A DNA stretch of 38,844 bases from positions 1 to 38,844 of the forward strand of contig CANPDB010000014.1 of the NCBI GenBank assembly GCA_947572725.1, written 5' to 3'. The position numbers and the translations under genes are program-made. This document shows positions 1 to 38,844 of the stretch, piece after piece (within the stretch, counting starts at the first letter, position 1; each line of letters begins with the position of its first letter). This DNA is from an uncultured Clostridium sp. GTDB taxonomy: Bacteria > Bacillota > Clostridia > TANB77 > CAG-508. The notes beneath the pieces are model-generated. The model searched no databases. It saw only the letters and a list, made by a program, of their open reading frames with translations, and was not told the origin of the DNA.

Positions 1-468
1 TTTCCTGAATATGGACCTGAAAGAATGGGTGCACCTATTACAGCATATAACAGAATTAGCAACACACCTATTACAATTCACAGTAATATCTACGAACCTG
101 ACTATGTTGTTGTAGTTGATGATACTCTTTTAGAATCTGTTGATGTTACAGCTGGTTTAAAAGAAACAGGTGGAATAGTTATTAACACAACAAAATCTGC
201 TGATTATCTAAAAAGTGTTTTAAAAGGTTATAATGGCGCTGTTTATACAATTGATGCCAGAAAAATATCTGAAGAAGCACTTGGAAAATATTTCCCAAAT
301 ACACCAATGCTTGCAGCAATTGTAAAAGTAAGTGGAATTATGACAGATGAAGCTTTATTAGAAGATATGAAAGGTTCTTTTAAACATAAATTTGCAAAAA
401 AACCTGAAGTCATTGATGGTAATATGAAAGCCCTAGAAATGGCATTAAAGGAGGTTAAAAAGATATGA
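1..468 (+). CDS. porC: 2-oxoacid:ferredoxin oxidoreductase gamma subunit, 3' part (PorC/VorC type)
   Basis: The reading frame is open from base 1, so the gene starts before the window; only the C-terminal 155 codons are here. The first residues read FPEYGPERMGAP, the GPExxGAP signature of the gamma (catalytic-domain-like) subunit of four-subunit pyruvate or 2-ketoisovalerate:ferredoxin oxidoreductases. The rest follows the family, with a Rossmann-like core around VVVVDDTLLESV and the PNTPMLAAIVK segment. The family catalyses CoA-dependent oxidative decarboxylation of 2-oxoacids with reduction of ferredoxin in the cytoplasm of anaerobes. The stop overlaps the start of the delta subunit gene by 4 bp (ATGA), which indicates translational coupling in a gamma-delta-alpha-beta operon. 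Pyruvate rather than branched-chain substrate is an inference; the two subfamilies cannot be separated by eye. Confidence 0.9.
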   Translation, partial: FPEYGPERMGAPITAYNRISNTPITIHSNIYEPDYVVVVDDTLLESVDVTAGLKETGGIVINTTKSADYLKSVLKGYNGAVYTIDARKISEEALGKYFPNTPMLAAIVKVSGIMTDEALLEDMKGSFKHKFAKKPEVIDGNMKALEMALKEVKKI

Positions 469-755
469 CAGAAATAAATCCTAATACACCTATGGAGAAA
501 ATGACTCCTGGTGGTGATATTTATACAGCTGGAAATGCAAGAGAATTTAAAACTGGAGATTGGAGAAGTGTTAAACCTGTTTTTCTAAGTGAAAAATGTA
601 AACAATGTGGTCTTTGCTTCCCTGTGTGTCCTGATGATGCAATTCCAGTAACTAGTGAAGGAACTAGAAAAGATTTCAATTATGATTATTGTAAAGGATG
701 TGGCGTTTGTGCTAAGACTTGTCCTTTTAATGCTATCGAAATGAAAGAAGAATAA
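465..755 (+). CDS. porD: 2-oxoacid:ferredoxin oxidoreductase delta subunit, 2[4Fe-4S] ferredoxin-like
   Basis: This 96-residue protein has two complete CxxCxxCxxxCP iron-sulfur motifs, CKQCGLCFPVCP (about residues 45-56) and CKGCGVCAKTCP (about 76-87). That is the layout of the delta subunit that carries electrons from the thiamine diphosphate site to external ferredoxin. The N-terminal 40 residues, with the TAGNAREFKTGDWRS segment, are typical of PorD rather than free ferredoxin. It overlaps porC by 4 bp and is preceded by GGAGG within the porC end. The next subunit gene, porA, is 224 bp downstream, an unusually long gap for this operon that is filled by a palindromic element (766-949). Confidence 0.93.
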   Translation: MTEINPNTPMEKMTPGGDIYTAGNAREFKTGDWRSVKPVFLSEKCKQCGLCFPVCPDDAIPVTSEGTRKDFNYDYCKGCGVCAKTCPFNAIEMKEE

Positions 756-765
756 AAAAATTAAT

Positions 766-949
766 TTACTATTTAAACTAAAATAGTGCAAAGGAGTTTA
801 TATTTATATATTTTTTTCGTTATCCCCATTCTAAAAATTCTAACAAAAGTTCATAGAACTTTTGAGAATTTTTGAACGGTCCCCACAAGCTCACTTCAAA
901 ATATATAAATATAAACTCCTGAGAGCAAACAACTAATTTTAAATAGTAA
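766..949 (+). repeat. Palindromic element family A, copy A1, between porD and porA
   Basis: This nested inverted repeat has an outer arm TTACTATTTAAA (766-777) that pairs with TTTAAATAGTAA (938-949). Inside it sit the family motifs AGTGCAAAG on the left and CTGAGAGCA on the right, then a long AT-rich inner arm starting GGAGTTTATATTTATATA, then a loop that itself folds (AAAAGTTC/GAACTTTT). The two motifs form an asymmetric internal loop between the outer and inner stems. The loop holds GGTCCCCACAAGCTCAC, the reverse complement of the GTGGGGACC motif seen in copy A2. The element would be transcribed within the por operon and could act as an RNA hairpin affecting expression of porAB; that is inference. 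Confidence 0.75.
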
Positions 950-979
950 CAAAATAAATAAAGGAAGGAAGAAAAAAAT

Positions 980-2182
980 ATGAGTATAAGAGAAAGACTA
1001 AGTGGTAATGAAGCAGCAGCAACAGCAATGAAACAAATCAATCCAGATGTAGTTGCAGCATTTCCAATTACTCCATCTACTGAAATACCTCAATACTTTT
1101 CAACATTTGTAGCAAATGGCACTGTTGATACAGAATTTGTTGCAGTTGAAAGTGAACATAGTGCTATGTCAGCCTGTATTGGTGCTGAAGCAGCAGGTTC
1201 AAGAGCAATGACAGCAACATCTGCAAATGGATTATCCTTAATGTGGGAAATGATTTATATTGCTTCAAGTTTAAGATTACCAATCGTTCTATCATTAGTA
1301 AATAGAGCTGTATCTGGTCCATTGAATATCCACAATGACCATTCAGATGCAATGGGAGTTAGAGACGCTGGATGGATTATGCTATTTTCAGAAAATAATC
1401 AAGAAGCATATGATAATACTTTAATGGCACACAGAATAGCAGAACACAAAGATGTTATGCTTCCATTAATGGTATGTCAAGATGGATTTATAACTTCACA
1501 TTCTATTGAAAATATACAACTTGAGGAAGATGAAAAAGTAAAAAAATTCGTAGGGGAATATCATCCTGAACATTATCTTTTAAATCAAAAAGAGCCTATC
1601 GCAGTTGGACCTCTAGATGTTCAAACTTATTTATTTGAGCACAAGGCACAACAAGCATTAGCTATGAAAAATGCAAAAAAAGTTATATTAGAAGTTGCAA
1701 AAGATTTTGAAAAAATGACAGGTAGAAGTTATGGATTTTTTGAAGCATACAAATTAGAAGATGCCGAAGTTGCAGTTGTATGTATGAACTCTACAGCAGG
1801 AACAACAAAATATGTTGTTGATAAATTAAGAGAAAATGGTATAAAAGCAGGACTTTTAAAAGTTCGTGTATATAGACCATTCCCTGCTGAAGAAATTGCT
1901 GAAGCTTTAGGACATTTAAAAGCTGTTGCAATTTTAGATAAGTCTGATTCTTTAAATGCTGCAGGTGGTGCTTTATTTGAAGATGTAACAAGCGCTATGT
2001 ATGTTAATCAAAAAACAGTTCCAGCCGTAAACTATATTTATGGTATTGGTGGTAGAGATACAAAAGCAGATGATATAGAAAAAGTTTATGAAGAATTATT
2101 AGAGATCGTTAAAACTGGAAAAGTTGAAAATCCATATAGATATTTTGGATTAAGAAAGGAAGGTGACAAAAATGCCTTATAA
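980..2182 (+). CDS. porA: 2-oxoacid:ferredoxin oxidoreductase alpha subunit (PorA)
   Basis: This 400-residue protein has the normal length for the alpha subunit. The start ATG follows AAGGAAGGAAG at good spacing. The N-terminus reads MSIRERLSGNEAAATAMKQ, with the conserved GNEAAAxA and AAFPITPSTEIP signatures of the pyrimidine-binding domain, followed by EFVAVESEHSAMSACIGAEAAG and the ATSANGLSLMWEM region that contacts thiamine diphosphate. The transketolase C-terminal-like domain starts near residue 255 (AEVAVVCMNSTAGT). It forms the catalytic heart with PorB. Its stop overlaps porB by 11 bp. Pyruvate is the likely substrate, but 2-ketoisovalerate is possible. Confidence 0.93.
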   Translation: MSIRERLSGNEAAATAMKQINPDVVAAFPITPSTEIPQYFSTFVANGTVDTEFVAVESEHSAMSACIGAEAAGSRAMTATSANGLSLMWEMIYIASSLRLPIVLSLVNRAVSGPLNIHNDHSDAMGVRDAGWIMLFSENNQEAYDNTLMAHRIAEHKDVMLPLMVCQDGFITSHSIENIQLEEDEKVKKFVGEYHPEHYLLNQKEPIAVGPLDVQTYLFEHKAQQALAMKNAKKVILEVAKDFEKMTGRSYGFFEAYKLEDAEVAVVCMNSTAGTTKYVVDKLRENGIKAGLLKVRVYRPFPAEEIAEALGHLKAVAILDKSDSLNAAGGALFEDVTSAMYVNQKTVPAVNYIYGIGGRDTKADDIEKVYEELLEIVKTGKVENPYRYFGLRKEGDKNAL

Positions 2183-3137
2183 TGTAAAGGAAGTTGTAGG
2201 AAATAAACCTTCCAGATTTACATCTGGTCACAGAATGTGCGCAGGTTGTGGAGCACCTCCAGCTGCAAGAATGATAATGAGAGCATTAAAACCAGAAGAC
2301 CACGCAGTAATCGCTGGAGCAACTGGTTGTATGGAAGTATCAACATTTATTTATCCATACACAGCTTGGACAGATTCTTTTGTTCACACAGCATTTGAAT
2401 GTGCAGCAGCTACACTATCAGGAGCAGAAGCTGCTTATCAAGCTATGAAAAGACAAGGAAAAATAGACAACACTACTAAATTTATAGCATTTGGTGGAGA
2501 TGGTGGAACATATGACATAGGAATCCAAAGTTTATCAGGAGCTATGGAGCGTGGACACGATATGGTTTATGTATGTTATGACAATGGTGCATATATGAAT
2601 ACAGGTATTCAACGTTCATCAGCAACACCAAAATTTGCAGACACAACAACATCACCTGCTGGAAAAGTAATACCAGGAAAAATGCAATCAAGAAAAGACC
2701 TAACAAAAATTATGGTAGGGCATCATTTACCATATGTTGCTCAAACTGTTGGTTATATGAACTTTAAAGATTTATATGAAAAATCTGAAAAAGCAATTTA
2801 CACAGAAGGACCAGCATTCTTAAATGTATTAGCACCATGTCCTAGAGGATGGGGATATCCAACAGATATGTTAATGCAAATAAATAAATTAGCAGTAGAA
2901 ACATGTTACTGGCCACTATATGAAGTAGTTGATGGAAAATATAAAATCAATTACAAACCAGCAAAAAAATTACCAATAGAAGAATTCTTAAAACCACAAA
3001 AAAGATTTAAACATATGTTTAAGCCTGGAAATGAATGGATGATTGAAGAATTCCAAAAAGAAGTTGATAGTAGGTGGCAAGAATTATTAGATTTAGAAGA
3101 AATTACAAATAAAGAAGAACAAATCGAAAAACCTTAA
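2172..3137 (+). CDS. porB: 2-oxoacid:ferredoxin oxidoreductase beta subunit (PorB), thiamine diphosphate-binding
   Basis: This protein is 321 residues from ATG 2172. I prefer that start to the in-frame GTG at 2163 because AAGGAAGG sits 8 nt upstream of the ATG but abuts the GTG. The SGHRMCAGCGAP motif near the N-terminus is the cysteine-containing signature of beta subunits. The AFGGDGGTYDIG stretch, followed by NGAYMNTGIQRSS, is the Mg/thiamine diphosphate-binding GDG...N motif. It overlaps porA by 11 bp and closes the operon. Downstream, a hairpin at 3187-3220 and a terminator at 3271-3308 probably end the transcript. Confidence 0.93.
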   Translation: MPYNVKEVVGNKPSRFTSGHRMCAGCGAPPAARMIMRALKPEDHAVIAGATGCMEVSTFIYPYTAWTDSFVHTAFECAAATLSGAEAAYQAMKRQGKIDNTTKFIAFGGDGGTYDIGIQSLSGAMERGHDMVYVCYDNGAYMNTGIQRSSATPKFADTTTSPAGKVIPGKMQSRKDLTKIMVGHHLPYVAQTVGYMNFKDLYEKSEKAIYTEGPAFLNVLAPCPRGWGYPTDMLMQINKLAVETCYWPLYEVVDGKYKINYKPAKKLPIEEFLKPQKRFKHMFKPGNEWMIEEFQKEVDSRWQELLDLEEITNKEEQIEKP

Positions 3138-3270
3138 TATTAGCATAATTTTAACTTTATTTTTTGTCTTTTCGTGAATTTGTTCGTGCGCCAAATTTAT
3201 GTAATAAATTTGTGTGCGATGGTTTTTATATATTAGAAAATCAGTATGACCTTCCTAGTATATAAACTTT

Positions 3271-3308
3271 AAAAGTTGCATTTGATGAAAATCTTATGCA
3301 ACTTTTTT
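3271..3308 (+). terminator. Intrinsic terminator after porB
   Basis: AAAAGTTGCAT pairs with ATGCAACTTTT, followed by further T residues. The hairpin lies between porB and the convergent toxin gene and could serve both strands. A separate hairpin, CAAATTTAT/ATAAATTTG with a GTA loop at about 3192-3212, lies just after the porB stop. Confidence 0.7.
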
Positions 3309-3337
3309 CTAAAAAAAGATTATTAATTTTGCATTTT

Positions 3338-3940
3338 CTAACTTATTTCTATTTTATTACTAATTTTCTTATTTGATAAAATTTGTTCCTTATATTGTTC
3401 ATCAATATATGTAATTTCACTATACTTTAAATCTTGAATTTTTTTACGCATAATACAAATTACTTTTCCAGTATTATAAGTTAATTTTCTGATATCTTCT
3501 TTTAAAGAAGTATTACATATATAATATTTTCCCTTTACAATAAAACCTAAACATGATGTTACATTTCCTATAATTTTATTTGAAATCAAAAAAATTTTAT
3601 CTTGATTATAATCTCCTACTATTTTAGCATTTTTATGAATAAACATTAAATTGTTTAAAACCGATAATTTATTTCTGGTATTTCCATCTTTTCTTTCCTG
3701 TATTTCACATTCTTTTATCTTATTCATAATACATTTATTATAAAAAATCTTTGCACTAATTTCTTTATCCTTTAAGTCAATTCCTGTTAAATGTAAAAAA
3801 TTCGATTTTAAAAATTTGGTTTCTAAATATTCAATTTTTCTGTTTTGTAAATATATAAACATTATATTTCTATTATTTAAATTCTTATCATAATTCTTTG
3901 CACATTTTATAATTTCTCTTATAATTATTTTTTTGTCTAT
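3338..3940 (-). CDS. Putative RNase toxin of a type III-like TA locus (PBECR4-like nuclease domain)
   Basis: About 200 residues. The segment KSNFLHLTGIDLK, followed by AKIFYNKCI, a run of basic residues, FLISNKIIGN and SCLGFIVKGKYYICNT, resembles PBECR4, a member of the Barnase/EndoU/ColicinE5-D/RelE-like nuclease group. This is from memory, not a search. The frame is open further upstream to 4033, but that extension would read through a terminator and part of a repeat array. The only good ribosome site is AAAGGAGA at 3947-3954. At normal spacing (7 nt after GGAG) lies ATA (3938-3940), with ATT as an alternative four codons on. There is no in-frame ATG, GTG or TTG until codon 58 of the long frame, so initiation is probably at a non-standard codon. 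Upstream are a strong promoter, two 54-bp tandem repeats and a terminator, the arrangement of ToxIN/CptIN-type systems. The product would cut RNA and be held inactive by the repeat RNA (inference). Confidence 0.6.
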   Translation of the reverse strand: MDKKIIIREIIKCAKNYDKNLNNRNIMFIYLQNRKIEYLETKFLKSNFLHLTGIDLKDKEISAKIFYNKCIMNKIKECEIQERKDGNTRNKLSVLNNLMFIHKNAKIVGDYNQDKIFLISNKIIGNVTSCLGFIVKGKYYICNTSLKEDIRKLTYNTGKVICIMRKKIQDLKYSEITYIDEQYKEQILSNKKISNKIEIS

Positions 3941-3964
3941 ATTATTTCTCCTTTCATTAATAAA

Positions 3965-4000
3965 TATAAAAAAAGAGAAAACAAAATCTAAATTTTGTTT
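3965..4000 (-). terminator. Terminator between repeat RNA and toxin gene
   Basis: On the minus strand AAACAAAAT, loop TTAG, ATTTTGTTT is followed by TCTCTTTTTTT, a stem and U-run. It lies after the repeats and 11 bp before the toxin's Shine-Dalgarno, exactly where type III TA loci carry a leaky terminator. Confidence 0.85.
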
Positions 4001-4014
4001 CCCCCATATACTGA

Positions 4015-4068
4015 TTTTTCCGTTGTCCGCCAACTTGTAAGTTCATAAATCTTACTTTATCTCTCAGG
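4015..4068 (-). repeat. Tandem 54-bp repeat, unit 2 (toxin-proximal)
   Basis: On the minus strand it begins CCTGAGAGATAAAGTAAG and ends ACAACGGAAAAA. It is directly adjacent to unit 1 with no spacer, and about 44 of 54 positions are identical by hand alignment. The hairpin arms GTAAG/CTTAC and GTTG/CAAC are kept, while differences concentrate in loops and linkers. Confidence 0.85.
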
Positions 4069-4122
4069 TTTTTCTGTTGCCTGCCAACTGGTAAGCCCAT
4101 AAGTCTTACTTTAACTCTCGGA
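4069..4122 (-). repeat. Tandem 54-bp repeat, unit 1 (promoter-proximal)
   Basis: On the minus strand it begins TCCGAGAGTTAAAGTAAG and ends GCAACAGAAAAA, in exact 54-bp phase with the next unit. Upstream, the leader also ends in ACTAAAAA, so the A-run recurs at each unit boundary. Confidence 0.85.
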
Positions 4123-4173
4123 TTTTTAGTGTCAGTACACCAAGATTTATTTCAATCTCTTTCTAGTATATTC

Positions 4174-4202
4174 ATTATAATATCATTTTATAATTTTGTC
4201 AA
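4174..4202 (-). promoter_or_regulatory. Consensus sigma-A promoter for the repeat RNA
   Basis: On the minus strand TTGACA (4197-4202), a 17-bp spacer and TATAAT (4174-4179) are a perfect match to both consensus boxes. This predicts strong constitutive transcription, as expected for an RNA antitoxin that must exceed its toxin. Confidence 0.85.
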
Positions 4203-4207
4203 TATTT

Positions 4208-5293
4208 TTACATAATTTTACATTTATCTCTTTTTGGTATTAAAAGTATTAATCCTACTATTATTGGTAAATAAAAAGTATATATTCTCCAAAATAGTAT
4301 TGACATATTTATTGTGCCTTCTTTAAAGATTGTATTAAATAATAAGTAAAATCCTCCTTCTGCTCCTAATCCTGATCCCGGCGTTGGTATAAATGTCATA
4401 ATTAGTAATAGAAATGCTTGTGTTGGTATTATTTGCAAAAAGCTTATTCCATAGTTTCCGAATGCTCTGTATATCATATATGTTATTGAATAATATGCAA
4501 AGCTTTGTATAACTGCTATTCCAAACATTTTTAATACCATTTTCTTTTCTGATTTCATAATTAAAAATTGCTCTGCAAAGTTTTCTATACTTTTATTTAA
4601 TTTTTCTATTGTTTCATCAGCATGTTTTATGATGTGCATTTTTCCAAGTAATTTTATAATTGGTGTTGTTATAAATGTAATTATTTCTTTTTTTATTCCT
4701 GCTAAAATTACAACTATTATAGCTATGATGTTAACAATAAATCCTAAAATTGCTACCCATAAGTAATTTTGCATTAGTTGTTTAAAAAAGTTGAATTCTA
4801 TTAGTACAACTAATAAAGTTGTTGTAACTAGTGCTGTTTGTGTTATTGCAAATTTCATTGCCATCGCTGATAATGAGTCACTTACTCTTTTTCCTGTTTT
4901 ATTTAGTTCGTACGCTTGCATCGGTTGCCCTCCACTTGAAAATGGAGTTATGTTATTAAATAGCTGACCTATAATTGCAACTCTAAATGAATCTTTAAAT
5001 TTTTGTTCTTTATACATTCTTTTAATTGGTATATGTAAATTTAATCCTTCACAAACCCAGTGAATTATTAAACACACTATACCTGCAAATACCCACATAT
5101 AATTTACGCTGTGCAATACTTGAACAATGTTTTCTATTCCGTCTACTTTTATCATATATACAAGTAGTATTATAAATATGATGCTAATTAATCCTAAATT
5201 TAATATAGACGTTTTTTTTGCTGGTTTTTTTATCTCAGTAGTATCTATATTTTCACTTTGGATTTGATTTTGATTTTCATCCTGTTCTTCCAC
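4208..5293 (-). CDS. Flippase-like integral membrane protein (LPG_synthase_TM / UPF0104 family)
   Basis: This 361-residue protein has a polar N-terminal tail of about 28 residues (rich in E, N and Q) and then about eight hydrophobic segments. The segment GQLFNNITPFSSGGQPMQAYEL is the hallmark of the family containing the membrane part of lysylphosphatidylglycerol synthase/MprF and AglD-like proteins. A second family motif, PTPGSGLGAEGGF, is near the C-terminus. No aminoacyl-transferase domain follows, so this is the stand-alone transmembrane form. Lipid or lipid-linked sugar flipping is inferred from the family. The start is GTG 5293 with GGAGG 9 nt upstream. The gene lies upstream of, and in the same direction as, the type III-like TA unit. 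Confidence 0.85.
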   Translation of the reverse strand: MEEQDENQNQIQSENIDTTEIKKPAKKTSILNLGLISIIFIILLVYMIKVDGIENIVQVLHSVNYMWVFAGIVCLIIHWVCEGLNLHIPIKRMYKEQKFKDSFRVAIIGQLFNNITPFSSGGQPMQAYELNKTGKRVSDSLSAMAMKFAITQTALVTTTLLVVLIEFNFFKQLMQNYLWVAILGFIVNIIAIIVVILAGIKKEIITFITTPIIKLLGKMHIIKHADETIEKLNKSIENFAEQFLIMKSEKKMVLKMFGIAVIQSFAYYSITYMIYRAFGNYGISFLQIIPTQAFLLLIMTFIPTPGSGLGAEGGFYLLFNTIFKEGTINMSILFWRIYTFYLPIIVGLILLIPKRDKCKIM

Positions 5294-5311
5294 TAATTTT
5301 CCTCCCTATTT

Positions 5312-5578
5312 TTATTTATAAATATCTCTTCTATGTCCAACTTCTAATATAAGTACTATTATTTCTTTATCTTGTATTTCACAAATAACTCTATAATTAC
5401 CTATACGATATCTCCATTGTCCTGACTTATTTTCTATTAATCCTTTACCATGTATTCTTGGATTTTCACAACCTTCTATATTCTTTTCTAGCCATCCAAT
5501 TATTAAAGATGATGTATGTTTATCTAACTTTTTTAGTTGTTTTTTGGCTCTTTCTGTGAATACAACTTTATATTTCAT
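5312..5578 (-). CDS. RelE/ParE-family toxin of a type II TA pair
   Basis: This 88-residue protein begins MKYKVVFTERAKKQLKKLDK, the first strand and helix of the RelE fold, and contains the SGQWRYRIGNYRVICEI core strands and the C-terminal LEVGHRRDIYK ending, where conserved His/Arg residues lie in this superfamily. RelE members cleave ribosome-bound mRNA; ParE members target gyrase. The GHRRDIYK ending fits the RelE mRNA-interferase branch. Its ATG overlaps the antitoxin stop (TAATG), so the two are translationally coupled. Confidence 0.88.
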   Translation of the reverse strand: MKYKVVFTERAKKQLKKLDKHTSSLIIGWLEKNIEGCENPRIHGKGLIENKSGQWRYRIGNYRVICEIQDKEIIVLILEVGHRRDIYK

Positions 5579-5796
5579 TATAAATCTAACTCCTCTTTTA
5601 CTTCATTTAATGTATATTTTTTTGGATTCTTTTTATATTCTTCTATTGCTTTTTTATAACACTCTAAATCATATTCATCTTCTATCTTTTCTAATACTGC
5701 ATTTCTTATCAAATCAGATAAAGAAATATTATTCATTTCTGCATATGCTTTTATTAACTCTGTATCTTCATCATTTAATCTTACTGAAATAGTCAT
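5578..5796 (-). CDS. Ribbon-helix-helix antitoxin (RelB-like, DUF6290 type)
   Basis: This protein is 72 residues from ATG 5796. The N-terminal MTISVRLNDEDTELIKAYAE and ISLSDLIRNAVLEKI are a ribbon-helix-helix DNA-binding unit. The C-terminal half, with YKKAIEEYKKNPKKYTLNEV, is the toxin-wrapping tail. I prefer ATG 5796 to TTG 5805 because GGGAG (5806-5810) is 9 nt from the ATG and abuts the TTG. The pair is expected to repress its own promoter, and a repeat inside that promoter (5820-5848) is a plausible operator. Confidence 0.85.
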   Translation of the reverse strand: MTISVRLNDEDTELIKAYAEMNNISLSDLIRNAVLEKIEDEYDLECYKKAIEEYKKNPKKYTLNEVKEELDL

Positions 5797-5819
5797 ATCT
5801 ATCAACTCCCTTCTAATAT

Positions 5820-5848
5820 ATTGTATTACATTGTATTACATTTGTCAA
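5820..5848 (-). promoter_or_regulatory. Promoter with direct-repeat operator for the RelE/RHH operon
   Basis: On the minus strand TTGACA (5843-5848), a 17-bp spacer and TACAAT (5820-5825) form the promoter. The sequence TGTAATACAA occurs twice in tandem across the spacer and -10 box. Ribbon-helix-helix antitoxins bind short tandem sites, so binding here would block RNA polymerase (inference). Confidence 0.7.
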
Positions 5849-5904
5849 TCATTTTATACTAATTTTTTATAATCTAACTTTATTAGTATTTATTCCTCTA
5901 TTTA

Positions 5905-6066
5905 ATCTAAATAGTTATAATATATTATTTTTTAGAAATGAATGTGGGGACCAACAAGTTATAGATTGTTAATAAAATTCGAGGAGCAACTGCACCACAG
6001 AAGTTTATCTACAATCTGTTAGCAGTTGGGAATGGACAAAAAATAATATATTATAACTATTTAGAT
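5905..6066. repeat. Structured palindromic element family B, copy B1
   Basis: The 23-bp terminal inverted repeats at 5905-5927 and 6044-6066 end in ...TTATAATATATTA. The core carries the family blocks GTGGGGACCAACAAGTTA, GAGGAGCAACTGCACC and TAGCAGTTGGGAATGG. Within it AGATTGT pairs with ACAATCT, and GCAACTGC in that loop can pair with GCAGTTG downstream, making an H-type pseudoknot. It occupies most of the 473-bp gap between the RelE/RHH operon and the ferredoxin gene; the rest holds the operator, AT-rich sequence and a terminator. Confidence 0.85.
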
Positions 6067-6159
6067 AATAAAACTAATTATGAATAATATCAACTTTATA
6101 CTTTTATTATTAACTATCCTTGTTAATAATATTACTAACTATATAATTATATTTATACA

Positions 6160-6203
6160 CAAAAATACCCAATTAGAAAGTTTTTTACTATCTATTTGGG
6201 TAT
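6160..6203 (-). terminator. Hairpin terminator downstream of ferredoxin
   Basis: AAATACCCAATTAG pairs imperfectly with CTATTTGGGTAT around a loop of about 15 nt. The minus strand continues with TTTTTGTG. It lies about 65 bp after the ferredoxin stop. Confidence 0.5.
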
Positions 6204-6269
6204 ATAAATATAAACTTTGTAATCCATCCATATAATTATATATACAATATTTTGTTATGTAATTATTTA

Positions 6270-6440
6270 TTAGTTTTCTTCTGGTGCTTCAACTGGGCAA
6301 ACTCCTGCACATGTACCACAAGAAATACATGCTGATTCATCAATTACAAATTTATCATCTCCTTGTGAAATGCATCCAACTGGACATTCAGCTGCACATG
6401 CTCCACAAGAAATACATTTATCTGTTATTTTATATGCCAT
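6270..6440 (-). CDS. 2[4Fe-4S] ferredoxin, clostridial type
   Basis: This 56-residue protein runs from ATG 6440, with GGAGGTGAA just upstream. It contains CISCGACAAECP (from residue 9) and CISCGTCAGVCP (from residue 38), each CxxCxxCxxxCP, so eight ligands for two [4Fe-4S] clusters. The size and the ending VCPVEAPEEN are those of the small clostridial ferredoxin. It is the expected electron acceptor of the PorCDAB enzyme encoded at the start of the window, although it is transcribed separately. Confidence 0.95.
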   Translation of the reverse strand: MAYKITDKCISCGACAAECPVGCISQGDDKFVIDESACISCGTCAGVCPVEAPEEN

Positions 6441-6568
6441 TTTATTCACCTCCTATTACTAATGCTATTGAATTTATGTTATTAATTTCATAAATAAAAA
6501 TACTAATAAACTTTGTTAATATTTACTCTTGTAAGTACTTAAACCTATTGTTGCTCTAGCTTCGTATT

Positions 6569-7480
6569 CTACTGTTGTTCTAGTTTCTTATCTTCTTGTT
6601 GTAGTTTTTCTAATTCTTCTAATTCTTTTTTATGTTCTAATTCTTCATCATCTATTTTCTCAGATACAACATCTTTAATCACCTTAATATCTTTAGCATC
6701 ATATCTTTTATAGAAATACTCATCTCCGTCTTTAATTTTTACTCGTACTCTTTCTTTTAAAGTTTCTATATTGTCGATTTCTCCTTCTCCATCTTCTGTT
6801 TTTACTATAGCTCCAATATTAGGTAACCTTTGTAACTTTTCTTCATATACTTCATTTTCATATTTTAGGCAACACATTAATCTTCCACAATTTCCAGATA
6901 TTTTTGAAGGATTCAGTGACATATTTTGTTCTTTTGCCATTTTTATTGATACTGCTTCAAAATCGCTTAAGAATGAACAACAACAAAGTTCTCTACCGCA
7001 TACTCCGTTACCGCCTATTCTTTTCACTTCATCTCTTACACCTATTTGTCTTAATTCTATTCTTGTCTTATAAATAGCTGCTAAGTCTTTTACTAATTCT
7101 CTAAAGTCAATTCTCCCATCTGCTGTAAAATAAAATAATATTTTGCTATTGTCAAATTTAAATTCAACATCTGTCAAATTCATATCCAATTTATGCTCTT
7201 TTATTTTTTTTATGCATACATTAAATGCTTCTTTTTCTTTTTTTCTGCATTCTTCATAATGCTTATTATCTTTATAATTAGCAATTCTTATAACCTTTTT
7301 TAATGGCTCTAAAATTTTGTCATCTTCTACAATCCTATTAGGTATCATTACTTCGCCGTATTCTTCTCCTTGTGCTGTTTCTACTATTACATTATCGCCT
7401 TTTTTTACTTTTATATTTTTTGGATTAAAGAAATATATCTTTCCTAATTTCTTAAACCTAACTCCAATTATATTTTTCAA
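6569..7480 (-). CDS. ricT: RicT (YaaT), PSP1-domain iron-sulfur regulatory protein
   Basis: This 303-residue protein starts MKNIIGVRFKKLGKIYFF, the start of the PSP1 domain family. Two cysteine clusters, NGVCGRELCCCSF and NCGRLMCCLKYE, match the conserved cysteines that in Bacillus RicT help bind [4Fe-4S] clusters in the RicA-RicF-RicT complex. That complex stimulates RNase Y-dependent mRNA maturation and affects sporulation. The C-terminal 40 residues are a charged Glu/Lys-rich tail. The start is TTG 7480 with GAAAGGATG upstream. It follows holB, the usual firmicute order holB-ricT. Confidence 0.92.
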   Translation of the reverse strand: MKNIIGVRFKKLGKIYFFNPKNIKVKKGDNVIVETAQGEEYGEVMIPNRIVEDDKILEPLKKVIRIANYKDNKHYEECRKKEKEAFNVCIKKIKEHKLDMNLTDVEFKFDNSKILFYFTADGRIDFRELVKDLAAIYKTRIELRQIGVRDEVKRIGGNGVCGRELCCCSFLSDFEAVSIKMAKEQNMSLNPSKISGNCGRLMCCLKYENEVYEEKLQRLPNIGAIVKTEDGEGEIDNIETLKERVRVKIKDGDEYFYKRYDAKDIKVIKDVVSEKIDDEELEHKKELEELEKLQQEDKKLEQQ

Positions 7481-7531
7481 TTAATTTTCATCCTTTCTAT
7501 AATTTGAAAAGAATTGTTATATGAAAGTTTT

Positions 7532-8422
7532 TTAATTCATTTCTTCCCATATATTAAATAACATATTATCTATACTCATATCATAATTTGCGTTTTGTTT
7601 CAATCTTTTTTTTGTGTTTTCCACAATTTTAATACAATTTGTGTATAAATATTCTTGTTTTGCTTTTCTTAATAAAATAATATTTAAATATTCTAGTAGT
7701 TCCTCTATTTCTTCTTTAGATTGATATAATATTTCAGATTTATTTATTAAATCAACTAAATCATTTTGTTTAATTTGTTGTACTATAAGTTCTATTTTTT
7801 GATATTCTTCTTGTTTATCTTTTAATTTCAAGGCTTTTCCGATACTCCCTTGAAATACTTCTAACATATTTTCACTAATATTATTTATATTGTAGTTTTC
7901 TAATAAATATTTTTTAATATCTTCATTATCTATTTTGTTAAAATGTAGAATTGTGCATCTTGACTTTATTGTAGGCAAAAATGCTGTTTCATTAGCTCCT
8001 ATCAATATTATAGTTGCAAATTCTGGTGGCTCTTCTAATGTTTTTAATAAACAATTTTGAGCTTCTTGTGTCATTAAATCTGCATCGTTTATTATATATA
8101 TTTTTCGTTCTGATATTATTGGCTTTTCTTGTATCTTTTTTTGTAAGTCTCTAATTTGCTCTATTTTTATACTATTTCCATCTGGCTCTATATAAGAAAA
8201 ATCAGGATTATTATTAGTATCAAATTCAATGCAAGATTTGCATTTGTTACAAGGTTTAATGTCATTTATGCAGAGTAACATTTTTGCAAATTCTATCGCA
8301 AGCATCTTTTTTCCAATTCCTTGTATTCCAATAAATAAATAACTATGTGATGTCTTATTTTGGCTAATTGCTTTTTCTAGTGTATCTTTTATTTGCTTGT
8401 TACCAATAACATTTTCAAACAT
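7532..8422 (-). CDS. holB: DNA polymerase III delta' subunit, clamp loader
   Basis: This 296-residue protein has FENVIGNKQIKDTLEKAI at the N-terminus, the P-loop-like GIQGIGKK at 32-39, a four-cysteine zinc motif (Cys51, 58, 61 and 64) and LLKTLEEPPEFATIILI, the conserved SRC-containing clamp-loader region (IKSRC follows). It opens and loads the beta clamp with the tau and delta subunits. The C-terminal collar domain is AT-rich and divergent, as usual. The gene lies directly upstream of ricT and 15 bp downstream of lepB. Confidence 0.93.
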   Translation of the reverse strand: MFENVIGNKQIKDTLEKAISQNKTSHSYLFIGIQGIGKKMLAIEFAKMLLCINDIKPCNKCKSCIEFDTNNNPDFSYIEPDGNSIKIEQIRDLQKKIQEKPIISERKIYIINDADLMTQEAQNCLLKTLEEPPEFATIILIGANETAFLPTIKSRCTILHFNKIDNEDIKKYLLENYNINNISENMLEVFQGSIGKALKLKDKQEEYQKIELIVQQIKQNDLVDLINKSEILYQSKEEIEELLEYLNIILLRKAKQEYLYTNCIKIVENTKKRLKQNANYDMSIDNMLFNIWEEMN

Positions 8423-8437
8423 ATTGAAGCTCCTTTA

Positions 8438-9070
8438 TTATTTTACCTCTCCCCATTTATCTAATGGCCAAATTCTAATTGCTACTGTACTTTCTATTTT
8501 TTCTAATGGTATACATCCAAAAGCTCTACAATCTGTACTATGGTTTCTGTTGTCTCCCATTGCAAAAATACAATTCTCAGGAACAGTAAAGTTTGTAAAT
8601 CCTGTACCTACAACATCTGTTACAACTCCATCTTGTAGATATGGCTCATCTATTTCTTGTCCATTTATATAAACTTTTTCATTTTTAATTTCTACATGCT
8701 CACCAGGAAGTGCAATTACTCTTTTTATATAACTTCTTTTTCCAATCTCTAAGAAGTTATTAATAAACCATTTGAATCCTGTCTTCTTATCATATTGTGC
8801 AACTGGGTTTGACTCATCTATTTCAGAATAAGAATAATTTGTTTTACTTGGCTCTTCAAATGTTATTATTTGTCCCTTTTCTGGTAATTTTTTAGTTGTT
8901 CTTCCCCATCTGTTAAGCCATAATCTTTGGTCTTGAACTAATGTTGGATACATAGAAACTTGTTTTACTATTGTTGGTGTTCCTATAAAATATCTAAATA
9001 AGATTGCTAAAACTAGTGCAATTATTATGCAATATACCCATTCTAATATTTCTTTTATATTTGATTTCAA
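8438..9070 (-). CDS. lepB: Signal peptidase I
   Basis: This 210-residue protein has one N-terminal membrane segment (about residues 10-27). The catalytic serine is in VSMYPT (Ser39) and the catalytic lysine in YIKRVIALPGE (Lys116). The later GDNRNHSTDCRAFG box is also intact. It cleaves secretory signal peptides on the outer face of the membrane. The extra segment between the two catalytic boxes (about residues 65-105) is typical of clostridial forms. It precedes holB by 15 bp and probably shares its transcript. Confidence 0.95.
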   Translation of the reverse strand: MKSNIKEILEWVYCIIIALVLAILFRYFIGTPTIVKQVSMYPTLVQDQRLWLNRWGRTTKKLPEKGQIITFEEPSKTNYSYSEIDESNPVAQYDKKTGFKWFINNFLEIGKRSYIKRVIALPGEHVEIKNEKVYINGQEIDEPYLQDGVVTDVVGTGFTNFTVPENCIFAMGDNRNHSTDCRAFGCIPLEKIESTVAIRIWPLDKWGEVK

Positions 9071-9187
9071 ATTAATCGCTTCCTTTATTTTTATTATTTG
9101 TCTTGACTACTTTATTATTATACATTAAAATTACTATGTTAGCAATAAAAACTTTGAATTTCTTAAAATAAAAGGAGAGAAAATTTC

Positions 9188-9946
9188 ATGAATATAATTT
9201 TAAATTTAATTCAAAAAATCAAATTCAAACAATTAGTATGGGGCACTATTTTTCTAATATGCATTCTTATTGGAATATTAATGATTATTCTATTAAAACA
9301 ATCTAACACATATGGTTATAGTATAGCAATAATAATTTCTATAATTCCTTGTACTATTGGAATGTTATATTTTTTTAAGCGTTTTAAAAGTATTGACTCA
9401 TTGATAAAATATTATGGTTCTGATAAAATTGAATTCGACAGCTTTTTATCAAATACTGATTATGAAACAAAAATAATATATAAAAGTCCTAATCATACCC
9501 TACTAAATCATATTTTTATAACAGACGACTATATAATATCTATAAATAATGCAATATTAATTATTCCTATTAAACAAATACAAAATATAAAATTTACTCA
9601 AGCCAAGGGTGTAATAAATAGTTCAACAGCTTTATCTCCAAATCAATGGCAAAATACTGCTTTAATGACTCTTGGTAGGGGATATCCTGATACAATTTAT
9701 TGTTATTATAATGTAGAAATATCTATTAATAATCAAATAATACAACTATCCTTAATAAAAAATGTGGGAGAAAATGTACTTAAAATATTAAAGAATATAT
9801 TACCTATAGATATAAAAATACTTACTATTTCAGATTTTGATGATACTATAGATAAAAAAATTGGAAAAAGAAAATTTTGGAAAGCCGTATTACCTGGATT
9901 TCTATATTTATTAGCATTGGGACTTCTATTCCTATTTTTTTATTGA
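9188..9946 (+). CDS. Hypothetical membrane protein, 252 residues
   Basis: I do not recognise this protein. It has two hydrophobic segments at the N-terminus (about 17-36 and 43-62), a soluble middle of roughly 160 residues rich in beta-prone stretches (IFITDDYIISINNAILIIPIKQI), and a C-terminal segment (about 233-250). The layout, with a short strand-rich domain following two membrane helices, resembles PH-like bacterial membrane proteins, but that is a guess from topology. The ATG has AAAGGAGAG at 9-nt spacing. It stands alone between divergent lepB and a convergent gene, and ends at a bidirectional terminator. Confidence 0.7.
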   Translation: MNIILNLIQKIKFKQLVWGTIFLICILIGILMIILLKQSNTYGYSIAIIISIIPCTIGMLYFFKRFKSIDSLIKYYGSDKIEFDSFLSNTDYETKIIYKSPNHTLLNHIFITDDYIISINNAILIIPIKQIQNIKFTQAKGVINSSTALSPNQWQNTALMTLGRGYPDTIYCYYNVEISINNQIIQLSLIKNVGENVLKILKNILPIDIKILTISDFDDTIDKKIGKRKFWKAVLPGFLYLLALGLLFLFFY

Positions 9947-10008
9947 TGTTATCATTATAAGTTATTTTCTAATAAGATTAAAAATATTTTGTATTATATA
10001 ATAATTTT

Positions 10009-10041
10009 AAGAAAAAAGCCAATATTTAAATTGGCTTTCTT
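10009..10041. terminator. Bidirectional terminator
   Basis: AAAAAAGCCAAT pairs with ATTGGCTTTCTT around an AT-rich loop, with A-run and T-run flanks on both sides. It lies between two convergent genes (ending 9946 and 10044). Confidence 0.8.
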
Positions 10042-10043
10042 GT

Positions 10044-10898
10044 TTATTTATCTTCTCCTCTTCCTTCTGGAAGTGCTGAGTAATCTAAAACTACTCTTAT
10101 TTTTGTTATATATCTAATTGTTCTAACTAACTTACAGTTTTTAATTCTTTGCCATAAACTTGGTTTTACTTCAAAAGTTGTTTCTTGTGCATATTGTTGT
10201 TGCTGTGGTTGTTCTTCAACTACTACTTCTTGTGGTGCTTCTTCTACTACTTGTTGTTCTGATTGAACACTATCAATTGGTGTTGGAATTGTTTTTAATG
10301 CATCTGCAATTTCTATTCCTATGTAACTTAGGGCTTTTGATCTATCTTCAATTCTTTCCATATCAATTTCTATATGCAAGTTTGATTCTAAGTTATTTAT
10401 TCTAGCATTTATTAGTTTTATTGCATCTTGATAATTTTGTGTTTTATCATCTTTGCTCTTTCCAATAATTGTTATAGTTTCTATAATGTCTTCTGAGAAG
10501 TTGTTTTCTGCTTGTTTTATTTGTTCTTTTAAATCTTTATCTTTGTTTTGTGCTGCTACTGCTAGTCCTTTTAATTGTCCTGCTAATGCTATGTTTTGTT
10601 CTCTTTGTCTAATTAATTCTTCTATGTTTTTTGTGTTTTCTTCAAATTGATTTGTAGCAAACTCTACTAAGTCATAGGCAGCTTTATAAACACTTGATGG
10701 AAAGTTTTTCTTTTTTGGATATTCTATTAAATATGTTTTTATTGATTCAACCAAATCTTTAAAATATGTGTCATCTTCTAATTGTACTATTTGCTTTTTA
10801 CTGTTTGGATTGATTAATTTTTTTACTTTATCTATATTTGATAATATTTTTTCTTCTGTGATAATCATTCTCACATTTACTATGCCAGATCTAGACAT
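10044..10898 (-). CDS. Hypothetical helical protein with Gln/Glu-rich linker
   Basis: This protein is 284 residues from ATG 10898, chosen over 10925 because AAAGGAGGT lies 8 nt upstream of it. I do not recognise a family. Residues about 75-190 are strongly helical with heptad-like charge patterns (IEELIRQREQNIALAGQLK, KDLKEQIKQAENNF) and are probably coiled coil. A low-complexity linker (VVEEAPQEVVVEEQPQQQQ) then leads to a basic C-terminal segment (SLWQRIKNCKLVRTIRYITKIRVVLDY). There is no membrane segment. A cytoplasmic scaffold or adaptor is conceivable, but nothing here proves it. Confidence 0.75.
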   Translation of the reverse strand: MSRSGIVNVRMIITEEKILSNIDKVKKLINPNSKKQIVQLEDDTYFKDLVESIKTYLIEYPKKKNFPSSVYKAAYDLVEFATNQFEENTKNIEELIRQREQNIALAGQLKGLAVAAQNKDKDLKEQIKQAENNFSEDIIETITIIGKSKDDKTQNYQDAIKLINARINNLESNLHIEIDMERIEDRSKALSYIGIEIADALKTIPTPIDSVQSEQQVVEEAPQEVVVEEQPQQQQYAQETTFEVKPSLWQRIKNCKLVRTIRYITKIRVVLDYSALPEGRGEDK

Positions 10899-11109
10899 GT
10901 AATGTACCTCCTTTATCTTACGCATGATTGCTTTTTACTATTTCATCTATAATTATACATTAAGTTACAAAAAACTACAAGAGTAGTTTTGATTTTTTTT
11001 ATTACTTTTGTGTTACAATTATATTACAATAATATTACAAATGCAATATCTTTTTATTATTTTTTTATTTACTATTTCCCTAATGGCTACAAATTGTGGT
11101 CTTACTTAA

Positions 11110-11270
11110 AGCTAAAGATTTATAATATATTATTTTTTAGGAATGAATGTGGGGACCAACAAGTTACAGTATGTAAATAAATTTGAGGAGCAACTGCACC
11201 GCAAAAGTTTATCTACATACTGTTAGCAGTTGGGAATGGATAAAAAATAATATATTATAAATCTTTAGCT
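11110..11270. repeat. Structured palindromic element family B, copy B2
   Basis: The 23-bp terminal repeats (11110-11132 and 11248-11270) begin AGCTAAAGAT and run into TTATAATATATTA. The core blocks are those of copy B1, with the inner stem now AGTATGT/ACATACT. The pseudoknot partners GCAACTGC and GCAGTTG are unchanged. It fills the middle of the 415-bp gap before the acyl-CoA synthetase's 3' end; apart from it the gap is AT-rich with no gene visible. Confidence 0.87.
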
Positions 11271-11313
11271 ATTATAAATTGGCTATGAATTGTAAGCCAT
11301 AATATGTTACTTT

Positions 11314-13029
11314 CTATATTACTGTCTTTATTTCTTCAAATCTTTTTACTTTTTGTGTAGTAGTTTTTATTAATTCTTTATCTGTAATTGAAATTTCTCT
11401 TATATATTTATATGCTGGCATTGTTTTGTTAACTTTTTTAACTTCTTTCCATATAATTTCTTTTAGTTCATTTTCATCTGTTGTTCCATAAATTTCATTA
11501 ACCATTTCCTTATCATAAACAATTTTAGCACATATTTTATAATCGCCATCTTCTTCTGGCTTTCCGTAAACAAAACTTTCTGTTATTCCTTCTATTTTAT
11601 TTACTAAAGTTTCTAGTTCTTCTGGATAAATATTTTTACCATTTTTTAATACGATTACAAATTTCTTTCTTCCAGAAATAAAAATATAACCATCTTTATC
11701 TATTTTCGCTAAATCGCCAGTATGTAACCAACCCTCTTTATCTATTGCTTCTTTAGTTGCTTCTTCATTATTATAATATCCAAGCATTATAGATGGTCCT
11801 TTTGCAACTAATTCTCCAATTCCTTCTTCATTTGTTTCTACTACTTTTACATCTAAACTAGGAAAAGCCCTTCCTATAGAACCTAACCTTGTATATTTAT
11901 CATCTTCTGCCGCTATAACTGGTGAACTTTCTGTTAAACCATATCCTTGATATGTTTTAACTCCTAATTCATTAAATCCTTTTTCTGTTTCTGGATCTAA
12001 AGCTGCTCCTCCTGCTACAAATAGTCTTACTTTTCCTCCTAAATTGTCGTGTATTTCTTTGAATAGTTTTCTTCTAATATCTATTCCAAACTTCAACAAA
12101 AATTGACTTATCTTAATTCCTTTTTTTACAGTATCTAATTTTCCTTTTTTCTCAATACTTTTCATTACTTTTTTGTACATTGTTTCAAATAGTATTGGTA
12201 CTGAAATCATAATTGTAATTCTATATTCTTTTATATTATCTGCAATATGACGTATACCTTCACAAAATGCAATAGAGCATCCTTTTGAAATAGGATATAA
12301 AAATCCTACTGTACATTCAAATGTATGATGTAAAGGTAAAAAAGATAAAAATCTATCATTTTCATCAACTTTAATAACAGATGCAATATCCATTAAATTT
12401 GCACATATATTTTTATGTGATAACATAACTGCTTTTGATACTGCTGTTGTTCCTGATGTAAACAACATTATTCCCATAGCTTCTGCATCTATTTTACTAT
12501 CTAAAAATTCTCTGTTTCCTTCTTTTATTAATTCACTACCTTTTTTCATTAACTCTTTTTGTGAATATATATCATTTTCTTTTTTATCTAAGTCCATTGA
12601 TATAAAGAATTTAACATTTGTATTTCCTTGTTCTTTTATTTTATTCATAATATCATCATATTTATTAGAATAAAAAATAGCTTCAACTTCAGAACGAACA
12701 ATTAAACTTTCAATTTCATTATCTGGTAATGATTTGTCTAGCGGAACAACTATACCTGTTCCCGCAACAGTTGCTAAATAAGCCATTCCCCATTCATATC
12801 TATTATCTGATATAACTGCAATTCTCTTATCTTTTAAGCCCATATCTATTAAAGCTGTACCTAAACTGTTTATATTATTTATAAACTCTTTATATGTAAT
12901 CTCTTTAAATTTATCTGGTTCTTCTGTTTTAAATACATATGCTGGTCTATCTCCAAATTTCTCTTCTGATTTTTTTAACATATCTTTTAAGTCTGTGAAT
13001 TCTGTAAATTCATGAATTGGTTTTCTCAT
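11314..13029 (-). CDS. AMP-forming acyl-CoA synthetase, long-chain type
   Basis: This 571-residue protein has the adenylate-forming enzyme fold. The phosphate-binding loop is GIMLFTSGTTAVSKAVMLSH, the acyl-pocket motif YQGYGLTESSPV, and the hinge/adenine motif GWLHTGDLAKIDKDGYIFISGRKK, with a C-terminal lysine domain. The P-loop reads TSGTTAVSK rather than the usual TSGTTGxPK, a common variant in clostridial FadD-like proteins. It would activate fatty acids to acyl-CoA at the membrane. A TetR regulator lies 17 bp upstream in the same direction, which suggests an acyl-ligand-controlled operon (inference). Confidence 0.9.
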   Translation of the reverse strand: MRKPIHEFTEFTDLKDMLKKSEEKFGDRPAYVFKTEEPDKFKEITYKEFINNINSLGTALIDMGLKDKRIAVISDNRYEWGMAYLATVAGTGIVVPLDKSLPDNEIESLIVRSEVEAIFYSNKYDDIMNKIKEQGNTNVKFFISMDLDKKENDIYSQKELMKKGSELIKEGNREFLDSKIDAEAMGIMLFTSGTTAVSKAVMLSHKNICANLMDIASVIKVDENDRFLSFLPLHHTFECTVGFLYPISKGCSIAFCEGIRHIADNIKEYRITIMISVPILFETMYKKVMKSIEKKGKLDTVKKGIKISQFLLKFGIDIRRKLFKEIHDNLGGKVRLFVAGGAALDPETEKGFNELGVKTYQGYGLTESSPVIAAEDDKYTRLGSIGRAFPSLDVKVVETNEEGIGELVAKGPSIMLGYYNNEEATKEAIDKEGWLHTGDLAKIDKDGYIFISGRKKFVIVLKNGKNIYPEELETLVNKIEGITESFVYGKPEEDGDYKICAKIVYDKEMVNEIYGTTDENELKEIIWKEVKKVNKTMPAYKYIREISITDKELIKTTTQKVKRFEEIKTVI

Positions 13030-13046
13030 TACCTTCTTACCCCTTT

Positions 13047-13616
13047 TTATTTTATTTTTAAACCTTCTATTACTGTGTTTTCAAATTCTTTATATAATTT
13101 CATAATTTCCATTTTTTCTTTACTTCGTATTTTATATACTAAAGCTGAACATATTAATCCGTAAATTTCTGAAGCAATTGCTTGTGGATCTCCGTTTTTT
13201 ATTTCTCCTTTTTCAATTCCTTCTTTTACAATTGTTTCAATTTTGTTTATGTATTGCAAAATATTTTCTTTGCATATTTGATTTCTTGTGCTTTTTCTCC
13301 AAAACTCACTTAGTAAAATTGTTATTAAATCTTCATATTTTATAACAATTTTAATTTGTATAAGTATAATTGCTTTTAATTTATCTATATAATTTTGATA
13401 TTTTGCTGTTTTTATATCAATACTATTTTGTAATAATTTTATTCCTTCTTCTACTAAAAAATTAAAAATTTCTTCTTTACTTGAAAAATGATAATATAGT
13501 GTTCCTTTTGCTACTCCTACCGTTGCAGTTATATCTTCTATGCTTGTTGCGTCATATCCTTTTTCTGCAAATAGTTTCATTGATGTCTCGAATATTTTTC
13601 TTTTTGTTTTGTTCAT
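13047..13616 (-). CDS. TetR/AcrR-family transcriptional regulator
   Basis: This 189-residue protein has an N-terminal TetR helix-turn-helix (KIFETSMKLFAEKGYDATSI, then VGVAKGTLYYHFSSKEEIF) and an all-helical ligand domain without an obvious family signature. It is co-directional with the acyl-CoA synthetase gene 17 bp downstream, so its ligand may be an acyl-CoA or fatty acid, as with FadR-type TetR proteins. I found no clear operator palindrome in the 150 bp upstream. Confidence 0.92.
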   Translation of the reverse strand: MNKTKRKIFETSMKLFAEKGYDATSIEDITATVGVAKGTLYYHFSSKEEIFNFLVEEGIKLLQNSIDIKTAKYQNYIDKLKAIILIQIKIVIKYEDLITILLSEFWRKSTRNQICKENILQYINKIETIVKEGIEKGEIKNGDPQAIASEIYGLICSALVYKIRSKEKMEIMKLYKEFENTVIEGLKIK

Positions 13617-13767
13617 TTAAATTCATCCTTTCATTTTAGGATAATAATTGCCTTTATTATATATATTTTACTTAAATATTGCAATAGTTTGTAATTTTTT
13701 TGAACGTTTAGTTTAATTATTTACTACTATTCATAATAATTTTAAATAACGTCAAAGGGTTCATATT

Positions 13768-14943
13768 TCAATAAGATTCATCGCTACCACCTATCACTTC
13801 ACCTGTTGTTACATCTACAAAAATTGATTTAGCATTATATTTCTTTTCATTATTTGGGTCAGGCTCTCCTTGTTTGTAGTGAATATTGACAGTCCAAACT
13901 TTTCTTGCTGTATTTTGTACTGTTTGATATTCATAATAGCTTACTGTAGACCCATCTTCTTTTGCTTCTTCTTTTAATTCAGGATATTTCCCTTTATTTT
14001 TTTCTAATAAATAAATCCATGAATTAATTTGTCTAATTTGCTGTTTTGTAGTAATCCAATCCACTTCATTATCTGTTATTTTTTTATCTTGTTCTAATGC
14101 AATTTTTTCCGCTTCTTCTTTTGTTATTTTAACTGGATTATCTTTATATTCTACGTTTTCGTTACATATAAAAGCACTATACACTTTTAGTTGATTATCT
14201 ACCATTGCAAATCTAATTTCTACTCTTTCAAATTGATTTAATGCTTCTCCATAAACCTTATAGTATGTTACATACCAATAATTAACCACTTCATTATTTT
14301 GAAAATAGTATGGTTCTTCTTCAACTTGATTTATTTTATATTGGTTTTCTTTTAGTCCAAATAGACCATATATTTCATTTGCTTTTTTTATTGCCTCTTC
14401 TTTATTTAGTTGATCTGCTATCAATTTAGTATATTTTAAGTTTTCATCTGAAAAACACACACATTTTCCATTTTCAGCATTAATTCCTACATGAATCCCT
14501 TTATTTAAATTTGTATCTGTTGTAAAATAATATACTAATTCTGCTCCCATTATATAGTTTTTCTTTAATTCTTTTGTAACAAATTCTTGATCTTTAATTC
14601 CAAGTTTATTTAAAAATTTATTAGCTTCAACTATTGCTCCTTCCATATTAACTGCTTTTAATTCATCTTCTTTTGTAATTTCTTGTGAACCTTGGCTGTC
14701 TTTACTATCTTGTACCAACTCTTCATATGATTCATATTTTTTAGGTTCTTTAAAAACTTTTTCATATACCATTGTTCCTGCAAACACAACGCTTGCTGTT
14801 AATCCAGTAACTAGCATAAATGTTGCTACCATTTTTCCTATTTTATTTTTAAACATTTTCTCTTCCTCCTTTTCAAAGTTGGATATAGCTATTTTTCTTT
14901 TTACTCTTTTTAATACATTTTTATTTAACTCTTCATTATTCAT
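13768..14943 (-). CDS. Membrane-anchored sigma-factor partner with YcdB/PepSY-like domains
   Basis: This 391-residue protein has a cytoplasmic N-terminus of about 35 residues, one membrane segment (MVATFMLVTGLTASVVFAG, about 38-57) and a long outside part. The outside part has two repeats in which a helix (EEAIKKANEIYGLFG; EEAEKIALEQDKK) precedes strands, the pattern of YcdB/PepSY-type domains, and it ends FVDVTTGEVIGGSDESY. The gene overlaps the ECF sigma gene by 8 bp, the usual arrangement for sigma/anti-sigma pairs, so an anti-sigma role is likely but inferred. GGAGG lies 9 nt before the ATG. Confidence 0.75.
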   Translation of the reverse strand: MNNEELNKNVLKRVKRKIAISNFEKEEEKMFKNKIGKMVATFMLVTGLTASVVFAGTMVYEKVFKEPKKYESYEELVQDSKDSQGSQEITKEDELKAVNMEGAIVEANKFLNKLGIKDQEFVTKELKKNYIMGAELVYYFTTDTNLNKGIHVGINAENGKCVCFSDENLKYTKLIADQLNKEEAIKKANEIYGLFGLKENQYKINQVEEEPYYFQNNEVVNYWYVTYYKVYGEALNQFERVEIRFAMVDNQLKVYSAFICNENVEYKDNPVKITKEEAEKIALEQDKKITDNEVDWITTKQQIRQINSWIYLLEKNKGKYPELKEEAKEDGSTVSYYEYQTVQNTARKVWTVNIHYKQGEPDPNNEKKYNAKSIFVDVTTGEVIGGSDESY

Positions 14944-15487
14944 ATCTATATCCCTCCTTTTCTAAACTTTGTTTTATTCTTTTTCTAATTCTATATAATC
15001 TTGTTTTTACTTTAAATTCTGTAATATTTAATTCTCTGGCAATTTCTTTTCCTTTTTTTCCTGCATAATAAAATAATTCAAAAATATCGTTATCTTCTTT
15101 ACTCATATTTTCTAAAGCTTTTTCCATTGTTTCTATTTTATTTTTGTTTTCGTAAATCTCTTCCACTTTTTTCTGCTCTTGCAAAACATTTTCATAATCT
15201 TCAATATTATAGTGTTCCTTTATTTTCCTTTTTTTCTTTTTTATTGTATTGTTTATTACTCCAGATAGATATGAGCTTATTTTGTCATTTTCGTTCATTT
15301 TATTAACATTTTTCCATAGTACAAAAAAAGTATCTGAAATAATTTCTTCTATATCTTCTTGTGTGAATTTTTGGTTTGATATATTTTTTATAATTGTATA
15401 AACATATCCGCTATAATCATTGATTATTTGTTCTATATTTATTTCATTGCTTTTCATATAATCTTTTAATATTTTGTTCTGTTTCAA
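14936..15487 (-). CDS. ECF RNA polymerase sigma factor
   Basis: This 183-residue protein has region 2 (INDYSGYVYTIIKNI... EEIISDTFFVLWKNVN) and region 4 (NMSKEDNDIFELFYYAGKKGKEIARELNITEFKVKTRLYRIRKRIKQSL). It begins at TTG 15487, with AAAGGAG about 13 nt upstream, a wide spacing; an ATG ten codons in has no ribosome site. The upstream region contains TGTAAC (minus strand, 15555-15560), an ECF-like -35 element, so autoregulation is possible. It is translationally coupled to the membrane partner downstream. Confidence 0.9.
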   Translation of the reverse strand: MKQNKILKDYMKSNEINIEQIINDYSGYVYTIIKNISNQKFTQEDIEEIISDTFFVLWKNVNKMNENDKISSYLSGVINNTIKKKKRKIKEHYNIEDYENVLQEQKKVEEIYENKNKIETMEKALENMSKEDNDIFELFYYAGKKGKEIARELNITEFKVKTRLYRIRKRIKQSLEKEGYRYE

Positions 15488-15612
15488 TTTAGATCTAAAT
15501 CTCCTTTTATTTTTTTAGATATCTTACTTTTATAATACCAATTTTTTTAAAAAAGTTACACTTTACATGTAACGTTTTAACAAATTATTCATTATTTACT
15601 TTTTTTATAAAT

Positions 15613-15646
15613 TAAGAGCACATATTTTAGAAATATCTGCTCTTAG
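15613..15646. repeat. Hairpin between CPBP protease and sigma gene
   Basis: TAAGAGCACATATTT pairs with AAATATCTGCTCTTA (one mismatch). It has no U-run on either side, so I do not call it a terminator with confidence. Confidence 0.5.
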
Positions 15647-15663
15647 ACTTGTACTTTGTATTA

Positions 15664-16398
15664 CTATTTTAATATAATATAATATAATATAATATTATAT
15701 GCAAAATTTGACATCCAATGGGGAATAATTGCACCATATAATGAATTTGTTTTTAAATATATAAAATTCAAAACAAGATGTGTAATAAATAAATCTATAA
15801 TCCAACTAAAATTTTTTATAGTTAAATCACTTAATGTCATTCCATAAGCTATCATTCTGTATGGAAAGTGCATTATTATAAATAGAATACCTACTACAAA
15901 TACTGCTAACCATCTGTTCTTAATTAATCCATATATTCTCGTTCCTATATATCCTCTAAAAACAAATTCTTCACAAATTGCTACTAATAAATAATAAACT
16001 AATAATGTTAAAATTTCTTGTATAGAAACCACATTACTTCCATTTATTAAATGTGATAAACAATTATTATAAAACATAAAAGAGGCAAGTATTATCCCTA
16101 TAATAATACTATTTTTCCACTTTCCTTTATAAAGACCCATTGTTTCTAAACTTTGCTTATTTAACTTAATAAATAATACTGTAATAACTATAATTAAGAC
16201 ATTAAATATGCAACCAACTAGCATTATATTCTCTTTTATAAATTCAAATTTAGTTTCTAATACTGCTAAAATAGAATAGTTTAATATCATAATTCCAAAT
16301 AATACAAATGATAATACTCCATCTTTTCTTGTATATTGTTTTAGATTATTATCATATTCTATATCTGTCTGTAATATTTTCAACATATTTTTCTCCAA
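15664..16398 (-). CDS. CPBP-family intramembrane metalloprotease (Abi/CAAX type)
   Basis: This 244-residue, seven- or eight-helix membrane protein has CEEFVFRGYIGTRI, the EExxxR active-site motif, then FIIMHFPY (His) and the third motif LVLNFIYLKTNSLYGAIIPHWMSN, with the HxxxN pair. Members cleave prenylated or other membrane substrates and often provide immunity to bacteriocins in Firmicutes. No bacteriocin gene is adjacent. It is monocistronic. Confidence 0.9.
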   Translation of the reverse strand: MEKNMLKILQTDIEYDNNLKQYTRKDGVLSFVLFGIMILNYSILAVLETKFEFIKENIMLVGCIFNVLIIVITVLFIKLNKQSLETMGLYKGKWKNSIIIGIILASFMFYNNCLSHLINGSNVVSIQEILTLLVYYLLVAICEEFVFRGYIGTRIYGLIKNRWLAVFVVGILFIIMHFPYRMIAYGMTLSDLTIKNFSWIIDLFITHLVLNFIYLKTNSLYGAIIPHWMSNFAYNIILYYIILK

Positions 16399-16421
16399 TT
16401 CTAATAAAACAAATTTCCAGT

Positions 16422-16625
16422 TTACATCTTATTGAAAACTATTGTCTTTTCTTTCATTGATATTTTACTAACTTTGCAGACATATTCTTTTGCTCATTTT
16501 TTATAAGTTAAAAATGAATGGTTTATATTAAATCCTAAAATATTTTTAATTTCTTCATAAGATAGTTTATAGCTATCTTTATTATTTTCTTTTAAATATT
16601 TCAATAATGGCTCATATTTACTCAT
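16422..16625 (-). pseudogene. Small DUF7662-like gene with in-frame TGA
   Basis: Starting at ATG 16625, the frame reads MSKYEPLLKYLKENN, then LSYEEIKNILGFNINHSFL and TYKK, then TGA (16494-16496). It continues in the same frame for 23 codons, including VSKISMKEKTIVFNKM, to a TAA at 16422. The pattern of an N-terminal KYxPLxxYL, EEIxxILGF and C-terminal KISMKEKTI matches a small domain family I know as DUF7662, which normally is uninterrupted across this point. The downstream part keeps family residues in the same frame, so this looks like a recent point nonsense mutation. A truncated 43-residue product is the alternative. Confidence 0.65.
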
Positions 16626-16682
16626 TGTTACCTTCAAGATAGATTGTAATTTATAAATAAAGTTCATTTCATAACAATTTTG

Positions 16683-16880
16683 TTAATCTTCGCTATAATC
16701 AATAACAATTTTATATATTCTCATTCCATATATATTATAGTAAGCCCTATATCTAGTTGTAATTGTTTTATCGTTTTTATAATCTACATGTGTAATTCCC
16801 TCATTTTTTATTGGAACTAATATACTTACTAGAATAACTATTAAAATGCCTATCAGAATAACATAATTTTTCTTTTTCAT
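16683..16880 (-). CDS. Small single-span membrane protein, 65 residues
   Basis: It has a lysine-rich start, one hydrophobic helix (VILIGILIVILVSILVPI, about 7-24) and a 40-residue outer tail rich in tyrosine (TTRYRAYYNIYGMRIYKI). I do not recognise the family. AGGGTAG lies upstream. It is followed by, and in the same direction as, the disrupted small gene at 16422-16625. Confidence 0.6.
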   Translation of the reverse strand: MKKKNYVILIGILIVILVSILVPIKNEGITHVDYKNDKTITTRYRAYYNIYGMRIYKIVIDYSED

Positions 16881-16963
16881 TACTTATCTACCCTCCACTA
16901 TTTTTACTCATATTATCAACAACTTACAATTTTCAATTAATTTCCTATTTTACAATATTTAAT

Positions 16964-17572
16964 TTATTTGTAAAAATATAATTGTGTTTGCTTTTGAATA
17001 TCCAATTTTAAATTTTCCATTGTTCCATCTTCATAAATTTTATGCATAGCCTTCACTACACTACTTGGAAATATTCTTTTAATATCTTTTACATAGTAAT
17101 TTCCATCTCTTGGTATTTTTGTATCTTTAACAGTAAATTTTCCATCTATATTTTCAATAACAAACTTACATGGAATTGATGAACCAGTATCTAGTTTAAT
17201 TTCATTTGTTTCTAAATAATATTGTTCTTCTAATACCCAAGCATATATATTGTAAAGTTTTTTACTTTTTTCTTCAATTGAATATATTTTCATACTAACA
17301 AATGTTTTTTCATTTTCATAGCATTTATATTCATTATCACGCTTTCCTACTAAATAGTCTTTTATCGCTTTTTCTATTTCACTTTCCTTTACATTTTGCA
17401 TGTCCACTGTATCAACAGGATTAGGACTGATATTTTCAATAGCAACATCAAAATTTTCTCTATTTGTAATACTTCTTTCAATTGTTTTATACACAATGAT
17501 TATACTAATAACTATAATTATTGCAATTAAAATTCCAATAGTTATTTTCTTGTTTTTGCTCATTTTTGTCAC
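16964..17572 (-). CDS. Hypothetical membrane-anchored protein, 202 residues
   Basis: A short basic N-terminus is followed by one hydrophobic helix (ITIGILIAIIIVISIIIVY, about 10-28) and an extracytoplasmic domain of about 170 residues with alternating strands (EKTFVSMKIYSIEEKSKKLYNIYAWVL; GKFTVKDTKIPRDGNYYVKDIK). It ends with a helix (VVKAMHKIYEDG). The start is GTG 17572 with GAAAGG 8-9 nt upstream; the ATG three codons in is too far from it. The family is not recognised; topology suggests an exported substrate-binding or regulatory domain. It is in line with the 65-residue gene downstream. Confidence 0.7.
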   Translation of the reverse strand: MTKMSKNKKITIGILIAIIIVISIIIVYKTIERSITNRENFDVAIENISPNPVDTVDMQNVKESEIEKAIKDYLVGKRDNEYKCYENEKTFVSMKIYSIEEKSKKLYNIYAWVLEEQYYLETNEIKLDTGSSIPCKFVIENIDGKFTVKDTKIPRDGNYYVKDIKRIFPSSVVKAMHKIYEDGTMENLKLDIQKQTQLYFYK

Positions 17573-17690
17573 CAGTTTAACCTTTCACTATATAATTTCA
17601 TCTGCACAGCTTGTTTTCTTATAATTCAAATAGTATCATAAAAATAATTAATTAGCAATTATACGTTACAGTTCACAGCTTATTTATATT

Positions 17691-17726
17691 TGCTAAAGAG
17701 TTATAATATATTATAACTCTTTAGCA
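17691..17726. repeat. Perfect 36-bp palindrome matching joined ends of family B
   Basis: TGCTAAAGAGTTATAATA is followed directly by its reverse complement. It equals the terminal repeats of family B elements fused at TAATATATTA with no core. A 34-bp version recurs at 31132-31165. It lies in the 324-bp gap upstream of the Lon-type gene, which otherwise shows only AT-rich sequence. Confidence 0.9.
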
Positions 17727-17896
17727 CTATTTAAAATTAGAAGACTTTTTCCAACAATTTTCTTTACTTTTTTTACGAAGTAATATAAAATACAGATGTC
17801 TAAAAATTTTTTTCAAAAATAAAAGTACAAAATATAAATATAACTAATGAAAAGCCTTTATTTTGGATATAATAAGAAAAATTTTGGAGGAAACAA

Positions 17897-20296
17897 ATGA
17901 AGAAAAAAAATGAATTAAATGAAAAAGATTTAAAAATGACTTGCAATTCTGAACTTTTCGACTTTGAAACAACACAGGAATTACAACCTATACAGACTGG
18001 AATTGGTCAAGAACGTGGAATTAAAGCCTTAGAATTTGGATTACAGGTAGATGTAAAAGGATATAACTTATATTTAGAAGGTCCAAGTGGAGTCGGAAAA
18101 ACAATGTACACAAAAAATTACTTAGAAAAAATTGCTCCAAAGAAAAAGACACCTTCTGATTGGTGCTACATTTATAATTTTGATAATCCTAATGAGCCAA
18201 TTGCTGTTGATTTACCTGCTGGACAAGGTAAAGAATTCAAAGAAGCAATGGATGGATTTATTAAAGAAATCAAAAAAGATATTCAAAAAACTTTTAGTAA
18301 TGACGACTTTGAGAAAGAAAAAGCTTTAATTAAACAAGAATTTGAGTCAAAACGCTCTGAATTATTAGACAAATTAAATGAAGATGCTTCTAAATATAAT
18401 TTCCAAGTTAAAGCTTCTCAAAATGGTATATATATGATGCCTGTTGTAGATGGTAAAGCAATTGAAGAAGAGGAATTTGATAAATTAGAAGAAAATATAA
18501 AACAAGAATATGAAGAAAAATCTGTAATTGTTCAAGAACAAATTATGCAAGTTATTGGACAAATTAAAGAAATAGAACGTCAATCTGATAAAAAAATTTC
18601 AGAATGGCAATCAAATATTGCATTACTTACAGTAAATGTTCACATTAATTATCTAAAATCAAAATATAAAAGAAATAAAAAAATCAATCAATTTTTAACA
18701 AATGTAAAGCAAGACATATTAAAAAATATCCCTGCTTTTCTTGAAAATGATACAAATAAAAATCAACAAGCACAAGTACAACAGAATCCTATGGCAAAAA
18801 AACCTGACCCTTCTTTAAATTATCGTGTAAACTTATTTATTGATAATTCAAATCGTGAAGGTGCACCTGTAATAATGGATTCTAATTATTCTTACAATAA
18901 CATTTTTGGTACAATAGAATATGAGAATTACTATGGTTCACTAAAAACAGATCATACAATGTTAAAGCCAGGATTATTACAAAAAGCAAATGGTGGGTAC
19001 ATTATTTTTCAAATAAAAGATTTACTTACAAATGGTGCTTGTTATGAAAGTTTAAAAAAGGCACTGAGAATTAAAAAAATAGGAATTGACAACTCTTCTG
19101 AACAACGTTCTTCTATGGTTTTAATTTCTTTAAAGCCAGAGCCAATTCCTTTAGATTTAAAAGTAATTTTAATTGGAAATAGTATTACTTATCAAAATCT
19201 TTTAGCGATGGATTCAGATTTTAGAAAATTATTTAAAATTAAAGTCGAATTTGAAGAAATTGCCGATATTAATAAAGAGAATTTAAACAAACTAGCACAA
19301 ATTGTTCATGGATTTTGTGAAGATGAGGATCTTCCTCATCTAGATAAAACCGCTATGGCAAGACTTGTTGAATATGCTTCAAAATTAGCAGGAAGTCACA
19401 ATAAAATTTCTACAAGATTTAATGATTTAATACAAGTAGTAGGTGAAGCTGCTACTTGGGCAAAAATATCAAAATCAAAAATTGTAACTAGTAAATTTAT
19501 TGATAAAGCTTTAGAAGAAAGAATTGAAAGAGTAAAAAAATATGATGCTAAATATTTAGAAATGATAAAAGAAAATACACTTTTAATTAACACTTCTGGA
19601 TTTGAAGTTGGACAGTTAAATGGCTTAACAGTCATGACAATAGGTGATTATACTTTTGGAAAACCAGCCAAAATCACAGTTAATACCTATACAGGCAAAA
19701 CAGGAATTATAAACATAGAAAGAGAAGTAGAAATCTCTGGTCCTTCACATTCAAAAGGTGTATATATACTTTCAGGTTATTTAGGAGAAATGTTCGCCCA
19801 AGATATTCCTTTATGTTTAACTGCTAGTATTTGTTTTGAACAATTATACAATGGAGTTGATGGAGATAGTGCTTCTAGTACTGAATTATATGGATTACTT
19901 TCAAGTTTATCTGGAATACCAATAAATCAGTCAATTGCTGTTACAGGGTCTGTTAATCAAAAAGGTGAAATACAACCAATTGGTGGTGTAAACGAAAAAA
20001 TAGAAGGATTTTTCCAAATTTGTAAAATGAGAGGATTAGATGGTACACATGGAGTTATGATTCCAATACAAAATGTTGATAATCTACAACTTTCTGATGA
20101 AATTGTTGATGCTGTCAAAAATAAAAAGTTTCATATTTATTCTATTTCTACAATCGAAGAAGGTATTGAAGTATTAACAGGAGTACCTGCTGGTAAAAAA
20201 GACGAAAATGGTCATTTCCCTGCTGGAACAGTTAATCGTCTTGTTTACGAAAAATTAAAAAAATATGCAAAAGTTGGAGAAAGGGACGCGGACTAA
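17897..20296 (+). CDS. Lon-family ATP-dependent protease (AAA_32 type)
   Basis: This 799-residue protein has the Walker A motif GPSGVGKT at 62-69 and a long charged, helical insertion (about 105-300) in the AAA domain. The proteolytic domain sits at the C-terminus, with the Ser-Lys dyad in VDGDSASSTE (Ser658) and IGGVNEKIEGF (Lys701). The lack of an N-terminal Lon substrate domain and the layout fit the AAA_32/LonB-like group found in many Clostridia. ATG follows TTGGAGGAAAC. The last residues (GERDAD) are encoded by AGGGACGCGGAC, which resembles the GGGAC motif of the REP-like hairpin that follows at once, so the tail may be repeat-derived (weak inference). Confidence 0.88.
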   Translation: MKKKNELNEKDLKMTCNSELFDFETTQELQPIQTGIGQERGIKALEFGLQVDVKGYNLYLEGPSGVGKTMYTKNYLEKIAPKKKTPSDWCYIYNFDNPNEPIAVDLPAGQGKEFKEAMDGFIKEIKKDIQKTFSNDDFEKEKALIKQEFESKRSELLDKLNEDASKYNFQVKASQNGIYMMPVVDGKAIEEEEFDKLEENIKQEYEEKSVIVQEQIMQVIGQIKEIERQSDKKISEWQSNIALLTVNVHINYLKSKYKRNKKINQFLTNVKQDILKNIPAFLENDTNKNQQAQVQQNPMAKKPDPSLNYRVNLFIDNSNREGAPVIMDSNYSYNNIFGTIEYENYYGSLKTDHTMLKPGLLQKANGGYIIFQIKDLLTNGACYESLKKALRIKKIGIDNSSEQRSSMVLISLKPEPIPLDLKVILIGNSITYQNLLAMDSDFRKLFKIKVEFEEIADINKENLNKLAQIVHGFCEDEDLPHLDKTAMARLVEYASKLAGSHNKISTRFNDLIQVVGEAATWAKISKSKIVTSKFIDKALEERIERVKKYDAKYLEMIKENTLLINTSGFEVGQLNGLTVMTIGDYTFGKPAKITVNTYTGKTGIINIEREVEISGPSHSKGVYILSGYLGEMFAQDIPLCLTASICFEQLYNGVDGDSASSTELYGLLSSLSGIPINQSIAVTGSVNQKGEIQPIGGVNEKIEGFFQICKMRGLDGTHGVMIPIQNVDNLQLSDEIVDAVKNKKFHIYSISTIEEGIEVLTGVPAGKKDENGHFPAGTVNRLVYEKLKKYAKVGERDAD

Positions 20297-20305
20297 GTGC
20301 AAGAA

Positions 20306-20357
20306 GTTGAACAAAGGGACACACTACAAGTGTCAAGATGGATAGGTCTCTTTGTTC
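20306..20357. repeat. REP-like hairpin after the Lon-type gene
   Basis: TGAACAAAGGGAC pairs with GGTCTCTTTGTTCA, with an internal GACAC/GTGTC hairpin. It carries the GGGAC...GGTCT motif shared with hairpins at 35718 and 22441. It starts about 10 bp after the stop codon and may serve as a terminator. Confidence 0.65.
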
Positions 20358-20394
20358 ATCTTTGTTTTAGTCTTTATATAACAAAAATAACAAA

Positions 20395-20552
20395 TTATAA
20401 AATTATCAAAAATGCTCGTTCAAGCTAATTATCATAGAAATTCTAAATTCATTTTATGGCACCCTTCCATCAATAGATGAACTCTTTCCATAAAATGAAT
20501 ATAAGAATTTCTAATTCAATTACTTTCAATGCGCTTTTTTCAAATTTTATAA
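20395..20552 (-). repeat. Nested palindromic element family C, copy C1 (reverse orientation)
   Basis: It is the reverse complement of copies C2 and C3, with an outer stem TTATAAAATTATC.../...CAAATTTTATAA, a GCTCGTTCAAGCTAATT block and a GCGCTTTTTTC block. The inner stem AATTCATTTTATGG/CCATAAAATGAAT surrounds CATCAATAGATG. Its right end supplies the stop codon of the truncated apgM-like frame. Confidence 0.85.
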
Positions 20553-20870
20553 ATCGTCTTTTATAGAAATCAATTTACAAATTGCAACATATCTATTGTC
20601 ATTATACTCATAATCTTCGAAATTTAATTTTGCATTAAATGGCCCAAATTTCATATGCGGTCTTGAAAAATCAAATCCTAATAATCCTAAATTTCCATAA
20701 TAGCTATTGCAAATACACTCATCAGGAATAGTATTGACCATCCCTAATTTTGATTTATTAATTATTGAATCTATTTTAGGCGTTTTTGCATATTCCAAAG
20801 GTGTATTATAATTTAGTTCTTTATATTCTTTATCTGCCAATCCATCACATTGTATAATTAATCTTTTCAA
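20547..20870 (-). pseudogene. Phosphoglycerate mutase (ApgM-like) N-terminal fragment
   Basis: 107 residues. MKRLIIQCDGLADKEYKEL, then TPLEYAKTPKIDSI, GMVNTIPDE, NLGLLGFD and FGPFNAK follow the N-terminus of cofactor-independent phosphoglycerate mutase (about 400 residues in full), including the metal-binding Asp in CDGLAD. The usual serine-containing stretch is altered (CICNSYYGNLG). The frame ends in DDL-stop exactly where element C1 begins, and no remaining three quarters of the gene is present up to the Lon-type gene. It is therefore a 5' remnant, probably cut by element insertion or deletion. ATG follows AGGAAGTGA. Confidence 0.65.
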
Positions 20871-20959
20871 AATATCACTTCCTGTAAATTTAATTATTTA
20901 TACAATTTATTATATTTTTAATAAATAAATTTGTCAAATGCCAGTGGGGAGAACGATTT

Positions 20960-20972
20960 AGTTAAGTACACT
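20960..20972 (+). repeat. Left 13-bp inverted repeat of the KilA-N cassette
   Basis: AGTTAAGTACACT is exactly matched in reverse at 22166-22178, 1.2 kb away on the other side of the KilA-N gene. Confidence 0.7.
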
Positions 20973-21000
20973 AAAAAATATATTATTTTTTTACTATTGT

Positions 21001-21200
21001 TCCTTTCAGTAAGTAGCTAAATGAACTACCCAAGGAATCTGTTACATAACTTTTTTTTAGAAAGTATGTAACTCACTATGACACTTTCAAAACTTCGTTC
21101 TGAAAAGATGTCAGTGGACTCCTTGTGGAGAGCTCATAAATTATCTAATTTTGCAATAGATAATTTATGTCGAAAGTCATTAAAAATTTCAGTTTTTGGA
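21001..21200 (+). other. Hairpin-rich leader upstream of the KilA-N gene
   Basis: Successive stems are visible in this 200-bp stretch: GTTACATA.CTTT/AAAGTATGTAAC (21040-21072), TGACACTTTC/GAAAAGATGTCA (21079-21112), CTCC/GGAG (21119-21130) and CATAAATTATCTA/TAGATAATTTATG (21135-21169). The later part is bracketed by ATGAC.CTTTC and GAAAGTCAT. It lies before the KilA-N promoter, so it is either a separate structured RNA or structured DNA. It accounts for most of the 408-bp gap. Confidence 0.55.
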
Positions 21201-21217
21201 AAAATATTCAAAATTTA

Positions 21218-21247
21218 TTGACACATAAATAAATAATATTATATAAT
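21218..21247 (+). promoter_or_regulatory. Promoter of the KilA-N gene
   Basis: TTGACA (21218-21223), an 18-bp spacer and TATAAT (21242-21247) give two perfect boxes 31 bp before the ATG. Confidence 0.75.
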
Positions 21248-21278
21248 CAAACAAAAGTTTTAATAATAAGGAGAATTT

Positions 21279-22085
21279 ATGAAAGCAATAAATGTTTTAG
21301 ATACTAAAATTACATATTTCAATATAAATAATGAAGACTACATTTCATTAACAGACATGCTAAAATCGAAAAATGGTGATTTTTTCATTTCAGACTGGTT
21401 AAGAAATAGAAATACTATTGAATTTTTAGGCATATGGGAAGAATTACACAATCCTAATTTTAACTATGGCGAATTCGCCATAATTAAAAGTCAAGCAGGT
21501 TTAAATAGTTATAAATTAAGTGTTAAAGAATGGGTAAATAAAACAAATAGTATTGGTATTGTTGCTAAAACTGGTAGATATGGTGGAACATATGCTCATA
21601 AAGATATTGCTTTTGAGTTTGGTATGTGGATAAGTCCAAAGTTTAAGTTACTTTTAATAAAAGAATTTGAAAGGCTTAAAGCAGAAGAACAAAAGCAATT
21701 AGGTTGGGACGCAAAAAGAGAATTATCAAAGATAAATTATAAAATCCATACAGATGCAATAAAGAAAAATTTAATTCCAAAAGAACTTACTAAATATGAA
21801 ACAAGCATTGTTTATGCAGAAGAAGCAGATGTATTAAATATGGCTTTATTTGGGATGACAGCGAAACAATGGAGAGATAAAAATCCAGATAAACAAGGAA
21901 ACATTAGAGATTATGCTAATATAAATGAGTTAATTTGTCTAGCAAATTTGGAAAACGTAAATTCAATTTATATAAATGAAAGACTAGAACAGTCCGAAAG
22001 ACTAATTAGACTAAATAAAATAGCAATTGCTCAAATGGAAATATTAACAAAAACCAATAAGAACATACTTAAAGAAAATAATTAA
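21279..22085 (+). CDS. KilA-N domain protein
   Basis: This 268-residue protein has an N-terminal KilA-N DNA-binding domain: YISLTDMLKSKNGDFFISDWLRNRNTIEFLG, then VKEWVNKTNSIGIVAKTGRYGGTYAHKDIAFEFGMWISPKFKLLLIKEFERL. The GGTYAHKDIAFEFGMWISPxF stretch is the core signature. The C-terminal half (about 150-268) is helical and charged (RLEQSERLIRLNKIAIAQMEIL) and may mediate oligomerisation. KilA-N proteins are frequent in phages and mobile DNA. The gene stands alone with its own promoter, lies between 13-bp inverted repeats (20960 and 22166), and is flanked further out by inverted copies of family C. Mobility is inferred. Confidence 0.9.
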   Translation: MKAINVLDTKITYFNINNEDYISLTDMLKSKNGDFFISDWLRNRNTIEFLGIWEELHNPNFNYGEFAIIKSQAGLNSYKLSVKEWVNKTNSIGIVAKTGRYGGTYAHKDIAFEFGMWISPKFKLLLIKEFERLKAEEQKQLGWDAKRELSKINYKIHTDAIKKNLIPKELTKYETSIVYAEEADVLNMALFGMTAKQWRDKNPDKQGNIRDYANINELICLANLENVNSIYINERLEQSERLIRLNKIAIAQMEILTKTNKNILKENN

Positions 22086-22135
22086 AGTATTGAAAAGTAC
22101 AGAAAAATATATCTTTCTAAAATTATTAATTCTAC

Positions 22136-22171
22136 TACACTTTTATAATATAGTTTTTTTTATAAAGTGTA
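22136..22171 (+). terminator. Terminator after the KilA-N gene
   Basis: TACACTTTTATA pairs with TATAAAGTGTA around a loop with eight T residues. The right arm overlaps the 13-bp cassette repeat. Confidence 0.6.
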
Positions 22172-22178
22172 CTTAACT
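22166..22178 (+). repeat. Right 13-bp inverted repeat of the KilA-N cassette
   Basis: AGTGTACTTAACT is the exact reverse complement of 20960-20972. Confidence 0.7.
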
Positions 22179-22188
22179 TATTCTTACT

Positions 22189-22460
22189 GGACAGGTCTTT
22201 TTGGCAACCTTATCTTTTTACTCAAGAAATTATAAAAATAACAAATTATAAAATTTGAAAAAAGCGCTATTAGAAAGTAATTGAACTAGAAATTCTTAAA
22301 TTCATTTTATGGAAAGAGTTCATCTATTGATGGAAAGGTGCCATAAAATGAATTTAAAATTTCTGTGATAATTAGCTTGAACGAGCATTTTTGATAATTT
22401 TATAATTTTTTATTTTTGATATGTGAGTATACTAATAAGGTTGCCAAAAGGACCTGTGCC
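22189..22460 (+). repeat. Nested palindromic element family C, copy C2
   Basis: The outer inverted repeats GGACAGGTCTTTTTGGCAAC... (22189-22213) and its near-complement at 22435-22460 enclose a core with AAATTTGAAAAAAGCGC, the inner stem AATTCATTTTATGG/CCATAAAATGAATT, the loop stem CATC/GATG and GCTTGAACGAGCATTTTTG. It fills the gap between the KilA-N cassette and the DUF4363 gene, ending a few bases from that gene's stop. Confidence 0.87.
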
Positions 22461-22469
22461 TCTTGGCAA
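22441..22469. repeat. REP-like hairpin at the right end of C2
   Basis: TTGCCAAAAGG and CTCTTGGCAA form an interrupted palindrome around ACCTGTG. It is the reverse-complement relative of the hairpin at 35718-35746 and abuts the DUF4363 stop codon (22475). Confidence 0.7.
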
Positions 22470-22474
22470 TTCTT

Positions 22475-22870
22475 CTAAAAAACATTTTGCAAATTAAATG
22501 CATATTTATCTTCTATATGTTTCAAAACAAATACACTTTTATCTAATTCACTAACTGCTTCTGCGTATTCATTTGTAATAATAAAACTTTTTAATGCAGT
22601 TATATTTGTTTCTACCTTTTCTAATTCATCATGTTCTATATAATAAGCTAATCTTTCGTGCCTACTTTTCCAATTATCTTCTATTTCTTGTATTTTACCT
22701 TTTATATTATCGTCAGAAATATTATCTTCTTTTTCTTCTAATTTTGTTTTTAATTCTGTTAAACTATCTGATAGTTCTTTTACAGATTCTATAGTGTAAT
22801 TTTGTGTTATTATATTTCCTATAATAATTACTATAACAATAAACAAGCATATTATCATTTCTTTCCACAT
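22475..22870 (-). CDS. DUF4363-family protein
   Basis: This 131-residue protein has an N-terminal membrane segment (IICLFIVIVIIIGNIITQ, about 6-23) followed by a helical domain with the KWxxxxE-like core WKSRHERLAYYIEHDELEKVE and a C-terminal helix. It is the usual companion of DUF421 genes in Clostridia. It starts 2 bp after the DUF421 stop, so the two are co-translated. Function is unknown. Confidence 0.85.
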   Translation of the reverse strand: MWKEMIICLFIVIVIIIGNIITQNYTIESVKELSDSLTELKTKLEEKEDNISDDNIKGKIQEIEDNWKSRHERLAYYIEHDELEKVETNITALKSFIITNEYAEAVSELDKSVFVLKHIEDKYAFNLQNVF

Positions 22871-22872
22871 AA

Positions 22873-23553
22873 TTAATCCTCCTTATTCTCCTTTTTTTGG
22901 CAGAAAATCTGTCCTTTTCCATCTAATGTTACAACTAATGCTTCTTCAGGATTCATATTAAATTTTTCTACTTGTTTCTTTAACCATGCGTAATTTTTTC
23001 CAATTGCTTGCAAATTTTTATTCATAACTTTTCCATCTACTACCAAATCATATGGAATTCCTTCATATTCAGGTGTTATATTGAAGTCTTCTGGTATTGT
23101 ATTTCTTTTTTCTGGCTTTTGTATAACTGTAACTTGTCCACTTGTTTCTAATATTGCGTATTCTACATCTCCTAAATTTACTACATTATTTCCTCTTAGT
23201 CTTTCCTCTAGCTCGTTTATTGTAAATCTTTCTTTTACTAATGCTTTTTCGTTAATTTTCCCTCTATAAATTAGTATGCTTGGTTTTCCGCATATAACTT
23301 CTCTTGCTTTTAAACTTTTTATATTGATAACTGAAATAGTTAAATGCATTACTAAAAGTCCAAGTATAGGAATAATACCGTTAAAAATAGGTATTCCTAT
23401 TTCAGTCATTGGAATTGATGCTAAGTCTGCAATCATAATTGATATTGCAAGTTCAAATGGTTGAAGTTGCCCTATTTCTCTTTTTCCCATTAGTCTCATA
23501 ACAATTAGTACTATTAAATATAAGATAATTGCTCTAAAGAATGTAATTAACAT
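22873..23553 (-). CDS. DUF421 (YetF/YcaP-like) membrane protein
   Basis: This 226-residue protein has three N-terminal membrane helices (about 1-20, 35-55 and 60-80) and a cytoplasmic domain. VMRLMGKREIGQLQPFELAISIMIADLASIPM is the family signature. The tail includes IPYDLVVDGKVMNKNL and LVVTLDGKGQIFCQKK. Bacillus YetF-type proteins are linked to spores and the envelope, but no biochemical role is established here. It forms a two-gene operon with DUF4363. Confidence 0.9.
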   Translation of the reverse strand: MLITFFRAIILYLIVLIVMRLMGKREIGQLQPFELAISIMIADLASIPMTEIGIPIFNGIIPILGLLVMHLTISVINIKSLKAREVICGKPSILIYRGKINEKALVKERFTINELEERLRGNNVVNLGDVEYAILETSGQVTVIQKPEKRNTIPEDFNITPEYEGIPYDLVVDGKVMNKNLQAIGKNYAWLKKQVEKFNMNPEEALVVTLDGKGQIFCQKKENKED

Positions 23554-23717
23554 ATTTGCACCTCTTTTTTAATTTTTTCAAATTTTTTCTTATTTTTAGC
23601 AAATATTGACTTTTTTATACTGATTTTTTTGAATAAATAATTTTTTTTTGTGAATAATAATTTTATAACCTTAAAAAAAATACATTATGAATTTTAATAA
23701 CTAAGGAGGTTGGACTT

Positions 23718-24092
23718 ATGTCAGAAGCACAAGGAAATCAAACAAGTAGCGGTGCTTCTACTGTATGGCAAGTTGTTGGAAGATTAGTTGCAGCTGCAGT
23801 AGTTTTAGCAATTACCGCATTTTTTACACCTGGATTTACAATTAATAGTTTTTGGGCTTTAGCAATAGCCGCTGTTGTCCTAACTGTTATAGATTATTTA
23901 GTTATCAAATTTACTGGTTTACATGCTAGTCCATTTGGTAAGGGATTTGTAGGATTCGCATTAGCAGCTATTATTTTATATGTTACTCAATTCTTTGTTG
24001 CAGGATATTCTATTTCTTGGATTGCTGCAATTATTGGTGCATTAATCTACGGTGTGGTTGATTACTTTATACCTGGAAATCAACAAATGTAA
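23718..24092 (+). CDS. Four-helix membrane protein, YvlD/phage-holin-4_2-like
   Basis: 124 residues. After a 15-residue Ser/Gln-rich head come four hydrophobic helices (about 20-40, 45-65, 78-95 and 98-115). Features such as FFTPGFTINSFWALAIAAVV and the final GALIYGVVDYFIPG fit the small YvlD-type membrane family sometimes labelled phage holin 4_2. No lysis gene is adjacent, so a holin function is unlikely. AAGGAGGT lies 9 nt before the ATG, and a strong terminator follows. Confidence 0.75.
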   Translation: MSEAQGNQTSSGASTVWQVVGRLVAAAVVLAITAFFTPGFTINSFWALAIAAVVLTVIDYLVIKFTGLHASPFGKGFVGFALAAIILYVTQFFVAGYSISWIAAIIGALIYGVVDYFIPGNQQM

Positions 24093-24106
24093 GGTCTTTT
24101 TTAGAC

Positions 24107-24150
24107 AATCAAAAATATCCAAACGTTATATCGCTTGGATATTTTTGATT
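24107..24150. terminator. Bidirectional terminator
   Basis: AATCAAAAATATCCAAACG pairs with CGCTTGGATATTTTTGATT (one mismatch). It lies between the convergent genes ending at 24092 and 24151. Confidence 0.88.
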
Positions 24151-25080
24151 CTAATCTAATAAAAAGTCTTCTGTTATTTCAAATACATTTTCACTATTTG
24201 TGTCAATCTTTCCTTGTACACCTATTGGTATAACTGAGTTTACTATTCGATGCCCAAATTCATTACATTTAATAATTGGAAAATCATATTCTTTTGTATA
24301 TTCCAATAATATGTCTTCCATTTGAGGATATATACTTCCAGTTTTTTGTAAATCATAATTATACCCTATAATAATTCCTTTAATTTTATTAAACATTCCA
24401 TATTGTTTTAAATGTGCAAATCTTCTTTGACATTCATTTGGTGAAGTCCTATAACTTTCTATTAGTAAAATTTTATCTTGCATATCTGGTAAATATTCTG
24501 TACCTAGAAGATACATCATAGAACCTAAGTTTGTACCAATTATTTTTCCTTCAACATTTCCATCTCTAATAATTCCTTTTTTGCCAGTGTATAATTTATG
24601 TATTTTCTTATTTATAAAAGCACTTTCAAATTCTTTGAATTTTTCTTCTCCATCATCTTCACCGAAATGAACAAATGATTCTCCATGAAAAGTTACTAAC
24701 CCTGCCTTATTATAAATTGTTTGTGCTAGAACTGTTATATCACTATAACCTACTATGATTTTGGGATTTTGTTTTATTATTTCGTAATCTAATAAATCGA
24801 TAAAAGTATTGCATGTTTGACCGCCATTAAGGCAAATTATCGCTTTTACCTCATCGTCTTGAAACATATTCATCATATCTTCTGCTTTTTGTTCTCTTGT
24901 TCCAGCTGAACCGTAATAGTTTTCTAATAGATATTTTCCTCTTTTAATTTTAAATCCTTTATTTCGAAATAATTTTTCTGCTTTTTCTAAATGTTCTGTC
25001 ATATATTCATCGTGATTTAAAGCATTTGCTACTCCTACCACTCCTATTGTATCTCCATATTTTAGTTTTTTTGCTAACAT
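24151..25080 (-). CDS. LD-carboxypeptidase, peptidase family S66 (LdcA/MccF-like)
   Basis: 309 residues. The nucleophile serine is in IIVGYSDITVL (Ser113). The glutamate is in ILLIESYRTSPNE and the histidine in CNEFGHRIVNSVIPIG, giving the Ser-Glu-His triad of S66. IICLNGGQTCNTFIDLLDY replaces the common GGxGxxRLLPxLD motif in a recognisable form. Family members trim the terminal D-alanine from murein tetrapeptides during recycling, or cleave microcin C-type toxins (MccF). The sequence alone does not choose between these. It is monocistronic. Confidence 0.9.
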   Translation of the reverse strand: MLAKKLKYGDTIGVVGVANALNHDEYMTEHLEKAEKLFRNKGFKIKRGKYLLENYYGSAGTREQKAEDMMNMFQDDEVKAIICLNGGQTCNTFIDLLDYEIIKQNPKIIVGYSDITVLAQTIYNKAGLVTFHGESFVHFGEDDGEEKFKEFESAFINKKIHKLYTGKKGIIRDGNVEGKIIGTNLGSMMYLLGTEYLPDMQDKILLIESYRTSPNECQRRFAHLKQYGMFNKIKGIIIGYNYDLQKTGSIYPQMEDILLEYTKEYDFPIIKCNEFGHRIVNSVIPIGVQGKIDTNSENVFEITEDFLLD

Positions 25081-25115
25081 ATTTCTTCCCCCATTATTTT
25101 ATATATGTTTTTCTA

Positions 25116-25221
25116 CCCACTTCTGAAGTTTTTATACTAATCTTTTACACTCTCAAGTAATTCCTATCCATATTCTTCCGAAAAGTTAAATATAAAACTC
25201 CTTCACGCTATTTGAAATAAT
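25116..25221 (-). repeat. Degenerate family A element, copy A5
   Basis: On the minus strand it reads AATAGCGTGAAGGAGTTT, later GGATAGGAATTACTTGAGAG, then ACTTCAGAAGTGGG. These match in order the 5' motif, the loop GAGTAGGAATTACTTGGG and the 3' end of copy A3. The arms no longer pair well, so it is a decayed copy. Confidence 0.55.
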
Positions 25222-25238
25222 GTTGTCTAAATAATCAC

Positions 25239-25904
25239 TTAAAACTTCTCTACAATTTCATTTTTATTTTTATAAATGCTATTTTCCTTTACAACTCCTC
25301 TAACACAAGACAAAGGATACACATTAGTGTTTCTGCCAATTACTGTTCCTGGATTTAAAACACTTCCACAACCTACTTCTACATTATCTCCAAGCATTGC
25401 TCCAAATTTCTTTAAACCGGTTTCTATTGTTTCTTTGTCATTTTTTACAATAACAAGCTTTTTGTCAGATTTCACATTAGAAGTAATAGAACCTGCTCCC
25501 ATATGTGATTTAAAACCTATAATTGAATCTCCTACATAGTTATAATGCGGAACTTGAACTTTATTAAATAAAATAACATTTTTTAATTCTGTAGAATTCC
25601 CAACAACTGCTCCTTCTCCAACTATTGCATTCCCTCTTATAAAAGCACAATGTCTTATTTCTGCATTTTCGCCTATAATTGCTGGTCCATTAATATATGC
25701 TGTTGGAGCTACTTTTGCTGTTTTAGCTATCCATATATTCTCTGCTCTTTTTTCATATTTATTAGGGTCTAAAGTATTTCCTAACTTAATAATAAATTCA
25801 CTTATTTTAGGTAATACTTCCCAAGGATATGTTGCTGTTTCTAATAATTCTCTTGCCATTGTTTCTTCTAAATTATATAAATTAAGTATTTTGCACTCTT
25901 CCAT
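25239..25904 (-). CDS. Left-handed beta-helix (hexapeptide) sugar-nucleotide protein
   Basis: This 221-residue protein has a helical N-terminus (YNLEETMARELLETATYPWEVLPKI) followed by imperfect hexapeptide repeats ([LIV]GxxxxI): AYINGPAIIGENAEIRHCAFIRGNAIVGEGAVVGNST and later GVGCG-like GDNVEVGCGSVLNPGTVIGRNTNVYPLSCVRG. This is the C-terminal fold of GlmU-type UDP-GlcNAc pyrophosphorylases without the nucleotidyltransferase domain. It lies downstream of a UDPGP pyrophosphorylase gene in the same direction, with element B3 between them, suggesting a joint role in UDP-sugar synthesis. Confidence 0.85.
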   Translation of the reverse strand: MEECKILNLYNLEETMARELLETATYPWEVLPKISEFIIKLGNTLDPNKYEKRAENIWIAKTAKVAPTAYINGPAIIGENAEIRHCAFIRGNAIVGEGAVVGNSTELKNVILFNKVQVPHYNYVGDSIIGFKSHMGAGSITSNVKSDKKLVIVKNDKETIETGLKKFGAMLGDNVEVGCGSVLNPGTVIGRNTNVYPLSCVRGVVKENSIYKNKNEIVEKF

Positions 25905-26021
25905 TTAATTTTCCCCTCTCTTTTTTAGTTTATGGAAATTACTTCCACATTTCATTTTTTCATATATTACTTTACGCTATTTTTTAATACTGTATTATTT
26001 ACAATTCATAGTTATATTTAA

Positions 26022-26178
26022 ATAAAGAGTTATAATATATTATTTTTTAGAAATGAATGTGGGGACCAACAAGTTATAGTTTGTAAATAAAGTTTGAGGA
26101 GCAACTGCACCGCAGAAGTTTATCTACAAACTGTTAGCAGTTGGGAATGGATAAAAATAATATATTATAACTATTTAG
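26022..26178. repeat. Structured palindromic element family B, copy B3
   Basis: Terminal repeats AGTTATAATATATTA/TAATATATTATAACT flank the family core. The inner stem here is AGTTTGT/ACAAACT, and the pseudoknot partners are intact. It lies between the UDPGP gene and the beta-helix gene and would be part of their transcript. A small hairpin AATGCACAT/TTGTGCATT follows (26180-26201). Confidence 0.87.
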
Positions 26179-26215
26179 AAAATGCACATAAGTTGTGCAT
26201 TGTAATTTAATTATA

Positions 26216-27520
26216 TTATACCATTGTTTGCCATTTAAACCCGGAACCAATGGCAACATCCTTTTTCTGTCTTTCCCAATATTTCTCGTATAATTCCTTT
26301 GCTGTTTTTGGGCTATCAACACCCTCTCTATTTTTTACAGGTGCAAAGTCATCTTCTCTTTTTCCTCTTAAAATTGCAATGTCATCAAAAAACTCAAAAC
26401 TATCAAAAATGAAAGATTCAAATTTATATGAGTTTGGCTCATTTGGAACAATTTCTTTTCCATTTTCATCTATGTATGAATTTTTCTTAAATGCACTATG
26501 ATACATTAAATATTCTTTGCTTACTTTTTCAATGGCTTCTATACTAAATAAGTTACACATAATGTGAGATTCTCCATATTTTAATTCTCCATTATCATCT
26601 ACTTCTTCTGCCATTTTTTCTGGTAATTCAGAATACTCTATTACTTTTGGGTGTCCATTCATCTTGCAGAATACTCCTACTCTTTCGTGTGGGTTAGCTT
26701 TTACTACAGATTTAGAAGCAATTTGTACTCCTTCGCTTATTGCCATTCCTAATAAAGTAGTATCTGCCATTTTTAAAATCGCATTATCTACTCCACCTAT
26801 GAAAACCCATTTAATATTTCTTTCTTTCATATTAGATAACATTCCACTTGTTCTTAAAGATGAAAATACTCCTCCATTTCCATCTGATGCTTCTTTTATT
26901 CTATTATCTTTTCCTATTAAAATTTTTCCATTTGTATCGATTAAAGGTAATTCTCCTTGCATAAATAATGTAACAAATTCATTTGGATAGCCAAAATAAT
27001 TATTCTTTTCTAGGAATTCTTCTGTTTCATTATGGTTTTCTTTACTTGTCATTATGTACCAAGGAATTGTAGTTTCGTATTCTTTATTTGCGTCTTTTAG
27101 ATTTTCTGCTAAAATTTCAAATAAGTATTTTCCTTTTCCATACACATCTAGTTTAAATGTCCCTTTTGGTCCTGTGTGTCCTAATCTTGTTCCTTGACCT
27201 CCTGCCATTGTAACTACTGCATATTCTCCATTTCTTATTGCAGTTTCTCCTGCTATGTCAAATTCTTCCTTTTGGATTTTAGATAATTTTTCTTTATCTA
27301 AATATTTTATTGATTCTATTTTATTTTCTTTGATTTCAACTTCTTTTTTTGTATTATCATACAATTCCATAATTTGATGAAAATCTATTTTATCTATTTG
27401 TTTAATTAATTTTTCCTTTTGTGTATCATCTAATTTATTTAGTAATTTGATGATATGTTCTTGATTATATATTTTTAGTGTTTCTATTATGTCTTGTGTT
27501 TTATCCATCCTATTATTCAT
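26216..27520 (-). CDS. UDPGP-family UTP:sugar-1-phosphate uridylyltransferase
   Basis: This 434-residue protein has an N-terminal helical part and then the nucleotide-binding loop VTMAGGQGTRLGHTGPKGTF, typical of the UDPGP type 1 group that contains eukaryote-like UDP-GlcNAc/UDP-Glc pyrophosphorylases. NGNGGVFSSLR appears as DGNGGVFSSLRTSGML, and VDNAILKMADTTLLG is the metal/sugar region. The start is ATG 27520 with AAAAGG 9 nt upstream; ATG 27508 is an alternative. The last codons (AIGSGFKWQ) are encoded by a 29-bp REP-like repeat (26228-26256) that also forms the ends of element C3, so the C-terminus has probably been rewritten by insertion. Confidence 0.9.
   Translation of the reverse strand: MNNRMDKTQDIIETLKIYNQEHIIKLLNKLDDTQKEKLIKQIDKIDFHQIMELYDNTKKEVEIKENKIESIKYLDKEKLSKIQKEEFDIAGETAIRNGEYAVVTMAGGQGTRLGHTGPKGTFKLDVYGKGKYLFEILAENLKDANKEYETTIPWYIMTSKENHNETEEFLEKNNYFGYPNEFVTLFMQGELPLIDTNGKILIGKDNRIKEASDGNGGVFSSLRTSGMLSNMKERNIKWVFIGGVDNAILKMADTTLLGMAISEGVQIASKSVVKANPHERVGVFCKMNGHPKVIEYSELPEKMAEEVDDNGELKYGESHIMCNLFSIEAIEKVSKEYLMYHSAFKKNSYIDENGKEIVPNEPNSYKFESFIFDSFEFFDDIAILRGKREDDFAPVKNREGVDSPKTAKELYEKYWERQKKDVAIGSGFKWQTMV
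26228..26256 (-). repeat. REP-like 29-bp palindromic unit inside the UDPGP coding region
   Basis: On the minus strand TTGCCATT...AAATGGCAA surrounds GGTTCCGGGTTT. It differs at one of 29 positions from both terminal copies of C3 (35749-35777 and 36007-36035). It encodes residues AIGSGFKWQ, within the last twelve codons. Confidence 0.85.
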
Positions 27521-27638
27521 CCCTTTCAGCCTTTTGGCTAATAAACTAGTATATTATATGATACTATGTTTAATATGGTTATTCTATCATATATATCTTT
27601 CTTTATCAAGATTTTTTTATGGTAATAGTTTAAAATTT

Positions 27639-27842
27639 AATTATGACAGTTTTTATATATATTTTTAATAGCGCGAAGAGGATAGTATTTATATATTTTG
27701 TAGTGAGCTTGTGGGGACCGTTCAAAAATCCTCAAAAGTTCTATGAACTTTTGTTAGGATTTTTAGAATGGGGATAACGAAAAAATATATAAATACTATC
27801 CTCTGGGAGCGAGTAGTTTTAAATTTATAAACTGTCATAATT
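27639..27842 (+). repeat. Palindromic element family A, copy A2
   Basis: The outer arm AATTATGACAGTTT (27639-27652) pairs with AAACTGTCATAATT (27829-27842). Inside are the motifs ATAGCGCGAAGA and TCTGGGAGCGAGT flanking an inner arm GGATAGTATTTATATATTTT. The loop is the near-exact reverse complement of that in A1, with a compensated base-pair change. It occupies most of the 427-bp gap before spoIVA; no other gene is seen there. Confidence 0.87.
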
Positions 27843-27947
27843 AATTTTGATTAAAACTTGTCATATTCTCAAAACTTGCTCAATATATATTAACTAAAGT
27901 AATTTAAGTACAAACATTTTTCTTTGGAAAATAAAGGAGGTATATAG

Positions 27948-29426
27948 ATGGAAAATACAAGATTGTATCAAGACATCGCAAAAAGAACAGATGGTGACAT
28001 CTACGTAGGAGTGGTTGGACCTGTAAGAACAGGAAAATCTACTTTTATCAAAAAATTTATGGACTTACTCGTTATTCCTAACATTGACAATGAATACAAA
28101 AAGGAGCGTGCAAGAGACGAACTTCCACAAAGTGCTGGTGGAAAAACAATAATGACAACTGAGCCAAAATTCGTACCTAATGAAGCAATTGAAATTACAT
28201 TAGATAACAATTTAAAATTTAAAACTCGTTTAGTAGATTGTGTAGGATATTTAGTTGACAATGCAATTGGATATTTAGAAGACGATATGCCAAGAATGGT
28301 AAAAACACCTTGGTCAGAAGAAGAAATTCCTTTTGAATCAGCTGCTGAAATTGGAACAAAAAAAGTAATTGAAGAACATTCAACAATTGGAATTTTAGTA
28401 ACAACAGATGGTAGTATTACAGATATTCCTAGAGAAGATTATATTAAAGCTGAAGAAAGAGTAGTATCAGAATTAAAGGCATTAAATAAACCTTTTATAA
28501 TTTTGTTAAATTCACAAGAACCAAATTCTAGTTATACACAAGAATTATCACAAAAATTAAGTGAAAAATATGGAACAACTGTAATGCCTACTAATTGTGA
28601 ATACTTAAATATAGAAGACATTAATGAAATGTTTGCAAAAGTTTTATACGAATTTCCTGTTGATCAAGTTCGTATTAAATTCCCTAGATGGATTGACGGA
28701 TTAGATTATGAACATCCATTAAAAGCAGAATTATATAAAGAAATACAAGACGCCTTTTCTAATGTTAATGTTTTAAAAGATGTATCTACTTGTGTAAATT
28801 CGATTAAACAAACAGAAATTATAAATAAAACATCTATTGAAGACATTCAATTAGGATCTGGAAATGTTAATATTGAAATCACATTAAAAGAAGAACTATT
28901 TTACAATGTACTTTCTGAAATCACTGGAGTGCAAGTTTCAAATGAAGGTGACTTATTCAGTATCATTTCAGAACTATCAAAAACAAAAAAACAATATGAC
29001 AAAATCGCTTGTGCATTAGACGATGTAAATCGTAAAGGATATGGAATTGTAACACCAACAATAGATGAATTAATTTTAGAAGAACCAGAAATGATAAAAC
29101 AAGGCTCTCGATTTGGAGTAAAACTAAAAGCAACAGCACCATCAATACACCTAATAAAAACAAATGTAGAAACAGAAGTATCACCAATAGTAGGTTCAGA
29201 AAAACAATCAGAAGAACTTGTAAACTACCTACTATCTGGATTTGAAAGCGATCCAAAACAAATATGGGAATCAAACATATTCGGAAAAAGCCTACACGAA
29301 CTAATAAATGAAGGACTACAAACAAAACTAGCAAAAATGCCAGAAGACGCACAAATAAAACTACAAGAAACATTAGAAAGAATAGTAAACGAAGGAAGTG
29401 GCGGATTAATCTGTATAATTTTATAA
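27948..29426 (+). CDS. spoIVA: Stage IV sporulation protein A, spore coat morphogenetic ATPase
   Basis: This 492-residue protein, the family's usual length, begins MENTRLYQDIAKRTDGDIY, with the Walker A motif GPVRTGKS at 24-31 and LPQSAGGKTIMTTEP following. The C-terminal end (EGSGGLICIIL) is the conserved membrane-proximal tail. SpoIVA polymerises with ATP hydrolysis on the outer forespore membrane as the base of the coat. Its presence marks the organism as an endospore former. ATG follows AAAGGAGGT. Element D begins at the stop codon. Confidence 0.97.
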   Translation: MENTRLYQDIAKRTDGDIYVGVVGPVRTGKSTFIKKFMDLLVIPNIDNEYKKERARDELPQSAGGKTIMTTEPKFVPNEAIEITLDNNLKFKTRLVDCVGYLVDNAIGYLEDDMPRMVKTPWSEEEIPFESAAEIGTKKVIEEHSTIGILVTTDGSITDIPREDYIKAEERVVSELKALNKPFIILLNSQEPNSSYTQELSQKLSEKYGTTVMPTNCEYLNIEDINEMFAKVLYEFPVDQVRIKFPRWIDGLDYEHPLKAELYKEIQDAFSNVNVLKDVSTCVNSIKQTEIINKTSIEDIQLGSGNVNIEITLKEELFYNVLSEITGVQVSNEGDLFSIISELSKTKKQYDKIACALDDVNRKGYGIVTPTIDELILEEPEMIKQGSRFGVKLKATAPSIHLIKTNVETEVSPIVGSEKQSEELVNYLLSGFESDPKQIWESNIFGKSLHELINEGLQTKLAKMPEDAQIKLQETLERIVNEGSGGLICIIL

Positions 29427-29443
29427 TGTAAAAGTGTGACAAA

Positions 29444-29711
29444 TGAGACATTTGGGACGGTCTTCATTTGTCTCACATTTTTGTCGAATTTTGTAGAGCA
29501 AATTAAAAAGTGCTAGTTTTAAACTTAATCTAAAAAGTTATAAACTTTTTATTAAATTTATATTAGCACTTTTTTAATAAATCAAAGATATTCCAAAACA
29601 AAATTTATTCATTTTTACATTTGCAAATTTAATTCAAATCTCTCAATAAATCCAATCCATACAAATTTCGACATAAAAGTGAGACAAATGAGCACCGTCC
29701 CAAGTGTCTCA
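29444..29711. repeat. Inverted-repeat element family D with GGGACGG ends
   Basis: The 51-bp ends (29444-29494 and 29661-29711) are inverted and match at about 45 positions. Each contains TTGGGACGG and CATTTGTCTCAC. Between them lies a long hairpin, AAAAAGTGCTA.../...TAGCACTTTTT (29505-29575), that could terminate spoIVA. The right end includes the TGA stop of the convergent transglutaminase gene. The left end starts 17 bp after the spoIVA stop. Confidence 0.85.
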
Positions 29712-30833
29712 AAAATTGTCGTTACTTATTTCTGGATATGTAAATAGTTTTCCGCCTTCTGTGAATCTTCCATTTGGTTGGTGGTCAATATTCATATCGT
29801 TTGCTCCTTTTAAAAAGTATTTGTATCTTGTTGCTTGACTTACCCAACCTACTCCAGTAACTACAGGGTCATCCCATGTTGCATCTATTGCATACCAGTT
29901 ATTATTTAGTAATACATAGTTCCATGCATGGTTTTCTGTATTTCCTTCTGAATTTCTTCCTGTTCCTATTACTAGGGTACATGGTATTTCTAGTCCATCC
30001 ATTAAATACTTAAATGCTCTGGCGTATCCTTCACATACCGCTTCCCCATTTATAAGTGCTCCATAAATATTATATATGTTGTCTTTTGATATTGTTGAGT
30101 CATATTCAATATTTGCTATTAAATAGTCGTGTACCATTTTTATATCATCATATGTATTCCCTGTTTTGTTTTGTATAATATATTTCTTTACTTGTTCTAG
30201 TTTTTTAATTGCTTGATTTATTTGCTCTTGTGATGAAAATTCGTCTATTAAATAATTTTCTTGATTTCCACTGTTTACATATACATAGTAAGTTGTTTTT
30301 CTTCCTCTTGTTGTGGTTTCTATGTTTAAATACATTTTGTTCGGGCTTAAATAAAATACATCTGGGTTATCATATGTATATGCTTCAATTGCTGATTGAT
30401 AGTACTTTCCTAATTCATCCTGTCCATTTTCTTTTCCTAATAATTCTGAAAATGAACTACCAAGCTCAACTTTATATGTCCCTGTTTTCATATTTTCTTT
30501 ATTACTTTCAAATGCTTTATAAATTGTTTTAGAATACTCGTCTAATTGATTATAAAAATATTTCTCTATTTTTACATTATTATAATCTATCTTTTGATTT
30601 GAAGAATCTCCATCTTTAATCTCATCAAATGGATTTTCTATAATTTGCGGTGTTTTTATATCTTCACTAATTGTGGCTTCATCACTTGTTATAATTGTTC
30701 TTACACCTTCTAGCTCTGCTATTTCTTGTATACTTTTCCACTCTTTCCACAATATATTACCAAAAAATATAACTACACATATAATTAAAATTATTATTAA
30801 AAACATAATTATGCTTGTAAATTTGTTTCTCAT
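29709..30833 (-). CDS. Membrane-anchored transglutaminase-like protein
   Basis: 374 residues. There is one N-terminal membrane segment (IIMFLIIILIICVVIFFG, about 8-25), an acidic linker, and a transglutaminase-like domain near the C-terminus with Cys in GEAVCEGYARAFKYLM, His in TENHAWNYVLL and Asp in YAIDATWDDP, the complete Cys-His-Asp triad. Such proteins act outside the membrane, as proteases or cross-linkers of wall or spore material; the substrate is unknown. The frame ends at a TGA provided by element D, so the original C-terminus may have differed by a few residues. Confidence 0.87.
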   Translation of the reverse strand: MRNKFTSIIMFLIIILIICVVIFFGNILWKEWKSIQEIAELEGVRTIITSDEATISEDIKTPQIIENPFDEIKDGDSSNQKIDYNNVKIEKYFYNQLDEYSKTIYKAFESNKENMKTGTYKVELGSSFSELLGKENGQDELGKYYQSAIEAYTYDNPDVFYLSPNKMYLNIETTTRGRKTTYYVYVNSGNQENYLIDEFSSQEQINQAIKKLEQVKKYIIQNKTGNTYDDIKMVHDYLIANIEYDSTISKDNIYNIYGALINGEAVCEGYARAFKYLMDGLEIPCTLVIGTGRNSEGNTENHAWNYVLLNNNWYAIDATWDDPVVTGVGWVSQATRYKYFLKGANDMNIDHQPNGRFTEGGKLFTYPEISNDNF

Positions 30834-30930
30834 TTGTTTCTCCTTTTTTGCTCAATTCATTTTTATTATATCATTTTTTTATTACAAAAACTAGTATATT
30901 TTACTTGATTTTAGAAATACTATAAAAAAA

Positions 30931-31088
30931 TGTTATTATTTAGACCAAATAACTTAAAATAGCGCGAAGAAGTTTATATATTCAATTTTTTTAGGAGGAT
31001 ACGAGTAGGAATTACTTGGGGGAGCCTAAAAAAATTAATATATACACTTCTGGGAGCGAGTACGTAATATTAAGTCTAAATAGTAACA
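30931..31088 (+). repeat. Palindromic element family A, copy A3
   Basis: The outer arm TGTTATTATTTAGAC (30931-30945) pairs, with one mismatch, with GTCTAAATAGTAACA (31074-31088). ATAGCGCGAAGA and TCTGGGAGCGAGT are again conserved around an inner arm AGTTTATATATTCAATTTTT. The loop differs from A1/A2 and contains GAGTAGGAATTACTTGGGGG. It lies between divergent transglutaminase and gerA genes. Confidence 0.85.
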
Positions 31089-31131
31089 AAAAATGGTTAC
31101 AATTTACAGCTCTATTTAAAATAATATAGTA

Positions 31132-31165
31132 GCTAAAGAGTTATAATATATTATAACTCTTTAGC
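31132..31165. repeat. Perfect 34-bp palindrome matching joined ends of family B
   Basis: GCTAAAGAGTTATAATA is followed directly by its reverse complement, identical to 17692-17725. Together with A3 it fills the 399-bp gap upstream of gerA. Confidence 0.9.
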
Positions 31166-31232
31166 AAATATTAACAAGGCTGTTAATTGTATCAAAAAAT
31201 AATAAACAATGACAAAATTCAAGGAGAAAACA

Positions 31233-32945
31233 ATGAGTTTTAAAAAAATATTTGACTCTTATTTTAAATACGAACCACAAAATCATTATCAATTTACCAT
31301 ACCAGACACTCAAGATTCAAATGCTGAAAATGAAACAACAACCGATAATTCAGAAGAAAAAGTTAATGTTTTTCCTACTATCCAAAAAAACTTGGAATAC
31401 CTAAGAACAAAATACAACCTTTTAATTAATAGTGATGTAATTATTAGGCAATTCACTCTAAATGCTCGCGGGAAACAATATGATGCTTTTATTGCTTATA
31501 TTGATGGAATGGTAGATTCCAAAATTATGGATGAATTTATTCTAAAACCTCTAATGGTTAGAAATAAAAATAATTTGTTTGACAGTTCTCAAAATAAGAT
31601 TATTTCAGAATCAAAAACAAATAATGTAACAGTAAGAAAAGTAAAACGATTCGACCTATCTAATTATTTAATGGGGTGCTTAATGCCTCAAAATGCTTTA
31701 AAAGAAGTTAGTGATTTCAGCGAAATTGCCTCACGGAATAAATTCACGGTAATTGCGCTTTATTTGTAGAAACATTATCTATTGCTTTTGATATTGAAGT
31801 AAAAGGCTTTAAACAAAGAAGTGTAGATACACCTAATAATGAAATTGTTATAAAAGGTCCACATGAAGCTTTTGTAGAAAATATTAGAACAAATACCTCT
31901 TTAATTCGTCGTATTATAAATAACGAAAATTTAATTATAGAAAATTTAGAAGTGGGTAATCTCACAAAAACAAAATGTGCTGTTTGTTATATTAAAAATA
32001 TCGCAAATAATGACTTAGTTAATGAAGTAAAGTATCGTCTAAATAATTTAGATGTTGATTCTCTACTTTCAGCAGGTGAGTTAGAACAACTTATTGTTGA
32101 TTCTAATATATTAGGAATTCCTGAAATGCTTTCTACTGAAAGGCCTGATAAAGTATCTAAATATTTATTAAATGGTCGTGTTGTAGTACTTATAAATGGT
32201 AATCCATATGGTGTAATTATACCTGCAGTCCTGATTGACTTTTTGGCTTCACCTGAAGATACAAATCTAAAAGTTAATTTTGCTAATTTTTTACGAGGTC
32301 TAAGAGTACTTGCATCTTTTATTACTTTATTGCTACCTGGTATGTATGTTGCAATCACAAGTTTTCATCAGGAAATCCTTCCTACTGGTTTACTGTATTC
32401 CATTTTAGCATCTCGTGAAAATGTACCATTTCCTATTATTGTTGAAATTTTGTTGATGGAAATTTCTTTTGAGTTAATTCGTGAAGCAGGCTTACGAGTT
32501 CCTTCACCTATTGGTCCAACTATTCGGAATTGTTGGCGCTTTGGTACTAGGACAAGCAGCCGTTTCAGCTGGTATTGTTAGTCCTATCTTAATTATTATA
32601 GTAGCAATTACTGGTATTGCATCTTTTGCTATTCCTGATTTTTCATTTGGATTTCATCTAAGATACTTTAGATTTGCATTTGTTTTATTAGGATTTATGT
32701 GTGGATTTTTAGGGATTTCTTTAGGATTATTTATTTATATTTCTATTCTTTGTAGCTTAAGGTCTTTTGGAGTATCATTTATGACTCCTTTAGCTCCTAC
32801 AAGTAATACAACTGGAAACAACTATTTCCTACCTCCTATTTGGAAAAGAGAATATCGTGCTTCTTATATGGCACCTAAGCAGGCTCAAAAGCAAGAAAAA
32901 ATTGCAATGAAATGGAAATTTAATCCAAAACTATATCATAAATAA
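31233..32945 (+). pseudogene. Spore germination protein GerA-type A subunit, frame broken by three C insertions
   Basis: ATG 31233 follows AAGGAGAAAACA. The three frames in order give an acidic N-terminal domain (to KEVSDFSEIAS), then ALFVETLSIAFDIEVKGFKQ, GPHEAFVENIRTNTSLIRR and RVPSPIGPTI, then GIVGALVLGQAAVSAGIVSP and the C-terminal membrane helices. All are classic GerAA/GerKA features. Removing one C at each of 31734, 31747 and 32525 yields a single frame of 569 residues with family-typical joins (SEIASGINSGNCALF and IGPTIGIVGA). The gene is therefore broken, or the sequence has base-call errors at three sites of the form C before GG. It heads the ger operon. Confidence 0.88.
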
Positions 32946-32983
32946 AAGTTATTAGTTACAAATTTTTTAACTAAACTTAGTAA

Positions 32984-33158
32984 TTATAGTTACTGTTCAA
33001 TGTTTTTATTTTAGAATAGCGCGAAGATGTATATATATTAATATTTTGAAGTAAAAGACCTATAGGTAGACCCCAGCTATGTTTTTTACGACAAAAATAT
33101 TAATATATATACATCTGGGAGCTACCACACAGTTACATTGAACAGTAACTAATTATAA
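32984..33158 (+). repeat. Palindromic element family A, copy A4, between gerA and gerB
   Basis: The outer arm AGTTACTGTTCAATGT (32988-33003) pairs perfectly with ACATTGAACAGTAACT (33135-33150). ATAGCGCGAAGATG and CATCTGGGAGC are conserved, around an inner arm of GTATATATATTAATATTTT. The loop is of a third type, with GTAAAA/TTTTAC and ACCTATAGGT. It lies within the ger operon. Confidence 0.87.
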
Positions 33159-33179
33159 CTTGTGAAAGGATTGATAACT

Positions 33180-34292
33180 ATGAGTTCTTCTAAACTCAAT
33201 GTTTTAGAAGCAGTTATGCTTATTTTAACAATTGTAGTAACACATACAATTTTATGTTTGCCTAGAAATATATTAGTACTTACTAAATCAGCTACTGTTA
33301 TTAATTTAATTTATATTAGTATAATTGCTATATTAATCGGCTATTTTATATATTGCTTATTAAAAAAGTTCCCTGGGTCAGACATAATAGATATCTCTGA
33401 ATTTTTAGGTGGTAAAATATTGAAAACAATTATTGGAACAATTTTTATAGTATATTTTATTATAAGCTCAAGCATTTTACTTAGAAACTTCTGTGAAAGT
33501 TTAAAAATTATTTACTATTCTACAACTAACATTATATTCATTATATTACTATTTATTGTAACACTATGTATTGCGAATAGACTTGATTTTAGTGCAACAT
33601 TAAAGACTAATACATTAATTGTACCTTTAGTATTAGCAAGTATGATATTTCTATTCTTTGCTAATATGAATAAATTTGTCCCTCAAAGAATGTTTCCACT
33701 TTTTGGGGATGGATTATTTCAAACTTTTGGATTAGGACTTACTAATTTAGCATCTTTTGGTGGCATAGCTTATTTATATTTTTTGCCACCACTACTAAAA
33801 GAACCTAAATATATGAAAAAAGTTATATTATTAGCTGTTGGAATTTCTGCTATATATCTAATATTATGCGTGTCTACTTTACTATTTATGTTTTCATTTT
33901 TTATTGAAGCAAATGAAATTACACCTTTATATAATGCCACTCGTTATATTGAGTTTGGAAACTTTTTTCAAAGATTGGAATCTATATTTTTATTAATTTG
34001 GATTTTATCTTTTGCTTGTTATTTGAGTATCGTTAGTAAATTTAGTATGCGTATTTTTCAAAAATTAACTAATATTGAAAATAAAAAAGCATTAATTGAT
34101 ATATTTGGGTTACTTATTTTTGGAATTAGTATTTTTCCAAAGAATTACGCTATATCTGAAAATTTCGAAACAAAAATTTACCCTTATTTAGTATTAGGAA
34201 TAGTATTTGCCCTTAGCATTAGCATTCTTATTTTAGCAAATTTAAGTAAAAAGAAAAAAAATAATCCTCGAAAGGAGAATAAATATGCCTAA
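33180..34292 (+). CDS. Spore germination permease, GerAB/GerKB family
   Basis: This protein is 370 residues from ATG 33180, preferred over GTG 33162 because AAAGGA is 9 nt upstream of the ATG. It has about ten membrane helices. The N-terminus is SKLNVLEAVMLILTIVVTHTILCLPR, with later PGSDIIDISEFLGGKILK and FGGIAYLYFLPPLL, typical of the APC-superfamily germinant-binding subunit in the inner spore membrane. It follows gerA, separated by element A4, and overlaps the gerC start by 8 bp. Confidence 0.9.
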   Translation: MSSSKLNVLEAVMLILTIVVTHTILCLPRNILVLTKSATVINLIYISIIAILIGYFIYCLLKKFPGSDIIDISEFLGGKILKTIIGTIFIVYFIISSSILLRNFCESLKIIYYSTTNIIFIILLFIVTLCIANRLDFSATLKTNTLIVPLVLASMIFLFFANMNKFVPQRMFPLFGDGLFQTFGLGLTNLASFGGIAYLYFLPPLLKEPKYMKKVILLAVGISAIYLILCVSTLLFMFSFFIEANEITPLYNATRYIEFGNFFQRLESIFLLIWILSFACYLSIVSKFSMRIFQKLTNIENKKALIDIFGLLIFGISIFPKNYAISENFETKIYPYLVLGIVFALSISILILANLSKKKKNNPRKENKYA

Positions 34293-35508
34293 ATTATTGA
34301 GAAATGGATTTGTTTTTTTGCTAATTGTAATATTTATTGTAGCCTTTTCTAATTCCTACGCATCACTTAATATAGATAATTTAGCATATGTGTTAGCTAT
34401 TGGAATTGACACTTCTGATGATAATAAATTAGAAGTTACTTTTCAATTTTCTACAACAACAGCAGCTTCTGAATCTGGTTCTACAGAAAAAACACAACCT
34501 GTTATTAATTCTGTAACAGCTTCTTCTCTAAGTAATGCCATTAACTTAATGAATAGTTATATGGGAAAAGAAATAAATATGTCACACTGTAAAGTCATAA
34601 TATTCTCAGAAGCACTTGCTTACCAAGGAATTTCAGATGAAATATATACTTTAATAAATGATACTCAAATCAGACCTTCTGCCAATATAATTATCAGTAA
34701 ATGTGATGCAAAATACTATATTAAACAGACAAAACCTGAACTAGAAAATTTGGTGTCTAAATATTATGAAGTTTTAACAAATTCAAGTAAATATACTGGA
34801 TATATTCCTGATTCAACTATTGGAGATTTTTTTAATAGCCTTATATGTACAACTTGTCAACCTTATGCTATTTTAGGTGGAATAAATCAGGCAGAAACAG
34901 AAAATTCATCTCTTTCTAATTCTGAAAAGGATTATGCATTAAAGGCAAATCATACTCCTTTTGAAGGAGAAAACGGCTCAGAAAATATTGGAGTTGCTGT
35001 ATTTAAAGATGACAAATTAGTAGGTGAATTAAATGCAATAGAAACAATCTCATTTTTAATAATAAAAAATGATGTTAATCGATTTTTAATTTCAGTTCCT
35101 GACCCCATAAAGCAAGGAGAATATTTAGATATTTATCTAATGCCTGATGGTTCTCCTGATATAAAAGTCGATACTAGTACAACATCCCCTTATGTTAAAA
35201 TAAAAACTAAATTTTCAGGTCGAATTTACTCTATGTCAAAAGATTCACAATATTTGTCACCAGAAGTTATAGATGCTGTATCAGCTAGTTGTAATAGTTA
35301 TTTAGAATCTAATCTTTCTAACTATTTATATAAAACTTCAAAAGAATTTCATTCTGATATATCTGGATTTGGTAGACCAGCTTCAACAAATTTTCTTTCA
35401 ACCCCAGAATCTAATAAATATGGTTGGTTAGATAATTATAAAAATGCTTTTTTTGATGTACATGTAGATACTTCTGTTAAATCTGGAATGATGATTACAG
35501 AAACTTAA
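34285..35508 (+). CDS. Spore germination protein, Ger(x)C family
   Basis: 407 residues. The hydrophobic N-terminus (FVFLLIVIFIVAFSNSYAS) resembles a signal peptide, followed by LNIDNLAYVLAIGIDTSDDNKLEVTFQFS, the conserved start of GerC domain 1. SGRIYSMSKDSQYLSPEVIDAV and FHSDISGFGR lie in later domains. Most GerC proteins are lipoproteins with LxGCWDxxE after the signal; here there is no cysteine at that point, so the usual lipid anchor appears absent. It overlaps gerB by 8 bp and is followed 18 bp later by a small membrane protein gene. Confidence 0.9.
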   Translation: MPKLLRNGFVFLLIVIFIVAFSNSYASLNIDNLAYVLAIGIDTSDDNKLEVTFQFSTTTAASESGSTEKTQPVINSVTASSLSNAINLMNSYMGKEINMSHCKVIIFSEALAYQGISDEIYTLINDTQIRPSANIIISKCDAKYYIKQTKPELENLVSKYYEVLTNSSKYTGYIPDSTIGDFFNSLICTTCQPYAILGGINQAETENSSLSNSEKDYALKANHTPFEGENGSENIGVAVFKDDKLVGELNAIETISFLIIKNDVNRFLISVPDPIKQGEYLDIYLMPDGSPDIKVDTSTTSPYVKIKTKFSGRIYSMSKDSQYLSPEVIDAVSASCNSYLESNLSNYLYKTSKEFHSDISGFGRPASTNFLSTPESNKYGWLDNYKNAFFDVHVDTSVKSGMMITET

Positions 35509-35526
35509 AATTAAGGAGGTATTATT

Positions 35527-35706
35527 TTGGCTAGTATTATTTATAATGTTATATTTTTATTTATAAGTATTTATATATTGCTAAAAACAATTGGATATGG
35601 TTTATATGAGTTTAATGAAAAGCAGAATAAATCAGGTGGTACAGTTGTTATTATCTTTTCCATATTAGTAGTTATATTTTCTAATATTATGATGTTCACA
35701 AATTAA
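35527..35706 (+). CDS. Small two-helix membrane protein at the end of the ger operon, 59 residues
   Basis: The start is TTG 35527, with AAGGAGG 8 nt upstream. It reads MASIIYNVIFLFISIYILLK, a hydrophilic middle (YEFNEKQNKSGG) and a second helix (VVIIFSILVVIFSNIMMF). It lies 18 bp after gerC. Small two-span proteins occur in some clostridial and bacillar ger operons (GerD-like or 2TM helper genes), so a role in receptor assembly is possible. No family is recognised. Confidence 0.7.
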   Translation: MASIIYNVIFLFISIYILLKTIGYGLYEFNEKQNKSGGTVVIIFSILVVIFSNIMMFTN

Positions 35707-35717
35707 ATTTTAAAAAG

Positions 35718-35746
35718 TTGCCAAGAGGGACGGGTCTTTTTGGCAA
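35718..35746. repeat. REP-like hairpin TTGCCA...TGGCAA
   Basis: TTGCCAAGAGGGAC and GGGTCTTTTTGGCAA form an interrupted palindrome just after the small ger-operon gene. It has the GGGAC...GGTCT motif of the hairpins at 20306 and 22441 and directly abuts the left end of C3. Confidence 0.75.
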
Positions 35747-35747
35747 C

Positions 35748-36036
35748 CTTGCCACTGGTTCCGGGTTTAAATGGCAACCTTATCTTTCGACTTAGAAATA
35801 GTAAAAATAAAAATTATAAAATTTGAAAAAAGCGCATTGAAAGTAATTGAATTAGAAATTATTAATTTGGTTTATGGAAATAGTTCATTTTTAATGAAAG
35901 GGTGCCATAAACCAAATTTAGAATTTCTATGAAAATTAGCTTGAACGAGCATTTTTGATAATTTTATAATTTTTATTTTTAACAATACACAAGCATAATA
36001 TTAAGGTTGCCATTTAAACCCGGAACCAGTGGCAAG
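35748..36036 (+). repeat. Nested palindromic element family C, copy C3
   Basis: It has perfect 35-bp terminal inverted repeats at 35748-35782 and 36002-36036 (beginning CTTGCCACTGGTTCCGGG). The core shares AAATTTGAAAAAAGCGC and GCTTGAACGAGCATTTTTG with C1 and C2. The inner stem here is AATTTGGTTTATGG/CCATAAACCAAATT, a compensated variant. The element's last base is adjacent to the rnr stop codon, and it fills the 330-bp gap. Confidence 0.9.
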
Positions 36037-38154
36037 TTAAACAAGTTCAAAGTCAATTTGTCTCAATAATTTGTTTGCATTGTCTACTCTGATTTTTACT
36101 TTGTCTCCGATTTTGTATATTTTGTTTGTTCTTTCCCCTATTAGTCGTTTTCTGTCTTCATCGTAGATAAAATATTCATTTCCCATTTTGTCAAATCTGA
36201 TAAGCCCCTCTACTGTGTTTTCTAATTCTACAAACATTCCAAAAGATGTTATTGATGATACTATTCCTTCGTATTCTTCTCCAATTCTAGATTCCATATA
36301 TTCTGCTTTTTTGATGTCTTCTGCTTCTCTTTCTACTTTTGTTGCTACTTTTTCTCTTTCTGATGATTGGTTCGCTCTTTCTTCTGCTTCTTTCATGTAT
36401 TTTTCTATTATTTTTTCTTGTACATCATAATTAGCATTTAAATATATTGATATAATTCTGTGTATAAAAAGGTCTGGATATCTTCTTATTGGCGATGTGA
36501 AGTGACAGTAGTATTTGCTTGCAATTCCAAAGTGTCCTTTGTTTTCTGCTTCGTATCTGGCTACTTTTAATGTTCTTAATACTAAGTTGGATACTACTTT
36601 TTCTTCTTCTTTTCCTTTTATTTCTTCTAGTATTTTTGAAAATTCTTTTGGATATATATTGTCTTTATTTGCTTTGATTTTTAAACCAAAATTAAATAAA
36701 AACTTGTTTAATTCTTTGATTTTTTCTAAGTCTGGCTCTTCGTGCACACGATATATAAATGGTGCATCTAACCAGAAAAATTTTTCAGCTATTGTTTCAT
36801 TTGCTGATAGCATAAATTGCTCTATTATTTCATTTGCAAATGTTGTTTCATATTTTGAAATATTTGTTACTTTTCCATCTATATCTAAATCTATTTTACT
36901 TTCTGGAATGTCTAAATTTAAATACCCTTGTTCCATTCTCTTGTCTTTTAAAATATGTGCTAACTCTTCCATTAATTTAAAATCTTGAATATATGGCTCA
37001 TATTTTTTTACTATTTCTTTATCTGAATTATCTATAATTTTTTGTACATCTGTATAGCTCATTCTTTCTGTTACATTTATAATTGCTTTGTATACTTCAG
37101 AAGATACTACTTTTCCACTATTATCAATTTCCATAGTACAAGATAATGTAAATCTATCTTCTCCTGCATTTAAGCTACATATCCCATTTGATAATTCTCT
37201 TGGAAGCATTGGTATAACTCTTCCTAACATATAAATACTTGTACCTCTAATTAAAGCCTCTCTATCTAATAGGCTGTCCTCTTTAACATAGTAGCTAACA
37301 TCTGCAATATGGACTTCTAACTTGTAATTACCATTTTCTAATTTCTCTACTCTAACTGCATCATCTAAATCTTTTGCGTCTTCACCATCTATTGTAAAAA
37401 TAACCTTGTCCCTTAAATCTACTCTATTTGGAATATCCTTTTTGTCTACTTTGTTTCCACATCTTTTTGCTTCTTCTACTACTGGCTCTGGAAATACTGA
37501 TGGTAAGCTATGCTCTTTTATTAGAGAAAGCATATCAACTCCAGCTTCATTCACATTTCCTAGCACTTCTATAATTTTACCTTCTGCCTTTTTCCCTTGC
37601 ATAGGATATTTTGTTATTTTTACTAACACTTTGTGGTTACTTCTTGCTTTTCCCATATCCTTTTTTGATATATAAATGTCTGTTCCGAAGTTCTTATCAT
37701 CTGGGACAACAAATCCAAATGTTTTACTATTTTGAAAAATTCCAACAACTGTATCTTTTTCATGCTTTAGAATTTTTACTATTTTCCCTTCTGCACTTTT
37801 TACTTTATTCTTCTCTTCAATAATCTCAACTAAAACTCTATCTCCATTTAAACTGTTTAGAGCATTTTCTTTCGTAATATAAATCTCATCTTCTTGACCT
37901 TCGATTTTTACAAATCCAAATCCTTTTTGATTTTTGCGATAAATTCCATTATAGTAAACTTTGTCTACTATTCTATATCTGTTTTTTCTATTTTTTTGAA
38001 TTTTAAATTCTAGTTCTAATTCTCCTAAAATCTCTAAAAATTCATTATATTCATTTTTTGGTACCCTCATAATCATAGCAATTTCTTTTGCTTTCATTGG
38101 CACATAGTCTGTATCTTTCATTAATTCTAAAATCTTTTCTTTTTTCTCTTGCAT
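36037..38154 (-). CDS. rnr: Ribonuclease R
   Basis: This 705-residue 3'-5' exoribonuclease has an N-terminal winged-helix region, two cold-shock-like domains (KGFGFVKIEGQEDEIYI and FGFVVPDDKNFGTDIYI), the RNB catalytic domain with DGEDAKDLDDA at 256-266 (metal-binding aspartates) and HFTSPIRRYPDLFIHR, and a C-terminal S1 domain (IGEEYEGIVSSITSFGMFVEL). It degrades structured RNA, including in trans-translation and at cold temperature. ATG follows AAAGAAAGGAAA. secG is 281 bp upstream in the same direction, the common firmicute order secG-rnr. Confidence 0.97.
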   Translation of the reverse strand: MQEKKEKILELMKDTDYVPMKAKEIAMIMRVPKNEYNEFLEILGELELEFKIQKNRKNRYRIVDKVYYNGIYRKNQKGFGFVKIEGQEDEIYITKENALNSLNGDRVLVEIIEEKNKVKSAEGKIVKILKHEKDTVVGIFQNSKTFGFVVPDDKNFGTDIYISKKDMGKARSNHKVLVKITKYPMQGKKAEGKIIEVLGNVNEAGVDMLSLIKEHSLPSVFPEPVVEEAKRCGNKVDKKDIPNRVDLRDKVIFTIDGEDAKDLDDAVRVEKLENGNYKLEVHIADVSYYVKEDSLLDREALIRGTSIYMLGRVIPMLPRELSNGICSLNAGEDRFTLSCTMEIDNSGKVVSSEVYKAIINVTERMSYTDVQKIIDNSDKEIVKKYEPYIQDFKLMEELAHILKDKRMEQGYLNLDIPESKIDLDIDGKVTNISKYETTFANEIIEQFMLSANETIAEKFFWLDAPFIYRVHEEPDLEKIKELNKFLFNFGLKIKANKDNIYPKEFSKILEEIKGKEEEKVVSNLVLRTLKVARYEAENKGHFGIASKYYCHFTSPIRRYPDLFIHRIISIYLNANYDVQEKIIEKYMKEAEERANQSSEREKVATKVEREAEDIKKAEYMESRIGEEYEGIVSSITSFGMFVELENTVEGLIRFDKMGNEYFIYDEDRKRLIGERTNKIYKIGDKVKIRVDNANKLLRQIDFELV

Positions 38155-38192
38155 TGTATAATTTCCTTTCTTTATATTGCCTATTATTTAAA

Positions 38193-38222
38193 AATAAACT
38201 CCTTCACGCTATTCGAGATAAT
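38193..38222 (-). repeat. Family A half-element, remnant A6
   Basis: On the minus strand ATTATCTCGAATAGCGTGAAG and the following GGAGTTTATT match the 5' motif of family A. They share 25 of 27 bases with the corresponding part of A5 (25195-25221). No matching right half is found before the rnr start. Confidence 0.55.
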
Positions 38223-38242
38223 TCTTACTGAACTGTATATAA

Positions 38243-38390
38243 GAACAACAGTGGCATGATTAAAGTTTTATGACCTTTTAGATTAGTTTTCATGCCACGC
38301 CCGTTGTTCGTCCGCGAAAATTTCATAGAAATTTTCTGTGGAATGTATTTTTGTTGTATAGGTAAAATCTTTGATTTTACCTATACAACA
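38243..38390. repeat. Cluster of three hairpins between secG and rnr
   Basis: Hairpin 1 is GAACAACAGTGGCATGA (38243-38259) with TCATGCCACGCCCGTTGTTC (38290-38309). Hairpin 2 is AAAATTTC/GAAATTTT (38317-38335). Hairpin 3 is a perfect 18-bp stem, TGTTGTATAGGTAAAATC, closing on TTT (38352-38390). None is followed by a convincing U-run on the minus strand. It fills the 281-bp gap and does not match families A-D. Confidence 0.7.
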
Positions 38391-38435
38391 AAAAGAGCGT
38401 GTTTTCTTACTAAAAACCGCCCTTTATACTTCATT

Positions 38436-38684
38436 TTATGCCATATATAATATTCCTAAACTTATTGTTAATATAACAAATACTACTGATAATATAATTG
38501 TCCATCTTTTTTGTTTTCCTTCTTTAGTTCTACCTTTGTTTTTTTCGTAGAAGTTGTCTGTTGATGAACCTGTTATTGTTGAAGATAATCCTGCATCTTC
38601 TTTTGATTGAATTAGTGTTAGTATAACTAAAGCTAATATTACCATAAAGTAAGCTACTATTAATATCCATTTTACTATTTCCAT
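38436..38684 (-). CDS. secG: Preprotein translocase subunit SecG
   Basis: This 82-residue protein has two membrane helices (about 4-24 and 59-80), with the conserved loop ILTLIQSKEDAGLSSTITGSSTDNFYEKNKGRTKEGKQKRWT between them. The QSKxxGLSxxITG and Asn-Phe segments are the SecG signature. It assists SecYEG translocation. ATG is preceded by TAGGAGGAAAT. Confidence 0.93.
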   Translation of the reverse strand: MEIVKWILIVAYFMVILALVILTLIQSKEDAGLSSTITGSSTDNFYEKNKGRTKEGKQKRWTIILSVVFVILTISLGILYMA

Positions 38685-38844
38685 TTATTATTTCCTCCTA
38701 ACGGTTTTGCTCTTTTCTATTTTAGTATTCTAACATACATTTATTGAAAATGCAATATTTTTATGGCAATCGCTTAAAATTTAATTATGAAAGTAAATTG
38801 TAAAAGTAAAATATAGTTTAGATATAAGATACTAGAAATAAATG

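What the first reader, a model, noticed from the sequence alone, without database searches (positions are those of the whole stretch)
3338..4202. Type III-like toxin-antitoxin locus with a PBECR4-like toxin and 54-bp RNA repeats
The minus strand shows, in order, a perfect TTGACA-17-TATAAT promoter, two contiguous 54-bp repeats that keep the hairpin arms GTAAG/CTTAC and GTTG/CAAC and end in A-runs, a stem plus U-run terminator, a strong Shine-Dalgarno and a gene of about 200 codons. This is the exact order of ToxIN/CptIN/TenpIN type III loci, where a repeat RNA neutralises an endoribonuclease. The gene product looks like PBECR4 (NFLHLTGI...SCLGF) rather than the ToxN, CptN or TenpN sequences I know. 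A PBECR4 nuclease controlled by an RNA antitoxin may be undescribed. The domain assignment is from memory.
Basis: partly seen in the sequence, partly recalled or inferred. Interest (0 to 1): 0.88.

Follow-up and report, generated by a model that had tools for sequence, protein, structure and literature searches.

The report
RNA-guarded PBECR4 nuclease toxin module
A gut-type bacterium carries a predicted RNA-cutting toxin whose gene is preceded by a small structured RNA that probably keeps it switched off, and the same pairing recurs in many other bacteria, plasmids and a phage, with a previously unexplained RNA family apparently playing that part in some of them.

Summary
On the minus strand lie a 12/12 consensus promoter, a leader hairpin, two 54-bp repeats, a terminator, a Shine-Dalgarno and a 200-codon PBECR4 gene (PF18813, 108 bits) that appears to start at AUA. 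Of 46 distinct PBECR4 loci examined with enough upstream DNA, 43 have a structured RNA directly upstream: 38 this repeat class, 5 the orphan Rfam RNA 'drum'. Searched the other way, 13 of 16 drum places precede a PBECR4-like gene. Covariation is strong and unusual: each small hairpin loop pairs with a tail elsewhere in the RNA, in mirrored order (loop0-tail2, loop1-tail1, loop2-tail0); 16 of 17 informative loci favour this. RNAs persist without the toxin gene at six loci. PBECR4 shows no detectable sequence relation to ToxN, although the same genome carries classical ToxIN. Best reading: a type III-like RNA-protein toxin-antitoxin system with a different toxin family and a new RNA architecture, drum being the antitoxin of its divergent branch. 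Toxicity, direct inhibition and processing are inferred. I found no description in the open library; the paper I recall as describing drum was not held.

The parts
4174..4202 (-). sigma-70 type promoter TTGACA-17-TATAAT
   Evidence: 12 of 12 consensus matches; consensus only
4142..4159 (-). leader hairpin P0 (GAGATT/AATCTT)
   Evidence: in the predicted fold; a stem of score 4 or more lies in the 40 bases before HL0 in 37 of 38 loci, not always the same stem
4128..4141 (-). small hairpin HL0 (GGTG-TACTGA-CACT); loop pairs with tail2
   Evidence: helices 1 and 2
4119..4127 (-). tail0 AAAAATCCG; TCCG pairs with the HL2 loop CGGA
   Evidence: helix 3, 99.0% of cells paired
4091..4109 (-). repeat 1 stem-loop (GTAAG/CTTAC)
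   Evidence: helix 4, 4 of 4 counted pairs with changes on both sides
4076..4088 (-). HL1 (GTTG-GCAGG-CAAC); loop CAGG pairs with tail1
   Evidence: helices 5 and 6
4065..4073 (-). tail1 AAAAACCTG
   Evidence: pairs with the HL1 loop
4037..4055 (-). repeat 2 stem-loop (GTAAG/CTTAC)
   Evidence: helix 7, 89.0% of cells paired
4022..4034 (-). HL2 (GTTG-GCGGA-CAAC); loop CGGA pairs with tail0
   Evidence: helices 3 and 8
4009..4019 (-). tail2 AAAAATCAGTA; TCAGTA pairs with the HL0 loop
   Evidence: helix 2
3974..4005 (-). intrinsic terminator between RNA and toxin gene
   Evidence: 14-pair stem followed by a T run
3948..3954 (-). Shine-Dalgarno AAAGGAG
   Evidence: read
3338..3940 (-). PBECR4 protein, 200 aa, apparent AUA start, predicted BECR-fold endoribonuclease toxin
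   Evidence: PF18813 108.2 bits; His50 and Thr144 invariant in 16 aligned sequences

Best explanation
This is an RNA-protein toxin-antitoxin module that works like type III systems. Shown from sequence: one promoter, a folded RNA of a leader plus two repeat modules, a terminator, then the PBECR4 gene. The RNA has covarying hairpins and loop-tail pairs in mirrored order, and RNA and gene are linked across many loci and hosts. Inferred: most transcripts stop at the terminator and give the RNA in excess. Read-through, together with a weak AUA/AUU start in this clade, gives little toxin. The folded RNA, or units cut from it at the A-runs that re-associate through the loop-tail pairs, binds PBECR4 and blocks its predicted His/Thr active site. 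When RNA supply fails (transcription shut-off by a phage, or loss of the element), the stable nuclease is freed and cuts cellular RNA. The Rfam drum RNA does the same job for a divergent branch of PBECR4.
For: Upstream RNA at 43 of 46 testable distinct PBECR4 loci. A covariance model built from 25 loci finds 12 of the 13 other repeat-class loci at E<=0.01 and the 13th at 0.036; in 25 ToxN loci its only match at E<=1 has E 0.99. In the genus all 10 PBECR4 places have the RNA. Pair counts: 97.0% of cells paired, 27 of 33 pairs with changes on both sides, 0 of 500 shuffles reach the covariation score, slid controls at most 0.100 against 0.395. Mirrored pairing preferred in 16 of 17 discriminating loci. 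Drum: 13 of 16 places precede a PBECR4-like ORF, and 10 of 10 scanned proteins pass the PBECR4 cut-off; 4 of 4 plasmid loci opened, of 21 records, have drum above its gathering score. RNA without an intact toxin: L091, L092, L093 and a second RNA in L043; drum in L066 and L073. Patchy distribution and an empty site.
Against: No expression, toxicity, binding or cleavage data. Three PBECR4 loci (L056, L057, L064) have no recognised RNA, and folding of two of their upstream regions is unremarkable (L056 z 0.11; L064 z -1.54). L050 prefers unmirrored pairing, and L003 and L006 favour mirrored by one base pair only. The minimum-energy fold of the window RNA shows P0, repeat-2 stem and HL2 but folds the HL0, repeat-1 and HL1 regions differently. 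No sequence relation to ToxN. PADLOC-DB gives one weak match for the window protein (E 0.0083, 14.2 bits) and none for five relatives. Many named loci are metagenome assemblies, and several toxin genes are broken or split.
Confidence: 0.77

Rival explanations
1. The RNA is a cis-acting leader (attenuator or ligand-sensing switch) that controls read-through into the PBECR4 gene and does not touch the protein.
For: It lies in the 5' region with a terminator before the gene, and structured leaders are common (general knowledge).
Against: The same RNA, by model R1, persists where the toxin gene is gone or a remnant, as does drum at L066 and L073. Duplicated modules and a fold closed on itself before a separate terminator are not typical of attenuators. 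I did not search systematically for an anti-terminator alternative.
Confidence: 0.12
2. The RNA is a needed partner or sensor of the nuclease (guide, activator or decoy of a phage product) and not primarily an inhibitor.
For: Tight association and a conserved elaborate fold. Other defence systems use RNA for function (retrons and DRTs, named in a passage of PMC12373285).
Against: RNA-without-toxin loci are easier to explain for an antitoxin than for a cofactor. The order promoter, RNA, terminator, toxin matches the described type III arrangement (passages of PMC5086642).
Confidence: 0.08
3. Ordinary member of ToxIN, CptIN or TenpIN.
For: Same gene order; repeat length and number (54 nt, 2.1 copies) are close to the 50 and 45 nt, 2.1 copies given for TenpI and CptI (passage of PMC12373285).
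Against: Profile comparison with 16 ToxN proteins gives probability 0.2. The PBECR4 profile finds no ToxN, AbiQ or CptN chain at E<=10, while the ToxN profile finds ToxN and AbiQ chains (it does not find CptN at E<=0.01 either). The RNA model does not hit ToxN loci. TenpN was not compared directly.
Confidence: 0.03

Closest known systems
ToxIN / CptIN / TenpIN type III toxin-antitoxin systems
   Same: Promoter, tandem-repeat RNA, terminator, toxin gene; pseudoknot-like RNA; predicted endoribonuclease; CptI units of 45 nt in about two copies (passages)
   Different: Toxin is PBECR4 with no detectable sequence relation to ToxN. RNA has a leader module and mirrored pairing between units, not self-contained unit pseudoknots. 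Some members use the non-repeat drum RNA.
Rfam drum RNA (RF02958), listed as sRNA, function unknown to me
   Same: Directly precedes divergent PBECR4 genes; loop pairs with a tail after an A-run just before the terminator
   Different: The window RNA does not match the drum model and has tandem repeats; model R1 does not hit the drum loci given to it.
PBECR domains of phage polyvalent proteins (Iyer et al. 2017, PMC5512222)
   Same: Predicted BECR-fold RNase, His plus Thr/Ser configuration in five of six families; solo versions in phages (passages)
   Different: No RNA partner is mentioned in the passages seen, and PBECR4 is not named in the main text; here the gene stands alone behind a structured RNA.
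AbiF-RCd22 of C. difficile (PMC12373285)
   Same: RNA with two repeated motifs upstream of a toxic Abi protein, direct RNA-protein neutralisation reported (passages)
   Different: Different protein (Abi_2 family) and different RNA motif.
AvcID
   Same: RNA antitoxin with a toxin that is not ToxN (abstract start in search listing)
   Different: Toxin is a deoxycytidylate deaminase.

Membership tests
Type III TA (works like) | Tandem-repeat RNA upstream, same strand, single promoter | tested here: met
   for the window; 38 repeat-class loci, one of them (L026) with a single unit; promoters of other loci seen by eye only
Type III TA (works like) | Intrinsic terminator between RNA and toxin gene | tested here: met
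   Window. Other loci seen by eye only
Type III TA (works like) | RNA folds as a pseudoknot | tested here: met
   Loop-tail helices with covariation; arrangement differs from ToxI and CptI
Type III TA (works like) | RNA neutralises the toxin by direct binding | not testable with these tools
   Needs experiment
Type III TA (works like) | Toxin is an endoribonuclease that cuts the RNA into units | not testable with these tools
   Nuclease activity predicted from the PBECR family only
ToxIN/CptIN/TenpIN families | Toxin homologous to ToxN (PF13958) | tested here: not met
   with positive control; TenpN was not compared directly; folds could not be compared
PBECR4 (PF18813) | Profile score above curated cut-off | tested here: met
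   108.2 bits against 27
PBECR4 (PF18813) | His in N-terminal helix and C-terminal Thr/Ser | tested here: inconclusive
   H50 and T144 are invariant in 16 sequences, and in 23 sequences H50 is invariant and T144 nearly so; that they are the catalytic pair named in PMC5512222 is inferred, and no structure was available
Rfam drum (RF02958), for the window RNA | Score at or above gathering score | tested here: not met
   No drum hit in the window
Rfam drum (RF02958), for RNAs of divergent PBECR4 loci | Score at or above gathering score | tested here: met
   L063 52.3, L065 43.0, L083 and L084 51.8, L086 50.0, L085 46.4 against 43; L064 and L056 gave no drum match

The most novel reading that the evidence does not exclude
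PBECR4 systems are a separate superfamily of RNA-guarded toxins. Their antitoxin is a set of hairpin-plus-tail modules that lock together by reciprocal loop-tail pairing in mirrored order, so that the whole RNA, or a heterodimer of its two units, closes on itself around two or three toxins, instead of falling into identical self-contained pseudoknots as ToxI does. The orphan drum RNA is the antitoxin of the divergent branch. In one clade the toxin is further throttled by conserved AUA/AUU start codons.
Probability: 0.55. Interest if true: 0.92.

Novelty: new variant of a known kind. Interest (0 to 1): 0.86.

Why it matters
If true, RNA-neutralised RNase toxins are not confined to the ToxN and CptN folds. 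An RNA class with no function known to me (drum) gets a directly testable role, and the predicted phage nuclease family PBECR4 gets a biological setting on chromosomes, Enterococcus and Streptococcus plasmids and a phage. The mirrored pairing is a specific testable RNA assembly rule.

Tried and rejected
Rejected: membership of ToxIN (profile comparison; ToxN loci free of this RNA). Rejected: the TTG at 4033 as the true start, because it lies inside repeat 2 upstream of the terminator. Rejected: unmirrored pairing as the general rule (its two loop-tail helices pair in 90.0 and 80.8% of cells, against 99.0 and 93.9% for the mirrored ones).

Led nowhere: single-protein scan of genome contigs (0 relatives among 70 candidates); window PBECR4 in plasmids (none); drum-type protein in phages (none); viral contigs (one locus); PADLOC-DB; PHROGs (none); NCBIfam (only a match far below its cut-off); window-only Rfam scan (nothing near a gathering score). 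Folding of L064 and L056 upstream DNA gave no clear support for an RNA there. Not followed: the Lactococcus lactis control genome with a PBECR4 match, the second PBECR4 place in the phage record, and 17 of the 21 plasmid records.

Weak points of my own tests. The hairpin/tail tables were chosen by eye after I had noticed the pairing, so their complementarity is biased upwards; the shuffles test which loop goes with which tail, not the choice of hairpins. Several drum HL0 pairings are only 3 bases long. The stem detector (73 of 77) picks alternative stems in several loci; the helix counts are the better test.

Full report
The observation. All claimed elements are present on the minus strand at 3338-4202. 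The promoter matches 12 of 12 consensus bases with a 17-base spacer, and one terminator-like site lies at 4005-3974 where shuffles give a mean of 0.0. The 54-bp tandem repeat scores 160, the highest of 73 rows in the 38.8-kb window, the next being 86. The 200-residue product matches Pfam PBECR4 at 108.2 bits (cut-off 27) with no other Pfam family at E<=1. The RNA region folds more stably than shuffles (z -2.77), but the minimum-energy fold, which cannot hold pseudoknots, shows P0, the repeat-2 stem and HL2 and folds the HL0, repeat-1 and HL1 regions differently.

The start codon. Between the Shine-Dalgarno AAAGGAG and the position of the methionine of homologues there is no ATG, GTG or TTG in frame; the codon there is ATA. 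By my reading, nine distinct loci have ATA (L001, which is the window, L002, L037, L007) or ATT (L013, L016, L019, L032, L033) there. In L013, L016, L019 and L037 a GTG lies three codons upstream, almost touching the Shine-Dalgarno, so the case is clearest for the window, L002 and L007. L032 and L033 have broken genes. Most other loci have ATG, TTG or GTG there. AUA/AUU initiation is inferred, not shown.

Homologues and their upstream DNA. PF18813 was found over its cut-off in 6 of 97 genus genomes, 22 of 292 of the family, 25 of 385 of the order and 4 of 398 of the phylum; the samples overlap and each includes the window's genome. I added loci from genome contigs (22), viral contigs (1), one phage record and 4 of 21 plasmid records. 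After removing near-duplicates (22 removed; L084 counted with L083) there are 47 distinct loci. L017 has only 115 bases before the contig end. Of the other 46, 38 carry the repeat-class RNA and 5 carry drum (L063, L065, L083, L085, L086). Three (L056, L057, L064) carry nothing recognised; folding of L056 and L064 upstream DNA gives z 0.11 and -1.54. Several of the toxin genes are truncated or split by stops or frame changes (for example L026, L028, L032, L033, L055), which may be decay or assembly error. The frame of the phage copy also looks shortened.

Independent test of the RNA. Model R1 was built from 25 loci. It finds 12 of the 13 repeat-class loci not used for building at E<=0.01, and L026 at 0.036. 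It does not hit the drum, L056 or L064 loci given to it in the same call, nor L017 and L057. In 25 ToxN loci the only match at E<=1 has E 0.99. In 97 genus genomes it gives 13 places in 9 genomes. Ten of these are the ten PBECR4 places; three (L091, L092, L093) have no intact PBECR4. L091 keeps what looks like a C-terminal remnant of the toxin, L092 is followed by a NUDIX-like gene, and L093 by genes that look like AbiEi/AbiEii (names from recall). L043 has a second RNA (56.3 bits) with no PBECR4 gene seen behind it in the ORF list.

RNA structure. The RNA is built of modules: a stem-loop, a small hairpin (HL) and an A-rich tail. The leader is module 0 and the two repeats are modules 1 and 2. 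In the window the HL0 loop UACUGA matches tail2 UCAGUA, the HL1 loop CAGG matches tail1 CCUG, and the HL2 loop CGGA matches tail0 UCCG. Across 38 loci, with hairpins picked by eye after I had noticed the pairing, HL0 shows at least 4 contiguous Watson-Crick pairs with its own last tail in 38 of 38 (at least 5 in 28), and 15 different HL0 loops occur; against last tails of loci with another HL0 loop at least 5 pairs occur in 88 of 1260 comparisons. Over 35 three-module loci the mirrored assignment has the highest total of all six (472, next 420). Of 17 loci where mirrored and unmirrored assignments differ, 16 favour mirrored, with 11 different loop combinations, and L050 favours unmirrored; L003 and L006 differ by one pair only and the middle module of L043 is uncertain. 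None of 2000 shuffles of loops among loci reaches the observed sum (284; shuffle maximum 228). Tool pair counts on 25 aligned loci agree: 97.0% of cells paired, 27 of 33 pairs changed on both sides, covariation 0.395 against at most 0.100 when slid; 0 of 500 shuffles reach four of the five measures and 3 of 500 the fifth. The unmirrored version scores lower (94.3%, 24 of 33, 0.360). The structure was derived from one of the rows and the loci are related, both of which inflate such tests, so I lean on the number of different loop sets.

Drum. Rfam drum was first hit directly upstream of two divergent PBECR4 genes. Searching drum itself gave matches in 3 of 249 phylum genomes, two over the cut-off, 6 of 101 and 7 of 100, 16 distinct places in all (L066-L068, L070-L082; L067 is the L063 locus). 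Thirteen are followed directly, after what looks like a terminator stem, by a PBECR4-like ORF. L066, L073 and L068 are not; L068 is below the gathering score and lies inside a long ORF. L075 is also below the gathering score but has the gene; L076 and L080 have genes split over two frames; the L065 drum, right at its gathering score, was missed by the stricter filters. Ten of the ORFs were scanned and all ten pass the PBECR4 cut-off (42.5-137.3 bits). All four plasmid loci that I opened, of 21 plasmid records (20 Enterococcus, 1 Streptococcus), carry drum above its gathering score upstream of genes annotated as PBECR4 domain proteins. Drum shows two loop-tail pairings of the same style, which no shuffle of 2000 reaches (elements by eye, 19 loci, several HL0 pairings only 3 bases long). 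A profile of drum-linked PBECR4 aligns with the repeat-linked one (probability 94.8).

Relation to ToxN. The window's own genome has three PF13958 (ToxN) matches, one of them only a fragment with a stop. The C7 copy is preceded by 37-bp repeats, so the two systems coexist. Profile comparison of PBECR4 with 16 ToxN proteins gives probability 0.2. The ToxN profile finds solved ToxN and AbiQ chains, and the PBECR4 profiles find no type III toxin. TenpN was not compared directly, and folds could not be compared because structure prediction was off.

Mobility and setting. In L002 and L037 the module lies between a thiamine-pyrophosphokinase-like gene (name from recall) and porB. In L135, L137 and L139 those two genes adjoin without it, and L131 and L136 hold a transposase-like ORF (name from recall) there. 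In the window a ParE/RHH pair lies nearby. The phage copy sits near a type III restriction gene and recombinases, and one plasmid copy beside AbiH. This is the company expected of defence or maintenance modules; the function is inferred.

Literature. PBECR4 occurs in 0 papers of the open library. 'PBECR' or the full domain name occurs in 6, of which two concern the domain: passages of PMC5512222 (predicted RNase) and PMC9403866 (PBECR3 only). Drum appears as a fold example in PMC7657543 and as a predicted K-turn in a table of PMC11974997 (passages; found). A survey of microbiome RNAs reports RNAs before ToxN (passages of PMC8040213). Searches on type III systems (the listings of 50 and 114 show 10 of 709 and 12 of 84 papers) listed nothing on PBECR4. 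The paper I recall as describing drum is not held and no bioRxiv library is held, so a prior note of the gene link cannot be excluded.

Verdict. A real, widespread RNA-toxin pairing that works like type III but is not, by sequence, a member of the ToxN families. Neutralisation and processing remain to be shown.

Noticed in passing
window 3940-3938 (-) and loci L002, L037, L007, L013, L016, L019, L032, L033: ATA or ATT stands at the homologous start codon position of the toxin gene; a conserved weak start would add a further brake on toxin synthesis.
   Followed up: partly
window 5312-5805 (-): Type II toxin-antitoxin pair: ParE toxin (PF05016) and a ribbon-helix-helix partner (DUF6290/RHH_1).
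   Followed up: partly
G000 C7:1673-2149 (L102): Classical ToxN gene with 37-bp tandem repeats in the same genome.
   Followed up: yes
L091, L092, L093 and L043 4763-4904 (-): Repeat-class RNAs without an intact PBECR4 gene; L091 seems to keep a toxin remnant, L093 is next to AbiE-like genes.
   Followed up: partly
L066 and L073: Drum RNAs above the gathering score with no PBECR4 gene directly downstream.
   Followed up: partly
L131, L136 against L135, L137, L139: The porB-side intergenic site that holds the module in the window and L002 carries a transposase-like ORF in some relatives and is empty of the module in others.
   Followed up: partly
L064 2090-2260 (-), L056 2735-2870 (+): PBECR4 loci whose upstream DNA has a promoter-like start by eye but no recognised RNA class; possibly further divergent RNAs.
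   Followed up: partly
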